This document shows, in pieces, positions 1-64,000 of a DNA stretch of 64,000 bases (the first letter of the stretch is position 1; each line of letters starts with the position of its first letter). Position numbers and translations under genes: made by a program. The stretch is taken from the NCBI GenBank assembly GCA_019637155.1, contig JAHBWE010000030.1, forward strand, positions 1 through 64,000, given 5' to 3'. The DNA is from Labilithrix sp. Its GTDB lineage: Bacteria; Myxococcota_A; Polyangia; Polyangiales; Polyangiaceae. Under the pieces are notes generated by a model, which saw nothing but the letters and a program-made list of their open reading frames with translations, did not search any database and was not told the DNA's origin.

Positions 1-662
1 GCTGCCGCGTGCACCGTAGCGTCTGCGCCACGCGCGGTTGCGCTCGCGCTACCCGCCGCCGAGCCCGGGCCGCCGCTCGCCGCTCCCGCGTGCGCCGTAG
101 CGTCCGCGCTGCCCGCGGTCGCGTCGCCGCGCGCCGTAGCGCCTGCGCTCATCAACGCGCCCGCGCCGCCCGTCGCGCCAGCACCGCGCGCCGTAGCGCC
201 TGCGCTCATCAACGCGCCCGCGCCGCCCGTCGCGCCAGCGCCGCGCGCCGTAGCGCCTGCGTCGACCAACGCGCCAATGGCCGCCGCATCGCCCGTCTCG
301 CCTGCGTTCATCAACGCGCCCGCGGCCGCCGCGCCGCCTGCCGACACCGTCGTCGCGTCCAACGCCGCCGCGCCCGCCGCCGCCGCCCCCTGCGTGTACG
401 TCTCTGCGTCGCTGAGGGGGGCTGCGCCGTGGAGGCGCTTCTTTGCGCCTGCGATGGTGAAGCCGTCGCGGTAGAGGAGGTCGCGGACGCGGAGGAGGTT
501 CTCTACGTCCTTGCGCGAGTAGACGCGTTGGCCCTTCGCGCTCTTCGTCGGGCGGATGCTGCGGAACTCGCGCTCCCAATAGCGGAGCACGTGCGGCTCG
601 ACGCCGACGAGCCCGGCCACCTCACCGATGCGGAAGAACAGCTTCGGCGGGAGTTCGCCCAT
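1..662 (-). CDS. MerR-family transcriptional regulator, cut by the window edge
   Basis: Translation on the minus strand from the ATG at 662 gives a MerR winged-helix domain in residues 6-75: a [14 protein letters not shown] helix-turn-helix, then LRYWEREF and [11 protein letters not shown]. MerR proteins bind DNA as dimers and remodel spaced promoters. The rest of the readable protein is an unusual Ala/Gly/Thr-rich low-complexity tail built on a 19-residue repeat. It has no recognisable effector domain or metal-binding cysteines. The gene starts 39 bp after the ihfA stop and on the same strand, so the two are probably co-transcribed; a MerR-like gene beside ihfA is common in deltaproteobacterial lineages. 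The stop codon lies outside the window. The HTH is certain, but the ligand and targets are unknown. Confidence 0.85.
131..275 (-). repeat. 57-bp in-frame tandem repeat in the MerR tail
   Basis: Units begin at 131, 188 and 245, an exact 57-bp (19-codon) period. The first two are nearly identical, differing at the a/g of gcaccgcg versus gcgccgcg. The third diverges after about 25 bases, and degenerate copies continue on both sides. Because the period is a multiple of three, copy number can change without breaking the frame. The repeat encodes Ala/Gly-rich units with [13 protein letters not shown] as the core. Confidence 0.85.
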
Positions 663-701
663 CGCAGCGCTCGTCGCGGTCTTCGCCAACGTGGAGGCGC
701 T

Positions 702-1226
702 TTACTCCTTCGTGATCTCGCTCGCAATGGGCGCGGCGGCGAGCGGCGTCGATCCGAGCGGCGAGCCGCCGTTCGCGTTCGAGGGCGAAGTCGCCGCCGA
801 CGACGTCGACGTGACCTTCGACGCGCCGTCGGTCGCACCAGGCGCGGAGGGAGCGGCGGGCGCGGTGGCCGCGGCGGCGCCGCCGCCCGAGTCGAGCGAC
901 TCGTCGTCGTCGTCCTCGTCGTCCTCGTCGTCGATGAGGCCGGCGTGCTTCGGGTTGAGCGCCTGCTTCAAGATCTGGCTCGCCTTGAAGGTGAGGACGC
1001 GACGCTCGCTGATCTTGATCGGGTCGCCCGTCTGCGGGTTGCGTCCGGGGCGTTGGCGCTTGTCGCGAAGGACGAAGTTGCCGAAGCCGCTGATCTTGAT
1101 CTTCTCGCCGCGTCCGAGGGTCTCCTTCATCATCTCGAAGACCAGGTCGACGATGTCCGCCGACTCCTTCTTCGAGAATCCGCCGACCCTCGTGTACAGC
1201 GCCTGGACGATCTCAGCCTTGGTCAT
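702..1226 (-). CDS. ihfA: Integration host factor alpha subunit with acidic and Ala-rich tail
   Basis: This is the alpha chain of the DNA-bending heterodimer IHF, which shapes the nucleoid and assists recombination and sigma-54 promoters. Residues 1-93 are a complete HU/IHF fold: MTKAEIVQALY, KKESADIVDLVFE, the ISGFGNFVLRDK beta arm, the GRNPQTGDPI loop that inserts into the minor groove, and FKASQILKQALN. The family normally ends near residue 100. Here an Asp/Glu run (DDEDDEDDDDES) and about 60 Ala/Ser/Pro/Thr residues follow, giving 174 aa. The ATG at 1226 was chosen over an upstream in-frame ATG at 1310 because the IHF fold begins there and a GGAG lies about 7 nt upstream. An AT-richer stretch around 1270-1320 probably holds the promoter. 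Confidence 0.93.
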   Translation of the reverse strand: MTKAEIVQALYTRVGGFSKKESADIVDLVFEMMKETLGRGEKIKISGFGNFVLRDKRQRPGRNPQTGDPIKISERRVLTFKASQILKQALNPKHAGLIDDEDDEDDDDESLDSGGGAAAATAPAAPSAPGATDGASKVTSTSSAATSPSNANGGSPLGSTPLAAAPIASEITKE

Positions 1227-1320
1227 GATCGTCTCCACCCCCGACGGTGGGAAATTCCTGCGCCCACTCGCAGGTACCGGATAGTAAAGCGATAAAATCC
1301 GAGCGGCCACTCAAAAACGA

Positions 1321-1366
1321 CCGGGTCCGGCGCGCGCTCCACGAACGGGGGCGCGCGCGGACCCGG
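1321..1366. other. Large imperfect inverted repeat upstream of ihfA
   Basis: The left arm ccgggtccggcgcgcgc and the right arm gcgcgcgcggacccgg pair over about 16 bp with one bulged base, around a 13-14 nt loop. It lies between the terminator of the glycosyltransferase gene and the ihfA leader. It could be a second part of the transcription barrier or a regulatory structure; the sequence does not decide. Confidence 0.5.
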
Positions 1367-1372
1367 GCGGTG

Positions 1373-1398
1373 AAAACCAAGCTCTTTCGAGAGCTTGG
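1373..1398 (-). terminator. Rho-independent terminator of the glycosyltransferase gene
   Basis: A perfect 9-bp stem CCAAGCTCT/AGAGCTTGG with a 4-nt loop (1377-1398) is followed on the minus strand by TTTT. It begins 10 bp after the stop of the gene ending at 1408. The stem is unusually AT-rich for this genome, which makes it stand out. Confidence 0.75.
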
Positions 1399-1407
1399 CT
1401 TCGTCCT

Positions 1408-3006
1408 TCAGGCCGCGAGCTCCTCCGACGGAGCCGGGGCGGCGGGGGCCACGCTGTCGGGCACGCTGTCCCGAGACGACGCGAGCGCGAGCGTCGCGGC
1501 ACGGCGTCGCGCCGTCTGCTCGCTCGTCACGAGCGTCGCGACGTAGCCGTAGCCGAAGCAGAAGAGCATCGCGAACGGCGTCGCGAACCAGTGCCCCGTC
1601 TCGATCGACGCGACCACGCTCGCGAACGAGAAGAGGCAGAGGAAGATCTCCGTCATCGGGAGATCGGCGCGCATGCGGTACCGCGTCGAGTGACCGACGC
1701 CGTGCTTCGGCGTGCGGACGAACTCTCCCGCCATGCTGTTCAGGCCGGACCACACCGCGGTCGAGAGATGCGGCGCGAGCCCGGCGCCGAGCGCGAGGAG
1801 CATCGGCAGCGTCTTCAGCGCCTCGATGCGGGAGCGGCCCTGCGCGGCCTCCGCCATCATGTAGAACGCCGCGAGCGAGCCCGTCGTGCCGATGCAGAGC
1901 GGGAGGTCGACGAGGACCATCGTGCGCGCGTCCGTCGCCGGCATGAGGATGAGGGCGGGGAGGAGGAGCACCGAGAGGACGACCATGAGCGGGTACGCGA
2001 AGTGCGGCGTCAGGTGGAAGAACGCCTCCGCGCGCTGCGTGAGCGTGAGCGACGAATTCGTCATCACCTTCTTCATCAGCTTCCGCGACGTCTGCACGGT
2101 GCCCTTCGCCCAGCGGAACTGCTGCTGGCGGAGCGCGCTCACGTCCTCGGGGAGCTCGGCGGGCGTCACGACGTCGTCGCGGTAGACCGCCTTCCATCCC
2201 TTCATCTGCGCGCGGTACGAGAGGTCGAGGTCCTCCGTCAGCGTGTCGTGCTGCCAGCCGCCCGCGTCGGCGATCGCCGCCGCGCGCCACATGCCGCCCG
2301 TGCCCGAGAAGTTGAAGAGCCACCCCGCGCCGTAGCGCGCGCGGTTCTCGACGAGGTGATGCCCGTCGAGCATGAGCGCCTGCACGCGCGTGAGCAGCGA
2401 GAGCTCACGGTTCATGTGACCCCAGCGCGCCTGCACCATGCCGACCTTCGCGTCGTTCATGAAGTGCGGGACGAGGTCACGCAGGAACGACGTCTGCGGG
2501 ACGAAGTCCGCGTCGAACAGCGCGACGAGCTCGCCCTTCGCGACCTTCAGCCCCGCGTCGAGCGCGCCGGCCTTGTAGCCCGTGCGATCGGTGCGGTGCA
2601 GATAGACGATGTCGAGCGGACCCTGCCAGCTCGCGGGCGTCCCGGCGGGCAGCGCCGGCGGGTTCTTGCGGAGCGACTCCACCTTCGCGCGCGCCATCTG
2701 CCGCGACTCGTCGGTCGAGTCGTCGAGCACCTGGATCTCGAGCTTGCTGCGCGGGTACGCCATCTTGGCGGTCTCCTCGAGCAGGCGATGCAGCACCGTC
2801 GCCTCGTTGAAGAGGGGGAGCTGGATCGTCACGTGCGGGAGCGTCTTCGGATCCGCGCCGGCGGGGAGCGCCTCGGCGGCGCTCTTCATCGCGCGCAGCT
2901 TCTTCCGGAAGCGAAGGACGGTAAGGACGAGATGCGACCGGTGAAGCCCATACGACGCGAGCAGCAAGAGCACCGCGAAGTACGCGAAACACAAGGCAAC
3001 GTGCAT
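1408..3006 (-). CDS. Membrane family-2 glycosyltransferase, cellulose-synthase-like
   Basis: This is a processive-type GT2 that would polymerise or transfer sugars at the inner membrane, probably for a cell-surface polysaccharide. All catalytic signatures are present in order: DDS (95-97), DAD (165-167), TEDLD (257-261) and QQFRW (295-299, the QxxRW acceptor motif). One N-terminal membrane segment (about residues 4-24) precedes the cytosolic catalytic domain, and about four hydrophobic segments follow it between residues 325 and 495. This is the topology of CESA/CslA-like synthases and bacterial beta-mannan or glucan synthases. There is no PilZ domain, so c-di-GMP control is not indicated. 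It is monocistronic, with a terminator directly downstream. The product polymer cannot be told from sequence. Confidence 0.88.
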   Translation of the reverse strand: MHVALCFAYFAVLLLLASYGLHRSHLVLTVLRFRKKLRAMKSAAEALPAGADPKTLPHVTIQLPLFNEATVLHRLLEETAKMAYPRSKLEIQVLDDSTDESRQMARAKVESLRKNPPALPAGTPASWQGPLDIVYLHRTDRTGYKAGALDAGLKVAKGELVALFDADFVPQTSFLRDLVPHFMNDAKVGMVQARWGHMNRELSLLTRVQALMLDGHHLVENRARYGAGWLFNFSGTGGMWRAAAIADAGGWQHDTLTEDLDLSYRAQMKGWKAVYRDDVVTPAELPEDVSALRQQQFRWAKGTVQTSRKLMKKVMTNSSLTLTQRAEAFFHLTPHFAYPLMVVLSVLLLPALILMPATDARTMVLVDLPLCIGTTGSLAAFYMMAEAAQGRSRIEALKTLPMLLALGAGLAPHLSTAVWSGLNSMAGEFVRTPKHGVGHSTRYRMRADLPMTEIFLCLFSFASVVASIETGHWFATPFAMLFCFGYGYVATLVTSEQTARRRAATLALASSRDSVPDSVAPAAPAPSEELAA

Positions 3007-3108
3007 GCGTGGGAGCGTGGCATCCGCCGCCGCTCACATTGTCACGGAGTTGTAATTCGTTGTACCGGTTTGCCGCGCGGCGTCAGAAACTTGACGCGCG
3101 TTCGCCCG

Positions 3109-4419
3109 CTATTTCTTGCCGAAATCGACGTTGTAATAGATGCCGACGCTGAGGCCGGCCATGAAGAAGAAGCCGCTGCCGGGATCGGTGCATGACGTCG
3201 ACGAGGTGTCGACGAGGCCGAGGTCGCTGGCGGTCTTGCAGCCGCGGTCGCTGAGCTGACCCGCCGAGACGTCGGCGAGCGGGACGAGGCGCATGGGACC
3301 GAGCGGGATCGAGACGCCGGCGTGAAGACCGGCCTGGAGGCCGTTCACGTTGTCGTCGAGCTTCTTCGTGACCCCGGTTGGGCCCGTGAACTCGATCGCG
3401 CGCTGGATGTAGCGGTAGCCCGCGTTGATCGTGGCGATCGGCGAGACGCTGTCGTTGTCGTAGACGAAGCCGCCGAACACGCCGATGTACTCGGAGAGGA
3501 CGGAGATGTTCGAGCGCGAGGCCGCGCCCTGACCGCCGTCGAGGATGGTGGGGTCGCCGGGGATGAAGCGCTCGGGCGCACGGAGGAACGCGATCTCCGC
3601 GCTTCCGCCGACGAGGAAGCGATTCGCGATGCGCCCCGCGATGTCGATGCCGCCGCCGACGCCGGGACCCGCGTAGTCCTTGAAGTTCGTGTTCTCGTCG
3701 ACCTTGCCGAACGGCAGGAAGGCGAGCGGCCGGAGGCCGACGAGGAGGCCGAGCCCGGTCGGCCCCGTGCTCGCCGGCTTGTCGCTCGTCTCCGGCGTGG
3801 TGAGCCCGCCCGTCGCGCCCTTCTCGAGCGTGACGTCGACCGACTTCGCGTCCTTCTCCTTCACGTCGACGTCGACCGGCGCGCGCGTGCCCCAGCCCGA
3901 CGCCGTCGCGGTGATCTTGTACTGCCCCGGGTTGATCGGACGCGCGATGCCGATCGTCTCGATCGGCATCGTCTTGTCGTTCAGGTTGATCTGCAGGTTG
4001 GGGAGCGTGCTCGGCTCGGGCGTCACGTTGACGCGCAACGTGGGGATGCGCGGGCGGAGCGTCTCGAGCTCCTTCGCGCCTTGCGCCTGCGCCTGCTTGA
4101 AGACGTCCGGCGCGTTCGCCTCGAGGGGCAGGCGCGAGAGCGTCTCGTAGGTCTCCACCGCCTCGACGAGGCGACCGAGCTTCTCCTGGCACTCGGCGAT
4201 GCGGAGCAGGTGCGTCGGCGCGTCGAAGAGCTTCTGCGCCTTCTCGAAGTCCGCGAGCGCTTCGGCGTACTTCCCCTTGTCCTGCAGCTCGACGCCTTCG
4301 GTATAGGCCGCACGAGCGGCGGCCTTCTTCTCGTTGTCGCTCATCTGGCCGAACGCGCCGCGTCCCGCGAGGAACATCGGCGCGAACGCCGCAAGCGCGA
4401 CCAACACCCGCAGCTTCAT
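3109..4419 (-). CDS. Exported TPR plus beta-barrel protein
   Basis: The protein starts with a signal peptide (MKLRVLVALAAFAPMFLAG, cleaved near GAFG). Residues 30-130 carry TPR-like helices (AARAAYTEGVELQDKGKYAEALADFEKAQKLF). A PEGA-like beta domain follows at about 140-225 with short repeated strands. The last 200 residues alternate polar and hydrophobic residues and end in YNVDFGKK, as in an outer-membrane barrel. This architecture is common among uncharacterised myxobacterial envelope proteins. The kinase gene upstream on the same strand is 33 bp away, so the two may be co-transcribed. The exact role is unknown. Confidence 0.75.
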   Translation of the reverse strand: MKLRVLVALAAFAPMFLAGRGAFGQMSDNEKKAAARAAYTEGVELQDKGKYAEALADFEKAQKLFDAPTHLLRIAECQEKLGRLVEAVETYETLSRLPLEANAPDVFKQAQAQGAKELETLRPRIPTLRVNVTPEPSTLPNLQINLNDKTMPIETIGIARPINPGQYKITATASGWGTRAPVDVDVKEKDAKSVDVTLEKGATGGLTTPETSDKPASTGPTGLGLLVGLRPLAFLPFGKVDENTNFKDYAGPGVGGGIDIAGRIANRFLVGGSAEIAFLRAPERFIPGDPTILDGGQGAASRSNISVLSEYIGVFGGFVYDNDSVSPIATINAGYRYIQRAIEFTGPTGVTKKLDDNVNGLQAGLHAGVSIPLGPMRLVPLADVSAGQLSDRGCKTASDLGLVDTSSTSCTDPGSGFFFMAGLSVGIYYNVDFGKK

Positions 4420-4452
4420 GGCGCGGAGACTAAACCGGACTTGGCTGCGCCG

Positions 4453-6042
4453 TCAGTAACCGGGATCGTTCTTGTTCGCCTTCGGCCCCGGGGCGGGGGC
4501 CGGCGCGGGCGCGGGGGCCGGCGCGGCGGCGGGCTTCGCGACCGGGGCGGGGGCGGGTCCGGGCTTCGTCCCCGGCTTCGTGCTCGGCTTCGGGTGGTCC
4601 GGTTTCGTCTCGGGCTTCGGGTCCGGCTTCGTCTCCGCGACCTTCTCGTGCGCCTCGGCGCCGGCGGGCTTCGCGGAGTCGGCCGGCTTCGGATCCTCCG
4701 GGATCGGCGCCTTGATCTCCGTCTTCTCGGTCGGGACCTCCGGCGGGTTCGTGGGCGCGGCGACGACCGGCTCGACCGGCTTTCGCCCGTAGGTGAGGAA
4801 CGCAGCGGTCCCGACCCCGGCGAAGAGGAGCGTCACCGCGACGGTGATGCCGATGACCTTGCCCTTGCCGCCGCTCGAAGGCACGCCCGCGACGACGCCG
4901 GTCGTGAACGGCGAGTTCGTCATCGACGCGGGCTGCTGGCCGTAGCCCGGCTGCGACTGCCCCGGCGACGACTGCGTGTGCGGGAGCGGCGCGGGCGTGT
5001 GGCCGTAGCCGCTCGCGGCGCGCGCGGCGTTCGCCTGCTGCCCCGACGAGTGCACGCCGGCGGCGCCGCTCGCCATCATGCCGTGCGGCGTGATGATGGC
5101 GGCGTGCACGGCCGCGGTCTGCTGATGGGAGACGGGCGCGCCCTGTCCGGGCGTCGCGATCCCGGCGACGAAGCAGAGCTCGTTCGCGAGCTCCATCACC
5201 GTGCTGAAGCGGCGCTCCGGCTCGCGCTCCATCGTGCGCATGAACCAGCCGTCGAAGCCGGGCGGGATGCCGGGGACGACCTGCGAGGGCACCGGCACCG
5301 GCGCGGTGCAGATCTTCACGAGGAGGTCGCCGACCGACTCGCCGTCGAACGGGAGCTTCCCCGTGACGCAGCGGTACGCGATGACGCCGAGCGACCAGAC
5401 GTCGGTGCGGTGGTCGACGTTGCGGAGGCCGCGCGCCTGCTCGGGGGACATGTAGAACGGCGTGCCGAGGACCGCGCCCGTCTTCGTGCTCGACGTCATC
5501 CCGGGGTTGCCCGGCGCGCCTTGCATCTTCGCGATGCCGAAGTCGAGGACCTTCGCGATCTCCTCGCCGTCGTCCGCGTCGCGGACGATGAACACGTTGT
5601 CCGGCTTGAGATCGCGATGGATGATGCCTTGCTCGTGCGCGCGCTGGAGCGCGCGGCAGACTTGGAGGACGATGCGCGCCGTCTCCTGCAGGCTCATGCG
5701 CGAGAGCCGCTCGACGCGGTGCTCGAGCGACTCGCCTTGCAGCATCTCCATGATGATGAAGGGGATGCCCTCGGAGGTGACGCCGTGATCGAAGATCTGG
5801 ATCGCGTGCTTCGACTGGATCGTCGCCGCCGCCATCGCCTCCTTCTCGAAGCGGTTCCGCGCCTCCTGGCTGACCGCGTGCTCCGTCTCGATGAACTTGA
5901 TCGCGACGCGCGTGTTCAGCTTGTGGTGCTGGGCCTCCCAGACGGAGCCCATGCCGCCTTTGCCGATGAGGCGCAAGAGCTTGTAGTTGCCCGCGACGAG
6001 CCCTTGGGTCGGCGGAACGGCATCGGCGGGATTGGCGCTCAT
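4453..6042 (-). CDS. PknB-type Ser/Thr protein kinase, membrane anchored
   Basis: This is a eukaryotic-like Ser/Thr kinase. The kinase domain covers residues 20-290, with glycine loop GKGGMGSV (27-34), ATP lysine K49 in VAIKF, catalytic loop HRDLKPDN (D144), DFG (D167), a Ser/Thr-rich activation loop and MSPEQARG. A Gln/Gly/Pro-rich linker leads to a single membrane span (about 396-417). The outer region is Pro/Lys/Asp-rich and ends in Pro-Ala dipeptides, with no PASTA or WD repeats. All catalytic residues are present, so the enzyme should be active. Its substrate is unknown. It is divergent from polA across 141 bp and lies upstream of the TPR/barrel gene. Confidence 0.93.
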   Translation of the reverse strand: MSANPADAVPPTQGLVAGNYKLLRLIGKGGMGSVWEAQHHKLNTRVAIKFIETEHAVSQEARNRFEKEAMAAATIQSKHAIQIFDHGVTSEGIPFIIMEMLQGESLEHRVERLSRMSLQETARIVLQVCRALQRAHEQGIIHRDLKPDNVFIVRDADDGEEIAKVLDFGIAKMQGAPGNPGMTSSTKTGAVLGTPFYMSPEQARGLRNVDHRTDVWSLGVIAYRCVTGKLPFDGESVGDLLVKICTAPVPVPSQVVPGIPPGFDGWFMRTMEREPERRFSTVMELANELCFVAGIATPGQGAPVSHQQTAAVHAAIITPHGMMASGAAGVHSSGQQANAARAASGYGHTPAPLPHTQSSPGQSQPGYGQQPASMTNSPFTTGVVAGVPSSGGKGKVIGITVAVTLLFAGVGTAAFLTYGRKPVEPVVAAPTNPPEVPTEKTEIKAPIPEDPKPADSAKPAGAEAHEKVAETKPDPKPETKPDHPKPSTKPGTKPGPAPAPVAKPAAAPAPAPAPAPAPGPKANKNDPGY

Positions 6043-6183
6043 TCGTAAAAGCTCGTCGTCGTTCGACGGACGGGACCCTCGATTGGTTTACACCCGTTCG
6101 CGCGGTCGGAAAAACAATAGCGCGAGCGCCCGCGTAGGCTCAACTCGGCCGCGGTTGCAGGAGACGCGCCACCCTCCTACGGT

Positions 6184-8994
6184 GTGCGCGTGCCGCCGCT
6201 GCCTGCGAGCCTCCCGCCGCCCGGGAGCGAGGACGTCCTCTATCTCGTCGATCTGTCGGGCTACGTCTACCGCGCCTACCACGCGATCGCGCCGCTTTCC
6301 TCGTCGAAAGGCGAGACGACGCACGCCGTCCTCGGCACCGTGAACATGCTCCAGAAGGTGGTGAACGAGCGCCTCCCCGCCATGTTCGCCGTCGCGATGG
6401 ACAGCAAACAGCCGAGCTTTCGGAAGGAGATCGACGTCCGCTACAAGGCGACGCGGCAGGCGATGCCCTCGGATCTCGCGCCGCAGATCACGCGCGTCGA
6501 GGAGCTCGTTCGGGCGTACAACATCCCGATCTTTCGCCAGGACGGGATCGAGGCGGACGACCTCATCGCGACCATCGTGCAGAAGGCGCACGCGCAAGGC
6601 CTCCGCACCGTCATCGTCGGCGCCGACAAGGACCTGATGCAGGTCGTCCACGACGGCGACAACGACGTCATGCTCTGGGACTCGATGCGCGACCGCACGT
6701 ACGGCCCCGTCGAGGTCGAGGCGAAGTTCGGCGTGAAGCCGAGCATGCTCCGCGATCTCCTCGCGCTGACGGGCGACACCTCCGACAACATCCCCGGCGT
6801 CCCTTCGGTGGGTCCGAAGACCGCGGCCGACCTCTTGAAGGAGTTCGGCACGATCGAGAACCTCTACGCGAACCTCGACAAGGTGAAGCGCCCGAAGCTG
6901 CGCGAGAACCTCACCAACGCCGAGGCGGACGCGCGGATCTCGCAGACGCTCGTGACCCTCCGCGCCGACCTCGACGTGGAGGTCTCGCGCGACGAGCTCC
7001 GGTACGGCGGCGCCGATCTCGACGCGCTGAAGAAGCTCTTCCTCGATCTCGAGTTCACGCGGCTCCTCGACCAGATCAGCCAGGCGCAGCAGTTCGCGCG
7101 CGAAGGCCGCCAGACCACGGTCGGCTCGAAGGGCGCGGGCCGCGTCGTCGCGATGGTGTCGCGCTCCGTCGGCGAGGCGCCGGCTCCCGCGATCGAGCGG
7201 AAGTACCGCCACGTCACGAGCGCGGAGGAGGTCCGCGCGCTCCTCGCGCAGGCGAAGGAGACGAAGGTGCTCGGCCTCGGCGTCGCGATGACGGTGCCCG
7301 ATCCGATGCGCGCGGAGCTCCTCGGCGTCTCGCTCGCGGCCGCGCCGGGCGAGGGCGTCTACGTGCCGTTCGGCCATCGCTACCTCGGCGCGCCGAAGCA
7401 GCTCGGGTGGGAGGAGACGAAGGCGCTCCTCGCGCCGGTCCTCGCCGACCCCGCCGTGCGGAAGGTCGCCTACGACCTGAAGCGGATCGAGGACGTCTTC
7501 GCGCGGAGCGGCCTCGTGTTCGAGGGCGCGATCTCGGACCCGATGCTCGCGGCGTACCTGCTCGATCCGGAGTCGCCGCACGGCCTCAAGGACCTCGCGC
7601 GGCGCGAGTTCGGGACCGAGCTCCCGATCTTCGAGGAGAACGCGACCGGTCGCAAAGCCGATCGCATCGCGTTCGATCAGCTCGACGTCGAGCGCGCCAC
7701 GACCTACGCCGCGCCGCAGGCGGAGCTCGCGGTCGCCCTCGCGGAGCGGCTCGATCCGCGCATCGAGAAGGACAACCTCGGCAAGCTCTACACCGAGGTC
7801 GAGCTCCCGCTCACGCACGTGCTCGCGGCGATGGAGCAGAAGGGCGTCCTCGTCGACGTCTCGCGCCTCGCCGGCATCGCGCAGAAGGTCGAGTCCGAGT
7901 GCCAGATCCTCGACCTGAAGGCGCAGGAGGCGGCGGGCCGCAAGTTCGCGATCCGCTCGCGCGATCAGCTCGAGGCGATCCTCTTCGACGAGCTGAAGCT
8001 CCCGGTCGTGAAGCGCACGATGAAGGGCGGGCGCTCGACCGACGCGGCCGTGCTCGAGGAGCTCTCCGACAAACATCCGCTCCCGGGCCTCATCCTCGAG
8101 TTCCGCGAGCTCGACAAGCTGAAGGGCACCTATCTCGAAGGCCTCCCGCGCGCGGTGAACCCCTCCACCGGGCGCATCCACACGCGCTTCGAGCAGGCCG
8201 TCGCCGCGACGGGCCGGCTCTCGTCGACGGAGCCGAACCTGCAGAACATCCCGATCCGGAAGGAGGTCGGCCGCCTCGTGCGCTCCGCCTTCGTCGCGCC
8301 GCCCGGCTTCCGGATCGTGAGCGCGGACTACTCGCAGATCGAGCTCCGCGTCCTCGCGCACCTCGCGAAGGACCCCGCCCTCGGGCAGGCGTTCCAGGAC
8401 CGCGTCGACGTCCACACCCACACCGCGTCGCTCGTGTTCGACACGCCGCGCGCGGAGGTCACCGCCGAGCAGCGCCGCCGCGCGAAGGCGATCAACTTCG
8501 GCCTCATCTACGGCATGGGCGAGCCGCGCCTCGCGCGCGACCTCGGCATCACGCGCCAGGAGGCGGCGTCGTTCATCGCGACGTACTTCGAGCGCTTCGC
8601 GGGCGTCCGCGCGTTCATGGATCAGACGATCGAGACCGCGCGTCAGGGCGAGGCGGTGCGAACGATCCTCGGGCGGCGGCGCTTCCTTCCGAACCTGCAC
8701 TCGTCGAACCGCGGCCTCCGCTTCGAGGCGGAGCGCGTCGCGAAGAACACGCCGATCCAGGGCGCGGCGGCGGACATCCTCAAGCTCGCGATGATCGAGC
8801 TCGGGCTCGGCGACGTCGTCCCCGGCGCGCGCATGATCCTCACCGTGCACGACGAGCTCGTCTTCGAGGTCCCGGAGGCGGGCGTCGAGGAGGCGAAGGT
8901 GAAGATCAAGGCGGCGATGGAAGGCGCGATGACGCTCGACGTCCCGCTCGAGGTCGACGTCGGCGACGGCGCCCACTGGGGCGAAGCGCACTGA
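6184..8994 (+). CDS. polA: DNA polymerase I
   Basis: Pol I fills gaps and removes RNA primers. The order is 5'-3' exonuclease (about 10-300, LVDLSGYVYRAYHA, GDTSDNIPGVPSVGPKTA), 3'-5' exonuclease-like fold (340-515) and polymerase (540-936, DYSQIELR with D715, RAKAINFGLIYGM, HDEL at 889-892). The proofreading residues are not conserved: the DTE region reads VLGLGVAM (362-369), the LKYD region reads DLKRIEDVF, and the YxxxD region reads YAAPQAE. Proofreading is therefore probably absent, as in Taq polymerase. Length (936 aa) is normal. The start is a GTG at 6184 or 6190; neither has a close Shine-Dalgarno, and AGGAG lies about 20 nt upstream. Confidence 0.96.
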   Translation: MRVPPLPASLPPPGSEDVLYLVDLSGYVYRAYHAIAPLSSSKGETTHAVLGTVNMLQKVVNERLPAMFAVAMDSKQPSFRKEIDVRYKATRQAMPSDLAPQITRVEELVRAYNIPIFRQDGIEADDLIATIVQKAHAQGLRTVIVGADKDLMQVVHDGDNDVMLWDSMRDRTYGPVEVEAKFGVKPSMLRDLLALTGDTSDNIPGVPSVGPKTAADLLKEFGTIENLYANLDKVKRPKLRENLTNAEADARISQTLVTLRADLDVEVSRDELRYGGADLDALKKLFLDLEFTRLLDQISQAQQFAREGRQTTVGSKGAGRVVAMVSRSVGEAPAPAIERKYRHVTSAEEVRALLAQAKETKVLGLGVAMTVPDPMRAELLGVSLAAAPGEGVYVPFGHRYLGAPKQLGWEETKALLAPVLADPAVRKVAYDLKRIEDVFARSGLVFEGAISDPMLAAYLLDPESPHGLKDLARREFGTELPIFEENATGRKADRIAFDQLDVERATTYAAPQAELAVALAERLDPRIEKDNLGKLYTEVELPLTHVLAAMEQKGVLVDVSRLAGIAQKVESECQILDLKAQEAAGRKFAIRSRDQLEAILFDELKLPVVKRTMKGGRSTDAAVLEELSDKHPLPGLILEFRELDKLKGTYLEGLPRAVNPSTGRIHTRFEQAVAATGRLSSTEPNLQNIPIRKEVGRLVRSAFVAPPGFRIVSADYSQIELRVLAHLAKDPALGQAFQDRVDVHTHTASLVFDTPRAEVTAEQRRRAKAINFGLIYGMGEPRLARDLGITRQEAASFIATYFERFAGVRAFMDQTIETARQGEAVRTILGRRRFLPNLHSSNRGLRFEAERVAKNTPIQGAAADILKLAMIELGLGDVVPGARMILTVHDELVFEVPEAGVEEAKVKIKAAMEGAMTLDVPLEVDVGDGAHWGEAH

Positions 8995-9672
8995 TCAAGG
9001 TAGGAGCGAGGGGCCGCAGCCCGCCAAATCCTCGCGGCAGGCCGAGCACCCGCCGACGTGCCCGCCGCCGCAAGCCTGGTCCTTGCAGCTTCGGCGGCAG
9101 GTCTGGCTCGTGGCGGGACCGCACGTCGTCTTCTTGCAGCTATCGCCGCCGTTCCCGATGCACTCGATGCAGAACCCGGGCGCGGTCTCGATCTTCGTGT
9201 CCTCACACGCCAGGTTGCCGGTACAGCGGAGGGTGCAGTTCGGCGCCTGGCACTTGACCTCGGTGTTGTTCCCGGCGCACGACGTCTTGCCGGAGCAGCG
9301 CACCTCGCACGCCGCGTCATCGGGGCATTCGATCTCCTTGCCCTTGCAGCTGTCCTCTCCCTCGCAGCGCACGACGCAAGGCCGACCGTCGGGGCACGTG
9401 ATGCTGTCGCCGCCGCAGCCGGGCCCCGGGCAGCGGATGACGCAGACGCCGTTCGGGCAGTCGCCGCAGCGTTCTGGGCAGGTGCTGCCGGACGACGACG
9501 ATGACGACGTGCTCGACGACGTGCTCGACGAAGAGGACGACGTGCTCGACGACGACGTGCTCGACGTCGACGACGTGCTCGATCCGTCGGGGGCGGTGCC
9601 TTCGAGCGAGAGCCCGCACGCCGCGAAGACGGCGAGCAAACACGCGAGCGTCACGAACGCGAGTCTCCCCAT
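8995..9672 (-). CDS. Cys-rich lipoprotein with a polyserine stalk
   Basis: An N-terminal hydrophobic segment ends in VFAAC, a plausible lipobox. About 35 residues consisting almost only of Ser and Thr follow, a likely spacer that lifts the domain off the membrane. The remaining 150 residues carry many cysteines in short repeating patterns (CPDGRPCVVRC, CPDDAACEVRC, CQAPNCTLRC), suggesting a disulfide-bonded repeat fold. Similar Cys-repeat lipoproteins are frequent in Polyangiales, with no assigned function. The stop abuts the polA stop with no gap (convergent). Confidence 0.75.
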   Translation of the reverse strand: MGRLAFVTLACLLAVFAACGLSLEGTAPDGSSTSSTSSTSSSSTSSSSSSTSSSTSSSSSSGSTCPERCGDCPNGVCVIRCPGPGCGGDSITCPDGRPCVVRCEGEDSCKGKEIECPDDAACEVRCSGKTSCAGNNTEVKCQAPNCTLRCTGNLACEDTKIETAPGFCIECIGNGGDSCKKTTCGPATSQTCRRSCKDQACGGGHVGGCSACREDLAGCGPSLLP

Positions 9673-9740
9673 CGCTCGATCATAGCGAAGCGAGCGATGC
9701 TGCCGAGGGTCACTCGACTGACCAGGTATGATGCAACGTC

Positions 9741-10439
9741 ATGCGCCGCTTCGCCCTCGTCTTCCTGATCGCGTTCCCGATCGCGTGCGACCACTCCTCG
9801 ACCGCGAGCCCGCGTCCGTCCGAGGTCCCCGACGCGACGGTGACCGCGCAGAAAGAGGAGATCCGCTACCTCGCGCTCGGCGATTCGTTCACGATCGGCA
9901 CGGGGAACCCGCCGTCGCAGGCCTTCCCCGCGCGCCTCGCCGAGCGGTGGCGCGCGGCCGGTCGGACCGTGACGCTCAAGAACCTCGGCGTGAACGGCTA
10001 CACCACCGACGACCTCACCGCGCGCGAGCTGCCGGAGGTGAAGCCGTTCGCCCCGACGCTCGTGACGCTCGCGATCGGCGCGAACGATCGCGTCCGCGGG
10101 ACGCCGGTCGACGTGTACCGCGCGCACGTCAAGTCGATCCTGAAGGCGATCGTCGACGCCGGCGTCACGCCGAAGCAGCTCGTGTCGCTCCCGCAGCCGG
10201 ACTGGTCGCTCTCGCCCGCGGCGTCGTCGTTCGGCGAGCCCGCCGCGATCGGCGCCGACATCGTGAAGTTCAACGGCGCGCTGAAGGAGGAGACCGAGGC
10301 GATCGGTGCACGTTACATCGATCTCTTCCCCCTCATGCACAAGCAGGCGGAGGCGAAGATGCTCGCGAAGGACGGGCTCCACCCGAACGCGCAGGCGCAC
10401 GACGAGTGGGCGGCGGAGCTGTTCAAGTCATTGCCCTGA
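9741..10439 (+). CDS. SGNH/GDSL-family hydrolase, lipoprotein
   Basis: This is a predicted esterase or lipase-like hydrolase of the SGNH fold. After a lipoprotein signal (FPIAC, residues 12-16) come block I ALGDSFT with the nucleophile Ser, block II NLGVNGYTTDD, block III IGANDR and block V DGLHPN with the catalytic Asp/His. All four catalytic positions are present. At 232 aa it is a typical minimal SGNH domain. Its substrate, perhaps an acylated glycan or lipid, cannot be read from sequence. Its 3' end overlaps that of the convergent downstream gene by 12 nt. Confidence 0.88.
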   Translation: MRRFALVFLIAFPIACDHSSTASPRPSEVPDATVTAQKEEIRYLALGDSFTIGTGNPPSQAFPARLAERWRAAGRTVTLKNLGVNGYTTDDLTARELPEVKPFAPTLVTLAIGANDRVRGTPVDVYRAHVKSILKAIVDAGVTPKQLVSLPQPDWSLSPAASSFGEPAAIGADIVKFNGALKEETEAIGARYIDLFPLMHKQAEAKMLAKDGLHPNAQAHDEWAAELFKSLP

Positions 10440-12056
10440 GCGCACGAGCGCGAAGAGCTCGTCGGCGACCGCCTTCGGCACGATCAGCGGCGCGACGTCG
10501 AAGCCCCGCGCGACGGCGTCTTGCTCGTAGAGGAACCGCTTCAGCACGTCGGCCGGGTACTCCTCGAGCGCGAGCGCGAAGGCGCCGTGGGCCTCTCCGC
10601 TCGTCGACAGCATGTGATGCGCGCGCGCCCCGGCGCCGCGGAACGAGTGACACTTGATGCAGCCTTGCTCGCCGAACATCGTCGGCTGGAGCGACGCGGG
10701 CACGTCCGCCATCGCCGCGAGCGGGTCCGTCTCCGTCCACGTGAAGCTCTTCGTCGTGAGGCTGAACGGCGCGTACGTCTTGTTCGGTCGCGGCGCCTCC
10801 TTCGTGAAGTGGAGGAACGCGCCGAGCGGCCGGATCATCAGCGGCATCGGCTCGGGTCCCTTCTTCCACGAGTAAGCATGCTTCAAGCGGTAGTAGCCGA
10901 AGAGACGATACGGGTTCGGCTCGTCGTCGAGGCCGACGACGACGACCGGCGCCGACGCCTCGAGCTCCGCGCGCGTGAAATGGAGCTGCTCCCCGCGGAG
11001 GTTCGTGACGGTGAGGTAGCTCCCGCGGCCGACCTCGGACTCGGGGCGCGACGCGAGCCACGGCAAGAGATCGATCGCCTCGTAGGTGCGGCCCGGCAGC
11101 GTGTTCAGGACGTAGGGGTAGCGCGAGAAGAGGACGTCGAGCGTGTCCTTCAGCGCGGCGTCGACCGGCCGCGTCGTGATGCGGCTCGCGTCGGCGCGGA
11201 AGTCCTTCGTGTCGAGCGGCGGGTGCTCGTCCCATTGCTGCTGCAGCTCGAGGACGCCGGCGTCCGGCGCGAGCGGCGTCGGGCCCTTCTCCACGAAGCC
11301 GGCGACGATCTCGCCGAGGTCGTTCTCCGCGCCGGTCCAGTGCGTGAGCGAGTGCTGATCGCGGAACGGGACGACGTGGCGCTCGACCGCGACGCCGGCC
11401 TTGGCGAGGGCGCGCGCGAAGTTGCGATCGAGGCGCGGCCACGAAGGGTCGTCGTTCGCGGCGCTGAGGAGGAGGAACGGCGGCGCGTCCGGGCGCACGA
11501 AGCGGGTGGGCGACTCCTCCGCGTTCGCGACGTCGTACGTGCCGCGCATCCCGACGACGGCGGCGACCCGCTTCGCGTCGAACGTCGTCGGCTCGAACAA
11601 GCGCGGATCGAGCGTGAGCATCGCGGCCGCCCACGCGCCGACGCCGCGCCCGGCGAGGACGACACGTGAAGGATGCAGGCGTCGATCGAGCTCGGCGATC
11701 GCGCGCGCCGACGCGCTCGCGCAGTCCCGGAGCGGCGCCGCCACGCCGACGCGGAAGCTCAGCGCCGCGACGTCGACGCCGCGACGCTGGAACGTCTCGC
11801 CGACCTCGGCCGCGAACGCGCTCCGCTCGTCGGGGTCGCCCGGATCGTTGCCCTGGAGGAAGACGAGGAGCGTCCCGGTGCGCTTCGCGGGCGCGTAGAG
11901 ATCGACCACGACGAATGCCTTCGCGTTCTCTCGCGCGCTCTCGAGCGGGGCGTCGAACGTCACCGTCGCGCCGTCGAACGTCGCCGTGCGCCGTCCGGCG
12001 ATCGCGCCCGCGAGCGCGGCCGCCGCGACGAGTCCCAGCCATGCCCCCTTCCGCAT
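10428..12056 (-). CDS. Alpha/beta-hydrolase-like protein fused to a haem-c motif
   Basis: A signal anchor (residues 1-20) is followed by an alpha/beta-hydrolase-like region (about 45-260: LLVFLQGNDPG, SRVVLAGRGVGAWAA, DAPPFLLLSAANDD, RDQHSLTHW). The nucleophile elbow reads GRGVG rather than GxSxG, so the catalytic serine is missing. About 190 unassigned residues follow. The C-terminus carries one CIKCH haem-c site (residues 466-470) and nearby HHM residues that could ligate the iron. The protein would therefore be exported and haem-loaded in the periplasm. It starts 3 bp after the ATPase gene and is probably the last gene of that operon. I know of no described family with this arrangement; the hydrolase assignment rests on motif order. 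Confidence 0.65.
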   Translation of the reverse strand: MRKGAWLGLVAAAALAGAIAGRRTATFDGATVTFDAPLESARENAKAFVVVDLYAPAKRTGTLLVFLQGNDPGDPDERSAFAAEVGETFQRRGVDVAALSFRVGVAAPLRDCASASARAIAELDRRLHPSRVVLAGRGVGAWAAAMLTLDPRLFEPTTFDAKRVAAVVGMRGTYDVANAEESPTRFVRPDAPPFLLLSAANDDPSWPRLDRNFARALAKAGVAVERHVVPFRDQHSLTHWTGAENDLGEIVAGFVEKGPTPLAPDAGVLELQQQWDEHPPLDTKDFRADASRITTRPVDAALKDTLDVLFSRYPYVLNTLPGRTYEAIDLLPWLASRPESEVGRGSYLTVTNLRGEQLHFTRAELEASAPVVVVGLDDEPNPYRLFGYYRLKHAYSWKKGPEPMPLMIRPLGAFLHFTKEAPRPNKTYAPFSLTTKSFTWTETDPLAAMADVPASLQPTMFGEQGCIKCHSFRGAGARAHHMLSTSGEAHGAFALALEEYPADVLKRFLYEQDAVARGFDVAPLIVPKAVADELFALVRSGQ

Positions 12057-12059
12057 GGG

Positions 12060-13172
12060 TCAGTGGAGGAGGCCTTCGCCGAGCTCGATCCGGTTCGGCG
12101 CGGTGCGGCGGAGGGCGAGCACCTCGCTCGCGTCGCACGCCGTCGCGAGCTGCGTCGACGAGGTGGTGAGGATCCACTGCACGTTGGGGAGCGCGCGGCG
12201 GAGGAGCGGCGCGAGCTCGCGGAGGAGGGCGGGGTCTTGCTGGCTCTCGGCGTCGTCGATCGCGACGACGCCCTCGCGCTCGCGCGGCGCGTCGGAGCCG
12301 GGGTACGCCGCGGAGAGCGCGCGGAGCGGGAGCGCGACGAACGCGACGAGGTGGCGCGCGGCGCGCGGGATCGCGTCGAACGGGACGACGGCGCCGGTCC
12401 CGCGGTGCCGCGCCTGCGGCTCGAGGCTCGTGGGGCTCACGCCGGCGTGGACGAGATCGAACGGCTCGAGCACGACGTCGATCACCTCCCGGAGCGCCTG
12501 CTCGAAGCGCGCGAGGCGATCGAACTCCGCGCGCCCGCCGCCGAGCGCGGCGCCGACCGAGGCGTAGGAGATGATCTGCTTCACCTCGCGCGTGAGGTCG
12601 GCGCGCGTCGGATCGTCGAAGGACGCGTTGGGCTGCCGCACGTCGTAGCGAAGGATCGTGCGCTCCGGCACCGTGAGCATGTTCGGGACGCGCGAGAACC
12701 AGCGCGCGCCGGAGAACGAGACGAACACGTGTCCGCCTTCGCTCTGCGCGCGCCGATCGAAGAGCGCCTGCTCGCGCCGCCGCGCCGCGGCGCCCTCTGT
12801 CGTCTCTCCCGCGAGGACCGCGGACGGGCTCGCGACGACGAGCGGATGAGGCCGCTCGGGATCGTCCTCGCCGAGGAGCCAGTCGGTGGCGACCCAGGCG
12901 GGGCCGTCGCCGCGCATGCTCGAGGGCAGGGGAGGGAGGGCGTGCCCCGGGCGCGTGAGCGAGAGCGCGCCGAGGATCGTCGTCTTCCCGGTGCCGTCGC
13001 CGCCGAAGAGGACCGTGAGCGGCCGCGGCGCCGCCGTCGCGATCGTCTCGACCGCGGTGACCTCGCTCTCTTCGCTCGTCGCGGCTTCCTCGCTCACGGT
13101 CTCCGGAGCGAACGAGAGGACGTTGTCTTCGAACGGACCGACATGGCGGAGCCGCACGCGAGCGAGACGCAC
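12060..13172 (-). CDS. ABC/AAA-type ATPase (AAA_21/OLD-like), no nuclease domain
   Basis: A single ATPase domain starts with the RecF/SMC-like strand MRLARVRLRHVGPFEDNVL. Walker A is GGDGTGKTT (57-65) and Walker B is VVAIDDAES (303-310). The usual IDEPE has become IDDAE, and the H-loop, normally TTHS, is TTSS (336-339). About 230 residues lie between the Walker motifs, without a long coiled coil or zinc hook. The C-terminus ends directly after the ATPase core, so there is no TOPRIM nuclease. The altered Walker B and H-loop suggest slow or regulatory ATP turnover. It sits between the protease gene (9 bp) and the haem-c/hydrolase gene (3 bp). Its function is not known. Confidence 0.72.
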   Translation of the reverse strand: MRLARVRLRHVGPFEDNVLSFAPETVSEEAATSEESEVTAVETIATAAPRPLTVLFGGDGTGKTTILGALSLTRPGHALPPLPSSMRGDGPAWVATDWLLGEDDPERPHPLVVASPSAVLAGETTEGAAARRREQALFDRRAQSEGGHVFVSFSGARWFSRVPNMLTVPERTILRYDVRQPNASFDDPTRADLTREVKQIISYASVGAALGGGRAEFDRLARFEQALREVIDVVLEPFDLVHAGVSPTSLEPQARHRGTGAVVPFDAIPRAARHLVAFVALPLRALSAAYPGSDAPREREGVVAIDDAESQQDPALLRELAPLLRRALPNVQWILTTSSTQLATACDASEVLALRRTAPNRIELGEGLLH

Positions 13173-13181
13173 GCGACGAGA

Positions 13182-14324
13182 TTAGCGGCGATTGTGGCGG
13201 CGGCGAAGCACGACCACGGCGGCGAGCGCGAGGAGCAGCGATCCGGCGCCGGTCTCGCGGCCCGGCGCGGCGGAGCAGCCGCCGGCGGACGTCTTGAGCG
13301 TGGTCTCGGTCTCGGGGGGCGGCTCGCGGAGCGCGACCGGGTTCGCCTTCGTCTGCGGGCCCTCGGGCTGGCCGGTCTCGACGATGGGCGCGCCGCCCGC
13401 GGCCGCGAAGGCGCGGTCGAAGAGCTCCTTGAAGCGTGCGGTCGCGATGTAGATGTGGCCGAAGTCGTCGTTGCAGTTGCCGCCGCGCGAGACGACGCCG
13501 ATGACCGCGCCGGTCTCCTCGCTGATCGCGGGGCCGCCGGAGTCGCCCTCGCAGATCGAGCGGCCGACCTCGAACTCGTTCACGCCGAGCGCGGTCTTGC
13601 TCGCGGAGATCCCCCGGCCCATCGCGAGCACGGAGACGTTGTCCTTCTTCAGGCGCGTGCCGAGCGGCATGCGCTTGTCGTTCTGGCCGTAGCCGACCGA
13701 GCGCACCGTCTCGCCGTCGACGACGCCGACCTTGCTGCCGACGCGCACCGCGAACGGCTCGACGTCGGGGACCTCGGCGTCGAGCACGACGAGGGCGATG
13801 TCCGCGTCGCAGAGCGTGTCGCTGTCGGGCGCGATGATCTTCTTGCCGACCGCGATCGGCTCCGAGCTGAAGCGCGGGGACGCGCCGGTGTAGACCTTGA
13901 TGTGGCTCGGCGGGAGGTTCCCCTTGACGTGGCGGCCGTTCGTCGACGATCCGTTCTCGTCACACGTCACGGTCGCCGTGAGGACTTTCGCGACGCAGTG
14001 CCGCGCCGTGAGCACGACGTTGGGGGCGACGAGCGCGCCGGAGCAGAGCTCGTACTCGCCTTCGTCGCCGACCTTGAGCGCGACCACGTTGCTCGCGCCG
14101 GCCTTGTCGTCGTCGGTGGACCCGCCGAAGATGCGGGCATCCATTCCGCCCACGACGTCCGTTTCCACCTCGTCGCCACCGACCTCCTCCGCGCACCCGA
14201 TCCCGCAGATCATGGTCAGGACGAGGAGGGTGGTACGAATGATCCAGGTGGTGATCCCTGCGTCACATACCGTGTGCGCTGAAGTGCGCGATTGTACGGT
14301 GGCGGAGGCGGACGACCGAAGCAC
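13182..14324 (-). CDS. Exported trypsin-like serine protease with MYXO-CTERM-like tail
   Basis: This is an S1-family protease with the full triad: H109 in LTARHC, D175 in DADIAL and S262 in CEGDSGGP. A hydrophobic segment (WIIRTTLLVLTMICGIGC, about 27-44) is the export signal, and IFGG may mark activation. The C-terminus has GGCSAAPG, one hydrophobic stretch and RRRHNRR, matching the MYXO-CTERM surface-sorting pattern. No ATG allows a signal peptide (the ATG at 14213 falls inside it), so I chose the GTG at 14324, which has AGGA 5-6 nt upstream. It is the first gene of a probable operon with the ATPase and the haem-c/hydrolase protein. Confidence 0.85.
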   Translation of the reverse strand: MLRSSASATVQSRTSAHTVCDAGITTWIIRTTLLVLTMICGIGCAEEVGGDEVETDVVGGMDARIFGGSTDDDKAGASNVVALKVGDEGEYELCSGALVAPNVVLTARHCVAKVLTATVTCDENGSSTNGRHVKGNLPPSHIKVYTGASPRFSSEPIAVGKKIIAPDSDTLCDADIALVVLDAEVPDVEPFAVRVGSKVGVVDGETVRSVGYGQNDKRMPLGTRLKKDNVSVLAMGRGISASKTALGVNEFEVGRSICEGDSGGPAISEETGAVIGVVSRGGNCNDDFGHIYIATARFKELFDRAFAAAGGAPIVETGQPEGPQTKANPVALREPPPETETTLKTSAGGCSAAPGRETGAGSLLLALAAVVVLRRRHNRR

Positions 14325-14406
14325 TGCCGTCCTACCCTTCACCTTGTATGCCGATCCCCTACCTCTACCGTATCGCGCAAATGCGTCCGCATGCCGCGCA
14401 CACGAA

Positions 14407-14508
14407 GGGGCCCCAGAAGCGGCCGCGCAAGCGGTCGCGAAGCGACCCGGCGTCTTCGCCGGGCCGTGTCTGGGGTGGGGGTGTCGGGGGCGAAGCCCCC
14501 GACGTTGA
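14407..14508 (+). repeat. Structured intergenic repeat, copy 1 of 3
   Basis: This 102-bp element lies between divergent genes. It can fold with an outer CCCCAGA/TCTGGGG stem enclosing three hairpins: CCGC-GCAA-GCGG, TCGC-GAA-GCGA and CCCGGCG-TCTT-CGCCGGG. A fourth hairpin follows, GTCGGGGGC-GAA-GCCCCCGAC. The other copies are at 19735-19836 and 32931-33035. Paired bases change together between copies, so the fold rather than the exact sequence is being kept. It ends 41-74 bp before the downstream start codon and could be transcribed as its leader. Confidence 0.85.
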
Positions 14509-14582
14509 GCGATTGGACATGCATTGGGCGCCGGGTTAGCTCTCCTCCTTTGAAGTCTTCTCTTGTCCTCGAATCCGACGGC

Positions 14583-16178
14583 GTGCCGGTTTCTGGGCTC
14601 GGGCGCTTCACGCTGACCGACCGGCAGCTCGCGCTCGTGCTCTCGGGCGTCCTCTTCGTGGTCGCCGCCTGGCCGCTCGCGCTCACGGAGGTCCCTCCTT
14701 ATCAAGACCTCCCGAACCACCTCGCGACGACGACCGTCATCGGCAACCTCGCGGCGTACCCCGAGTACACCTTCAACGGGTTCCTCAAGACGAACGCCGC
14801 GCTCTTCACGTGGCTCTTCTTCGTCGGGAAGCTCACCGGCATGAACGCGGCGGCGCGGCTGTTCGCGCTGCTCGTCATCGGGCTGAACGCGCTCCTCCTC
14901 CCGCGGTTCGTCCTCGCGCTCACGCAGAGCCGCGGACGCATGGTCGCTGCGAGCTTGTTCGCGTGGCCGATGGCGCACAACTGGTTCGTGTCGATGGGCA
15001 TGCTCGACTTCGCCCTCGCCGTTCCGCTCTCGCTCGCGCTGCTCGTCTTCGTCGAGCGGCAGCGCAGGGCGCCGTCGGCGAAGAACGTCGCCGCGATCGT
15101 CGCGCTCGGCGTCGCGACCTGGTACGCGCACGTCTTCCCGCTCCTCGCGGTGCACCTCCTCGTCGCGCTCGAGGCCGTGCGCGCGCCGGCGTGGAAGGAG
15201 CGCGTCGCGAGCCTGCGCGCGATGCTCGCGCCGCTCCTGCCGGCGACGGCGCTCACGCTCCTCTCGTTCGTGCTCCACCTCGAAGACGCGGTCGCGCCGA
15301 TCACCGGCGCCACCGTGTCGACGAAGCTCATCGCGCCGTGGGAGCTCGTCTACAACCTCTGGGCGCAGTGGTTCTGGGGCTACTCGAACCTCTCGCTCTC
15401 GAGCCTCGTGCCGTGCGTGCTCCTCGCGTTCGTCGCGGTCCCGCGGCTCTTCGCGCGGACCCCGGCCCCCGCCTTCTTCTCGCCGGTCGCGCTCGTCGCC
15501 CTCGCCGTCTTGTTCTGCTTCGTGCCGTACAAGATGACGAACTGGTTCCACGTCAACTCGCGCTTCATCCCGTTCCTCTGGATCGGGCTCCTCCTCTACG
15601 TGCCGGAGCGGCTCCCGCGCGCGCTCGCCGGCGTCCTCGGCGTCTCCGCCGCGCTCTACAGCGTGGGCATGGGCGTCGACTACGTGCGGCTCGATCGCGA
15701 GCGCGCCGAGTTCACCGCCGGCATCGAGGCGGTGCCGGAGGGCGCGAAGCTGATGCCGCTCATGTTCCAGCACAAGGGCGCCTCCGCCAACACGCGGAAC
15801 CTCCTCCACATGTGGGGCTACTACGTCATCGAGAAGAAGACCTCGGCGCCGCTCCTCTTCGCGCACTCGCGCTCGTTCCCGCTGACGTACGCGGAGCCGC
15901 TCCCGCCGGCGCGCTTCAATCACCTCGTGCTCGAGGCCTTCGCGCCGGAGGCCGGCACGCCGAAGGCGGTCTGCAACGCGGCCGCGCGCGAGGGCGAGTG
16001 CGACCAGCTCTTCGCCTCGACCTGGAGGCGCTTCTACGACGAGGCGACGCCCCGCTACGATCACCTGCTCCTCTGGGACGCGCCCGCGGCGGCGACCGCG
16101 ATGGTGCCCGCCGACTACACGCGCACGTTCGCGCGCGGCCGTCTCGCGATCTACGCCCGCCGCGACGTGAAACGCTGA
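14583..16178 (+). CDS. Polytopic GT-C-like membrane protein
   Basis: About ten hydrophobic segments follow a short N-terminus. The first periplasmic loop holds VPPYQDLPNHLA, an acidic/His motif typical of lipid-linked-sugar (GT-C, PMT-like) transferases. The last 130 residues form a soluble, probably periplasmic, domain. The likely role is transfer of a sugar from a polyprenyl phosphate carrier, which is inference. The next gene begins 12 bp downstream and encodes a second protein of similar design, so they probably work together. The start is uncertain: GTG at 14583 or TTG at 14550, neither with a clear ribosome-binding site. The coding frame extends back through the repeat element, but that part is not protein-like. 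Confidence 0.75.
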   Translation: MPVSGLGRFTLTDRQLALVLSGVLFVVAAWPLALTEVPPYQDLPNHLATTTVIGNLAAYPEYTFNGFLKTNAALFTWLFFVGKLTGMNAAARLFALLVIGLNALLLPRFVLALTQSRGRMVAASLFAWPMAHNWFVSMGMLDFALAVPLSLALLVFVERQRRAPSAKNVAAIVALGVATWYAHVFPLLAVHLLVALEAVRAPAWKERVASLRAMLAPLLPATALTLLSFVLHLEDAVAPITGATVSTKLIAPWELVYNLWAQWFWGYSNLSLSSLVPCVLLAFVAVPRLFARTPAPAFFSPVALVALAVLFCFVPYKMTNWFHVNSRFIPFLWIGLLLYVPERLPRALAGVLGVSAALYSVGMGVDYVRLDRERAEFTAGIEAVPEGAKLMPLMFQHKGASANTRNLLHMWGYYVIEKKTSAPLLFAHSRSFPLTYAEPLPPARFNHLVLEAFAPEAGTPKAVCNAAAREGECDQLFASTWRRFYDEATPRYDHLLLWDAPAAATAMVPADYTRTFARGRLAIYARRDVKR

Positions 16179-16190
16179 TACGCATCGGTC

Positions 16191-17534
16191 GTGGCGCGCG
16201 TGCTCTGGCTGCTCGTCGCGGCGATGCTCGCCGCTTCGCTCGCGGCGACGCTCTGGTTCGTGGTCCGCACGCTGCCGGTGCGCGTCCCGTACTGGGGCGA
16301 GGCCGAGGTCGTCTTCGAGGCTTCGCGCCTCCGCGCGCACGAGCCGCTCTTCGTCGATCCGCTCGTCGGCGCGACCGAGCGCGGCCTGCCGCCGTCGCGC
16401 TGGTACGTCACCTATCCGCCGCTCTGGAGCTGGGGCGTCTCGTTCGTCCCGCAGGGCGGCGCGCTGATCGGCGCGCGCGTCGCGAGCACGCTCGCGTGGT
16501 TCGGCGCGCTGGGCTGGCTCGCGTGGCTCGGCAACAAACGCGAGGCCGCCGTCGCGGCCGCCTTCGTCGCCGGGGTGTGGGTCCTCGCGAACTTCGCGAC
16601 GACTGGACGTCCCGACTCCATCGCCGCCGCCGTCGCCGCCGTCGCGCTCGTGCGCGCGACCCGCGGAGCGCGCATCGACCCGCTCACGATCGCGCTCTTC
16701 GTGCTCGTCCCCTGGCTCAAGCCGACGATGATCGGGCTCCCGTTCGGCGCGCTCGTCGCCGCGCGCGATCGCCGCGCGCTCGCGATCGCGGCCGGCCTCG
16801 CGCTCGCGAGCGCCGCGATCGCGCACGTCGCGTCGGGCGGCGCGCTCTTCCATCACGTCGTGCGCTCGAACGCGCAGCCCTTCACCCTCGCGGCGTGGCT
16901 CGACCAGGTGCCCGCGCGGCTCCCGTTCTTCGCGCCGCTGTTCGCGTGGGCGGCGTGGCTCGGTTGGCGTGAGCGCGCGTCCGCGTCGATGCGGATCGCG
17001 CTCGGCGCCCTCGCCGCGAGCGTCGCGTGGACGCTGGTCGCCCTCGCGAAGACCGGCAGCTCGTCGAACTACTGGATGGAGCCTTGCGTCGCCGCCGTCG
17101 TCGTCGTCGTGCGCGCTCGTCCGTCGCCGCGCGACGCGCGCTTCGCCGCCGCCGCGCTCGCCGCGACGGCGTACGCGGGCGTGGCGTCGATCCGCGGCGC
17201 GCTCGAGCACGCCGCGACGTACCGCGCCGACGCCGAGACGGTGCAGCGAATGTCTGCGCTCTGCAACAAGTCGGTGGACGAGGTCGTCGCCGCGGACGAG
17301 GCCGGGATCGAGCTCCTGCTCGACGGCCGCATCCTCGTGCCGACGTACCAGATGGTGCATCTCGTGCGGCGCGGTGACTTCCCCGCCGCGCCGTGGGCCG
17401 CCGACCTCGGCCGCGCGCGCTGCTTCATCGAGCACACCGGCCAGCTGCGGCTCGTCCCCGAGCTCGCGCGTGCGATCGACGAGTCGTTCGTCCTCGTCGC
17501 GGAGGAGCGCGGCCACCGCCTCTACAAGCGTTAG
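16191..17534 (+). CDS. Polytopic GT-C-like membrane protein, second of a pair
   Basis: The N-terminal span MARVLWLLVAAMLAASLAA leads to a periplasmic loop with YWGEAEVVFEASRL, where the acidic pair is characteristic of GT-C enzymes, and LPPSRWYVTYPPLW. About nine further spans follow, then a roughly 90-residue soluble tail with VPTYQMVHLVRRG. The GTG start at 16191 lies 12 bp after the previous stop, so the pair is co-transcribed. It probably transfers a sugar onto a lipid-linked or surface acceptor; the donor is unknown. Confidence 0.72.
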   Translation: MARVLWLLVAAMLAASLAATLWFVVRTLPVRVPYWGEAEVVFEASRLRAHEPLFVDPLVGATERGLPPSRWYVTYPPLWSWGVSFVPQGGALIGARVASTLAWFGALGWLAWLGNKREAAVAAAFVAGVWVLANFATTGRPDSIAAAVAAVALVRATRGARIDPLTIALFVLVPWLKPTMIGLPFGALVAARDRRALAIAAGLALASAAIAHVASGGALFHHVVRSNAQPFTLAAWLDQVPARLPFFAPLFAWAAWLGWRERASASMRIALGALAASVAWTLVALAKTGSSSNYWMEPCVAAVVVVVRARPSPRDARFAAAALAATAYAGVASIRGALEHAATYRADAETVQRMSALCNKSVDEVVAADEAGIELLLDGRILVPTYQMVHLVRRGDFPAAPWAADLGRARCFIEHTGQLRLVPELARAIDESFVLVAEERGHRLYKR

Positions 17535-17667
17535 CGCCCCATGTGCGTCCGCGACGCGGGGCGGCCTCCGCACCAGCTCGCGTCGTTGGCGCTGCAATTC
17601 CCTCGACTTTCGCGCTCGCGCATCGGCTTCGTCGGCTTTGGCCCTCGTGTTGCTCCGAGCGCACTTC

Positions 17668-18291
17668 ATGAAAACCACGATTGCGATCAGCGTGAGCCTC
17701 GCGCTCGCGCTCGCGGCCTGCGCCGATCGGCCGCCGCCGCGTCAGCCGGGCACCACCACGACGAACACGACCACGACGACGTCGTACCCCTCGTACCAGC
17801 AGAGCTCGCTGCAGGAGAGCACGACCTCGGCCTACGGCGAGTCGTCGCCCGGCGCGATCTCGACGATCGGCACGGGCAACAACGACGGCACGTACGTGAC
17901 GAACGCCTCCGAGGACGGCGTCGTCCACTCGGCGCCGCTCGCGCCGCCGCCCGAGCCGGCGCTCAACGATCCCGAGGCGGCCGTGCGCCCCGCGCAGCCG
18001 GGGCCCGCGAACGCGAAGGCGCCGGACGGCAAGTCGCCGACCGCCGCGGCGGCGACGGATCAGGGCAACAGCAAGGGCGAGGTGGCGATCACGGCGCGCA
18101 TCCGCAAGGCGCTCGTCGCGTCGGACACGCTCTCCGTCGGCGCCAAGAACGTGAAGGTGATCACGTCGGGCACGAAGGTCACGCTCCGCGGCGACGTGAA
18201 GACGGAGGCCGAGAAGAACGAGATCGAGGGCGTCGCGCGGAACACCGACGGCGTCACCGAAGTCGAGAACCAGCTCGTCGTGAAGAAGTGA
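17668..18291 (+). CDS. BON-domain lipoprotein
   Basis: The lipobox ALAAC (residues 14-18) predicts an acylated envelope protein. A Thr-rich stretch and a Pro/Ala-rich linker of about 100 residues follow. Residues 137-207 form a BON domain (EVAITARIRKALVAS, VKVITSGTKVTLRGDV, NEIEGVARNTDGVTEVEN), as in OsmY-like periplasmic stress proteins that bind membranes or phospholipid. The ATG at 17668 was chosen because the lipoprotein signal begins there; the frame is open far upstream but that part is a shadow of the membrane-protein gene. The glycine-zipper protein starts 16 bp downstream, suggesting a stress-related pair. Confidence 0.85.
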   Translation: MKTTIAISVSLALALAACADRPPPRQPGTTTTNTTTTTSYPSYQQSSLQESTTSAYGESSPGAISTIGTGNNDGTYVTNASEDGVVHSAPLAPPPEPALNDPEAAVRPAQPGPANAKAPDGKSPTAAAATDQGNSKGEVAITARIRKALVASDTLSVGAKNVKVITSGTKVTLRGDVKTEAEKNEIEGVARNTDGVTEVENQLVVKK

Positions 18292-18307
18292 GCAGAGGGC
18301 CGGAGTC

Positions 18308-18868
18308 ATGAAGAAAGCAATCATCGGTACCGTTCAGAACAAGGCCCAGGCGGACGCGGTCGTCACGCAGCTCCGCAACGCCGGCTTCGAGAACAAGGAC
18401 ATCTCCGTCATCTTCCCCGCCCCCGACGGCGAGCACGTGATGAAGAGCCGCATCGACGACAAGGGCGGCCAGGAGACGAAGGCGGCCGACGGCGCGATCG
18501 CCGGCACCGGCGCGGGCGCGGTCTTCGGCGGCTCGCTCGGCCTCCTCGCCGGCATCGGCGCGCTCGCGATCCCGGGCCTCGGCCCCTTCATCGCGGCGGG
18601 TCCGATCGTCGCGACCCTCACCGGCCTCGCCGCGGGCGCGACGGTGGGCGGCTTCACCGGCGCGCTCATCGGCCTCGGCGTCCCCGAGGATCAGGCGCGC
18701 CAGTACGAGACGCACATCCGCGGCGGCGGCGCCCTCATCGCGGTCCACGGCGAGAACGAGGAGGAGCAACGCAAGGCGCGCGACATGCTCATCGCGATCG
18801 GCGCAAGCCGCGTCGCCGTGACCCCCGAGCCCCTCTCCGACCGCGACCCCATCTCGACCCAGCGCTGA
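18308..18868 (+). CDS. General-stress-17M-like protein with glycine zipper
   Basis: The N-terminal part (residues 1-50, KKAIIGTVQNKAQADAVVTQLRNAGF) matches the short ferredoxin-like domain of general stress protein 17M/YflT-type proteins. The middle (about 62-125) is a glycine-zipper hydrophobic region with repeated GxxxG steps, a membrane-insertion signature. The last 55 residues (HIRGGGALIAVHGENEEE) form a second small alpha/beta unit. The gene directly follows the BON lipoprotein. A role in envelope stress is inference from the domain pair. Confidence 0.75.
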   Translation: MKKAIIGTVQNKAQADAVVTQLRNAGFENKDISVIFPAPDGEHVMKSRIDDKGGQETKAADGAIAGTGAGAVFGGSLGLLAGIGALAIPGLGPFIAAGPIVATLTGLAAGATVGGFTGALIGLGVPEDQARQYETHIRGGGALIAVHGENEEEQRKARDMLIAIGASRVAVTPEPLSDRDPISTQR

Positions 18869-18895
18869 CACGCGGCCCCGCGCGCCGGCCGCTCG

Positions 18896-19687
18896 CTACC
18901 TGCCGCGGACGCGGACGTCGATGCGGCGGCCGATGGCGAGGGCGAAGAACGCGCTGCCCTCGCCGCCGGCGTAGCTGCCGCCGATCGCGAAGACCTCGCC
19001 GTGGAGGCCGTCGTGCACGGCGTCGGAACTCACCGTCGCGACGAGGTGGAGCTTCGTCGTCTTGCCCTTCGCGACGAACGTGCGGCCTTTGATGAGGGCG
19101 AGCGTGCGGCGGATCGCGCTCGACAACGCAGGGCTCGGCGCGCCGAGCACCTGCGTGCCCTCGAGGTGACCGCTCTCGTCGATCGTCAACACGACGTCGG
19201 CCTCACCGGCGGAGCCGAGCGCGGCGGTGCGCCAGATCGGATCCGCGCTCGCCGCCTGCGGGAAGCCACGCGTGAACGCCGTCGCGAGGTCCGTCGCCGA
19301 GCGTTCCCCCACCGCGCCGTAGAGCGCAGGCGGCCCCGTCGACTCGCCGCCGCTCTCGCCGTGCGCGCTCGAGGGCTTCCCCGCCGACGGACGCCCCGCG
19401 CGCGCCGCCAGCTTCCCGGCCTTGCCCCTCGCGCGCGGCGTCGGCTTCGCCGGCGCATCGCCATCGCTGGCCGGCGCCTCGACGCCGTCGACCTCGCTCG
19501 ACGCCCACGCGTTCGCGAGCGCGACGTCCGTATCCGGCGCCGGCAGCTCGAACGTCTCCCCCGCGAGCGCCGGCAGCGGATCGACGTGCTCGGGCTCCAC
19601 AGGCACCGCCCGATGATGAAACAACACCGCCGCGACGACGACATGCGCGCTCAAAGAAACGCCAAAGGTGATCCACAAGCCGCGCAC
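18896..19687 (-). CDS. TonB-like periplasmic protein
   Basis: A single N-terminal membrane anchor (WITFGVSLSAHVVVAAVLFHH) is followed by about 110 Ala/Pro/Lys-rich residues, a typical periplasm-spanning linker. The C-terminal 90 residues (ADVVLTIDESGHLEGTQVLG, ALSSAIRRTLALIKGRTF) form a TonB/TolA-like C-terminal domain. No ExbB/ExbD genes are in the window. The GTG at 19687 is the best start because it gives the anchor; a TTG at 19678 is possible. The frame upstream runs through repeat copy 2 and is not coding. Partners are unknown. Confidence 0.75.
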   Translation of the reverse strand: MRGLWITFGVSLSAHVVVAAVLFHHRAVPVEPEHVDPLPALAGETFELPAPDTDVALANAWASSEVDGVEAPASDGDAPAKPTPRARGKAGKLAARAGRPSAGKPSSAHGESGGESTGPPALYGAVGERSATDLATAFTRGFPQAASADPIWRTAALGSAGEADVVLTIDESGHLEGTQVLGAPSPALSSAIRRTLALIKGRTFVAKGKTTKLHLVATVSSDAVHDGLHGEVFAIGGSYAGGEGSAFFALAIGRRIDVRVRGR

Positions 19688-19734
19688 GCCCTCACAGTCT
19701 GCCCCATCCCCCAAAAGTTCCCGCCCAAACAAAA

Positions 19735-19836
19735 GGGGCCCCAGAAGCGGCCGCGCAAGCGGTTGCGAAGCAACCCGAGCGCGAAGCGCGAGGGCCGTGT
19801 CTGGGGTGGGGTGTCGGGGCGAAGCCCCGACGTTGA
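19735..19836 (+). repeat. Structured intergenic repeat, copy 2 of 3
   Basis: This is the same architecture as at 14407-14508, in the divergent gap before malQ. Hairpin two is TTGC-GAA-GCAA (copy 1: TCGC-GAA-GCGA), a compensated C:G to T:A change. Hairpin three is CCC-GA-GCGC-GAA-GCGC-GA-GGG. Hairpin four is one base pair shorter on both arms (GGGGC-GAA-GCCCC), a compensated indel. The element ends 29 bp before the malQ ATG candidate. Confidence 0.85.
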
Positions 19837-19883
19837 CTAAGTGAGCTTGCGAAATTCCTCTGCAAATGGGAAAGGACGGGGCC

Positions 19884-21431
19884 GTGTCAGCCAGGCTCTC
19901 GGGGGTAACGATCCCGCTCTTTTCTCTGCGATCTCGCTCGGATTGGGGCATCGGCCAGATCACGGATCTCCCCGCCGCGGCCGCCTTCTTCCTCCGCGCC
20001 GGCCAGAAGCTCCTCCAAGTGCTGCCCACGCACGAGCTGGCCGAGGGCGAGACCAGCCCCTACGGCGCGCTCTCCGCGTTCGCGCTCGATCCCATCTTCA
20101 TCGACGTCGAGTCGGTGCCCGACGCCGACGTCCAGCTCGGTCGTCAGGTCCTCGGCGACGACGGCGTCAACGCGCTCATGCACGTCCGCGCCGCGAAGAG
20201 CGTGGACTACGGCGTCGTTCGCACGTTGAAGCGCAAGGTCCTCGCCGCCGCCGCCGCGCGCTTCCGCGAGGCCGCGCAGGGCGAGCGAACGAAGGCCTTC
20301 GACGCCTTCGTGGAGCGCGAGCGCTCCTGGCTCCACGATCACGCGCTCTACGCCGCGATCCGCCGCGCGCACGACGGCTACGGCTGGACGACGTGGCCCG
20401 CGAACGAGCGCGATCGCGCCCCCGAGGTCCTCGCCGCCGCGATCGCGCCGAAAGAACACGGCGACCTCGGCGCGCGTGTCCTCGAGGAGATGTACCTCCA
20501 GTGGATCGCGCACGAGCAGTGGTTCGCGGCGCGCAAGAAGCTCCACGAGCTCGGCGTCGTCCTGATGGGCGACATGCCGTTCATCATCGGCAGCGAGAGC
20601 TCCGACATCTGGGCGCACCGCGAGCAGTTTCGCACCGACGTCTCGCTCGGCGCGCCGCCCGACGACTTCTCCGCCGACGGCCAGAGCTGGGGCCTCCCCG
20701 CCTACGACTGGTCGGCGATGGACAAGGACGGCCTCGCGTGGCTCCGCGCGCGCGCGAAGCACGAGGCGGAGCTCTTCGATCGCTTCCGCATCGATCACGT
20801 GATCGGCTTCTTCCGCCAGTGGCTCACGCCGCCGGGAGAGAAGGGCGCGTTCGATCCGACCGAGGAACCGGCGCAGCAGGCGCGCGGCGAGAAGGTGCTG
20901 CGCGCGATGATCGAGGCGGCCGGCCCCGGTACCGTCATCGCGGAGAACCTCGGCGTCATCCCCGACTGGGCGCGCGAGATCATGGCCCGCCTCGAGCTCC
21001 CCGGCTACAAGGTCCTGCCCTGGGAGCGCGACGAGGACTTCATCCCGCGCGACGTGAAGGCGTTCCCCGAGCTCTCCGTGTCGACGTGGAGCACGCACGA
21101 CACGTGGCCGATCACGGAGTGGTGGTACCGCCTCGAGGACTGGGAGCGCGAGCGCATCGCGAAGCAGGCCGACGTCCCGCTCGACACGCCGGAGAAAGAT
21201 CGCGAGCTCGCGCTCGTCCGGCTCCTCTTCTCGTCGCGCTCGAACCTCACGCTCCTGCTCGCGCAGGAGGTCCTCGGGGACAAGACGCGCATCAACCTGC
21301 CGGGCCACGTCGGCCCCGAGAACTGGACGTGGCGCCTCGATCGCCCGCTCGAAGAGCTCGCGGCGGACCCGGCCGTGAACGCGCGGCTCGCCGCGATCAA
21401 GACGCTCGCCCAGGGATCCGGCCGCTTCTGA
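19884..21431 (+). CDS. malQ: 4-alpha-glucanotransferase (amylomaltase, GH77)
   Basis: The enzyme disproportionates malto-oligosaccharides by moving alpha-1,4-glucan segments between chains. GH77 signatures are present: SDWGIGQITDL near the start, SPYGALSAFALDPIFI, the nucleophile Asp in FDRFRIDHVIGFF, the acid/base Glu in VIAENLG and the stabilising Asp in STHDTW. The length of about 515 aa fits bacterial MalQ. An AAAGGA sits 7 nt before the GTG at 19884, so I prefer it to the in-frame ATG at 19866, which has no ribosome-binding site. It heads an alpha-glucan cluster with glgX on the same strand 1 kb downstream. Repeat copy 2 lies directly upstream. Confidence 0.95.
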   Translation: MSARLSGVTIPLFSLRSRSDWGIGQITDLPAAAAFFLRAGQKLLQVLPTHELAEGETSPYGALSAFALDPIFIDVESVPDADVQLGRQVLGDDGVNALMHVRAAKSVDYGVVRTLKRKVLAAAAARFREAAQGERTKAFDAFVERERSWLHDHALYAAIRRAHDGYGWTTWPANERDRAPEVLAAAIAPKEHGDLGARVLEEMYLQWIAHEQWFAARKKLHELGVVLMGDMPFIIGSESSDIWAHREQFRTDVSLGAPPDDFSADGQSWGLPAYDWSAMDKDGLAWLRARAKHEAELFDRFRIDHVIGFFRQWLTPPGEKGAFDPTEEPAQQARGEKVLRAMIEAAGPGTVIAENLGVIPDWAREIMARLELPGYKVLPWERDEDFIPRDVKAFPELSVSTWSTHDTWPITEWWYRLEDWERERIAKQADVPLDTPEKDRELALVRLLFSSRSNLTLLLAQEVLGDKTRINLPGHVGPENWTWRLDRPLEELAADPAVNARLAAIKTLAQGSGRF

Positions 21432-21482
21432 GCGCCCTCGGGAGCGATCCAAGAAAGTTCCCGCCCGCGAGTCGAACGCACG

Positions 21483-22376
21483 ATGAGGGCGTTCGCGTTC
21501 GCGTTCGTCGTCGCGCTCGCGTGTGGGTGCCATTCGCGCCCGCGCGACGCGAAGACCCCCGACCCCGCGCTCGACGACACCGGCGTGATCTACGAGACGC
21601 TCGGCTTCGCCGCGGAGTACCAGCGGCCGTACTGCTTCGGCCTCCGTCCGGTCTCGACGTTCGGGCGCGCGCCCGTCGACGCGCCGCCGGAGTCGAGCTG
21701 TCCCGTCCACGTGCGCGTCACCGACGCCGGCGTCGCGGCGGAGACCTTCGAGCCGTTCGATCCGCACCCCGCGCACGAAGACGTGCCCGCGAAGTACCGC
21801 GTCGGATCGCGGCGCGTCCTCCGCGTCGACGACGGCTTCATCGTCGCGTACGCGGGCACCTTCGAGGGCGAGGTCTACTGGACGAGCGAGGAGGGCGACG
21901 AGCGGCGCCCGATCTCGCGCGCGCGCCTCGTCGGGTTCGCGCGCGCGCCGTCGGGGACGGTCCTCGCGCTCGGGGTCGGAAACGCGCGGCTCGGTCGCGG
22001 CGGCGTCGTCGCGCTCGATCGCGTCCGCCGCGGCGAGTACGTCCCCCGCCTCGTCGCGACGCTGCCGCTCGAGCCGAGCGCGACCGCGTTCGACGATCAC
22101 GGGCGCCTCCTCACGTACGCGCAGGGCTTCGTCGTGAGCATCGACGAGGCGGGCAAGGTGGAGAACCTCCACTACGTCGCGCGCGACATCGGCCGCGTCT
22201 CCTCGCTCGCCCGCGCCGGGAACGGCGACGTCTTCCTCGGGGTCGAGTGCGGCGTCATCCGCCTCTCCACCGATCTCGGCGCCGTGCGCGAGGAGTTCTG
22301 GTCGGCGCGGAGCGGCGCGTCGGGCCGCTGGACCCCGTGCGAAGCCGCGCAGACGCTCGTGGTCGACCGATGGTAG
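21483..22376 (+). CDS. Predicted lipoprotein of unknown function between malQ and glgX
   Basis: The signal ends in ALACGC, a lipobox. The mature protein (about 280 aa) is rich in beta strands with recurring aromatic/Gly-Asp turns (FIVAYAGTFEGEVYW, AFDDHGRLLTYAQGFVVSID, SLARAGNGDVFLGVECG). This resembles a small beta-propeller, but I do not recognise a family. Five cysteines are spread over the mature protein. It lies 51 bp after malQ and 15 bp before glgX on the same strand, so it probably shares their transcript. A role in surface sensing or binding of glucan is only a guess from context. Confidence 0.65.
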   Translation: MRAFAFAFVVALACGCHSRPRDAKTPDPALDDTGVIYETLGFAAEYQRPYCFGLRPVSTFGRAPVDAPPESSCPVHVRVTDAGVAAETFEPFDPHPAHEDVPAKYRVGSRRVLRVDDGFIVAYAGTFEGEVYWTSEEGDERRPISRARLVGFARAPSGTVLALGVGNARLGRGGVVALDRVRRGEYVPRLVATLPLEPSATAFDDHGRLLTYAQGFVVSIDEAGKVENLHYVARDIGRVSSLARAGNGDVFLGVECGVIRLSTDLGAVREEFWSARSGASGRWTPCEAAQTLVVDRW

Positions 22377-22391
22377 GGTGCGCCCCGGACC

Positions 22392-24557
<2,166 letters not shown>

Positions 24558-24642
24558 TCGCCGCTTGCGGCGCGGCCGGCGCCGCACTACGCGAGCGCGA
24601 TGGGGATTCTCTTTCGGGGCGCCGCGCTCCTCGCGGCGGGCG

Positions 24643-25008
24643 GTGACGGGGGTGCTCGTCGACGAGGACGAGGGCGTTCAGGTCGGTGACTGCACCGCGA
24701 TCAAACATCGGACCGAGCTGAACGTGAAGATGCCTTCCGATCGTTGTCCTTCGAGCTCCAACCCGCGCGTCGTCACCGTGACCGGCTCCCGCGTGGGCAC
24801 CGGCACCACGATCGAAGGTGTATGGGAGATGAACGTCGGCAAGGCGCCCGTGTTCGTCGTCGAGATCAAGGACAACGTCGCGAAGGCCTGGGACAAGGGC
24901 CGGCTCCTGCGCAACGAAGACCCCTCGCTCACGGCGTCGATCGCCGGCGGCGTCGCGACGACCTCGGGCCGCTACGACGAGCTGGCGTTCGCAGCGAAGA
25001 AGCGCTGA
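24643..25008 (+). CDS. Hypothetical small protein, start uncertain
   Basis: The frame from GTG 24643 encodes about 121 residues (VLVDEDEGVQVGDCTAIKH, VWEMNVGKAPVFVVEIKD, SLTASIAGGVATTSGRYDEL) with alternating strand-like segments and two cysteines. The open frame extends back to a TTG at 24565, but that part is Arg-rich and looks non-coding. In another frame an ATG at about 24600 begins a signal-like MGILFRGAALLAAGG, which would need a frameshift near 24640 to join this reading frame. I do not recognise the protein, and the possibility that it is broken is open. Confidence 0.4.
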   Translation: MTGVLVDEDEGVQVGDCTAIKHRTELNVKMPSDRCPSSSNPRVVTVTGSRVGTGTTIEGVWEMNVGKAPVFVVEIKDNVAKAWDKGRLLRNEDPSLTASIAGGVATTSGRYDELAFAAKKR

Positions 25009-25153
25009 CGGACCCGTCCGGTCGGACACCCCGGTCGAGACGCCTGGATCGGCCGGCGCCTACGATCGGCGAAGATCCCTTGCGCAATTCAATGAATACA
25101 TAGAGTTGGTGTCGTGGGCGCGTGGCACCGAGTGTGCAGAAGTGTCCTACACC

Positions 25154-25795
25154 ATGCGACTCTCCAAGCTTGCCGCTCCTTTCCTGGTCCTCCTTGCTCT
25201 GGCCGCGGGCGCGGGCTGCGCCCCCGAGGAGGAGGGGGAGGATACGGTCGCCGGCGAAGAGGCGATCACCGGATCCGTGCAAGGTGCACGTATCGCGCGG
25301 ATCAAGCAGGCGTACGTCGACGCGAAGCTCGAGGACTTCTCATCGATCGAGCCGCTCATCGACGTGACGGCGTGGGGCATCGGCGCGATCGATCCTCACT
25401 GGTTCTCGTTCCCCGTCGACGACCGCAACGTCGTCCTCGTCGACTTCGTCGCGGAGACGAACAAGCTCCTCGCGGAGGGGCTGCCCGGCGAGCTTGAGAC
25501 GTTCGTCCTCATTTACGACGTCGCTGGAGCGGCGCCCGACGGCGGCGGCGCCCGCCTCAACCCGGTCCTCCTGTACCGCGCCGATCGCGATCAGTGGATC
25601 GGCGTCACGCGCCATCTGCAAGAGACGACCCCGTCACTCCCCTCGGCCGACGGCGGCCTCGACGCCGGCCCGTACCCCTCGAGCGACGGCGGCCTCGACG
25701 CCGGCCCGTACCCTTCGAGCGACGGCGGCCTCGACGCCGGCCCCCGCCCCGACGGCGGCTCCTGGCCTGGCCCATCCGACGCCGGCCCCGGCTGA
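25154..25795 (+). CDS. Lipoprotein with a Gly/Asp/Pro repeat tail
   Basis: The ATG at 25154 begins a good lipoprotein signal (MRLSKLAAPFLVLLALAAGAGC). The globular part (about residues 25-155) is not recognised; it includes AITGSVQGARIARIKQAYVDA and WFSFPVDDRNVVLVDFV. The tail is a 12-residue repeat, DGGLDAGPYPSS, in about 2.7 copies, ending in DAGPG. Such tails usually act as flexible spacers. The frame extends 16 codons further upstream, but those residues would spoil the signal peptide. Confidence 0.7.
   Translation: MRLSKLAAPFLVLLALAAGAGCAPEEEGEDTVAGEEAITGSVQGARIARIKQAYVDAKLEDFSSIEPLIDVTAWGIGAIDPHWFSFPVDDRNVVLVDFVAETNKLLAEGLPGELETFVLIYDVAGAAPDGGGARLNPVLLYRADRDQWIGVTRHLQETTPSLPSADGGLDAGPYPSSDGGLDAGPYPSSDGGLDAGPRPDGGSWPGPSDAGPG
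25649..25744 (+). repeat. 36-bp tandem repeat in a lipoprotein tail
   Basis: Units start at 25649, 25685 and 25721 with an exact 36-bp period (12 codons). They are nearly identical (one cccctc/cccttc difference), so the duplication is recent or maintained by conversion. It is in frame and therefore tolerates copy-number change. Confidence 0.85.
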
Positions 25796-25943
25796 ACACA
25801 CCTCGCGCACAACGACTCGCGCAGCTCCGAGCGCGGCGCGCGCGCTTCCGCCCATCGCGCGGCCCGGCTGTGCGCCAGGTTCGGAGCTCGGTCCGCAGCT
25901 CCGCTTCGCCCCATCGGCGGGGCGGATTCGTGCGGCGTGTCGG

Positions 25944-27230
25944 TCAGCGCGCGGCGGTGATGACCTTCACTTCGGCGATCTGCGTCGTGTCGGCGCCGGC
26001 GCGGCCGGCGAGGGGGCGGGCGATCGGGTCGAACGCGTTCGGGAGCTTCTTGAAGGAGACGTCGACGTCGGCGCCGGTCGCCGGCGCGTAGTAGCCGCCG
26101 ACCTCCTGCGTGATGTTGCCGACCGTGCCGCCCCACGTCACGCCGTGGCCGGCCTTCGGGCAGAGGTTCGTGCGGCAGCTCACCGTCGCGAGCTCGAAGG
26201 TCGTCTTGAAGAGGCCCTTCTCGATCACGGTCGACGTCGACGAGACGTGCGCGCGCGCGTGGCCGAGGCTCAGCGCGCCGCTCGTCTCGCTCGCGCGGGC
26301 GACGCCCTTGCCGGAGAGGTTCGGCATGAGCGCGACGCAGCCGGCCGCGGCGGCGAGGACGAACGCGGCGCGGGCGCGGCGATCGCTCTTCGCGCGGAGG
26401 ACGAGGAACAGGAGGAGGCCGAGCGTCGCGACCATCGCGACGTTCGAGGCGGAGCGCGACGGGTTCTTCGGCGCGACGGTGGCGCTGCCGCAGCCGTTCG
26501 CGTCCGCGGGCGCGTTGTTCGCGTAGAGCTCGGAGAGGCCGGTGATGTCGTCGTCGGCCGGCTCGCGGATCGACGGATCGTTCGGCGCGGTGTAGCGGTA
26601 CATGAGCGCGTCGTGCACGCCCATCTCGTCGTTCATGCCGAGCGAGTGCCCGAGCTCGTGCGCCACGACGTGGTGGAGGTCGTAGACGAGCGAGAGATCG
26701 CCCGCGTCGTGCTCGTCGTGCTCGACGACGTCGCCCACGAGCGCGGCGCCCTTCGTCGTCTTCGTGGTCCCCTCGTGCGGGAGCACCTCGAACGCGTACG
26801 CGCCGTTGAACACGACGTCCGCGTCGAGGATCTTGCCGCTCGCGTTGTCGTACGTGAGGACGGTGATCGCGAGCGCGCGGCCGGCCGGCTCGTAGCCGCC
26901 GGGCATGAAGAAGACGCCGTTCTTGCGGTCGAAGGTCGGCGCGGTGGGGGAGCTCGCGTCGAGCTTCGCGACCTGGATGTCCGGCGCGCCGACGGTGCCG
27001 CTCCACGACTGCATCGCGACCTTCGTCGCCTCTTCGGCGGTGGCGACGTTCGCCTCGACCGACGGATCGATCGTGAAGGCGACGCGGTCGACCTCCCAGT
27101 GAACGAGCTCGCCCTTCGTCGTCTTCTTCACCGAGTACGCGTTCGCGTCGCTCGTCGTCAGCGCGAAAGAAGCGAGGCCGAGGATCGAGGCGAGGGCGAT
27201 CCGAGAGCGGAGGGTAGAAGCAGGCGCCAC
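25944..27230 (-). CDS. Exported matrixin-like zinc metalloprotease with internal membrane segments
   Basis: The signal peptide (about 1-31) ends at ANA. The protease domain has HELGHSLGMND (191-201) as its zinc site and ALMY (208-211) as the Met-turn. The third zinc ligand, normally His in HExxHxxGxxH, is Asp. A MYXO-CTERM-like unit follows: CGSATV (from C247), a hydrophobic span and RRAR. Instead of ending there, a second hydrophobic segment and about 145 more residues follow, with cysteines in VSCRTNLCP. The GTG start at 27230 has AAAAAGG 5 nt upstream. The substrate is unknown. It converges on the repeat-tail lipoprotein gene. Confidence 0.8.
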   Translation of the reverse strand: MAPASTLRSRIALASILGLASFALTTSDANAYSVKKTTKGELVHWEVDRVAFTIDPSVEANVATAEEATKVAMQSWSGTVGAPDIQVAKLDASSPTAPTFDRKNGVFFMPGGYEPAGRALAITVLTYDNASGKILDADVVFNGAYAFEVLPHEGTTKTTKGAALVGDVVEHDEHDAGDLSLVYDLHHVVAHELGHSLGMNDEMGVHDALMYRYTAPNDPSIREPADDDITGLSELYANNAPADANGCGSATVAPKNPSRSASNVAMVATLGLLLFLVLRAKSDRRARAAFVLAAAAGCVALMPNLSGKGVARASETSGALSLGHARAHVSSTSTVIEKGLFKTTFELATVSCRTNLCPKAGHGVTWGGTVGNITQEVGGYYAPATGADVDVSFKKLPNAFDPIARPLAGRAGADTTQIAEVKVITAAR

Positions 27231-27548
27231 ATAACCTTTTTACGCGAGTAAATCCGTCTCACTAAGGTTTCGGCACTACCGGCCGAAAATGAGTGTCAGC
27301 CTGTAACGTCACGGAGGCCGCGTCCGCACGCCTGGCCCCGCCCTCCGCCGCCGTCATCAGGTGTGTGTCCCAAACACGTCTCAACCATGCAACTATGCGT
27401 AACTATGCATAGATTACAGCGAGCTACAGCTCGGTTCAGGTCGCTGCTCGACCCTCAGCGCGCATGGTGTCGCGGCGTGCGCGCGCGGCTCGCCACCCAC
27501 AGGAAGGGAGCGGTAATCGGTAGTGTGGAACTACCGATTTTCGGGTCG
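27231..27548. other. Intergenic region with direct repeats and a palindrome
   Basis: No gene is supported in these 318 bp. The part next to 27231 is AT-richer than its surroundings and should hold the metalloprotease promoter. Direct repeats AACTATGCGT and AACTATGCAT abut at 27391-27410, and the second overlaps the palindrome CTATGCATAG (27403-27412). They look like a regulator-binding site, but none is identified. The inverted repeat at 27515-27539 closes the region. Confidence 0.5.
27515..27539. terminator. Terminator-like inverted repeat after the symporter gene
   Basis: A perfect 10-bp stem AATCGGTAGT/ACTACCGATT with a 5-nt loop lies 10 bp beyond the symporter stop. It is followed by TTTT only in the plus direction, so as a minus-strand terminator it lacks a good T-run. 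It may instead act as a 3' stabilising hairpin. Confidence 0.45.
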
Positions 27549-28865
27549 CTAACTGCTTATCGAAGACGCCGGCGGAGCGTCGGCTTCGACCTCGGCCGGC
27601 TCGGTCGTCTTGCCGCCGAGCGCGTCGAGCAACGTCGCGACGAGGAGGTCGCTCGACACGTTCGTCATCGCGCGGAAGCGACCGAGCAGCCAGTCGACGG
27701 TGAGGAGCACGGGCAAGCTCGCGAGCGGGAGCCCCACCGACGAGAGCACGAGCGAGAGCGTGATGAGCCCGGCCTCGGGCACGCCGGCGATCCCCGCCGC
27801 CGCGATCGCGCTCGTCACCGCGAGCTTCGCCTTGTCGCCGCCGTCGAGCGCGATGCCGTTGATCTGCGCGATGAAGAGCGCGGCGACGACCTCGTAGAGC
27901 ATGATGCCGTCGTTGTTGAAGTTCGTGCCGACGCAGGCCGCGAGGCGCGCGCTGTCGTGGCCGACCTTCAGGTCCTTCTCGAGCGTGCGGAGCGTGACCG
28001 GCAGCGTCGCCATGCTGCTGCCCGTTCCGAACGCGGTCATGAGCGCCTGGCTCGCCGCGCGGAAGAACGCGATCGGCGAGCGGCGCGCGACGACGGTGAC
28101 GAGCAGCGTGTACCAGCCGAGCACGTGGATGAGGAGACCGAGCGTCACCGTGCCGACGAGCGCGCCGAGCGAGAGGAAGATCGAGAAGCCGGTCGTGCCG
28201 ACGACCTTCGCGACGACGCAGAAGACCGCGACCGGCACGACCGCGACGATCCCGTGGAGCAGCGTCGCCGTGAGCGCGAACGTCTCCTCGACCAGCCGGA
28301 AGATCGCGCCGCCCTTGCCGGCGTTCCGCATCTTGCGGAGCGCGATCCCGCACATCACCGCGAACAGCACGATCGTGAGGACCTGGTTCTCGACGAACGG
28401 CCGCGCGATGCTGTCGGGGACCAGCTCCGTCAGCGCGGCGACGGGGTCCATCTTCGGCGCGGTGGAGGTCGCGGCGGAGGTTGCGGCGGCGGCCGGCTTC
28501 GCGGCGACGTTCGAGGTCATCGCCTTCTCGAAGGCCTCGACGTCGGTGCGCGTCCCGGGCGAGATCGCGGCGGAGAGCCCGATCGAGAGGAGCCCGGCGA
28601 CCGCCGCGTTGAGGACGCAGATCGCGATGAGGATCGCGCCCTTCTTCGCGGGGATCTTCGCGCGGCAGAACGAGTCGACGATCGCGAGGAAGACGAGCGG
28701 CGTCGCGAGCGCCTTCAGCAGCTTGATGACGAGGATGCCGACCTCGCCGAGCACCGCCGCCCGCGCTCCGAGCACGGTCCCGACGAGCGCGCCGAGCACG
28801 ATCGCCACGAGCAGCCGAGCGACCAACGGAAAGCGCGACTTCTTCTCCGCCTCCGCTTCACCCAC
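27549..28865 (-). CDS. Dicarboxylate/amino acid:cation symporter (DAACS family)
   Basis: This is a secondary transporter of the GltP/DctA fold, importing glutamate, aspartate or C4-dicarboxylates with Na+ or H+. Family landmarks are present: the serine-rich hairpin AFGTGSSMATLPVTL, TNFNNDGIMLYE (the NMDGT-like cation site, here NNDGI), IAGVPEAGLITL and DWLLGRFRAMTNV. About eight spans plus two re-entrant loops fit the fold. An Ala/Thr-rich insert lies near residue 130. The longest frame begins with a TTG at 28898, but that codon lies inside the T-run of the upstream terminator, so I prefer the GTG at 28865. No transporter partner lies nearby. Confidence 0.9.
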   Translation of the reverse strand: MGEAEAEKKSRFPLVARLLVAIVLGALVGTVLGARAAVLGEVGILVIKLLKALATPLVFLAIVDSFCRAKIPAKKGAILIAICVLNAAVAGLLSIGLSAAISPGTRTDVEAFEKAMTSNVAAKPAAAATSAATSTAPKMDPVAALTELVPDSIARPFVENQVLTIVLFAVMCGIALRKMRNAGKGGAIFRLVEETFALTATLLHGIVAVVPVAVFCVVAKVVGTTGFSIFLSLGALVGTVTLGLLIHVLGWYTLLVTVVARRSPIAFFRAASQALMTAFGTGSSMATLPVTLRTLEKDLKVGHDSARLAACVGTNFNNDGIMLYEVVAALFIAQINGIALDGGDKAKLAVTSAIAAAGIAGVPEAGLITLSLVLSSVGLPLASLPVLLTVDWLLGRFRAMTNVSSDLLVATLLDALGGKTTEPAEVEADAPPASSISS

Positions 28866-28893
28866 CGAAGCGTGCGTATCACGGATGAGGACA

Positions 28894-28943
28894 AACAAAA
28901 AACGAACGCCCTCGCGAGCCGGGGGGGGTAGCTCGCGAGGGCG
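28894..28943 (-). terminator. Strong rho-independent terminator of the Fis-type regulator gene
   Basis: A perfect 13-bp stem CGCCCTCGCGAGC/GCTCGCGAGGGCG (28908-28943) with a C-rich 10-nt loop is followed on the minus strand by TTCGTTTTTTGTTT. It lies about 100 bp after the regulator stop (29046) and just before the symporter gene, so it separates two minus-strand transcripts. Confidence 0.8.
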
Positions 28944-29045
28944 CTCTCATCCGAGCTCGCGCCGGCAAGCCGGCGAGGGCGCGGGTACTCTTTCAGATGC
29001 CGGCGATCGCGAAGCCGTTGCGGCGTCGCGATCGTTGCATCGCGA

Positions 29046-29738
29046 TCACGAGGACGCGGTCGTCGTGGTCGTGGCGGCGACGGGGCGCTGCTCGGCGCGG
29101 GCGCGGGCCCAGCGCTGGATCGTGCGGCGGTCGATGCCGAGGGCGGCGGCGGTGTGGACCTTGTTGCCGCCGAAGCGGCGGAGCGCGTAGTCGACGTAGA
29201 CGCGCTGGAACTTGTGCATCGGGACGAGCGCCTCCGCCGCCTCGATGAGCGCCTCGAGCGCGTCCGGCGTCGCCTCCTTCGGGAGTGGCGCGGAGCGGCG
29301 CTGGACGACGCCGCTGTTCGGCGACGCCGCGAGGCTCGAGAGCGACGACGTGTCCTTGCGGGCGACCTTGCGCTTCAGATCCAGGATCGAGAGCATCTGC
29401 TTCACCTGGATCGCGGCGAGCTCCGTGTTCGCGCCGACGATCGAGGCGCCGAGGCGCGCGACCTTGAGGCCGAGATCGGCGCTGCCGCCGACGACGAGGA
29501 CGGAGCCGCCCATCACGCCCTTGCCGACGAGCTCCACGACGTCGTCCTCCGAGAGGGCCGCCGCCGAGATCACGATCAGATCGCTGCCCGCGATCGCCTC
29601 GATGGCGCCGGCGCGCGACGTTGCACGACGGATCGCGCAGCCCTCCTCCTTGAGGACGTTCTCGAGGCCGAGGGGCTTGTCGCCCTCCACGACGAGGGAG
29701 TTGAAGCGGTAGCTCGGGAGCGGGGTTGCAACGTTCAC
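29046..29738 (-). CDS. Pseudoreceiver plus Fis-type DNA-binding regulator
   Basis: Residues 10-115 resemble a response-regulator receiver (FNSLVVEGDKPLGLENVL, DLIVISAAALSEDDVVELV, VLVVGGSADLGLKVARLGA), but the phosphoacceptor Asp position is occupied by Ser in DLIVIS, so it is probably not phosphorylated. The C-terminus has a Fis-type helix-turn-helix (YALRRFGGNKVHTAAALGIDRRTIQRW). It lacks the sigma-54 ATPase domain, so it should not activate sigma-54 promoters alone. It is divergent from the histidine kinase/NtrC pair across 298 bp, which suggests a common circuit. I chose the GTG at 29738; the frame extends to 29942 without protein-like sequence. Confidence 0.72.
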   Translation of the reverse strand: MNVATPLPSYRFNSLVVEGDKPLGLENVLKEEGCAIRRATSRAGAIEAIAGSDLIVISAAALSEDDVVELVGKGVMGGSVLVVGGSADLGLKVARLGASIVGANTELAAIQVKQMLSILDLKRKVARKDTSSLSSLAASPNSGVVQRRSAPLPKEATPDALEALIEAAEALVPMHKFQRVYVDYALRRFGGNKVHTAAALGIDRRTIQRWARARAEQRPVAATTTTTASS

Positions 29739-30036
29739 TTGAGGATCTGCCTTTCTTCGCTCCGGGCCGTCAGGCTCCGCGAAGCGAACGCGGTGCCCCG
29801 CCATGAGCAGCGCTTGTGCCACGAGGCATGTGCGCCCAAACGTCGCGAAATCACTGCGATCGGACACACTCAGGGGCCGCCAGGCGTGTGACCGAATGCA
29901 CCTCAGCACATTGGGTTGGGGCAAAAGGACACAATGCCGCACGCGGTTGCGGCTCCCGGGCGCAGAACACGGCGGCCGAGGACCGGATAGGTTCTATCCA
30001 CCCCATGCAGCGTGCGCAGAGCTGGCGGAGAAAGTC

Positions 30037-31491
30037 GTGAAGGTCGCAACGAAATTCGCGTTGGCCTACGTGGCGGTGGGCCTGATGAGCGTCGCCGTCT
30101 ACTCGTCGGTCGCAGCGAGCCGTGAGGTCTCGCAGCTCGAGGCGACGGTCACGGAGGACCTCGCCGGTCTCGGCGTGACGATGAGCGCGTCGGTCCTCTC
30201 GGTGTGGGAGCGGGAAGGGGAGGAGCGCGCGCACGAGCTCGTGGCGGTGCACGATCGCAAGGAGGTGATCGACGTCGACGTCCGCTGGGTGTGGCTCGAC
30301 GCTCCGGCGTCGAGCGATCAAGGACCACGCGCCGGCGCCGCCGTCGTCGACGAGCTGCTCCACGGCCAGAACGCGACGTGGGTCTCCGTCACCGGGAGCA
30401 AGCGCCGCGCGTACGCGTACGTCCCGCTCCTCCGTCCCGGCAAGCGGCCCGCCGCGCTCGAGTGCTCGCGCGCGCTCGTCAACGCGCAGTGGGTCTTCTG
30501 GTCCGAGATCCGCGAGCAGCTCCTCCTCTCCAGCCTCGTCATGGCGTTCGCGGCGGCGGCGTCGCTCGTCCTCACCTCGTGGATCGTCGCGCGGCCCCTC
30601 GCGCGCGTCGCCGAGCAGGCGCGGCGCATCGGCGGCGGCGACCTCTCGCACAAGCTGCCGGTCACGGGCTCGGACGAGGTGACGCTCCTCGTGACGGAGC
30701 TCAACGCGATGTGCGACTCGCTGAAGGAGGCGCGCACGAAGGCGGCGGACGAATCGGAGAAACGTGTCCACGCGCTCGAGCAGCTCCGTCACGCCGATCG
30801 CCTCCGCACCGTCGGCACGCTCGCCTCCGGCATCGCGCACGAGCTCGGGACGCCGCTCAACGTCATCGCGATGCGCGCGAAGATGATCGAGTCGGGCGAG
30901 GTCCCGCTCGAAGAGGCCCCCGCGAACGCGAAGATCATCCGCTCGCAGACCGAGCGCGTGACGAAGATCGTCCGCCAGCTCCTCGACTTCGCGCGGCGCC
31001 GCGTCCCGAACCGCACCGAGACCGATCTCGCCGAGCTCGCCGAGCGCACGATGCACCTCCTCACCGCGCTCGCGAAGAAGTCGCGCGTCGAGCTGAGGGT
31101 CGACGCGGCCGAGCGCGTGAAGCTGAAGGTCGAGTCGTCGCAGATCGAGCAGGCGCTCACGAACCTCGTCATCAACGGCATCCACGCGATGCCGGACGGC
31201 GGAGAGCTCGTGATCGTCGTGCGCGAGGAGAAGGAGGCGGCGTCCCCCGACGAGCCCGGCGTCCTGAAACGCTGCGCAGTGTTGGAAGTAACCGACACTG
31301 GTGTCGGGATTTCCCGAGAGAACCTGGAACGCATCTTCGAGCCCTTTTTCACGACGAAGGCCGTTGGAGAAGGCACCGGCCTCGGTCTGAGCGTCACGCA
31401 TGGCATCGTTGCAGATCACGGCGGGTGGATGACTGCGACGAGCACGGTTGGTGCAGGGACGCGGTTCACCGTCTACCTCCCGGTGGAGTAG
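30037..31491 (+). CDS. Sensor histidine kinase with HAMP domain
   Basis: Two membrane spans (about 4-25 and 162-187) enclose a periplasmic sensor domain of about 135 residues. A HAMP linker follows (ARPLARVAEQARRIGGGDLSHKLP), then the dimerisation/phosphoacceptor helix SGIAHELGTPLN with H268. The ATP-binding domain has its N box (QALTNLVINGIHAMP), G1 (DTGVGI), F box (FEPFFTT) and G2 (GTGLGLS). This NtrB-like type pairs with NtrC regulators, and the next gene, 19 bp downstream, is one. The GTG at 30037 has GGAG 6 nt upstream. The signal is unknown. Confidence 0.93.
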   Translation: MKVATKFALAYVAVGLMSVAVYSSVAASREVSQLEATVTEDLAGLGVTMSASVLSVWEREGEERAHELVAVHDRKEVIDVDVRWVWLDAPASSDQGPRAGAAVVDELLHGQNATWVSVTGSKRRAYAYVPLLRPGKRPAALECSRALVNAQWVFWSEIREQLLLSSLVMAFAAAASLVLTSWIVARPLARVAEQARRIGGGDLSHKLPVTGSDEVTLLVTELNAMCDSLKEARTKAADESEKRVHALEQLRHADRLRTVGTLASGIAHELGTPLNVIAMRAKMIESGEVPLEEAPANAKIIRSQTERVTKIVRQLLDFARRRVPNRTETDLAELAERTMHLLTALAKKSRVELRVDAAERVKLKVESSQIEQALTNLVINGIHAMPDGGELVIVVREEKEAASPDEPGVLKRCAVLEVTDTGVGISRENLERIFEPFFTTKAVGEGTGLGLSVTHGIVADHGGWMTATSTVGAGTRFTVYLPVE

Positions 31492-31510
31492 CCGAGTAGG
31501 ATCCGCGCCA

Positions 31511-32926
31511 ATGTCCGTCACTCCCAACCTCGAATCGCAGCGCCGTGTCCTCGTCGTCGACGACGAGCCCGAGATGGCCACCGTCATCGAACAAGCGCTC
31601 ACGCGCCGAGGCTACAAGGCGCTCCAGGTGAACAGCGCCGACGCGGCGTGGGAGGTCCTCGAGCGCGAGGACTTCGACGTCGTCGTGACGGACCTCAACA
31701 TGCGCGGCATGAGCGGCGTCGACCTGACCGACCGCGTCGCGAAGAACCGGACCGACCTCCCCGTCATCGTCATCACCGCGTTCGGCTCGCTCGAGACCGC
31801 GATCGCGACGATGCGCGCCGGCGCGTACGACTTCATCACGAAGCCGTTCGAGATCGAGCAGCTCGTCGTCGCGGTGGAGCGCGCGCTCCAGAACAAGCGC
31901 CTGCGCGAGGAGGTGAAGCGCCTCCGCGCCGAGGTCGCGCGCTCGAAGCCGGCGGACGAGATCATCGGCGACGGCCCGCTGATGAAGAAGGTGCACGAGG
32001 TCGTGGCGCGCGTCGCGGAGACGGACGCGACCGTCCTCGTCACCGGCGAGAGCGGCTCCGGCAAGGAGCTCATCGCGCGCGACGTGCACAAGCGGAGCAA
32101 GCGCGCGAACGGACCGTTCATCGCGATCAACTGCGCCGCGATGCCGGAGACGCTGCTCGAGAGCGAGCTCTTCGGCCACGTGAAGGGCGCGTTCACCGAC
32201 GCGAAGGCGACGAAGCGCGGCCTCTTCGTCGAGGCCTCGGGCGGCACGCTCTTCCTCGACGAGATCGGCGAGATGCCGCCCGGCATGCAGGCGAAGCTCC
32301 TCCGCGCGCTCGAGGAGCGCACCGTGCGCGCGGTCGGCGGCACGACCGAGACGCCCTTCGACGCGCGTCTCGTCACCGCGACGAACCGCGACCTCGAGTC
32401 CCTCGTCGAGAGCGGCCGCTTCCGCGAGGACCTCTACTACCGCATCAACGTCGTGCACGTGGAGCTGCCCCCGCTCCGCGCGCGCGGCACAGACGTGCTC
32501 CTCCTCGCGCAGCACTTCATCAACAAGCTCGCCCCGCCGATGGGCAAGAAGGTGACCGGCTTCTCCTCCGCGGTGGCGGAGCGTCTCCTCGGCTACTCGT
32601 GGCCCGGCAACGTGCGCGAGCTCCAGAACTGCGTCGAGCGCGCGATCGCCCTCGCGCGCTTCGAGGAGCTCACGGTGGAGGACCTCCCGCCGAAGGTGCG
32701 CGACTACAAGCCGTCGTTCGTCGTCGTCGCGACGGAGGACCCGACCGACCTCGTGACGATGGAGGAGGTCGAGCGCCGCTACGTCCAGCGCGTGATGGAG
32801 GCGGTCGGCCAGAACAAGACGCAAGCCGCAAAGGTCCTCGGCTTCGACCGCACGACCCTCTACCGCAAGCTAGAACGCTACAAGCTCGGCGGCCCCGAGA
32901 AGAGCGTCGCCCCCCCAAAAGACTAA
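31511..32926 (+). CDS. NtrC-family sigma-54-dependent response regulator
   Basis: The receiver domain (10-125) has the acidic pair DDE and phosphoacceptor D61 in VVTDLNM. The AAA+ domain has Walker A GESGSGKE (from 179), the sigma-54 loop GAFTDA (226-231, a variant of GAFTGA), Walker B GGTLFLDEIGEM and the arginine-finger region ATNRDLESL. The C-terminus has a Fis HTH (NKTQAAKVLGFDRTTLYRKL). Phosphorylated by the upstream kinase, it should open sigma-54 promoters. Repeat copy 3 begins 5 bp after the stop. Confidence 0.94.
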   Translation: MSVTPNLESQRRVLVVDDEPEMATVIEQALTRRGYKALQVNSADAAWEVLEREDFDVVVTDLNMRGMSGVDLTDRVAKNRTDLPVIVITAFGSLETAIATMRAGAYDFITKPFEIEQLVVAVERALQNKRLREEVKRLRAEVARSKPADEIIGDGPLMKKVHEVVARVAETDATVLVTGESGSGKELIARDVHKRSKRANGPFIAINCAAMPETLLESELFGHVKGAFTDAKATKRGLFVEASGGTLFLDEIGEMPPGMQAKLLRALEERTVRAVGGTTETPFDARLVTATNRDLESLVESGRFREDLYYRINVVHVELPPLRARGTDVLLLAQHFINKLAPPMGKKVTGFSSAVAERLLGYSWPGNVRELQNCVERAIALARFEELTVEDLPPKVRDYKPSFVVVATEDPTDLVTMEEVERRYVQRVMEAVGQNKTQAAKVLGFDRTTLYRKLERYKLGGPEKSVAPPKD

Positions 32927-32930
32927 GTTC

Positions 32931-33035
32931 TCAACGTCGGGGGCTTCGCCCCCGACACCCCCACCCCAGACACGGCCCTCGCGCTGCGCGCTCGGGGCGC
33001 TTCGCGCCCGCTTTCGCGGCCGCTTCTGGGGCCCC
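32931..33035 (-). repeat. Structured intergenic repeat, copy 3 of 3
   Basis: Read on the minus strand, this 105-bp copy keeps the CCCCAGA/TCTGGGG outer stem. Hairpin one is CCGC-GAAA-GCGG (GNRA loop again, GCAA in the other copies). Hairpin two is GCGC-GAA-GCGC, with a compensated T:A to G:C change. Hairpin three is CCC-GA-GCGC-GCA-GCGC-GA-GGG, and the GTCGGGGGC-GAA-GCCCCCGAC end hairpin is kept. It sits between two convergent gene ends, unlike copies 1 and 2, which lie between divergent genes. Confidence 0.85.
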
Positions 33036-33061
33036 TCTCGCTGCTGCAGTTCTAGATCAGA

Positions 33062-33502
33062 TCAGGTGCACTTACAGGGGGCGGTGCGGAGGGTTGCGTT
33101 GGTGAGTGTCTTCTTTGCGTCGACGCAGCGGGTGTCGTCGTCGCCGGTCATTCGGCAGAGCGCGTCGACGGCGCGGCGCATCGACGCGAGCGCGCGGCAT
33201 GGGCTCGCGCACGAGTCCAGGGAGTAGTAGCGATCGTCCGTCTTCTCCGCCTTCTTCGGGTCCGCGGTGGGCGGCGCCGGCTCCGCGCCTGACCCCGGCG
33301 TCGCGTCGCTCTTGCCCGTGCCCGCGACGCCGAGCTGCGAGGACAGGCGCGCGATCTGCTCCTCCGCTTCTTCGATCGTGCGCGGCTCGCTCGCGGGCTC
33401 TTCCGGCGGGGGCGCGGCGGTCTTCGCCGGCGCGCCGGCCTCGGCGCCGCCGCAGGCCGCGAGGAGCAGGAGGGCGAAGGCACCGAGCGAGCGCGTTCTC
33501 AT
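33062..33502 (-). CDS. Small predicted lipoprotein, unknown function
   Basis: The lipobox LLAAC (about 13-17) is followed by an Ala/Pro/Glu-rich linker and a short helix (TIEEAEEQIARLSSQL) of coiled-coil character. The C-terminal 60 residues hold CASPCRALASMRRAVDALC and end in APCKCT, a small Cys-rich helical domain. The start codon overlaps the pabA stop by 4 nt (ATGA), so it is translationally coupled to the pab genes, although no link to folate is evident. Confidence 0.7.
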   Translation of the reverse strand: MRTRSLGAFALLLLAACGGAEAGAPAKTAAPPPEEPASEPRTIEEAEEQIARLSSQLGVAGTGKSDATPGSGAEPAPPTADPKKAEKTDDRYYSLDSCASPCRALASMRRAVDALCRMTGDDDTRCVDAKKTLTNATLRTAPCKCT

Positions 33503-34074
33503 GAGAAGTCTCCGCGAAGGAAGGCACGAACGAGATCGGCGCCGTGCGGCGTCCCGATCGACTCGGGGTGGAACTGTACTCCGAAGATCGGCCTCCGCCG
33601 GTGACGAACGGCCATCACGGTGCCGTCCTTACACCACGCCGTCACCGCCAGCTCGGGCGGCATCGCGCCGGGATCAGCGGCGAGCGAGTGGTACCGCATC
33701 GCGGGGAAGGGGCGCGGCAGTCCGTGCATCAAGCCGTCGCCCTCGTGCTCGACGAGGCTCGTCTTCCCGTGCGTCGGCGTGGCGGCGCGGACGATCCGCC
33801 CGCCCGCCGCGGTCACGATGAGCTGATGCCCGAGGCAGACGCCGAGGACGGGGACGTCGAGGTCGAGCGCGGCGCGCGACACGCCCACGCGCGCAGGATC
33901 GTCCGGCCGCCCGGGTCCGGGCGAGAGCACGATGCGACGGGGCGCGAGCCGCCGGATCCCGTCCGCGTCGATCGCGTCGTTCCGCACGACGCGCGGCTCG
34001 CCGCCGAGCACCGCCACGAGCTGGAACAGGTTCCAGGTGAACGAGTCGAAGTTGTCGATGATGAGCGTCGTCAT
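33499..34074 (-). CDS. pabA: Aminodeoxychorismate synthase glutamine amidotransferase subunit
   Basis: This class I glutamine amidotransferase frees ammonia from glutamine for its partner. The signatures are IIDNFDSFTWNL, SPGPGRPDD, nucleophile Cys in GVCLGHQ and His/Glu in FGVQFHPES. PabA and TrpG are alike in sequence; the pairing with a PabB-type partner indicates PabA, though a shared role with tryptophan synthesis is possible. The ATG at 34074 follows the pabB stop by 2 nt, and a GTG at 34080 overlaps the stop (GTGA). Either way translation is coupled. Confidence 0.9.
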   Translation of the reverse strand: MTTLIIDNFDSFTWNLFQLVAVLGGEPRVVRNDAIDADGIRRLAPRRIVLSPGPGRPDDPARVGVSRAALDLDVPVLGVCLGHQLIVTAAGGRIVRAATPTHGKTSLVEHEGDGLMHGLPRPFPAMRYHSLAADPGAMPPELAVTAWCKDGTVMAVRHRRRPIFGVQFHPESIGTPHGADLVRAFLRGDFS

Positions 34075-34076
34075 CG

Positions 34077-35546
34077 TCACGCGATCCCGAGCGCCGCCCG
34101 CAGCGCGCGCGTCTTCTGCATCATCTCGGCGTGCTCGGCCTCGGCGTCGGAGTCCGCCGTCACCGCGCCGCCCGCCCCGAACCGCGCGACGCCGTCGCGC
34201 AGCACCACCGTGCGGATCACGACCGAGAGGTCCATCGCGCCGCCGAGGTCGATCCATCCGAGCGCGCCGGCGTAGGGCCCCCGCTCCACCGGCTCGAGGC
34301 GCTCGAGGATGCTCATCGCCTCGATCTTCGGCGCGCCCGTCATCGATCCGGGCGGGAAACACGCGCGCAGCAGATCGACCGCGTCGTGCTCGTCCGCGAG
34401 CACGCCGCGCACGGTCGACACGAGCTGATGCACCGTCGCGTACGACTCCACCGCGAAGAGCGCGGGCGTCGTCACCGTCCCCACGCGGCAGACCTTCCCG
34501 AGGTCGTTCCGCGCGAGGTCCACGATCATCGCGTTCTCGGCGCGGTCCTTCTCCGACGTCGCGAGCTCGGCGGCGAGCCGCGCGTCCTCTTCGCGCGTCG
34601 CGCCGCGCGGCCGCGTCCCCTTGATCGGCCGTGTCTCGGCGACGCGATCGGCGCTCAGGGTGAGGAACCGCTCCGGCGACGAGGACACGATCGTGCCTTC
34701 CTCGAGCTGAAGGAACGCCGCGTACGGCGCAGGGTTGTCACGCTGCAGCGATCGAAACAGCGCCCACGCGCCGTCCGGATCGAAGGGCGCGTCGAACGCA
34801 CTCGTCACGCAGATCTCGAACGCGTCGCCGTCGAGGATGTGCTCCCGCGCCGCGCGAACGCGCGCGACGTACTCGTCGGGCTCGAGCCACGCGCGCACCG
34901 CCCCGGCCGCGACGCGGGCGGGCCGGACCGACGGCGCGCTCGCGAGCCGCGTGACGACGCGCTCCCGCACCGCGCGCGCCGCGCCCGCGTCGCCGGCGAG
35001 GACGGAGAGCCAGGTCTTCCCGTCGCGCGTGGCGAGGACCCAGTGATGCAGCGCGAACGCGAGGTCGGGCATCCCGAGGCTCGGCCGCGCCACGCCGGGC
35101 AGCCGCTCGAGCATCTGCCCGCACTCGTACCCGACATAACCAACGAGCCCCGCCCGAAAGGAAAACGGAAATGACGAATCCCACCGAATGCCCGAAGCGT
35201 CGCCCAGCACCGCGCGGATCCCGGCGAACGGATCGCCCCCATCCGCGCGCGCCACCCGAAGCTCCACCACCGGCTCGGCGCCCATCAGCGTCGTCCCCCC
35301 TCCTTCGAGCACGAACACACCAGCCCCCGCATACGCCGCGCGAAACCCCTCCGCCGACACCGCCCCCTCGAGCACGAAGACATGATGCTCGAGCGGCCGC
35401 CGCCCACTCGCAGCCTCGTCCCCCCCCCCGAGCTCGGACGACGCGACGCCGACGGATCCGCCGCACTGGTCGGGTGCTGCCGCGTTGGAGTGTGCTGCGT
35501 GAGCGTTGCCGGGGTTGCTCTGGCGCGACGGTGAAGTGGTTGGCAT
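34077..35546 (-). CDS. pabB: Aminodeoxychorismate synthase component I
   Basis: The enzyme aminates chorismate to 4-amino-4-deoxychorismate for folate. The C-terminal chorismate-binding domain is complete (FEICVTSAF, SSPERFL, RAENAMIVDLARNDLG, PPGSMTGAPKIEAM, GGAVTADSDAEAE). The motif RPIKGTRPRG carries the Lys typical of PabB, where TrpE has Ala (PIAGT); this distinguishes the two. The first 40 residues are Ser/Gly-rich and may be a linker. I chose the ATG at 35546; the longer frame to 35897 is not protein-like. It heads pabB-pabA-lipoprotein. Confidence 0.9.
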   Translation of the reverse strand: MPTTSPSRQSNPGNAHAAHSNAAAPDQCGGSVGVASSELGGGDEAASGRRPLEHHVFVLEGAVSAEGFRAAYAGAGVFVLEGGGTTLMGAEPVVELRVARADGGDPFAGIRAVLGDASGIRWDSSFPFSFRAGLVGYVGYECGQMLERLPGVARPSLGMPDLAFALHHWVLATRDGKTWLSVLAGDAGAARAVRERVVTRLASAPSVRPARVAAGAVRAWLEPDEYVARVRAAREHILDGDAFEICVTSAFDAPFDPDGAWALFRSLQRDNPAPYAAFLQLEEGTIVSSSPERFLTLSADRVAETRPIKGTRPRGATREEDARLAAELATSEKDRAENAMIVDLARNDLGKVCRVGTVTTPALFAVESYATVHQLVSTVRGVLADEHDAVDLLRACFPPGSMTGAPKIEAMSILERLEPVERGPYAGALGWIDLGGAMDLSVVIRTVVLRDGVARFGAGGAVTADSDAEAEHAEMMQKTRALRAALGIA

Positions 35547-35914
35547 TTTTCTTTGGGCCCGCACGGCGTCTTCGCTCGTTTCGGCGTGATCGCGTGGGGC
35601 GCGGGTGGGCCTTCTCACCGGCGGCGTCCTCTTCATGCGGCCGCTCCTCGGTCGAGCTTTTGCCGGATCCGCGCGGAGCTCGCTCGCGGCGACGCGACGA
35701 TCGTGCGATTGAGCCGTGCGGTCATCCACCCCTCTTTCGCGCGCGCGACCGCGTTTGGCAAGGAGAGGACGGCCGCGTGAAGATCCGTTGGCGTTCGCCG
35801 GCGCGCACCGGCGCGTTTCGCAGCGCGCCGCGAGGGCTCCGCGGCGCTGCTTTCTCGCGGCGAGAACGCGTCGGGCCGCGTGGCACACCCGCTGCACCGC
35901 TTCGAAGGGAACCG
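35547..35914. other. Divergent intergenic region, no gene supported
   Basis: These 368 bp separate pabB (minus) from a small lipoprotein gene (plus), so both promoters should lie here. The stretch around 35530-35575 (gcatttttctttggg, just ahead of the pabB start) is locally AT-rich. Open frames exist on both strands, but they are Arg-rich shadows with no motif. I see no operator, hairpin or RNA gene. Confidence 0.5.
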
Positions 35915-36244
35915 ATGGTGGGGCGAGTCGTGCTGGCGTTCGGGGCCCTGTCGCTCGTGGGATGCCATGCCGTCGTGCCGGCCGCGCGGCTCGCGCTCCT
36001 CGTCGGCTCCGCCCACGCGCGCGGAACCGACGTGCGCAGCGAGACGCGCGAGGAGGCCGCCGCGAGCTTCGACTGCCCGCCCGACGACGTCGAGCTCGAC
36101 TCGATCGCGGACGGCTACGTCGCCAAGGGCTGCGGGCAGTTCCAGCACTTCACGTGCCGGGGAGAGAGCGTCCTCGGCTGGAGCTCGTGTACCTCCGAGC
36201 CCCCAATCAGACTGCCCCCGCTGGTCACGAGCCGGGAACGCTGA
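35915..36244 (+). CDS. Small Cys-containing lipoprotein
   Basis: The ATG at 35915 has AAGGGA 6 nt upstream and begins a lipoprotein signal with the lipobox ALSLVGC. The mature 90 residues contain FDCPPDDVELDSIADGYVAKGCG and FTCRGESVLGWSSC. This four-Cys pattern (FDCP..., GCG, FTC) is common in small uncharacterised exported domains of myxobacteria. Function unknown. The frame is open far upstream, but only this part has a signal and ribosome-binding site. Confidence 0.7.
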   Translation: MVGRVVLAFGALSLVGCHAVVPAARLALLVGSAHARGTDVRSETREEAAASFDCPPDDVELDSIADGYVAKGCGQFQHFTCRGESVLGWSSCTSEPPIRLPPLVTSRER

Positions 36245-36428
36245 CCGCCGCCGAAGGCGCGCGGGCGCAGATCCACGCGCGCACGTGCACACCGGCGGAG
36301 GAAGCCGCGATGCGAGTGGCGGTGAAGGGGCCGAGCGCAGCGGGGTCGTGGGGGTCGTCGAGCGGTGGCGCGTTTCATAATGCAGCGCCTCTTCCGGCTC
36401 GCGCTCACCTAGGATGCGCGAGGGAGGA

Positions 36429-38396
36429 ATGTCGCGCGTCTGCATCAAGCTGGCGCTCCTCTCGTTTGGGTGGCTGCTCGCGGCGTGCGCTCACACGCGC
36501 GCGGAGAAGCTCCCCGGCGAGACGGATCTCGAGGTGTCGCGTGTGTCGATCGTCTCGGTCGACGGACAGAGCGACGACTTCTCCGTGCTGCTCCCGCGTC
36601 TCGGGTCGCGCCCGGGCAACGCGCTCTACACCAACCGCTACTACAACCCGGTGCGCGTCGCGGAGGACCGGCGCCGCGTCCTCACGTTCCTCCAGTCGAA
36701 GGGGTACTTCGACGCGCGCGTCGAAGAGCCCGACGTCGCGATCGACGAGGCGAAGAGGCGCGTCGAGATCACGATCCAATACGAGAAGGGACCGCGCTAC
36801 GCGCTCGCGGGCGTCGGCTTCGAGGGCGCGCCGCCGGGCACCGAGCCGATCCTCGACGCCCGCGTCACCGCGCGCGCCGGCGATCTCTACGACCTCGAGA
36901 CGATGCGCGTCGCGCGCTACGACATGGCGCAGGACCTCCAGCGCGAGGGCTACGGGCACGCGCGCGTGTACGTCCGCACGTACGTCGATCGATCGGCGCA
37001 CACGATCCGCGTCGTGTACTTCGCCGATCCCGGACCGCGCACGAAGATCGGAAGGATCACGATCGAGGGGACGCGAAAGGTCGACGCGTCCGACGTCCGT
37101 GCGCGGCTCGGGCTCGAGCCCGGTGAGCCGTACACGCTCTCGCGCAAGGAGAAGGCCGAGCTCGATCTCTACGACATCGGCGCGTTCGCCGGCGTCGTGA
37201 TCGACACGACCGCCGACGTCGAGACCTACTTCGGCGACGTCCCCGACTCCGGCGGCGTGATCCCTCCCGCGCGCGTCGCGGCGGACGGGACGCTCTCGCC
37301 CCGCGCGATCGACGACACGATCGATCTCGTCGTCCACGTCGACGAGGCGCCGTCCGCGCGCGTGCGCCTCCGCGGGACGGTCGAGGCCGATCCGACCCGC
37401 GGCGACGCGACCGCGGGCGCCGAGCTCCAGCTCCGCAACGTGTTCGGCTCGCAGCACCACGTGACCGTGCGCGGGCGCGTCGGCTACGGCGTCCTCTTCT
37501 CCGACGAGGTCGACACCCCCGGCGGGCTCTACGGCGACGCGCTCCTCCGCTACACGCGGCCGTCGCTCTTCGGGCGCATCGTCGACGGACGGCTGTCGGT
37601 GCGCTTCCGCGACGTCCTGTATCCGGGGTTCCACTTCCGCGAGCTGTTCGCCGGGCCGGGCGTCCGCTCCACGCTCGCGCGCGATCTCTTCGTCGAGGCG
37701 GACGCGGGCTTCCGCCTCGGGCAAGAGGTCGACTTCGGCAGCTTCGACGAGGCGACGCGCGCGCGCTTCGCGCTCTCCGATTCGCGGACGTATCGCGGGG
37801 CCGAGGCGTCGGGCGCGATCGTGTGGGACGCGCGCAACGATCCGGTCGAGCCGATGCGGGGTCATCTCCTCGCCCTCCGCGTCGCGGCGAGCCCCGGCGG
37901 CGCGCTCGCGACGAACCGCTACGTGCTCGCCGCCCCCGAAGGACGCGCCTTCGTCCCGCTCTCGTCCTCCTTCTCGCTCGGTCTCCGCGCGTCGGCGGGC
38001 TGGGTCTTCGGTTGGGACGACGCGGGGGTCCCGCTCGGCCCGCGGTTCTTCGGCGGAGGCGCGTTCGGCAACCGCGGCTTCGGGCGTGACCGGATGTCGC
38101 CGGTCGCGCCGTCCGGCACGCTGGTCGGCGGCCTCAGCCTGCTCGAGAGCTCGGTCGAGCTCCGCTACTTGCCGGTGCTGAAGCAGGCCGGCCTCGTCGT
38201 CTTCGTCGACGCGGGCGGCGCCGGCACGCGCGCGAACCCGCTCGAGGCCGGCGTCTCGATGGCGGCGGGCATCGGCCCGCGCCTTCGCCTCTGGTACGTT
38301 CCGTTGTCGGTCGATCTCGCGCACCAGTTCGTGCGCGACGCCGAGCTCGGCAACCATCGTTTCCTCGTGTTCGCCCGCATCGGAGAGGCCTTCTAG
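36429..38396 (+). CDS. tamA: TamA-like Omp85 outer-membrane protein
   Basis: This is an Omp85-superfamily barrel that with TamB helps insert proteins or move lipids to the outer membrane. After the signal come about three POTRA-like domains (SVDGQSDDFS..., YALAGVGFEG, KIGRITIEGTRKVDASDVRARL) up to residue 320. A 16-strand barrel follows, with the lid-lock motif FFGGGAFGNRGFGRD and the end FLVFARIGEAF. The signal ends in WLLAAC, so the N-terminus may be lipidated, which is unusual for TamA. ATG 36429 was chosen; ATG 36414 is 5 codons upstream. The tamB ATG directly follows the stop. A CATAAT at 36373 could be the -10 box. Confidence 0.85.
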   Translation: MSRVCIKLALLSFGWLLAACAHTRAEKLPGETDLEVSRVSIVSVDGQSDDFSVLLPRLGSRPGNALYTNRYYNPVRVAEDRRRVLTFLQSKGYFDARVEEPDVAIDEAKRRVEITIQYEKGPRYALAGVGFEGAPPGTEPILDARVTARAGDLYDLETMRVARYDMAQDLQREGYGHARVYVRTYVDRSAHTIRVVYFADPGPRTKIGRITIEGTRKVDASDVRARLGLEPGEPYTLSRKEKAELDLYDIGAFAGVVIDTTADVETYFGDVPDSGGVIPPARVAADGTLSPRAIDDTIDLVVHVDEAPSARVRLRGTVEADPTRGDATAGAELQLRNVFGSQHHVTVRGRVGYGVLFSDEVDTPGGLYGDALLRYTRPSLFGRIVDGRLSVRFRDVLYPGFHFRELFAGPGVRSTLARDLFVEADAGFRLGQEVDFGSFDEATRARFALSDSRTYRGAEASGAIVWDARNDPVEPMRGHLLALRVAASPGGALATNRYVLAAPEGRAFVPLSSSFSLGLRASAGWVFGWDDAGVPLGPRFFGGGAFGNRGFGRDRMSPVAPSGTLVGGLSLLESSVELRYLPVLKQAGLVVFVDAGGAGTRANPLEAGVSMAAGIGPRLRLWYVPLSVDLAHQFVRDAELGNHRFLVFARIGEAF

Positions 38397-41300
38397 ATGA
38401 GCGACGAGCCCGCCGAGAAGAAGGAGCCGCCGAAGCGAAGGTCCGTCGCGCGGCGCGTCCTTCGCGGCCTCCGCAACCTCCTCGGCGTCGTCGTGCTCCT
38501 CCTCGTCCTCGTCGTCGCGTGGCTCCACACCGACTCGGGCGCCGAGACGCTCCGGTCACGGATCGAGGCGAGGCTCGGCGAGCGCGTGACGACGAAGGCC
38601 ACGATCGGACAGCTCCGGTTCTCGCTCTTCTCCGGCATCTCTCTCTCGGACGTCACCGTCTTCGATCGCGACGACAAGGGCGCGATCGTCGCCGGTCGCG
38701 CCTTCGTGAAGCCGCGGCTCGGCGAGGTCCTCGGCGGCACGATCGCGCTCGACGAGGTCACCCTCGAGCACGTGAACGTCGAGGTCCGAGGACGACCCGA
38801 CGGCACGACGAACCTCACCGGGATCGCGAAGCCGTCTCCCCCGCGCGATCCCAACGCGAAGGACGATCGGCGCGTCGTCGTCCGCGCGCTCGCCGTGCGC
38901 GACGTCGCGGTGCACGTGTCGAAGCCGGACGGCGCGAAGATCGACGTCGAAGGCGTCGCGCTCGACGGTCACCTCGATACGCGCGCCGCGGCCGGGACGA
39001 CGAGCGCGGAGCTCGCGCTCGCGATCGCGAAGGTCTCCGTCGAGAGGCCGCGCGAGCTCACGCTCACCGTCACGGAGATCGCGACGAAGGCGACCGCCGA
39101 TCTCGTCGGCGGGCGTGGCCCGATCGTGCTCGGACCGACGACGGCGGCGATCCGGGTGACGCGACCGGAGCAGAAGGACGTCGCGACGAAGCTCTCGCTC
39201 CCCAAGCTCGCCGCCGACGTCACGCCGGAGCGGCTCACGCTCGCGCTCGAGACCCTCGAGCTCGCGGCGCTCTCGATCGCGACGGCGAAGGTCGAGGCCG
39301 CGCGCAAGGCCGACGGCTCGGTCGATCGCGTCGAGACGGCGCGCGTGACGAGGCTCGCGGTGAAGGCCGCCGACGTCGAGGCCCTCGCCGGCAAGCCGGT
39401 CCTCGCGAGCGATCTCACGATCGAGGTCGACGCGTCCGGACCGGCGGAGGCGTTCGCGCCGAAGATCGAGATCGCGAGCGCCGGCGGCGTCCTCACGCTC
39501 CGCGCGTCGCTCGACCTCCGCGATCCGAAGGTCGTCCGCTACGACGCGTCGCTCACGACGAAGTCCCTCGACGTGAAGAAGGTCTACGCGTCGGAGAAGG
39601 TGCCGCCCCTCGTCGTCGGCGAGCTCGCGCTCACGGCGAAGGGCGAGCGCAAGGAAGACGCGCCCGCGCGGCTCGGAGGAACGCTCCTCCTCCGCGACGT
39701 CCAGGTCCGCGACGTCATGATCGACGCCGTCGACGCGCGGTTCCGCGTCGCCGATCACGTGATCGCGATCGAAGAGCTGACGGTGCGGGCGCTCGGTCAG
39801 AAGCTCGACGCGAGCGGGACCTACCGCGCCGAGACGAAGGAGATCGACGCCGAGCTCACCGCCGACGCGCGCGTATCGGAGCTGCTCGCGAGGCTCCGTC
39901 GCGCGGGGGTGCTCTCGCGCCCGCCGTCGCCGATCGCCCTCGCGCTCTCGCTCTCGCGTCCGGTGAAGGTCCGCGTGTCGGGGAAGGTCGACGGCGAGAT
40001 GGTCGTCCGTGTCGACGACGTCGACGCGAGGATCGCCGGCGGCGCCGCGCGCGCGAGCGTCACCGCGCGCGTCGTGCGCGGCGATCCGGCGAAGGACGAG
40101 AAGGCGATCGTCGTGAAGCACGTCGACGCCGACGTCGATCTCCGCGCGGTGTCGCTCGCCGAGATCGGACGCCTGCGCGGGAAGGAGCTCCCCGTCGCGG
40201 GACGCGCGCGCGGACGGGTGCGCGTGGAGGGAGACCTCGCCGCGCCGGAGGGCGAGATCGACCTCACCGTCGATCTCACCCTGCCCGAGGATTCCTCGCA
40301 GCCGGTCGGCACGTTGCGCGCGAAGGGCGACCTCGGCGGGCGCGCCGGCGCCGGGCGCATCGACGCGAAGATCGCGCTCACGAACGCCTCCGGCGCGGCG
40401 CTCGCGACGGTCGACGTCAAGGGCACGCGCGCGGGCCTCGCCGCGCCGCTCGCGATCGCGGTCGACGTGCCCGATCGGTCGCTCTCCGACTTCGCGCCGC
40501 TCCTCGCGCCGGAGATCCGCGAGAAGCTGCCGAAGGACGCGCGCGTCGCGCTGACCGCGAAGGTCGACGGCGGAGCGCGGCGCACGAACGTCGAGGCCGA
40601 TCTCACCGCGCACCTCGCGCCAGGCGCGGCGCCGATCACGCTCCGCGCGCGCGCAGCTCTCGAGGGCCCGCCCGCGGCGGCGTCGACGGCGCCGCTGTCG
40701 TGGACGCTCGACGCCGACGTCCCCGAGTCGGAGCTCGCGTCGCTGCCGCTCCCGCCGGAGAGGCGCGTCGCGCTCGCCGACGTCCGCGGCAAGGTCGGCG
40801 TCACGCTGCACGCGAAGGGCACCCGCGCCGACGCCGCGGGAGACCTCACGATCACGGCGCGCGGCGTGGCGAGAGGCGTGAGCCCTCCGCTCGACGCGCG
40901 CGTCGCGGTCGCGCTCGGAGACGACGCGACGACGATCGATCTCGAGGGGTCGCTCTCCGAGCTCCGCGTGCTCGAGGGATCGGTGCGCGCCGCGCTCGGA
41001 GGCAAGGGCCTCGTCACGGCCGCCCGCGCGGGCGCGCTCGCGACGGTGGACCCCGCCGTCGCCGGCACGCTCACGATCCCGGAGCGCACGATGACCGAGT
41101 GGTCGCGCCTCGCGCCGGGCGCGCGCGACCTCCCGGGGAAGCTCGGCGGCGACCTCGCGCTGTCGGGCCACGCGCGCGATCCGGAGCTACACCTCCGGCT
41201 CGGCTACGCGGGGTATCCCACGCTCACCGGCGCCGCCGGCGCGCTCGCGATCGACGCGCGCGGGAAGCGCGAGCGGGCGGTGGTCACGGTGAAGGCGAAC

Positions 41301-42830
41301 GACGCGATCACCCTCGCGGCCGAGGTCTCCCCCGCGGCGGTCCTCGCGGCGCGCAAGGTCGACGGCGGCGCGGCGAAGGTCCACGCGTCGCTCGACGCCG
41401 ACGACGTCCCGATCGCGTCGCTCCTGCCGGACAGCGAGGACCTGCGCGCGTCGCGCCCCCGCGGTCGGCTCGACGCGCGCATGACGGCGGACGCGACGCT
41501 CGTGTTCCGCGGCGACGCGCGCGAGCTCGGCGAGCTCTCGATCCGCGGGCCCCTCACGGTGAAGGAGGGCGCCTTCCAGATCCCGACGACGTGGCGACGC
41601 GTGCACGACGTCTCGGTCCACGTCGAGGGCGACGGCGACAAGATCGCCATAAAGAGCATCGCGGCGAAGGAGTCGGATCGGGACGAGCCGAACCGCGCGC
41701 TCGCGATCGACGGCGCGTACGCGGTCCGCGATCGCGAGCTGTCCCTTCACGCGAAGGCGCATCGCGTCCTCCTCTCCGGCGGCAGCTTCGGCATGCTCGA
41801 CGCGCCGAAGGCCGCGCTCAGCGCGGACGTGTCGGTGCGGGCGTCGCTCGGCGGCGCGGTGCGCCGCGTCGTCGTCGACGTGAACGCGCTCGATCTCGAC
41901 AGCGGCGATCGTCAGCCCCGCGCCGTGCAGCAAGAGGTCTTGAGCCTCGGCGACGTCATCGAGGTCGGCGCGGGCGTCCCGGTCGGCAAGCTCCCCGTCG
42001 CGTCGCCGCCGCCACCGCCGCCGCCGCGGACCGCGGAGCGCAGGCCCGAGGACAAGTCGCTCGACGTCGTCGTCCGGATCCCGAGGCCGATCCACGTGAA
42101 GCAGCGGCCGCTGGAGCTCTACGCGAAGGGGGAGGTCCACCTCGAGCGGTACGGCGAAGAGCGCGTCCTCTCGGGGAAGCTCGAGGCGAGCGACGGCTCG
42201 CTCCTCGTCGGCGGTCGACTCCATCCGTTGACGAAGGGCGAGGTCCGCATGACGGAGGAGGGGCCGTTCCTCGATCTCCACTTCCGTCGCGAGCCGCACC
42301 CGGCGGCCCTGCGCGATCTCGCGACCGCCGGCGGCACCGACGTGTACGCGCACATGGTCGGGCCGTTCGGGAAGCAGAAGATCTCCTTTTCGGGGACGGC
42401 CGACGGCCTCTTCGAGGGGCTCGCGATCGAGAACATCGGCCGCGTGCGCGTCCTGTCGACCCCGGACGCGCCGGCGGGGCAGACGCCGCAGCTCCCGCTC
42501 GTCCCGCAGATCCGGCAGACCGCGTTCATGAGCGCGAACCTCCCGCACCTCGCGTTCCTCGATCGGATGAACACCTACGCCGATCCGAACGTGAGCCGCT
42601 TCGCGTACGGACGCTTCGAGAACCTCGAGGCCGAGCGCTACTCGCAGGACGGAACGCGCCGCATCCGCACGACGGTGCGGTCGCGCGTGATCGGTCAGAG
42701 CGACGCCGAGGTCGAAGGCAGCCTCCTCTTCCGCAACGATCCCCGCGTCGTCTCGGGGATCGGCCTCCTCGGCGGCACGCGCGTCGGCGGCGGGCCGACG
42801 ATCTTCCTCGAGTGGTCGAGCGCCGATTAG
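38397..42830 (+). CDS. tamB: TamB-like translocation/assembly protein (DUF490)
   Basis: This 1477-residue protein bridges the inner membrane and TamA. It has one N-terminal span (about 22-42, LLGVVVLLLVLVVAWL), an AsmA-like N-terminal segment (LRSRIEARLGERVTTKATIG), then a very long repetitive beta-groove (residues 90-1150). The C-terminal DUF490 domain includes LDVVVRIPRPIHVK and GEVHLERYGEERVLSGKLE. A Pro-rich hinge (PPPPPPPR) lies near residue 1203. TamB proteins are thought to carry phospholipid along the groove. The start codon follows the tamA stop with no gap, so the two are translated together. Confidence 0.92.
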   Translation: MSDEPAEKKEPPKRRSVARRVLRGLRNLLGVVVLLLVLVVAWLHTDSGAETLRSRIEARLGERVTTKATIGQLRFSLFSGISLSDVTVFDRDDKGAIVAGRAFVKPRLGEVLGGTIALDEVTLEHVNVEVRGRPDGTTNLTGIAKPSPPRDPNAKDDRRVVVRALAVRDVAVHVSKPDGAKIDVEGVALDGHLDTRAAAGTTSAELALAIAKVSVERPRELTLTVTEIATKATADLVGGRGPIVLGPTTAAIRVTRPEQKDVATKLSLPKLAADVTPERLTLALETLELAALSIATAKVEAARKADGSVDRVETARVTRLAVKAADVEALAGKPVLASDLTIEVDASGPAEAFAPKIEIASAGGVLTLRASLDLRDPKVVRYDASLTTKSLDVKKVYASEKVPPLVVGELALTAKGERKEDAPARLGGTLLLRDVQVRDVMIDAVDARFRVADHVIAIEELTVRALGQKLDASGTYRAETKEIDAELTADARVSELLARLRRAGVLSRPPSPIALALSLSRPVKVRVSGKVDGEMVVRVDDVDARIAGGAARASVTARVVRGDPAKDEKAIVVKHVDADVDLRAVSLAEIGRLRGKELPVAGRARGRVRVEGDLAAPEGEIDLTVDLTLPEDSSQPVGTLRAKGDLGGRAGAGRIDAKIALTNASGAALATVDVKGTRAGLAAPLAIAVDVPDRSLSDFAPLLAPEIREKLPKDARVALTAKVDGGARRTNVEADLTAHLAPGAAPITLRARAALEGPPAAASTAPLSWTLDADVPESELASLPLPPERRVALADVRGKVGVTLHAKGTRADAAGDLTITARGVARGVSPPLDARVAVALGDDATTIDLEGSLSELRVLEGSVRAALGGKGLVTAARAGALATVDPAVAGTLTIPERTMTEWSRLAPGARDLPGKLGGDLALSGHARDPELHLRLGYAGYPTLTGAAGALAIDARGKRERAVVTVKANDAITLAAEVSPAAVLAARKVDGGAAKVHASLDADDVPIASLLPDSEDLRASRPRGRLDARMTADATLVFRGDARELGELSIRGPLTVKEGAFQIPTTWRRVHDVSVHVEGDGDKIAIKSIAAKESDRDEPNRALAIDGAYAVRDRELSLHAKAHRVLLSGGSFGMLDAPKAALSADVSVRASLGGAVRRVVVDVNALDLDSGDRQPRAVQQEVLSLGDVIEVGAGVPVGKLPVASPPPPPPPRTAERRPEDKSLDVVVRIPRPIHVKQRPLELYAKGEVHLERYGEERVLSGKLEASDGSLLVGGRLHPLTKGEVRMTEEGPFLDLHFRREPHPAALRDLATAGGTDVYAHMVGPFGKQKISFSGTADGLFEGLAIENIGRVRVLSTPDAPAGQTPQLPLVPQIRQTAFMSANLPHLAFLDRMNTYADPNVSRFAYGRFENLEAERYSQDGTRRIRTTVRSRVIGQSDAEVEGSLLFRNDPRVVSGIGLLGGTRVGGGPTIFLEWSSAD

Positions 42831-42832
42831 CG

Positions 42833-43693
42833 TCAGAGCTCGACGGACACGCGGTAGACGAGGAGCGCGTACACCGGCATCTTGAGGATCTGGAAGCCGA
42901 ACGAGTCGTCGCCCGGGCGCGTGAGCACGTTCGCGAGGAAGAGGTCGTTCTTGAGGAGGCCGATCCTCCGGCCGCCGGTGAAGCCGACGGCGAGCTCGAG
43001 CTCGCGCTCGCCGCGCCGGGGCAGATCCATGACGCGCACGGTCGGGCCGATCGCGCCGAGGGTCTGCGATCGGAAGAACACGGTCGCGTCGTAGCGGAAG
43101 AGCCACCCGCGATCGTGCATCGTCGTGTGGAGCCAGTCGAACGAGTTGTTCGGACAGTCCTCGTAGCGGATCGCGGCGTTCCCCATGAAGAGCACCGGAT
43201 CGGCGACCGGCAGCACCATGCGGAGGCGCCCTTCGCCGTAGCCCCAGCTCTCGGTCGTGAAGGACTTCTCGTCGTCGAGCGCGGAGCGGACCTCGCGCGT
43301 GCCCGCGACGTCGGGCGCGAACGCGTACGTGCGCCACACGCGCCGGTAGCCGGCGGTCACGCCGGCGCTGAAGAAGAGGAAGCGCACGTCGGTGTGCGCG
43401 GCGACCTCGCCGAAGCCGAGGCTCGCGAGCGTGTTGACGCGCGGGACGATCGCCGCGTAGTCGTCGCGCTGGATCGAGAAGCGGCGCTCGAGCGTCGCTT
43501 GCACGCCGGCGGTGTACGCGTCGAACGAGGCCCACGTGCCGCCGCGCGGCGCGGTGAGGAACACGTCGCGCGGCACGAAGACGGGCGGGACGTCGGCGCC
43601 GATCGGATGCTCCGCGGCCCGCGCCTCCGGCACCGCGCCGAACGCGAGCATCGCGGCGAACACCGATCCACGCGCCATCCGCGAACGAGGCAC
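42833..43693 (-). CDS. Exported beta-barrel-like protein, unknown function
   Basis: A signal peptide (to AVPEARA) precedes about 260 residues of alternating strands rich in aromatic and Gly residues (VRFLFFSAGVTAGYRRVWRTYAF, RGWLFRYDATVFFR), ending in YALLVYRVSVEL, a terminal outer-membrane strand pattern. I do not recognise a family. The stop lies 2 bp from the convergent tamB stop. Being an outer-membrane candidate beside the TAM genes, it could be a client or simply a neighbour. Confidence 0.65.
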   Translation of the reverse strand: MPRSRMARGSVFAAMLAFGAVPEARAAEHPIGADVPPVFVPRDVFLTAPRGGTWASFDAYTAGVQATLERRFSIQRDDYAAIVPRVNTLASLGFGEVAAHTDVRFLFFSAGVTAGYRRVWRTYAFAPDVAGTREVRSALDDEKSFTTESWGYGEGRLRMVLPVADPVLFMGNAAIRYEDCPNNSFDWLHTTMHDRGWLFRYDATVFFRSQTLGAIGPTVRVMDLPRRGERELELAVGFTGGRRIGLLKNDLFLANVLTRPGDDSFGFQILKMPVYALLVYRVSVEL

Positions 43694-43748
43694 GCCCTCA
43701 GACTAGGGGCCGTTCCCGTTCCTGTCGACGTCATCGGAGCCCGACGGC

Positions 43749-44624
43749 TCACGATCCTCGGACGCGCTCGCGCCGGATCAGATCGCGGAGGGCGGCGCGC
43801 AACGCGTGGGCGCGCGAGCCTCTCGCGACGGGCGCGCCGTCGACGCTCGCGATCGGCAGGCACTCGATCCGAGCGCTCGTGAGGAAGGCCTCGTCGCATT
43901 CGCGAAGCTCGCGCGCAGCGACGCGTCGCTCCTCCGCGACGAGGCCCACGTCCTTCGCGATCTCGAGCACCGCCGCGCGCGTGACGCCGGCGCGGCACCC
44001 GGAGTCGAGCGACGGCGTCGCGAGCGCGTCGCCGCGGACGACGAAGAGGTTCGCCATCGTCGCGCACGCGAGGTCTCCGTCGAGCGTGAGCTGGATCCCC
44101 TCCGCCGCGCCGCGCGCCTCGGCCTCGCGCCGCGCGAGCGTCTGCATCGCGTAGCTCGTCGTCTTCGCGCTCGCGTCGAGCCGTCCCAGCGCGACGTCCA
44201 CGCGGTCCGCCTCCGCGGTGCGCTCGTCTCGGGCGCCGAAGCACGCGGGCGGGATGCGGCGCGCGCTCACCGTCACCACCGCGACGCCGCGGGCGTACTC
44301 GTCGTCGGTGGGCACGCGCATCGGCTCGGCGAAGACGGAGCACGTCGTGTCGGTCACCGTCACGCGCACGCGCGCGTCGGCCGCGCCGGTCCGCGTCGCC
44401 GCTTCGTCGAGGACGTCGTCGACCGCGCGCGGCACCGAGAGCCCGAACGCCGCCGCGGCCCGGCGGAGCTGCGCGAGGTGCCGGTCCGCGCGAAAGCAGC
44501 GCCCGTCGTACGCGCGCAGCGTCGCGAACGCCCCTTCGCCGAGCTGGTAGCCGCGATCGAGGAAGGGCACCCGCGCGCTCTCGACCGCGACGAAGTCCCC
44601 ATCGATCCACAACACCCGACTCAA
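43749..44624 (-). CDS. Class IV PLP aminotransferase, PabC-like
   Basis: This fold covers aminodeoxychorismate lyase, D-amino-acid and branched-chain aminotransferases. The N-terminal WIDGDFV, FLDRGYQLGEGAFATLR and PLP-binding Lys in SAKTTSY are present, with DEAFLTSARIECLPI near the C-terminus. The short length (291 aa) and RGYQLGEGAFATLR fit PabC best, which would complete p-aminobenzoate synthesis with pabA/pabB at 33.5-35.5 kb; D-alanine aminotransferase is the alternative. It is apparently monocistronic. Confidence 0.82.
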   Translation of the reverse strand: MSRVLWIDGDFVAVESARVPFLDRGYQLGEGAFATLRAYDGRCFRADRHLAQLRRAAAAFGLSVPRAVDDVLDEAATRTGAADARVRVTVTDTTCSVFAEPMRVPTDDEYARGVAVVTVSARRIPPACFGARDERTAEADRVDVALGRLDASAKTTSYAMQTLARREAEARGAAEGIQLTLDGDLACATMANLFVVRGDALATPSLDSGCRAGVTRAAVLEIAKDVGLVAEERRVAARELRECDEAFLTSARIECLPIASVDGAPVARGSRAHALRAALRDLIRRERVRGS

Positions 44625-44775
44625 CGCGCGCCGAGCATGACACGCCTCGCCCCGCGGGCAAGCACCACGCGAAGTCGCGTCTCCCTTGCCCCGTGGGCGC
44701 GGCGCCGCATCACCTCGTCCGCGGAGCTCTCGAGGAGCGGGGCGGAGCTTCGTCGAGGTGCTAGGCTGCGCGGCG

Positions 44776-45504
44776 ATGCGCCTCGTGGTGCTGATGCCTG
44801 CGTTTCAGGAGGGCGAGCGGCTCGAGGCGACGCTCGACGAGCTCGCGGTCGCGGCGCGCGCGGGGGGACACGACGTGGTCGTGTTCGTCGTCGACGACGG
44901 GAGCGCGGCGCCGATCGTGCTCGAGGCGCGCGCGGAGCTGCGGGTCGTGCTCGCGCGGCACCCCGTGAACCTCGGGCAGGGCGCGGCGATCGAGACCGCG
45001 CGGCGGCTCGCGCTGCATCCGCGCTGGAGCGGCGAGGACGGGTTCGACGCCTACGTCACGATGGACTCCGACGGACAGCATCGCGCCGCCGACGCGCTCG
45101 CGCTCGCGGAGGCGATCCGCGCCGGCGCGGACGTCGCGCTCGGCGATCGCTTCGCGGGCGCCTCCAACGTTCCCCTCACGCGCCGCCTCTTGCTCCGCCT
45201 CGCGCGCGCCTTCGAGCGCTGGACGACGGGGCTCGTCCTCGCCGACGCGCACAACGGGCTCCGCGCGTTCAGCCCGCGCGCGATCGGCCTCATGCGGCTC
45301 CGGCAGAACCGGATGGCGCACGCGACCGAGCTGACGCGGCGGATCGGCGAGTCCGTGCATTCTGCACGTGCCTTGAAGCTCGTCGAGGTCCCCGTCTCCG
45401 TGCGCTACTCGGCGGAGACCCTCGCGAAGGGCCAGACCGCGGGCGGGGCGATCGCGATCCTCGTCGATCTGTTCCAGGGCTTCTTGTTCGGGAGCCCCGA
45501 GTGA
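44776..45504 (+). CDS. Family-2 glycosyltransferase, polyprenyl-phosphate type
   Basis: A soluble GT2 (242 aa) of the DPM1/GtrB-like branch that usually charges a polyprenyl phosphate with a sugar. The N-terminal MRLVVLMPAFQEGERL, VVDDGSAAPI, the GQGAAI loop and DSDGQH (metal-binding D-x-D equivalent) are present, with DAHNGLRAFS near the end. There are no C-terminal membrane spans; these appear to be supplied by the DUF2304 gene overlapping by 4 nt. The ATG at 44776 is the start of the domain; the frame upstream is not coding. Confidence 0.85.
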   Translation: MRLVVLMPAFQEGERLEATLDELAVAARAGGHDVVVFVVDDGSAAPIVLEARAELRVVLARHPVNLGQGAAIETARRLALHPRWSGEDGFDAYVTMDSDGQHRAADALALAEAIRAGADVALGDRFAGASNVPLTRRLLLRLARAFERWTTGLVLADAHNGLRAFSPRAIGLMRLRQNRMAHATELTRRIGESVHSARALKLVEVPVSVRYSAETLAKGQTAGGAIAILVDLFQGFLFGSPE

Positions 45505-45836
45505 AGCCCGAGGTCACCGTCGCGGCGCTCCTGCTCGTCGGGTTCCTCGTCGCGCTCTTCATCCACGACTGGACGACGCGCGCGCGAAACCGGCGCCTCC
45601 TCTACGTGCAGCTCGCCGTCTTCGCGGCGGGCGCGCTGCTCATCTTGTTCCCCGAGATCGCGCGGCGGCTCGCGGCGGCGGTGGGGATCGGCCGCGGCGT
45701 CGACTTCGTCATCTACCCCACCGTGATCTGGCTCGTGCGCGAGTCGCTCGTGAACCGCCGCCGCCGCCGCGAAGAAGAGGAGCGCCTCACCGAGCTCGCC
45801 CGCTCCGTCGCGATCGAACGCGCGCACGAGGTCTGA
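45501..45836 (+). CDS. DUF2304 membrane protein, partner of the GT2
   Basis: GTG at 45501 overlaps the GT2 stop (GTGA). The 111 residues have three hydrophobic spans (VAALLLVGFLVALFIH, LYVQLAVFAAGALLILF, VDFVIYPTVIWLVRES), an Arg/Glu-rich cytosolic tail and the GRGVDF motif of DUF2304. In many bacteria DUF2304 genes sit beside such a glycosyltransferase, so it probably anchors the enzyme or handles its lipid. Its 3' end overlaps the convergent lnt gene by 50 bp. Confidence 0.85.
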   Translation: MKPEVTVAALLLVGFLVALFIHDWTTRARNRRLLYVQLAVFAAGALLILFPEIARRLAAAVGIGRGVDFVIYPTVIWLVRESLVNRRRRREEEERLTELARSVAIERAHEV

Positions 45837-47346
45837 GCGGGCCCCAGAGAAGCCGGGCAGCGATCGCGAGCGCCGACCACCCGAGGCCGTCGCCGACGGT
45901 TCGGAACCAGGTCTCGTCTACCGTCCAGCGGACGCGCACGCGCGCGGCCAGGGCCTGGTGCGGTGGAAGTCGCGTCGTCACCTCGCCCGTCGGCTCGACG
46001 AGCGCGCTGACGCCGTCGTTCGTCACGCGCAAGAGTTGGCGCCCGTGCTCGACCGCGCGAGAGCGCGCGAGCGCGAGATGGAGCTCGGCGCCGGGGGAGT
46101 CGCCGAACCACGCGTCGCTCGTGAGGTTGACGAGGAGCTCCGGCCGCGTCGCGTCGACGGAGCGCGCGAAGGCGTCGTAGAGGATGTCCTCGAAGCAGAT
46201 CGAGACGCCGATCCGGTGCTCATCGAGGACGATCGCGTCGGGACGTGGCCCTTCCGTGAACGGAGCGACGGGCGGGACGGCGCCGCCGAGCAGGGCTCGT
46301 TCGCCGAGCGGCGCCAGCGATTGCTTCAGGTACGTCCCCAACCGTCGGCCGTCGGGCGCGACCATCACCGCCGCGTTGAAGACCTCGGGTCCGCGCGCCG
46401 AGCGGCGTTCGAGGATTGCGCCCGTGAGGAGCGGCACGTCGATCGCGACCTCGTCGCGCTTGAGCGCACCGAGGACGTCGTCGCGGAAGAAGGCCTCCGT
46501 CGTTCGTGTGTCGTCGGCCGGCAGCGCGCGCGTGATCGCGGTCTCGGGCCAGACGACGAACGCCGGACGGACCCCTGTTCGCAGCGCCGTGTCGGTCGGC
46601 GTGCGGTGCACGTCGATCTCGCGGTCGCGGGCGTCGAGTGGACCGAGGTTGCCCTGAACGACGAGGACCTCGCTCGTCGGGCTCCGCGCGATCCGCTCGC
46701 GGAGCGCGCGCATCCGAACGAGACCGCCCAGCGCGAAGCTCGCGACGGCGCTCGCCAGGACCGCCGCGCGAACCCACGCCTCGCGGTGCTTACCGCTCCA
46801 CCAGGACGCAAGGACGACGACGACACCGGCGTTGACCGTCGCGACGAGCCCGCTCACGAGGACCGGACCTCCGAGCGCGGCCGGCTGCATGAAGACGGGG
46901 CACGCCTGAACGACGACGCCGAGGTACCAGGGGAGGAGCTGCGGGAAGAGCATCTCCGCGCTCATCCAGGAGAGCGGGAGCGCGACGACGAGCGACGACC
47001 CCAACGCCACGCACCGCGCCGCTGCCCCGAGCGCGAACGCGCATCGCAGCGCGGAGAGCGCGCAATAGACGCCGAACGCGACGCCGCTCACGATCGGCGA
47101 GGCGTGCGCGACGCGAACGACGGCAGGGACGGTCCACCAGAACCCGAGGAGATGAACGAAGAAGCCGAACGCGAGCCCGGCGATCGCCGCGCGCGCGACC
47201 GACTGCTTCGCGACGGACGCGACGGGCGCGAGGCAGAAGAAGCTCGCGGGCCAGAAGCTCGCGGGCGGCAGCGTCGAATAGAGGAGTATCGCGGAGGCGG
47301 CCGCGCGGAGGAGCAAGGAGATCACGGGCGCGCGCGCCGTCGCCAC
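45787..47346 (-). CDS. lnt: Apolipoprotein N-acyltransferase
   Basis: Lnt adds the third acyl chain to the N-terminal Cys of lipoproteins in the inner membrane. About six N-terminal spans (to residue 215) precede a nitrilase-like domain with the triad Glu in VVWPETAI, Lys in YLKQSLAPLGE and Cys in SICFED. A final hydrophobic helix follows. The usual ICYE is ICFE. The window encodes about a dozen predicted lipoproteins that would be substrates. The gene overlaps the matrixin gene upstream by 25 nt and the DUF2304 gene by 50 nt. Confidence 0.92.
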   Translation of the reverse strand: MATARAPVISLLLRAAASAILLYSTLPPASFWPASFFCLAPVASVAKQSVARAAIAGLAFGFFVHLLGFWWTVPAVVRVAHASPIVSGVAFGVYCALSALRCAFALGAAARCVALGSSLVVALPLSWMSAEMLFPQLLPWYLGVVVQACPVFMQPAALGGPVLVSGLVATVNAGVVVVLASWWSGKHREAWVRAAVLASAVASFALGGLVRMRALRERIARSPTSEVLVVQGNLGPLDARDREIDVHRTPTDTALRTGVRPAFVVWPETAITRALPADDTRTTEAFFRDDVLGALKRDEVAIDVPLLTGAILERRSARGPEVFNAAVMVAPDGRRLGTYLKQSLAPLGERALLGGAVPPVAPFTEGPRPDAIVLDEHRIGVSICFEDILYDAFARSVDATRPELLVNLTSDAWFGDSPGAELHLALARSRAVEHGRQLLRVTNDGVSALVEPTGEVTTRLPPHQALAARVRVRWTVDETWFRTVGDGLGWSALAIAARLLWGPLRPRARVRSRRSGRAR

Positions 47347-48173
47347 GAGCCAATGGCGATCGCACTAACAAATACGAATCCCGAATAGCGGGCGCCGGCG
47401 CTGCCTCTCGGACCGCAGGCGCACGATGCGGCCGAGGGTGGATAGCCGCTCGCGAGCGTCGCGCGCTCGTCCTCTCCCGGCGCCAAGACGAGCGCGCGTC
47501 CGGGCTCGAGCGCGTCCGGATACATGAGCGAGCTCTTTGCGCGTGGCTCGATGCAAGCCGGGACGCCCGCGAGCGCGCGGCTGGGGTCGGCGACGCACGA
47601 GTGCTCGAGCCCGAGGACGTGGCCGAGCTCGTGGACGAGGACAGCGAAGAGCGGCAGGCTCCGCGCGCCGTCGCCAGGAGAGCCTGGAGCGCCGCGCGAC
47701 CAGTCGACGTCGACGCCGTTCACTTCGATGTCCGCCTCGGCGACTTCTCCGTCCGCTGCGTCGCCCGGAGCGTCGATCGGATAGAGGTGCGTGACGGCCT
47801 GATGGGCACGCGTGAAGCAGCCTCGCGCGGAGAGTGCCTCCTCCGAGCAGCGTCGCGACGTCTGGAGCAAGACGACGCTCACGCCGTCCTGCGCGACGTC
47901 TCCGCGCGGCCTCGACGCGGCGATGCGGATGCGTGGAGCGCCGCTCGGACGGAGCCCGTTCCACGCGTCCGCCGCGAGCTCGAGCTCGCGGCGAACGACC
48001 TCCTCGGAGAGCGACTTCGCGTTCGCCGGAACGACGGGCACGAGCTCGATCTCGCGGCGCGCCCAGTGGACCCGTTTCCCCGATCCGACCGTCGCGAGCC
48101 TCCCGGCGAAGGCGGTCGCCGGAGCGAGGACGATCGCGAGCCCGCCGATCAGCGACGCGAGCGCGCGGATCAC
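47322..48173 (-). CDS. Matrixin-like metalloprotease with MYXO-CTERM-like tail
   Basis: The signal peptide ends at TAFAG. The zinc site is complete, HELGHVLGLEH, and the Met-turn SLMYPD lies 40 residues on. A pro-domain-like region (residues 30-130) precedes it, with RCSEEALSARGCF. The C-terminus has SCACG, one hydrophobic span and WRRRARP, a MYXO-CTERM-like sorting tag. It overlaps lnt by 25 nt. The substrate is unknown; predation or matrix turnover would be typical for the group but is inference. Confidence 0.85.
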   Translation of the reverse strand: MIRALASLIGGLAIVLAPATAFAGRLATVGSGKRVHWARREIELVPVVPANAKSLSEEVVRRELELAADAWNGLRPSGAPRIRIAASRPRGDVAQDGVSVVLLQTSRRCSEEALSARGCFTRAHQAVTHLYPIDAPGDAADGEVAEADIEVNGVDVDWSRGAPGSPGDGARSLPLFAVLVHELGHVLGLEHSCVADPSRALAGVPACIEPRAKSSLMYPDALEPGRALVLAPGEDERATLASGYPPSAASCACGPRGSAGARYSGFVFVSAIAIGSWRRRARP

Positions 48174-48186
48174 GAATCGCCGCCGC

Positions 48187-49122
48187 TCACTCGAACTCGA
48201 ACCGACTCACGCGCTCCCGCCGACTGGATGCGTAGTGGATCTTCGTTTGAATGCTCGCTGTCACCGCGAAGGGTCCACTTCTTGTACGCGTGATCGACTC
48301 CGTCCAAAGATCGCCGGAGAAACGCTCGCTCCCGAAGAGCGCGAGCACCTCTCGCTTGATCACGACGCGCCCCGACGCGGACGGCCAGCGACAGTACACG
48401 CGAGTCTTGCCAGGGGGGGCCGCGTAGAGGAAGAGCGCGATCGTGATGTCAGGCGTGCCCCGCTCGAACTCCAGCACGAAGTCCGACGTGCGAGGCGGTC
48501 GAAGCACGCCATCGGCAGGCGGCGTCGACGTGGCCAGGAGCACCAGCGGAAAGCGCGTCACGATCTCGAATGGTGGTACGTCGCCCCCTTTCACGTCGAA
48601 GCGAACGCTCTCCTCGCCGACGAACCGCTGGCTGTCGAAGCGGTGGTTCAAGAAGTAGTCGTTGTTTGCACCTGGCGTCGTCTCCACCGTAAAGCTCGGC
48701 TCGCCGGCCGTGACGCTGATGGATCCTGCGCTCGCGTACGTGGAACCGCCGGCGTCCTCGAGCTCGTCGAGGAAGGCGGAATCGTCGATGCAATGCCCCT
48801 CGTCGTAGCGGGCAGCGGCGTCGAATCGTGGATATCGATTGGAGCCAACGGGTAAGAATCGAGCGGTCAAGATCGCGCCCAACTCTCCGATGGTGTGGTT
48901 CAAACGGAGCGTCCCGCTCCCAGGCTGCACGAGGTACGCGAAGGGATCCCCGTCGAACGAACCTGGTCCAATCTCGGAGGTCGTCGGTGGAGCCGCATCT
49001 GGAACGGTGTTCGCTGGCGATGCGGCGTCGCCGGATGACGAGGACGACGGCCCGCTCGACGCGTCGTCACTGCATGCGATCGCCGCGAGGGTGAGGAGCG
49101 CGAGGAATGCGAGCCGCCTCAT
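48187..49122 (-). CDS. Predicted lipoprotein, unknown function
   Basis: The ATG at 49122 (GGAG 6 nt upstream) begins a lipoprotein signal with the lipobox LAAIAC, followed by a Ser-rich linker. The mature 290 residues have beta-rich segments (ILTARFLPVGSNRYPRFD, TIALFLYAAPPGKTRVY) and two cysteines. I do not recognise a family. Its start overlaps the stop of the preceding gene (ATGA). Codon use in 48.2-50.2 kb is less GC-biased than around it, hinting at acquisition or weak expression. It is the last gene of the coupled set from 52819. Confidence 0.65.
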   Translation of the reverse strand: MRRLAFLALLTLAAIACSDDASSGPSSSSSGDAASPANTVPDAAPPTTSEIGPGSFDGDPFAYLVQPGSGTLRLNHTIGELGAILTARFLPVGSNRYPRFDAAARYDEGHCIDDSAFLDELEDAGGSTYASAGSISVTAGEPSFTVETTPGANNDYFLNHRFDSQRFVGEESVRFDVKGGDVPPFEIVTRFPLVLLATSTPPADGVLRPPRTSDFVLEFERGTPDITIALFLYAAPPGKTRVYCRWPSASGRVVIKREVLALFGSERFSGDLWTESITRTRSGPFAVTASIQTKIHYASSRRERVSRFEFE

Positions 49123-49688
49123 AGTTTCTCCACGTCTACGACCAGCGCGAGGGGGCACCTTGCGCAGCCCTCACCCGATAGGAATCTGCCATCGATGGAG
49201 CCGTCGATCAAAGCCGATGGATATTGTCCAGGCTGCGAGCGGAGTGGCAGGCTTACTGGAAATTCAAAGGTCGGTACAATGTTGAGACTCACGCTTCCCA
49301 GCGAGCACCCAGGCACTGACGTAAGGTACGCACCTCCCACCATCGCAGCCTCTCGGATCCCGCGATCGACGAGCTCCAGCTTGAAAGCTCCGAAGCTTTC
49401 CCAGTCCACGAGGTAGTTCACGCAGTCCATCCCTCCCGCCGGTCGGTTGACGCGGGCAATATGCACGCTACCGGCGCCGAGACCGTAGTCCGCGTGGCAG
49501 TTCCCGTAGTCCTGTTCATCCGCCCCACGGAAGGTCGAGCGCTGGTCATATCGATCGAGGACCGTGACCTTCAGCCGATCGCCGACTTGAAGGCCCTTCA
49601 CGCATGGCTCATCGCGAGTGGAGTCGCATCCACTGCTGCACGCGAACACGATGGCGAGCGCCAACGCTCCGGCGAGTAGTCGTCTCAT
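49119..49688 (-). CDS. Predicted lipoprotein, unknown function
   Basis: The signal MRRLLAGALALAIVFACSSGC offers two Cys; FAC at residue 17 fits the lipobox better. The 170-residue mature part has several cysteines (CDSTRDEPC, YGNCHADYG, GEGCARC) and beta-like segments (VNYLVDWESFGAFKLELVD, SVSLNIVPTFEFPVSLPL). No family recognised. ATG overlaps the stop of the metalloprotease gene (ATGA), and its own stop overlaps the next ATG the same way, so three genes are translationally coupled. Confidence 0.65.
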   Translation of the reverse strand: MRRLLAGALALAIVFACSSGCDSTRDEPCVKGLQVGDRLKVTVLDRYDQRSTFRGADEQDYGNCHADYGLGAGSVHIARVNRPAGGMDCVNYLVDWESFGAFKLELVDRGIREAAMVGGAYLTSVPGCSLGSVSLNIVPTFEFPVSLPLRSQPGQYPSALIDGSIDGRFLSGEGCARCPLALVVDVEKL

Positions 49689-52600
49689 TTCGGCTCAGGA
49701 AAGATTGCTGCGTCGAGGAGCATCAGCGTCCGACTGTCGGTCGGAGTACCAAACCAGACCGACAGGACCGGCGCGCTCAACGACGCGTTTTCCATCTTGT
49801 ACCGCACAACCGGTTTCCCACAACCGGCGAAGATCTCGGTGTTGAAGGTGCCAGACGCCGTCAGCGGGGGCTCGAACTGAAGGCCGCTTCCGAACTCCCT
49901 CGCTGGCCGCAGCGTGAAAGGACGCTGACACTCTGCAGGGACGCTCAAGATGTTCGGGTACAGATCTACTGTCAGACCATGCGCGCCGCGCGTAACGAGT
50001 TGTCCGGGGTTCGTGACCTGCGCCCAGAAGACGTCTGGGCAGGTGTCGCCCGGCGCCACCAGTCCAGCATTGACCTCGGCTTCGGTCAGCGTCGCGCCAT
50101 CGAACGTGACGTCCGCGGGGCACTTCACGCATCGATTTCCGACGACCGTGTCGGGACAGAACACGCAGACGCCGTCGGCGTTCGATGTCTCGTTCGGCGC
50201 GCAGGGCGTGCACGTCGCCGCGTTGAGCCGGAGTGAAGGCTCGGGCGGCGGGCCGCCGAGCGCGTCGCGAACGAGGCCGTCCGCGAGGCACGTCTCGAAG
50301 AGGTTGCCGACCGTCGGAGGATCGGCGGCCGACGGCGAGTGGAGCGCGAAGACGCGGCAGCGATCGCACCAGGATTGGCTCGCGCTCGACATCGCCGCGT
50401 TGAGCGCGGCGTACGTATCGGCGTCGCGGAGGTCGCCCGACCGCAGAGCGAGGCGCTCCGCGAAGTGAGCGGCGAAGGTCTTGAGGGTATCGCCTGCGAG
50501 GCGCACGCGCTCCGGATCGTTCAGGTTCCCGAACCCCGTCGCCGCGACGCCCAAGCTCGCCGCTCCCTGCGCGGTCGGTCGCGGGACGATCTCTGCCCAG
50601 ATGTCTCCATCCCCCGGGACGAGGGCGAAGCGCTGGCCGTGGCCGTCGTACACATCGTGGAGGAGCGTCGCGATGCGTCCGACGTTGGGCTGACCAATTC
50701 CACCGACCTGGCCCGGCGCGCCCGTAACGTTCGCATCGAAGCAGCTCGCGGTAGACGCTGTCTTCCGGTAGCAGGTGCCGCTGTTGGGGTGGAACCCCCA
50801 GATCTCCGCAGGCCAGTTGTACGCCGCGCTTCCCGCGACCTGACCGCTGATGAAGTCGGCGATGCCCTCGTTCGTGTACTGAAGCGGCGTCGTCAGATCG
50901 GTCCCGCCGACGGCCTGCCTCGCCATGTAGTCCACGGCGCCGTCCTGGGCGTCGTGCAAGAGCGAGCAGAACAAGAAGTGCCCGAACTCGTGGGAGAAGA
51001 GGCCGCGCTCGGCGCGCACCGCAGTCCCGTCGGGGAGCAACGAGTCGGCCGCGAGCATCGTGTTGAGGAAGACCTGCGAAGCTACCGCGGCCGCTGGATG
51101 GGTGGGCGGTAGTCCCGCGCGCGTGAGGATGCCGTCGCCACGCGTCGCCGCGTTGAGGACGAGCTGCGCTCCCGTCCCTGTCAGCTGGAGGAAGCTGAGG
51201 CACGACGTGGTGGGGAAGACCTTCTCGTTGCGCACCCAGCGAATGGTCGTCGGCCAGAAGCCCGCGACGATGCGCTGGCGGTGGGGCGTCTCGTAGGGGA
51301 TGACGTCTCGCGCCCAGAGCGCCGCGTCGTCGGACTGGTAGAGCGCCGAGAGCCACTCGTGATCGATGTGGACCGTCGCCTTCGCCGACGACGACCGCGC
51401 GGCCGCCTCGCCGATCTCGTCGAGCCGGAAATCGCCCGGCGTCGGTCGCGCCGCGTCGTAGCCGCGGAAGTCGCAGAGGTCCGCGGGCACGAGGAAGTTC
51501 GTCATGATGATGCGCGGCGTGTCGAGCTGGAGGCAGAGCCCCGATCCACGCGGCGTCTCGCCCGCGAACATGTCGACCACCGCCATCCCGTCGTTGTTCG
51601 TCTTCGACCACAACGCCGTCGGCAGGAGCCCGCCGACGCGCTGCAGGATCGTCACGCGCATCCCCGCCGCCGCGAGCGGATGGTTCGCGAGCGGTCCCCA
51701 ACCACGGATCATCACGGGATCCGGCGTTGGCGGTATACCCGCGACCGGCTGGACGAAGGCCGGGTCCTGCGTCACGGCGTGGAGGTAGAGCGTGACCGGG
51801 ACCTTCGGGCCGGCGAAGACGGAGGCGATCGTCGTCGTGATGAGCTGGACGGCGTCCTTGATGCGCGTGAGGAGCCACGCCGTCGCGTCGACGAGCACGC
51901 GCGCGACGCTGCCGGACTCGAGGGCGATGTCTCCGCGCCGGTCGAGCGGTGTCGTCTCGTAGTCGAGGTAGCGAAAGCCGCTCCGCCCGAGGAGCTCGAG
52001 CCGGAGCGAGCCGTTCGCGTTGCGGAGCCCCGACGGTAGGTTCCGGATGACGACGGCCTCGAAGATGGTTCGATCGCCCGTGACGTCTCGCGTGGTCTGG
52101 AGATCGATGAGGCGGTTGTACGTCGCGCCCGGGATCAGCACTGGAACGAAGGTGCCGTTGCCGTCGCCGGGGTTCGTGAAGACGCCGCACTTGCCGGCGT
52201 GCGGCGCGAGCTCGCTGTCGAGAAGCGGGCGGCTGAGGAGGTGGATCGACAGGCGGCGGAGCGCCAGCGCGTCGTCGCGATGCCGGAGGTAGACCCACGC
52301 GTAGTAGAGCGGCGTCGCCGCGCCGCGGCTGTCGACCTCGGCCACCTTCTGAGCCCTCGCCCAGCTGAACTCGCGGCGGAGCCGCGCGGTCTCGACCGGC
52401 GTGATGATCTCCATCTCGTCGGTGCATCCGCCGGCCTGCGTGACCGGCGACTTCACGGTGACGGGGTAGTTGGGCGCCGGATTCACCGTGAGACGGAAGT
52501 TCGTGCCCGTACGGCGAGCGCTGGCCGGTTGTCGGTCGGTGCAGCCTTGAAAGCGGAGCACACGACCGAGCAGGAGGGCCTCTTGCGTCGTCGGCGTCGC

Positions 52601-52819
52601 GGTCGGCGATTGACCCTGATAGGTGCACGTGACGTCTTGCCCGTTCGGACGACGGAAGACGAACGAGATCGTTCCGTTCGCGATGATGCCACCGGCGACG
52701 GCGTACTCCTGCTGGAGCGAGAACCCCTGCGGAGTCGACGGCTCGAAGCGACTCGTGAGGACCGAGCCGGCGTCGCCGCCGCTCGTGACGGCAAGGTCGA
52801 TGAAGGGCGACGCCGTCAT
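49685..52819 (-). CDS. Giant HEFGH metalloprotease-like protein, no visible signal peptide
   Basis: A 1044-residue protein. HEFGH (610-614) and NEGIADF (650-656) match the gluzincin zinc site, where the second motif supplies the third ligand Glu. About 600 residues of unassigned, beta-rich sequence precede this. A Cys-rich segment at 870-900 (CTPCAPNETSNADGVCVFC) resembles TNFR/ephrin-type repeats of secreted proteins, and a beta domain ends the chain. Despite this extracellular look, the ATG at 52819 starts with no signal peptide, and the upstream frame gives none. The region before it is where the neighbouring gene's end is damaged, so the true N-terminus may be lost. It is coupled to two lipoprotein genes. 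Confidence 0.7.
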   Translation of the reverse strand: MTASPFIDLAVTSGGDAGSVLTSRFEPSTPQGFSLQQEYAVAGGIIANGTISFVFRRPNGQDVTCTYQGQSPTATPTTQEALLLGRVLRFQGCTDRQPASARRTGTNFRLTVNPAPNYPVTVKSPVTQAGGCTDEMEIITPVETARLRREFSWARAQKVAEVDSRGAATPLYYAWVYLRHRDDALALRRLSIHLLSRPLLDSELAPHAGKCGVFTNPGDGNGTFVPVLIPGATYNRLIDLQTTRDVTGDRTIFEAVVIRNLPSGLRNANGSLRLELLGRSGFRYLDYETTPLDRRGDIALESGSVARVLVDATAWLLTRIKDAVQLITTTIASVFAGPKVPVTLYLHAVTQDPAFVQPVAGIPPTPDPVMIRGWGPLANHPLAAAGMRVTILQRVGGLLPTALWSKTNNDGMAVVDMFAGETPRGSGLCLQLDTPRIIMTNFLVPADLCDFRGYDAARPTPGDFRLDEIGEAAARSSSAKATVHIDHEWLSALYQSDDAALWARDVIPYETPHRQRIVAGFWPTTIRWVRNEKVFPTTSCLSFLQLTGTGAQLVLNAATRGDGILTRAGLPPTHPAAAVASQVFLNTMLAADSLLPDGTAVRAERGLFSHEFGHFLFCSLLHDAQDGAVDYMARQAVGGTDLTTPLQYTNEGIADFISGQVAGSAAYNWPAEIWGFHPNSGTCYRKTASTASCFDANVTGAPGQVGGIGQPNVGRIATLLHDVYDGHGQRFALVPGDGDIWAEIVPRPTAQGAASLGVAATGFGNLNDPERVRLAGDTLKTFAAHFAERLALRSGDLRDADTYAALNAAMSSASQSWCDRCRVFALHSPSAADPPTVGNLFETCLADGLVRDALGGPPPEPSLRLNAATCTPCAPNETSNADGVCVFCPDTVVGNRCVKCPADVTFDGATLTEAEVNAGLVAPGDTCPDVFWAQVTNPGQLVTRGAHGLTVDLYPNILSVPAECQRPFTLRPAREFGSGLQFEPPLTASGTFNTEIFAGCGKPVVRYKMENASLSAPVLSVWFGTPTDSRTLMLLDAAIFPEPK

Positions 52820-52893
52820 CGCATGTCTCGGAAGCGTACCGAAGGCGGGGGGCGGCGCAAGTACACCGCCCGTTTCCCCCCGCGACCGCCAAC

Positions 52894-53105
52894 CAATCGA
52901 AGGGCCGGGCGGAGACGAACGCCCCCGACTCCACCTTGACGTCCTTTCCATAGAACGTCCCGGAGTGGGGCTCGTCCTTGCACGCGGAGCGCGGGTGGCG
53001 CCGCGCATCGTCGTCGTAATCGTAGTCGTGACCACCGTGGTGACGGCTCTTCGACGAGTGGCTCTTCGATGAATGCTTTCCGTATTTCCAGTGTTTCCCG
53101 TGCTT
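52894..53105 (-). pseudogene. In-frame continuation of the polymer-forming lipoprotein beyond a TGA
   Basis: Directly after the TGA at 53106-53108 the same frame runs on as KHGKHWKYGKHSSK, a His/Lys/Ser-rich loop, then HHGGHDYDYDDD, then SGTFYGKDVKVESGAFVSARPFDW. This is the expected closing strand-turn of the polymer-forming domain that starts at 53966. The TGA sits inside a 9-bp coding repeat of type (H/R/Y)(W/G)K, one base away from TGG or GGA. No in-frame stop follows FDW, so the normal gene end is also missing. Either the gene is decaying, the stop is read through, or the base is a sequencing error. Confidence 0.7.
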
Positions 53106-53966
53106 TCAGCGTTTCCAGTGGTCTCGCTCGCAGTCGTCGTCCCGCTTGTCGTCGCACCGTTCGAGGCTCACGCTCGCGTTCGGGGCGACCACGGCGCCCG
53201 CGAACGGCGGACGGACGATGAGCTCCTTGCTCCCGAGGTGGCTGACCAGGAGCTTCGGCTCCGATGCCGTCGTGCTCCGCGTCGCGGCGCGAAAGTAGGA
53301 CTCGTCGCGAACATAGAGTTGCACTGGCCCGGCGCCGTCGTCGAGCTCGAGCTCGCTGCCGCGGAAGAACAGCGCCTTCGACACGACGTAGACGCCGGAA
53401 TGAAGGACGACCGTCGCGCCGGACGCGGCGATGAGCTCGTCGTAGGTCCCAGGAGAGAGGTCGCGTGTCACGCCCCGCGCGACGACGACGTCGCCGAGCG
53501 AGGTCGGCGAGGCGGTCACCGACCAGCTCTGCGTGGATACGTCGATGTTGGCCGGGGCTTCGAGCCGCCCATGCACGGACGAGCCCGGCGCGCGCCGCAC
53601 CTTACCCGTCGCGCGGACGTCTCCCTCGATGCGTGCTTGCTTGCCGAGCTCGACGTCGCCGACCGCCGTGACCAGCGCGGAGGAGAGCTTCGCTTCCTTT
53701 CCGATCTCGACGTCGCCGTCCGCGCCGAAGACGCCGCCGCGAACCTGCGCGCGATCGCCGATGCGGACCCGCGTGGCGGCGCCGACCGTCGTGTCGAGGA
53801 AGCTCGCACCGCTCGGGACGCGGAGGGTGATGGAGAGGACCTCGGGATCGAGGTTGCTCTGGGACGTGTCGATCGCCGGTTCGTTCGTGTCCAAGCTGCA
53901 CGCCGCGGCGACGCAAGCGAGCGCGAGGCACAGCGTCCGACCCCACGAGCCAAAACGATTCGTCAT
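53106..53966 (-). CDS. Polymer-forming (bactofilin-like) lipoprotein, cut by an internal TGA
   Basis: The signal ends in ACVAAAC, a lipobox. Residues 45-265 form a right-handed beta-helix-like array with Gly/Ala turns (ATRVRIGDRAQVRGG, GDVEIGKEAKLSSA, GDVELGKQARIEGDV), as in polymer-forming or bactofilin-like surface proteins. A second part (PGTYDELIAASGATVVLHSGVYVVSKAL, LLVSHLGSKELIVRPPFAGAVVAPNASVSL) is typical of myxobacterial surface proteins of this class, which end soon after with a GxFYGK...PFDW strand. Here that strand lies beyond the TGA. As called, the protein is truncated before its last strands. It lies upstream of the HEFGH gene. Confidence 0.7.
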   Translation of the reverse strand: MTNRFGSWGRTLCLALACVAAACSLDTNEPAIDTSQSNLDPEVLSITLRVPSGASFLDTTVGAATRVRIGDRAQVRGGVFGADGDVEIGKEAKLSSALVTAVGDVELGKQARIEGDVRATGKVRRAPGSSVHGRLEAPANIDVSTQSWSVTASPTSLGDVVVARGVTRDLSPGTYDELIAASGATVVLHSGVYVVSKALFFRGSELELDDGAGPVQLYVRDESYFRAATRSTTASEPKLLVSHLGSKELIVRPPFAGAVVAPNASVSLERCDDKRDDDCERDHWKR

Positions 53967-54103
53967 GTTCCCCCTCCGGGCGACGTCGGCGTCGAGCCGC
54001 CGAGCGCAAAGCCACTACCAATCTACCTGCCGTTTCGATCACCACCAGGTAAATCGTGACAACCGATGCAGTTGGGTGCGAGGGCGGTTCCTCGGCCCCG
54101 ACG

Positions 54104-55477
54104 TCAACGACAGTCCTCCGGCGCTGCCTGCTCCTGCACCGTGTACGGCGGGAGCTCGGGGTGGAAGCGCGGCGCGTAGAGGACGTTGAACGGCTGCTTC
54201 TGCACGCAGAGGCGCGCGCCCGGCGTGATGCCCTCGAAGACGGAGCGGTCCACGCGCTGCGCGAGGAAGTCCGCGAACGAGCTGCCCGACGCGTAGAGGT
54301 AACCGCCCGACGTGGACCACGCGACGACGGCCAGCGCCGCGAACGCGATGACGCCGGCGGTGACGCGCCGCTCGCGCCCCCACAACGCGAGGTTCAGCGC
54401 GACGAGCGTGATCATCCAGTACATGTAGTAGCGGAGCTCGTGCGACTGTGGCACGAGCGCGGCGACGACGGTGACGCCGCCGAAGAGGGCCGCGGCGACG
54501 ATGTCCTCGCGGCGCCGCCGCTTCCACGCCGCCCACCCGAGGCCGCCGAGCAAGGCCACCACGTACGCCCCGAAGTACCCGCCCATGCGGTAACCCGGCT
54601 CCGACGGCGGCGTCCATTGATCGAGCGACCAGCGCGCGTGCGACGCGATGGGACGGTTGTCGATCTCGAGGACCGAGCGCACGAAGCGCGTCGCGCGCCA
54701 CGACGACTCGAGGTGCGCCGGCGCCGACGAATACGCGCTCTCCGCGGAAGGGAAGCGATGCCCCAGCGCCGTGAGCTCCACCGGCCACACCGGGTTGTCG
54801 TGCAGCGCGAGGTTCTTGAGCGGCGTCGCGAGCACGAGCGGCGCCGCGATCGCGAGCACGGCGAGGCACCTGCGATCGCGCGCGCGGATCGCGAGCCACG
54901 TGAAGACGAGCGCCGAGACCGCGACGATCGGGACGAGCTGGAACTTCGAGTTCGCCGCCGCGGCCGCGAGCGCCGCTGCGCCGGCGAGGAGCTTCCACGT
55001 CAATGCGGCGCGGTCGACGAGCACGCGATGGACGAGGAGGAGCAGCATCGTCACGCACACGTTGGCGGGGAGGTCCACGTAGGCGGACGTCGCGTGGATC
55101 TGCACGAGCGGGATCGCGAGGAGCGCGAGGAGCGAGACGTGGAGCGGCGTCCCGTAGAGCCGGCGCAAGAAGACGGGGAGGCCGAAGAGGGAGGCGATCG
55201 CGACGAAGCTCGTCGCGGCGGGGTTGTCGGTGACGCGCCAGACGACGCCCTGCAAGAGCTCCATGAAGAGCGGGAAGCCCTCGTAGCGGACCTGATTCTC
55301 CGCGCTGAAGGCGAACGACCGCGCGTCGAGGAGGCCGACCATGCGGCCCGCGAAGGGGAGGTGGTAGTACCAGACGTCGTACGCTTGCGAGACGTCGCAC
55401 CACCCGGCGATCGCGATCGAGATCGCGAGGGCGATCGCGATCGCGGAGAGAGCGCGGTCCACCGTCCTCGCGAGCAC
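54104..55477 (-). CDS. GT-C-like polytopic membrane glycosyltransferase
   Basis: About eleven spans. The first periplasmic loop contains QAYDVWYYHLPFAGRM, the Asp/His motif of GT-C enzymes that use lipid-linked sugars. SAYVDLPANV and ANSKFQLVP are further loop motifs. A soluble tail ends in PPYTVQEQAAPEDCR. The GTG at 55477 has AAGG about 7 nt upstream. The gene is divergent from the nucleotidyltransferase pair across 27 bp. Donor and acceptor are unknown; it is the third GT-C-like protein in the window. Confidence 0.75.
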   Translation of the reverse strand: MLARTVDRALSAIAIALAISIAIAGWCDVSQAYDVWYYHLPFAGRMVGLLDARSFAFSAENQVRYEGFPLFMELLQGVVWRVTDNPAATSFVAIASLFGLPVFLRRLYGTPLHVSLLALLAIPLVQIHATSAYVDLPANVCVTMLLLLVHRVLVDRAALTWKLLAGAAALAAAAANSKFQLVPIVAVSALVFTWLAIRARDRRCLAVLAIAAPLVLATPLKNLALHDNPVWPVELTALGHRFPSAESAYSSAPAHLESSWRATRFVRSVLEIDNRPIASHARWSLDQWTPPSEPGYRMGGYFGAYVVALLGGLGWAAWKRRRREDIVAAALFGGVTVVAALVPQSHELRYYMYWMITLVALNLALWGRERRVTAGVIAFAALAVVAWSTSGGYLYASGSSFADFLAQRVDRSVFEGITPGARLCVQKQPFNVLYAPRFHPELPPYTVQEQAAPEDCR

Positions 55478-55504
55478 GGGCCGCCTTATACTCCTACTCC
55501 GGCA

Positions 55505-56764
55505 ATGGACCTGCGCCTCCGTCATCTCTCGAACCTCGATCCGCAGGCGGTCGTGCTCCCGCACGGGACCGAGGTGGTCACGCGCGTCGATCGCGTGATC
55601 GGCGAGCGCCGCGTCCCGCAGGGCACGGTCGGGCGCGTCGTGAAGGTGGACGCGGAGGGTGAGGCGCACGACGTGCTCGTCGTCGGCGTCGGCACGCTCC
55701 GGTACGCGCGGCGCGAGCTGTCGCCGCGGCGCATCGGCCAGGTGCTCTGGGCCGAGCGGCGCGAGCGCGCGTGGGACTCGCTCGTCCCGTGCATCGTGCT
55801 CGACGCGACGGTGGGCTCGCAGGCGTGGGGGCTCGCGGACGCGTCGTCGGACGACGACCGTCGCGGTGTGTTCGCGCATCCGCTGAGCTGGACGCTCGGC
55901 CTCGTCGCGCCGCCCGAGGACGTCGTGCGCGCCGACGGCAGCGCCACCTACTGGTGCGCGGGGAAGGCGATCCGGCAAGCCTTGCGCGCGGATCCGAACA
56001 CGCTCGAGATGCTCTTCGTGCCGTCCGCGACGGCGACGGACGAGATCGGACAGTGGCTCCTCGCCGAGCGCGACGCGTTCGTGTCGACGGAGATCTACGG
56101 CTCGTTCGGCCGCTACGCGCTCGGGCAGCTCCGGCGCCTCGAGCAAGGGCAGCGGCTCGCCGAGCATCGCGGCGTCGTGCTCGAGTGGCTCCGCGCCGAG
56201 CCGGAGCTCACGCTCGATCAGGTGGCGGTGAAGCTCGCCGCGCTCTCGCCGCGCGCGGCGCCGACGAAGGCCGACGCGGTCCATCAGGCGAAGCAATACG
56301 TGAAGCAGCTCTATCGCTCGCTCTTCGATCAGGGCCTGCTCGAAGGCGCGGAGCTCCGCGCGCTCGCGGCGTTCGCGCGCGGCCCCGCGACCGAGCTCGA
56401 CCTCCCGCGCGAGCTCCGGCCGAAGAACGCGTACAACCTGCTGCGCCTCATCGCGACCGCGGCGCGCTGGCTCCGCGAAGGCGCGCCCACCTTCGCCGCC
56501 TCCGGCGCGCTCCGCGATCGCCTCCTCGCGGTGAAGCGCGGCGACGTCCCGCTCGCCGACGTCCTCGCGGAGGCGGAGGCGCTCGTGCCCGATCTCGAGG
56601 CCGCGCGCGATGGCTCGAAGCTCCCCGCGCGCCCCGACGTCGTGCGCGCGGACGCGTTGCTCCGCCGCATCGGCGAGGAGATCGCAAGGCGCTGGACCGA
56701 GCGGCGGCCCGGCCCCTTCGGCGCCGACGCACCGCCGCCGCCGGAGGTCACATGGAGCGAGTGA
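55505..56764 (+). CDS. RlaP-like predicted nucleotidyltransferase (COG3541 type), long form
   Basis: The DNA polymerase-beta-like core has VGSQAWGLADASSDDDRRGVF, with GS and the metal-binding acidic triplet, as in the RlaP family linked to RNA ligases and RNA repair. A small SH3/KOW-like beta domain occupies residues 12-72, and a long helical C-terminus follows (about 230-419). It was recognised by motif, so the function (RNA end processing) is a family-level inference. The ATG at 55505 begins the gene. A second copy of the core overlaps its 3' end by 13 nt. No RNA ligase is in the window. Confidence 0.78.
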   Translation: MDLRLRHLSNLDPQAVVLPHGTEVVTRVDRVIGERRVPQGTVGRVVKVDAEGEAHDVLVVGVGTLRYARRELSPRRIGQVLWAERRERAWDSLVPCIVLDATVGSQAWGLADASSDDDRRGVFAHPLSWTLGLVAPPEDVVRADGSATYWCAGKAIRQALRADPNTLEMLFVPSATATDEIGQWLLAERDAFVSTEIYGSFGRYALGQLRRLEQGQRLAEHRGVVLEWLRAEPELTLDQVAVKLAALSPRAAPTKADAVHQAKQYVKQLYRSLFDQGLLEGAELRALAAFARGPATELDLPRELRPKNAYNLLRLIATAARWLREGAPTFAASGALRDRLLAVKRGDVPLADVLAEAEALVPDLEAARDGSKLPARPDVVRADALLRRIGEEIARRWTERRPGPFGADAPPPPEVTWSE

Positions 56765-57558
56765 GCTGGGGGTTGTCGGAGCATCAGCTCGCGATCGGCG
56801 ACCGCGTGATCGCGGAGGAGTCGGCGAAGCGCGAGCACCTCGTCGTGTACCTGAGCGGCGCGCACGCGTACGGCTTCCCGTCGCCGGACAGCGACCTCGA
56901 TCTGAAGTGCATCCACGTCGCGCCGACGGGCGCGCTCGTCGGCTTCGAGCCGCCGCCGTTCACCTACGATCGCGCGGAGGTCATCGAGGGCGTCGAGATC
57001 GACTACACGTCGAACGAGCTCGGGCAGGTCCTCGGCGGCATCCTCACCGGGAACGGCAACTACCTCGAGCGCGTGCTGGGCGCGACGTTCATGACGCCGC
57101 CGGGCGAGCTGCTCGCGTCGCTCTCGCCGCTCGTGCGCGCGGTCGTCTCGCGTCGCGTCCACCGCCACTACCGCGGCTTCGCGGCGAACCAGCAGCGCGA
57201 GCTCGCGAAGACGCCGACGGTGAAGAAGCTCCTCTACGTGCTCCGCACCGCGATGACGGGCACGCACCTCCTCACGACCGGCGAGCTCGAGACCGACCTC
57301 CGCGTCCTCGCCCCGCGCTACGGCCTCGCCGATCTCGGCGTCGACGCGCTCATCGCCGCGAAGCGCGCCGGCGAACGCGCCGCCGCCGACCCCGCGATGC
57401 TCACCGAGTGGGAGCCGCGCCTCGCGGGCATCCTCTCCGCGGTCGATCGTGCCCGCGACACGAGCCCGCTCCCGGAGGAGCCGCCGCCCGACGCGGTGCG
57501 CGCCCTCGAAACATGGCTCGTCGCGACGCGGAGAGCTCGTTTCGCACCCACCGCGTGA
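56752..57558 (+). CDS. RlaP-like predicted nucleotidyltransferase, short form
   Basis: ATG at 56752 has GGAGG 4-5 nt upstream inside the end of the preceding gene. The core LSGAHAYGFPSPDSDLDLKCIHV has SGA instead of GS and the metal Asp pair in DSDLDLK, so catalysis is plausible. It lacks the N-terminal beta domain of its neighbour and is 268 aa. Such tandem pairs would produce a heterodimer; this is inferred from the overlap and shared family. The next gene is convergent 19 bp downstream. Confidence 0.75.
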   Translation: MERVSWGLSEHQLAIGDRVIAEESAKREHLVVYLSGAHAYGFPSPDSDLDLKCIHVAPTGALVGFEPPPFTYDRAEVIEGVEIDYTSNELGQVLGGILTGNGNYLERVLGATFMTPPGELLASLSPLVRAVVSRRVHRHYRGFAANQQRELAKTPTVKKLLYVLRTAMTGTHLLTTGELETDLRVLAPRYGLADLGVDALIAAKRAGERAAADPAMLTEWEPRLAGILSAVDRARDTSPLPEEPPPDAVRALETWLVATRRARFAPTA

Positions 57559-57577
57559 GCGGCGGCTGCGCGACGAG

Positions 57578-58009
57578 TCAACGGCAGGAGGCCCGGTAGC
57601 TCGCGCCGACGCGCTCGCAGTGGCTCTTCCCCTCGGGGTAAGGCGCGTCCATCCGGACGAGCTGCGTCCCCCGGTTGTCGCAGTAGTAGCAGCTCACGGC
57701 CTTGCTCATGTCGGACACGGCCATCGCCTGGGTTCCCGAGCAGATGTTGTAGCCGTAGTCACGGATGGACGCGCTGAAGGCCCTGAACCCCGCCGGGGTC
57801 TTCACCGAGTGCTCGATGTCGACCTTCATCGGGCACGTGATCTCCACGGGCGGCGCGGGCGCCGGGAGCGCGCTCTTCGGCATCGGCGTCTGGGGCGCGA
57901 TCCGCGGCTCGAGCGGCCGCTCCGGCGTCGGCGGGGCGCCGTGGACCGAGGCGGCCGCCAGCCCCACGACGATCATCACCGTGAGGCCGCTCAACAGGGG
58001 CTTGTTCAT
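57578..58009 (-). CDS. Small exported Cys-containing protein, unknown function
   Basis: A signal peptide (MNKPLLSGLTVMIVVGLAAASVHG) is followed by a 30-residue Pro-rich linker and a compact domain with ITCPMKVDIEHS, YNICSGTQ, VSCYYCDN and HCERVGASYRASC. Six or seven cysteines suggest disulfides. I do not recognise the family. It is separated from DUF2071 by 33 bp on the same strand and may be its downstream gene. Confidence 0.65.
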   Translation of the reverse strand: MNKPLLSGLTVMIVVGLAAASVHGAPPTPERPLEPRIAPQTPMPKSALPAPAPPVEITCPMKVDIEHSVKTPAGFRAFSASIRDYGYNICSGTQAMAVSDMSKAVSCYYCDNRGTQLVRMDAPYPEGKSHCERVGASYRASCR

Positions 58010-58042
58010 CCGTTTGTCTCCTTCGTTCCTTTTGGCCTGCGG

Positions 58043-58750
58043 CTACGCCGGGCCGAAGACCTCGACCTCGACGCCGTCGGAGTAGTGGGTGGTGCGGTAG
58101 CGGCCGTTCAGGAGGCCGGCGGTGCCGCAGAGGTTCTCCTCGAGGTAGACCAGCTCGGCGCGGCGGGCGGGGTAGGGGACGTGGTGGACCTGGCCCGTCA
58201 GCACCTTGTCCTTGTGCTGGACGAACAAGTAGTAGCGCTCGAGGAGGAAGTGCTCGAGCGTCCCGAGCTCGCTCGGGCCGAGCTCCTCGCCGACGTCGTA
58301 GACCACGTCGAGCGTCGCGCGCGGGTCCGACTTGCGGACCGAGCCGAAGGCGACGCGGTCGCCGTCGCGCACCACCGTCATCTCCGCGTGATGGTAAGGG
58401 AGGCCCCAGCCGAGCCGCGCCGCGCGCACCGCGAGCCACGAGCTCGCCTCGAGCGAGAAGAAGTACACGCCCGGCTTGCCGTCGCGATGCACGTACGTGC
58501 GCAGGTTCGTCTCGAGGAAGTCCAGCGCCGCGCGGCGCGGGAGCCACGACGGGCGCGTCGCCTCCATCCGGAACGGCACGAGCCCCACCCACGCCTCGCC
58601 CTCCCAGAGATCGAGCTCGAACGCGCGCGGCACGAGCTTCCGCACCATCTCCGGATCGAAGGACCAATGCACGAAGAGCAGCTCGCGCCAGCGCTGGGTG
58701 CCGCTGTTCGCGCCTTCGGGACGTTCGGGCTTTCGACGATCGAGCTTCAC
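58043..58750 (-). CDS. DUF2071 (YqjF-like) protein
   Basis: About 235 residues match DUF2071: LLFVHWSFDPEMVRKLVP, WVGLVPFRM, FLETNLRTYV, PGVYFFSLEASSW, LPYHHAEMTV and FGSVRKSDP. The family is a beta-rich acetoacetate-decarboxylase-like fold with unknown activity. The GTG at 58750 overlaps the pcm stop (GTGA). It is the downstream partner of pcm here, but no functional link is known. Confidence 0.85.
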   Translation of the reverse strand: MKLDRRKPERPEGANSGTQRWRELLFVHWSFDPEMVRKLVPRAFELDLWEGEAWVGLVPFRMEATRPSWLPRRAALDFLETNLRTYVHRDGKPGVYFFSLEASSWLAVRAARLGWGLPYHHAEMTVVRDGDRVAFGSVRKSDPRATLDVVYDVGEELGPSELGTLEHFLLERYYLFVQHKDKVLTGQVHHVPYPARRAELVYLEENLCGTAGLLNGRYRTTHYSDGVEVEVFGPA

Positions 58751-59403
58751 GCGACGTGGACCATCGGGACGAAGCGTACCGCCCCGAGGTCTTGTTTCGT
58801 CAGCATACCGTCCTTCTTCAGCCAGCGCTCGAGCCGCTGATCTTGCTCCTGCGAGCCGACCGGGACGATGACGAAGCCGCCGTCGGCGAGCTGATCGACG
58901 ATCGCGCGCGGCAGCGTCTCCGGCGCCGCCGTCACCACCGCGCGATCGTAGGGCGCGCCCGCGGGCCAGCCGAGCCAGCCGTCGCCGTCGTGCACGTGCA
59001 CGTTGTGACAGCCGATCTCCGCGAGGATCGTGCGCGCGCGTTGCGCGAGCTCCGGGATCACCTCGACGCTGTCGACGCGCGCCGCGAGCTTGCAGAGCAC
59101 CGCCGCCTGGTAGCCGGAGCCGGTCCCGATCTCGAGCACGCGCTCCGTGCCGGTGAGCTCGAGCGCCTCGCTCATCATGCCGACGAGCGAGGGCTGCGAG
59201 ATCGTGACGTCCCATCCGATCGAGAGCGGGTGATCCGCGTACGCGAGCTCGACCGAGTGCTCGGGGACGAAGCGGTGCCGTGGCACTTCGCGCATGACGT
59301 CGAGCACACGCGCATCCTGCACGACGCGCGCAACGATTTCGTCCACCAGGTATGCGCGCGCTTTCGCGGCGTCGGCCTCTCGGTCACGGAAGAACACAGC
59401 CAT
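58747..59403 (-). CDS. pcm: Protein-L-isoaspartate O-methyltransferase
   Basis: Pcm repairs isoaspartyl damage in proteins using S-adenosylmethionine. Family motifs are in order: FVPEHSVELAYADHPLSIGWDVTISQPSLVGMM, SAM motif I VLEIGTGSGYQAAVL, VDSVEVIPEL and YDRAVVTAAPETLP. The length (218 aa) is normal. The ATG at 59403 follows GAGGA closely; an ATG at 59436 would add 11 residues. It is divergent from the crotonase gene across 51 bp. Confidence 0.94.
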   Translation of the reverse strand: MAVFFRDREADAAKARAYLVDEIVARVVQDARVLDVMREVPRHRFVPEHSVELAYADHPLSIGWDVTISQPSLVGMMSEALELTGTERVLEIGTGSGYQAAVLCKLAARVDSVEVIPELAQRARTILAEIGCHNVHVHDGDGWLGWPAGAPYDRAVVTAAPETLPRAIVDQLADGGFVIVPVGSQEQDQRLERWLKKDGMLTKQDLGAVRFVPMVHVA

Positions 59404-59454
59404 TCCTCGTCCCGTCCTCGAGCGGAGAACAGGCAAACACTATACCTTCTGCGC

Positions 59455-60351
59455 ATGGATCGGCTCACGACGATGACGTACGAAACGACGGGTCCGGTGG
59501 CGCGCATCACGTTGAACCGGCCCGAGCGCGGCAACGGCATCACCCTCGAGATGCCGCGCGAGATGGCGGCGTGCGTCGAGCGCGCGAACCTCGATCCCGC
59601 CGTCCACGTCATCGCGCTCTCCGGCAACGGGAAGGGCTTCTGCGGCGGCTACGACCTCGTCGCGAGCGCGGAGAAGCTCGGGGCGGGGGCGGAGCTCGGC
59701 GCGGGCATGCCGCCCGGCTCGCCGCTCGACCCCGCCGTCATCGCGAAGAACCACGACCCGAGCGCGGTCTGGGACCCGGTCGTCGACTACCAGATGATGA
59801 GCCGCAACGTCCGCGGCTTCATGAGCCTGTTCCACTCCGACAAGCCGGTCGTGTGCAAAGTGCATGGGTTCTGCGTGGCGGGCGGGACCGACATGGCGCT
59901 CTGCTCGGACCTCCTCGTCATCGAGGACGAGGCGAAGATCGGCTACCCGCCGGCGCGGGTCTGGGGCGTGCCGACGACCGCGGTCTGGGCGTACCGGATC
60001 GGGATCGAGAAGACGAAGCGGCTCCTCTTCACCGGCGACTGCCTCACCGGCGCGCAGGCAGTCGAGTGGGGGCTCGCGACCGAGTGCGCGCCGCGCGACC
60101 TGCTCGACGAACGCTTCGAGACGCTCGTCGCCCGCGTCGCGAAGATGCCGGTGAACCAGCTCGTGATGATGAAGCTGCTCGTGAACCAGACCGTCGCGAC
60201 GGCGGGCCTCCACGCGACGCAGATCCTCGGCACGATGTTCGACGGCGTCGCGCGCCACACACAAGAGGGCTACGCGTTCCAGCGTCGCGCCGCGGAGGCC
60301 GGCTTCAAGCAGGCCGTCCGCGAGCGCGACGAGCCTTACTCCTCGAGGTAA
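59455..60351 (+). CDS. Enoyl-CoA hydratase/isomerase (crotonase) family protein
   Basis: The crotonase fold binds acyl-CoA and stabilises an enolate. [12 protein letters not shown], oxyanion-hole loops [12 protein letters not shown] and [23 protein letters not shown], and [10 protein letters not shown] are present. The first catalytic Glu of hydratases (GGGCEL) is replaced by Asp (GGTDMAL), so activity may be hydration, isomerisation or another CoA reaction. A 40-residue insert ([13 protein letters not shown] to YQMMS) enlarges the active-site loop. The stop overlaps the convergent sigma-factor gene by 16 nt. Substrate unknown. Confidence 0.88.
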
Positions 60352-61655
60352 GAGGAGAGCTGGCGCGCGCTCGCCATCGTGCGGAGCTTCGCGAGCGCGG
60401 ACTGCTCGATCTGGCGGATGCGCTCGCGCGTGAGGTGGAGCATCGCCCCGACCTCCTCGAGGGTGTGCTCGCGCGCGTGGTCGAGCCCGAAGCGGAGCGC
60501 GAGGATCTTGCGCTCGCGCTCCTCGAGGCGCGCGAGGAGGCCGCCGACCTCGCCGCCGAGCGCGTTCAGCGCGGCGGTCTGATCGGGCGCCGGCGCGTTC
60601 GACGGCACGAGGTCGACGAGGCGCGCCTCACCGTCTTCGCCGACCGGGATGTCGAGGCTCGACGGCTGCGGCGGGAGGGTGAGGATGTTCTCGATCCGAT
60701 CGCGCCCGAGCTTGGTCGCGGTCGCGATCTCCTCGATCGTCGGCTCGCGATCGTGCTGCGCCGCGAAGGCGGAGCGGAGCTTGGCGATGCGGCGGCGATC
60801 GTCGGCGACGTGGACGGGGAGGCGCACGGTGCGATCGAGCAGCGCGCGCTGGAGCGACTGCTTGATCCACCACGCCGCGTAGGTGCTGAAGCGGAACCCG
60901 CGGCGATGGTCGAACTTCTCCGCCGCGCGGAGGAGCCCGATGTTGCCTTCTTGCACGAGGTCGAGGAGCGCGACGCCGCGACCGAGGTACTTGCGCGCGA
61001 AGAGGACGACGAGGCGGAGGTTGCCGGTGAGGAGGCGATCGCGCGCGTTCTCGAGCTGCGTCTCCGCGCGCTCGATCGCGAGGACCGCCTCCGCGTCTTC
61101 GGCGCTCTCCTCCGCCGCCGCGCGCACGCCGGCGACGAGGGCGAGGCGCACCTCGCTGTCGATGCGGAGGCGCGCGACCGTCGCCGCGGCCTCGGCCCGC
61201 TCCTTCGCGTGGACGGAGCGCGCCTTCTCGAGCGCGCCGGCGAGCTCGCCCTCGACCTTGACGAGGTCGAGGTTCGCTTCGTCGGGGTTGAGGAGGAGAT
61301 CGCGCGCGGTCGCGCGGCCTGCGCGCATGTCGTCGCCGAGCGCGGCGAGCGCGCTCGCGCCGGCGGGAGCGGCGAAGAGCGACTCGTAGAGCGAGCGCTC
61401 CGCGTGCGCGATCTTCTCGCCGATCTCGGTCTCCTGCGCCGCGGTCAGCACCGACGTGCGCGCCATCTCCGCAAGGTAGAGGTCGTCGATGCCGGCGACG
61501 TCGCGCGGACTGACACGGCGCCCAGCTCGAGCGGGGCGTTTGTTCGCCTCGGCCGGCTTCGCCGCTCGCGGGACACGCGAACGTGAGCGACCACGCACGG
61601 GACGATTTCCCGTGCTACGAACAGAAGCACCTTTCGAAGTAGTCATGCTCTCCAT
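60336..61655 (-). CDS. RNA polymerase sigma-70-family factor, alternative type
   Basis: Regions 1.2 ([20 protein letters not shown]), 2 ([42 protein letters not shown] split over 2.1-2.2, then [18 protein letters not shown]), 3 ([17 protein letters not shown]) and 4 ([28 protein letters not shown]) are complete. There is no acidic region 1.1, and a Lys/Arg-rich N-terminus replaces it, so this is a group-2-type sigma rather than RpoD. Its regulon is unknown. ATG 61655 or 61646 (with GGAG 3 nt upstream) are both possible. It is divergent from the Pro-rich protein gene. Confidence 0.92.
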
Positions 61656-61880
61656 GAGGACACCGGCCGTCTCGCGCGGTTGGTTGGAGCGCGAGGGGCT
61701 TACTCACCGTAAGCATCAACCGCGCCCTGTCTTCGCGTCGCGGCTCGAAATCGCGCAAGAGCTTCGCGGGCCGCACGTGGTCCGATGCTCCCCGCGGCGG
61801 CGAGGAGCCGGTGCCGCCGCGGGAAATCGCGCCTGAGCTTCGGTCGCGCTCGGCGCGGACAAACGCGCTAACCTGACGGC

Positions 61881-62795
61881 GTGAGCGATACCACCGAAGC
61901 TCGACCGGGCGCACCCCGTCCCGTTGCCGCCGGCTCTGCGCCGCGGCCGCCGGCGCCGAGCACCGCCCGCCTCGCGCCGCGCGCTCCCGCAAAGCCTGCC
62001 GCCCCCCCCGCCGCGTCGACGCCGCGCGCCCTCCCTCCCGACGACGGTGACTTCGACGAGCTCCGGTCGAGCGCCGTCATCCCCGCCGCGGAAGAGGCCA
62101 GGGATCTCCTCCCCGTTCCGCCCGCGCCGTCGACGCCGCCGGTGCCTCCGCCGATCCCGCGCGCGCAGTCGTCGGCGGACCTCCTCGACAAACCCCGCGC
62201 GCCGGCGCCGATGAAGTCTCTGTTCGGTGGGTCGGTCGCGCCGACGCCGACCGCGCCGCTCGTCGTCGAGCCGGTGACGCAGCCGATGGCTCCGCCCGCG
62301 TCCGTGCCGCCGGCCGCCGCGCCCGTCGCGCCCGTCGCGCCTGTCGTGCCGGAGCCGATCACGCTCTCGAACCAGGCGCACGATCAGCTGCAGCAGATCC
62401 TCCGCGGCGTGCTCGAGTCCACGCTCGCGCCGGTGCTCGCGAAGCAGCAGGAGCTCGAGGCGCGCCTCGAGGCGCTCTCACGCGCGCCGGTCTCGCGCCA
62501 GCCGTCGTCGGCCGCGCTGCCGGCGATGCGCTCGATGGCGCCGTCGATCGACATCACCGGCTCGCTCGCGCCGGCGGGCCCGCGCCCGTCGCTCGTGATG
62601 ACGAGCTACGGACCGGTGAGCGTGCTCCCGGGCCCCGCGCCGCGCCCGGCGATCGAGACCGCGCTCGAGAACGTCGGGCCGATCGACGTGCCCGACTTCG
62701 CCGGCAAGCGGAAGTTCGCGGGTCGCATCATCATCGGCGTCCTCATCGCCGGCGTCTTCAGCGCGATCGTCGCGACGGTGCTCAGCTACTCCTGA
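61881..62795 (+). CDS. Pro-rich, tail-anchored membrane protein of unknown function
   Basis: The first 170 residues are Pro/Ala-rich and disordered, with PVAPVAPV runs. A coiled-coil-like helix (NQAHDQLQQILRGVLESTLAPVLAKQ) is near 165-205. The C-terminal 25 residues (RIIIGVLIAGVFSAIVATVLSYS) form one membrane span at the very end, so the protein is anchored by its tail with the bulk in the cytosol. The start is the GTG at 61881. I do not recognise a family. Its 3' end overlaps the convergent LysR gene by 14 nt. Confidence 0.7.
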   Translation: MSDTTEARPGAPRPVAAGSAPRPPAPSTARLAPRAPAKPAAPPAASTPRALPPDDGDFDELRSSAVIPAAEEARDLLPVPPAPSTPPVPPPIPRAQSSADLLDKPRAPAPMKSLFGGSVAPTPTAPLVVEPVTQPMAPPASVPPAAAPVAPVAPVVPEPITLSNQAHDQLQQILRGVLESTLAPVLAKQQELEARLEALSRAPVSRQPSSAALPAMRSMAPSIDITGSLAPAGPRPSLVMTSYGPVSVLPGPAPRPAIETALENVGPIDVPDFAGKRKFAGRIIIGVLIAGVFSAIVATVLSYS

Positions 62796-63720
62796 GCGCG
62801 CGGTCCGCCTTCTCGGCCTCGTAGCAGCGCCTCGAGAGCGCGGAGAGCTCGCGCACGAGGTAGTCGCGGAAGGCGACGACGCGCTGGGGCACGTAGCGCA
62901 CGGACGGATAGACAACGTGGAGGTCCGAGCCGCCGAGGCGGTAGTCGGGGAGCACGCGAACGAGCTTGCCCGACGCCTCCTCGCGCGCGCAGAGGAAGAG
63001 CGGGAGCAGCGCGATGCCGCCGGCGGCGAGGACGGCCTTCTTCATGAACGAGATGTCGTCGGCGGAGATCGATCCGCGCGGCTCCACCGCGTGCTCGTCG
63101 CCGTCGGGGCCGACGAGCTTCCACGTCATCGGCCCGCTGTCGGTCTGGAGGAGGACGCAGTCGTGCTGCGCGAGGTCCGCGAGCGAGGCCGGCGCGCCGC
63201 GTCGCGCGAGGTACTTCGCGGAGGCGTAGAGCCCGAGCTCGAGGCTGCCCACGCGCCGCGCGATGAGCGACTGATCGCGGAGCTTGCCCGCGCGCACCGC
63301 GAGGTCGAAGCCTTCGGCGACGAGGTCGACGACGCGGCTCCCGAGGCGGACCTCGACGTGCACGGTCGGGTGCTTCTTCACGAAGCGCGCCGCGATGCCG
63401 GCGACGGCCCACACCCCGAGATCGACCGGCGCGGTGATGCGCACGACGCCGCGGAGCTCGCGCTGCAGGTCCGACGCGGCGCTCTGTGCCTCGTCGATGT
63501 CGGCGAGCGCACGCGCGACGCGATCGTGGAACGCGGTGCCGGCGTCGGTGAGGTGGAGCTTCCGCGTCGTGCGATGGAGCAGGCGCACGCCGAGGTCCTG
63601 CTCGAGCTGCGCGACGCTGCGGCTCACCGAGGACTTCGGGAGCCCGAGCGCCTTTGCCGCAGCGGTGAAGCTGCCGTCTTGAACGACGCGAACGAAGGCC
63701 GTGACGTGATTCAGATCCAA
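62782..63720 (-). CDS. LysR-family transcriptional regulator
   Basis: The N-terminal helix-turn-helix (LNHVTAFVRVVQDGSFTAAAKALGLPKSSVSRSVAQLEQDLGV split over residues 3-46) and a periplasmic-binding-protein-like effector domain (VRITAPVDLGVWAV, DLAVRAGKLRDQSL, LVYASAK-like YASAKYLARRG) are typical LysR. At 312 aa it is full length. LysR genes often act on the divergent neighbour, here the flavin reductase, with promoters overlapping in the 32-bp gap 63721-63752. The effector is unknown. Confidence 0.93.
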   Translation of the reverse strand: MDLNHVTAFVRVVQDGSFTAAAKALGLPKSSVSRSVAQLEQDLGVRLLHRTTRKLHLTDAGTAFHDRVARALADIDEAQSAASDLQRELRGVVRITAPVDLGVWAVAGIAARFVKKHPTVHVEVRLGSRVVDLVAEGFDLAVRAGKLRDQSLIARRVGSLELGLYASAKYLARRGAPASLADLAQHDCVLLQTDSGPMTWKLVGPDGDEHAVEPRGSISADDISFMKKAVLAAGGIALLPLFLCAREEASGKLVRVLPDYRLGGSDLHVVYPSVRYVPQRVVAFRDYLVRELSALSRRCYEAEKADRALRSS

Positions 63721-63752
63721 GAGAGCTCCGAGTAGAGTGCCGATCGATCCCG

Positions 63753-64000
63753 ATGACCACAGATTCCCTCCGCATCCTCGGCGTTTCTGGCAGCCTGCGA
63801 AAGGCCTCGTTCAACACCGCGCTCCTCCGCGCCGCGATCGCGATCGCGGTGGAGGAGAAGCTGCCGATCTCCTTCGAGATCGCGACGATCGGCGACCTCC
63901 CGCTCTACGACGAGGACGTCCGCGCGGCGGGGCTCCCCGCGCCGGTGCAGCGCTTCCGCGATCGGATCGCGGCGGCCGACGCGATCCTCTTCGTGTCGCC
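63753..64000 (+). CDS. NADPH-dependent FMN reductase-like protein, cut by the window edge
   Basis: The ATG at 63753 starts MTTDSLRILGVSGSLRKASFNTALLRA, with the GSLRKxSxN phosphate-binding loop of the flavodoxin-like NADPH-dependent FMN reductase (ArsH/azoreductase-like) family. A LPLYDEDVRAAGLPAPV segment follows, also typical. The frame continues to the edge and about half the gene is missing. It is divergent from the LysR gene, which probably controls it. The substrate (quinone, azo dye or flavin) is unknown. Confidence 0.85.
   Translation, partial: MTTDSLRILGVSGSLRKASFNTALLRAAIAIAVEEKLPISFEIATIGDLPLYDEDVRAAGLPAPVQRFRDRIAAADAILFVS

Follow-up and report, generated by a model that had tools for sequence, protein, structure and literature searches.

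A minus-strand frame of the window (the whole 64,000-nucleotide stretch of Labilithrix sp. DNA that was analysed) starts with ATG at 53966, runs for 286 codons and then meets TGA at 53106-53108, and the question raised by this locus is whether that codon closes a short lipoprotein gene or interrupts a longer one. The original prediction had placed this TGA in the middle codon of a 9-bp repeat encoding (H/R/Y)(W/G)K, one base away from TGG or GGA, and had followed the frame beyond it to a closing motif GTFYGKDV...PFDW. All of this was confirmed by reading the codons: the repeats are CAC TGG AAA, CGC TGA AAG, CAC GGG AAA, CAC TGG AAA and TAC GGA AAG, the TGA being the middle codon of the second, and the frame continues to PFDW, which ends at 52893, with no stop there or directly beyond. 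The features of this first part are as follows.

53970-53977, minus strand: RBS-like sequence GGAGGGGG, 5' of the lipoprotein start, with 5/6 matches to AGGAGG
53106-53966, minus strand: 286-codon 5' part of the gene, which encodes the lipoprotein signal (cysteine 23) and the beta-solenoid domain and runs up to the internal TGA; relatives align from the cysteine onward, and pLDDT is >90 over most of residues 50-270
53106-53108, minus strand: internal TGA, codon 287, as read in the DNA
53076-53120, minus strand: five 9-bp repeats (H/R/Y)(W/G/stop)K, from the codon reading
52968-53159, minus strand: Lys/His/Trp-rich repetitive insertion in the loop that precedes the last strand; it is predicted to be disordered (pLDDT <50 at residues 292-328) and is absent in most relatives
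52893-52961, minus strand: conserved closing strand GTFYGKDVKVESGAFVSARPFDW, beyond the stop, homologous to the domain end in all relatives (18.0 bits alone; strand 334-345 at pLDDT 89-96)

The N-terminal signal ends in LACVAAAC and cysteine 23 is invariant in alignment A1, which marks the product as a bacterial lipoprotein; the call was made from the signal and the invariant cysteine. In DNA of 71% GC an open frame past a TGA means little by itself. The 71 residues after the TGA were found to match the end (positions 289-317) of a profile of relatives built without the window, with 18.0 bits (E 6e-8), whereas the best of 200 shuffles reached only -0.6 bits. This homology exceeds chance, so the coding-like continuation proposed earlier was borne out and the extension is, on sequence evidence, genuine coding history. 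The GTFYGKDV...PFDW end forms the final, conserved strand of a beta-solenoid domain common to ~70 relatives, and the alignment shows that relatives in the same order keep the domain to its end. Comparison with relatives, which might all have ended here without any conservation farther on, gave the opposite result, as they continue through the position. The TGA is a premature stop, lying within sequence that the intact relatives conserve.

The structure model of the read-through protein is a beta-solenoid (pLDDT >90 for most of residues 50-270), with a low-confidence insertion at ~275-328 that holds the TGA codon 287 and a confident final strand at 334-345. Since the TGA sits before the last strand, the stop removes that strand from the solenoid domain. 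The insertion holding the TGA is, by the alignment, a variable loop; repetitive K/H/W-rich insertions in the same loop were also found in a paralogue of the own genome (L002) and in the more distant G168 (L060). The three proteins with these highly charged Lys/His/Trp-rich insertions (window 52968-53159, L002 and L060) differ in sequence, and the insertions may form a patch that binds metal, DNA or a surface. The polymer-forming family label given earlier to this protein did not hold. Membership of Bactofilin (PF04519) was rejected, as the window protein reached 16.9 bits where the cut-off is 27.9, and no relative matched at 1e-3. The relatives match DUF7305 (PF23981) instead (8/14 in A1 at E <= 1e-3, best 1.1e-8), and the window protein itself scored 20.5 bits against this profile, below the cut-off of 27.

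Beyond PFDW, where the first frame has no stop, lies a second open reading frame, with the following features.

52820-52892, minus strand: linker interval with the net +1 frameshift, placed by the intact-fusion profile and the change of coding frame
49685-52819, minus strand: 3' part of the same gene, read in a shifted frame; it encodes an HExxH metalloprotease-like domain with a Cys-rich tail and lacks its own signal peptide; homologous to the same frame of G149, with 42% identity along 1,020 aa, and fused in relatives
50978-50992, minus strand: HEFGH, predicted zinc-binding and catalytic motif; H574, E575 and H578 are invariant in 11 sequences
50867-50872, minus strand: NE of NEGIAD; E615, the predicted third zinc ligand, is conserved across 90% or more of the alignment

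The relation of the two frames was decided by relatives in which solenoid, linker and second domain were observed directly in one uninterrupted frame: G149, G143 (C84), G148 (C61), G123, G147, G045 and G168, giving seven intact fusion loci (L026, L055, L056, L057, L060, L061 and L065). A profile of the intact fusions gave 166 bits on the window in one frame and 503-513 bits when a frame change was allowed anywhere between 52893 and 52821, showing homologous halves that are joined across different frames. Since seven relatives are fused in one frame, the window would hold one gene of ~1,400 codons, and the missing stop codon of the first part and the missing signal peptide of the second are explained because one gene is cut by a TGA and a +1 frameshift. 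Neither an RBS upstream of the second frame nor a signal peptide was found for it. Hence, the lost gene end assumed previously is not lost, the supposed next gene being the remainder of the same gene; the remark that it lacks a signal peptide stands, and its description as a separate gene does not. We are confident that the locus is one split gene.

The codon scores showed coding in the first frame to ~52895, no clear coding in any frame between 52895 and 52820, and coding in the second frame from ~52820. By homology, all placements of the frameshift score within ~10 bits of one another. As a guess, the TTGGTTGG tandem at 52889-52896 (TTGG duplication) is one candidate site, and given the poor codon scores in all three frames, 52895-52820 might conceivably be a short non-coding spacer. 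The linker amounts to ~62 residues' worth and that of the nearest relative (G149) to ~55, which makes a large deletion unnecessary; a net +1 frameshift takes the place of the junction deletion suggested originally. A mobile or repeated element at the junction was rejected, as the 91-bp junction was found once in the genome and other matches were of 15-39 bp; so was a terminator-like hairpin, whose stability was no greater than that of shuffles (z -1.05).

The second domain carries the HExxH zinc metallopeptidase motif, HE(F/Y)GH, with a downstream Glu of NExxAD type, in 11 aligned sequences. A search with the downstream frame (49688-52819) found relatives in 18/183 genomes of the order, a count that includes the own genome. 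A scan of genome contigs gave 19 second-domain relatives, all in myxobacterial or deltaproteobacterial records and including Sorangium cellulosum So0157-2 and Pyxidicoccus caerfyrddinensis. The stand-alone relatives of the protease-like domain start with their own lipoprotein signal, unlike the window frame. By sequence the domain matched no Pfam family and no PDB entry, and the fold search, with a low-confidence model as query (pLDDT 65.6), gave no PDB match at E <= 0.001. It is best called, as judged from its motifs, a metalloprotease-like domain of no named family. No description of a solenoid-protease fusion was found in the literature, and the intact parent architecture appears to be undescribed.

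The parent can be pictured as one minus-strand gene from ~53966 to 49685, which would encode an exported lipoprotein with a DUF7305-like beta-solenoid, a linker and an HExxH metalloprotease-like domain. One lesion would be the nonsense change to TGA at 53106-53108 in the disordered repetitive insertion, and the other the linker frameshift (net +1), lying somewhere from 52893 to ~52820; function would be lost through both. A single gene inactivated by these two lesions is the probable state of the locus. With its lipoprotein start signals intact, the locus may still yield a 286-aa lipoprotein that lacks the last strand; the protease-like part, having no usable signal peptide, would not be exported. 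Because the protease-like domain carries no further lesion, the break is probably recent. Of the decaying locus envisaged in the original prediction, the nonsense change and a second lesion at the junction are best supported; the lost end and the polymer-forming label were dropped, and nothing points to a large deletion.

Both lesions were observed directly in the assembly, and they are likely to be real mutations rather than local assembly errors. The gene could be intact in the organism, with the TGA and the frame change as assembly or base-calling artefacts at a repetitive, GC-rich spot: the lesions lie within ~290 bp of each other, beside the 9-bp repeat and a GC-rich palindrome with G and C runs, and the remaining 4.3-kb gene is intact with its catalytic motif conserved. 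Such an origin would require two independent kinds of error, however, in an assembly that looks clean. In the own genome, 150 kinase and 86 ABC-transporter domains (236 in all) held no internal stop, and codon scores gave five frameshift-like places in 464 kb, the window locus among them; a paralogue on another contig also has an internal TAG. No internal stops were found among the ~150 sigma-54 domain matches listed for four genomes. It weighs against real mutations that the 11 other genomes of the genus that were searched contain no orthologue of the window gene. An initial scan by codon score was too noisy, owing to antisense shadows, and was discarded; the nonsense results of the scan that replaced it, confounded by ordinary close gene pairs, were left out. 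An artefact is thus judged unlikely. Recoding, with the TGA decoded as Trp, Sec or some other residue and the parts joined by ribosomal frameshifting, is hardly credible. Coding-like sequence and homology do extend past both sites, but two events would be needed in one gene, the control domains contain no in-frame TGA, and the intact relatives have no stop here. The broken relatives have TAG or TAA at other sites, and such variety in stop codon and position makes a programmed recoding site very unlikely. Neither SelB nor tRNA-Sec was found above cut-off in the genome (the best match for the latter being a tRNA-Ser), Rfam yielded no SECIS, and a selenoprotein or reassignment of TGA was rejected.

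Two genes, by design or by recent fission, would consist of a short lipoprotein ending at the TGA and a separate protein from ~52819. The low coding score in every frame between 52895 and 52820, the ATG at 52819 and the intact protease-like domain are in keeping with this arrangement, which we nevertheless consider distinctly improbable: the first protein would miss a conserved strand, and the second would have neither RBS nor signal peptide, whereas nearly all examined relatives with a complete start are exported.

Broken copies also occur elsewhere in the solenoid family. Internal stops were found in 5/71 solenoid loci, namely the TGA of the window, a TAG on contig C7 of the own genome, a TAG in G154, and a TAA in G110 and a TAG in G125, the last two being taken from the search table only; one further locus, in G143 (C79), is broken by a frameshift in the linker. 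The own-genome copy (L004, C7:156814-157764, minus strand) is a paralogous solenoid lipoprotein with the in-frame TAG in VLRH*GATIT, open for hundreds of residues beyond, and on this reading the own genome has two broken copies. In G143 (Sorangiineae bacterium NIC37A_2) the frameshift of the C79 copy (L058 / L130) lies at nearly the same point of the linker as in the window, and the C84 paralogue is intact. The G154 locus (L059, C152:25808-26743) is interrupted by its TAG halfway through the solenoid domain, and the protease-like domain follows without a change of frame. With the window excluded because it had been chosen for its stop, internal stops number ~4/70, against 0/~386 in control domains, a difference that chance would rarely produce (Fisher p ~4e-4, computed with 4/67). 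As the controls come from conserved regulatory and transport families, the excess may mean no more than that these lipoproteins are dispensable. The findings suggest that such surface proteins turn over fast. A contingency system, with solenoid lipoproteins switched off repeatedly, and perhaps reversibly, through stops or slippage in repeats, is highly improbable.

Two other places in the own genome were also recorded. At C30:66600-66900, outside the window (L128:2600-2900), an exported protein begins and then passes, out of frame, into a different-looking protein, which we take to be DUF1016-like, in the manner of an insertion or deletion junction. At C3:202606 (L114:2606), a gene with HELFH and HELGH motifs seems to switch frame without a stop and may contain a frameshift.

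For annotation, a truncated lipoprotein plus a cytoplasmic protease becomes one broken gene. The study has further brought out the parent architecture, a lipid-anchored beta-solenoid with a metalloprotease-like domain, encountered to date in myxobacteria and in records of related deltaproteobacteria. As an intact architecture it is a modest new observation; as a stop-codon finding the locus is of low interest, and no general principle is involved.

In comparison with known systems, the window domain resembles DUF7305 (PF23981) in its matching relatives and in its modelled beta-solenoid fold, its own score being below cut-off; it differs in standing on a lipoprotein, in being followed by a protease-like domain in several relatives and in its Lys/His-rich loop insertions. 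HE(F/Y)GH-type motifs with a downstream Glu occur in M4-type enzymes. The second domain is like the HExxH zinc metallopeptidases (gluzincin-like, HExxH...NExxAD) in its invariant HE(F/Y)GH and conserved downstream Glu, and unlike them in matching nothing in Pfam or PDB by sequence or, with the low-confidence model, by fold. DUF583 defines the bactofilins, which are small proteins (PMC4372379). With these (PF04519, for example BacM of Myxococcus xanthus, PMC4372379) the window protein shares a repetitive beta-strand sequence, whereas its profile match is well under the cut-off and the domain here belongs to a secreted lipoprotein fused to a protease-like domain. From bacterial pseudogenes split by a nonsense change and a frameshift, nothing distinctive separates the window locus; its stop and its frame change lie in regions that are continuous and conserved in intact relatives, with no further decay yet, and the most likely reading of the locus is an ordinary gene that broke recently.
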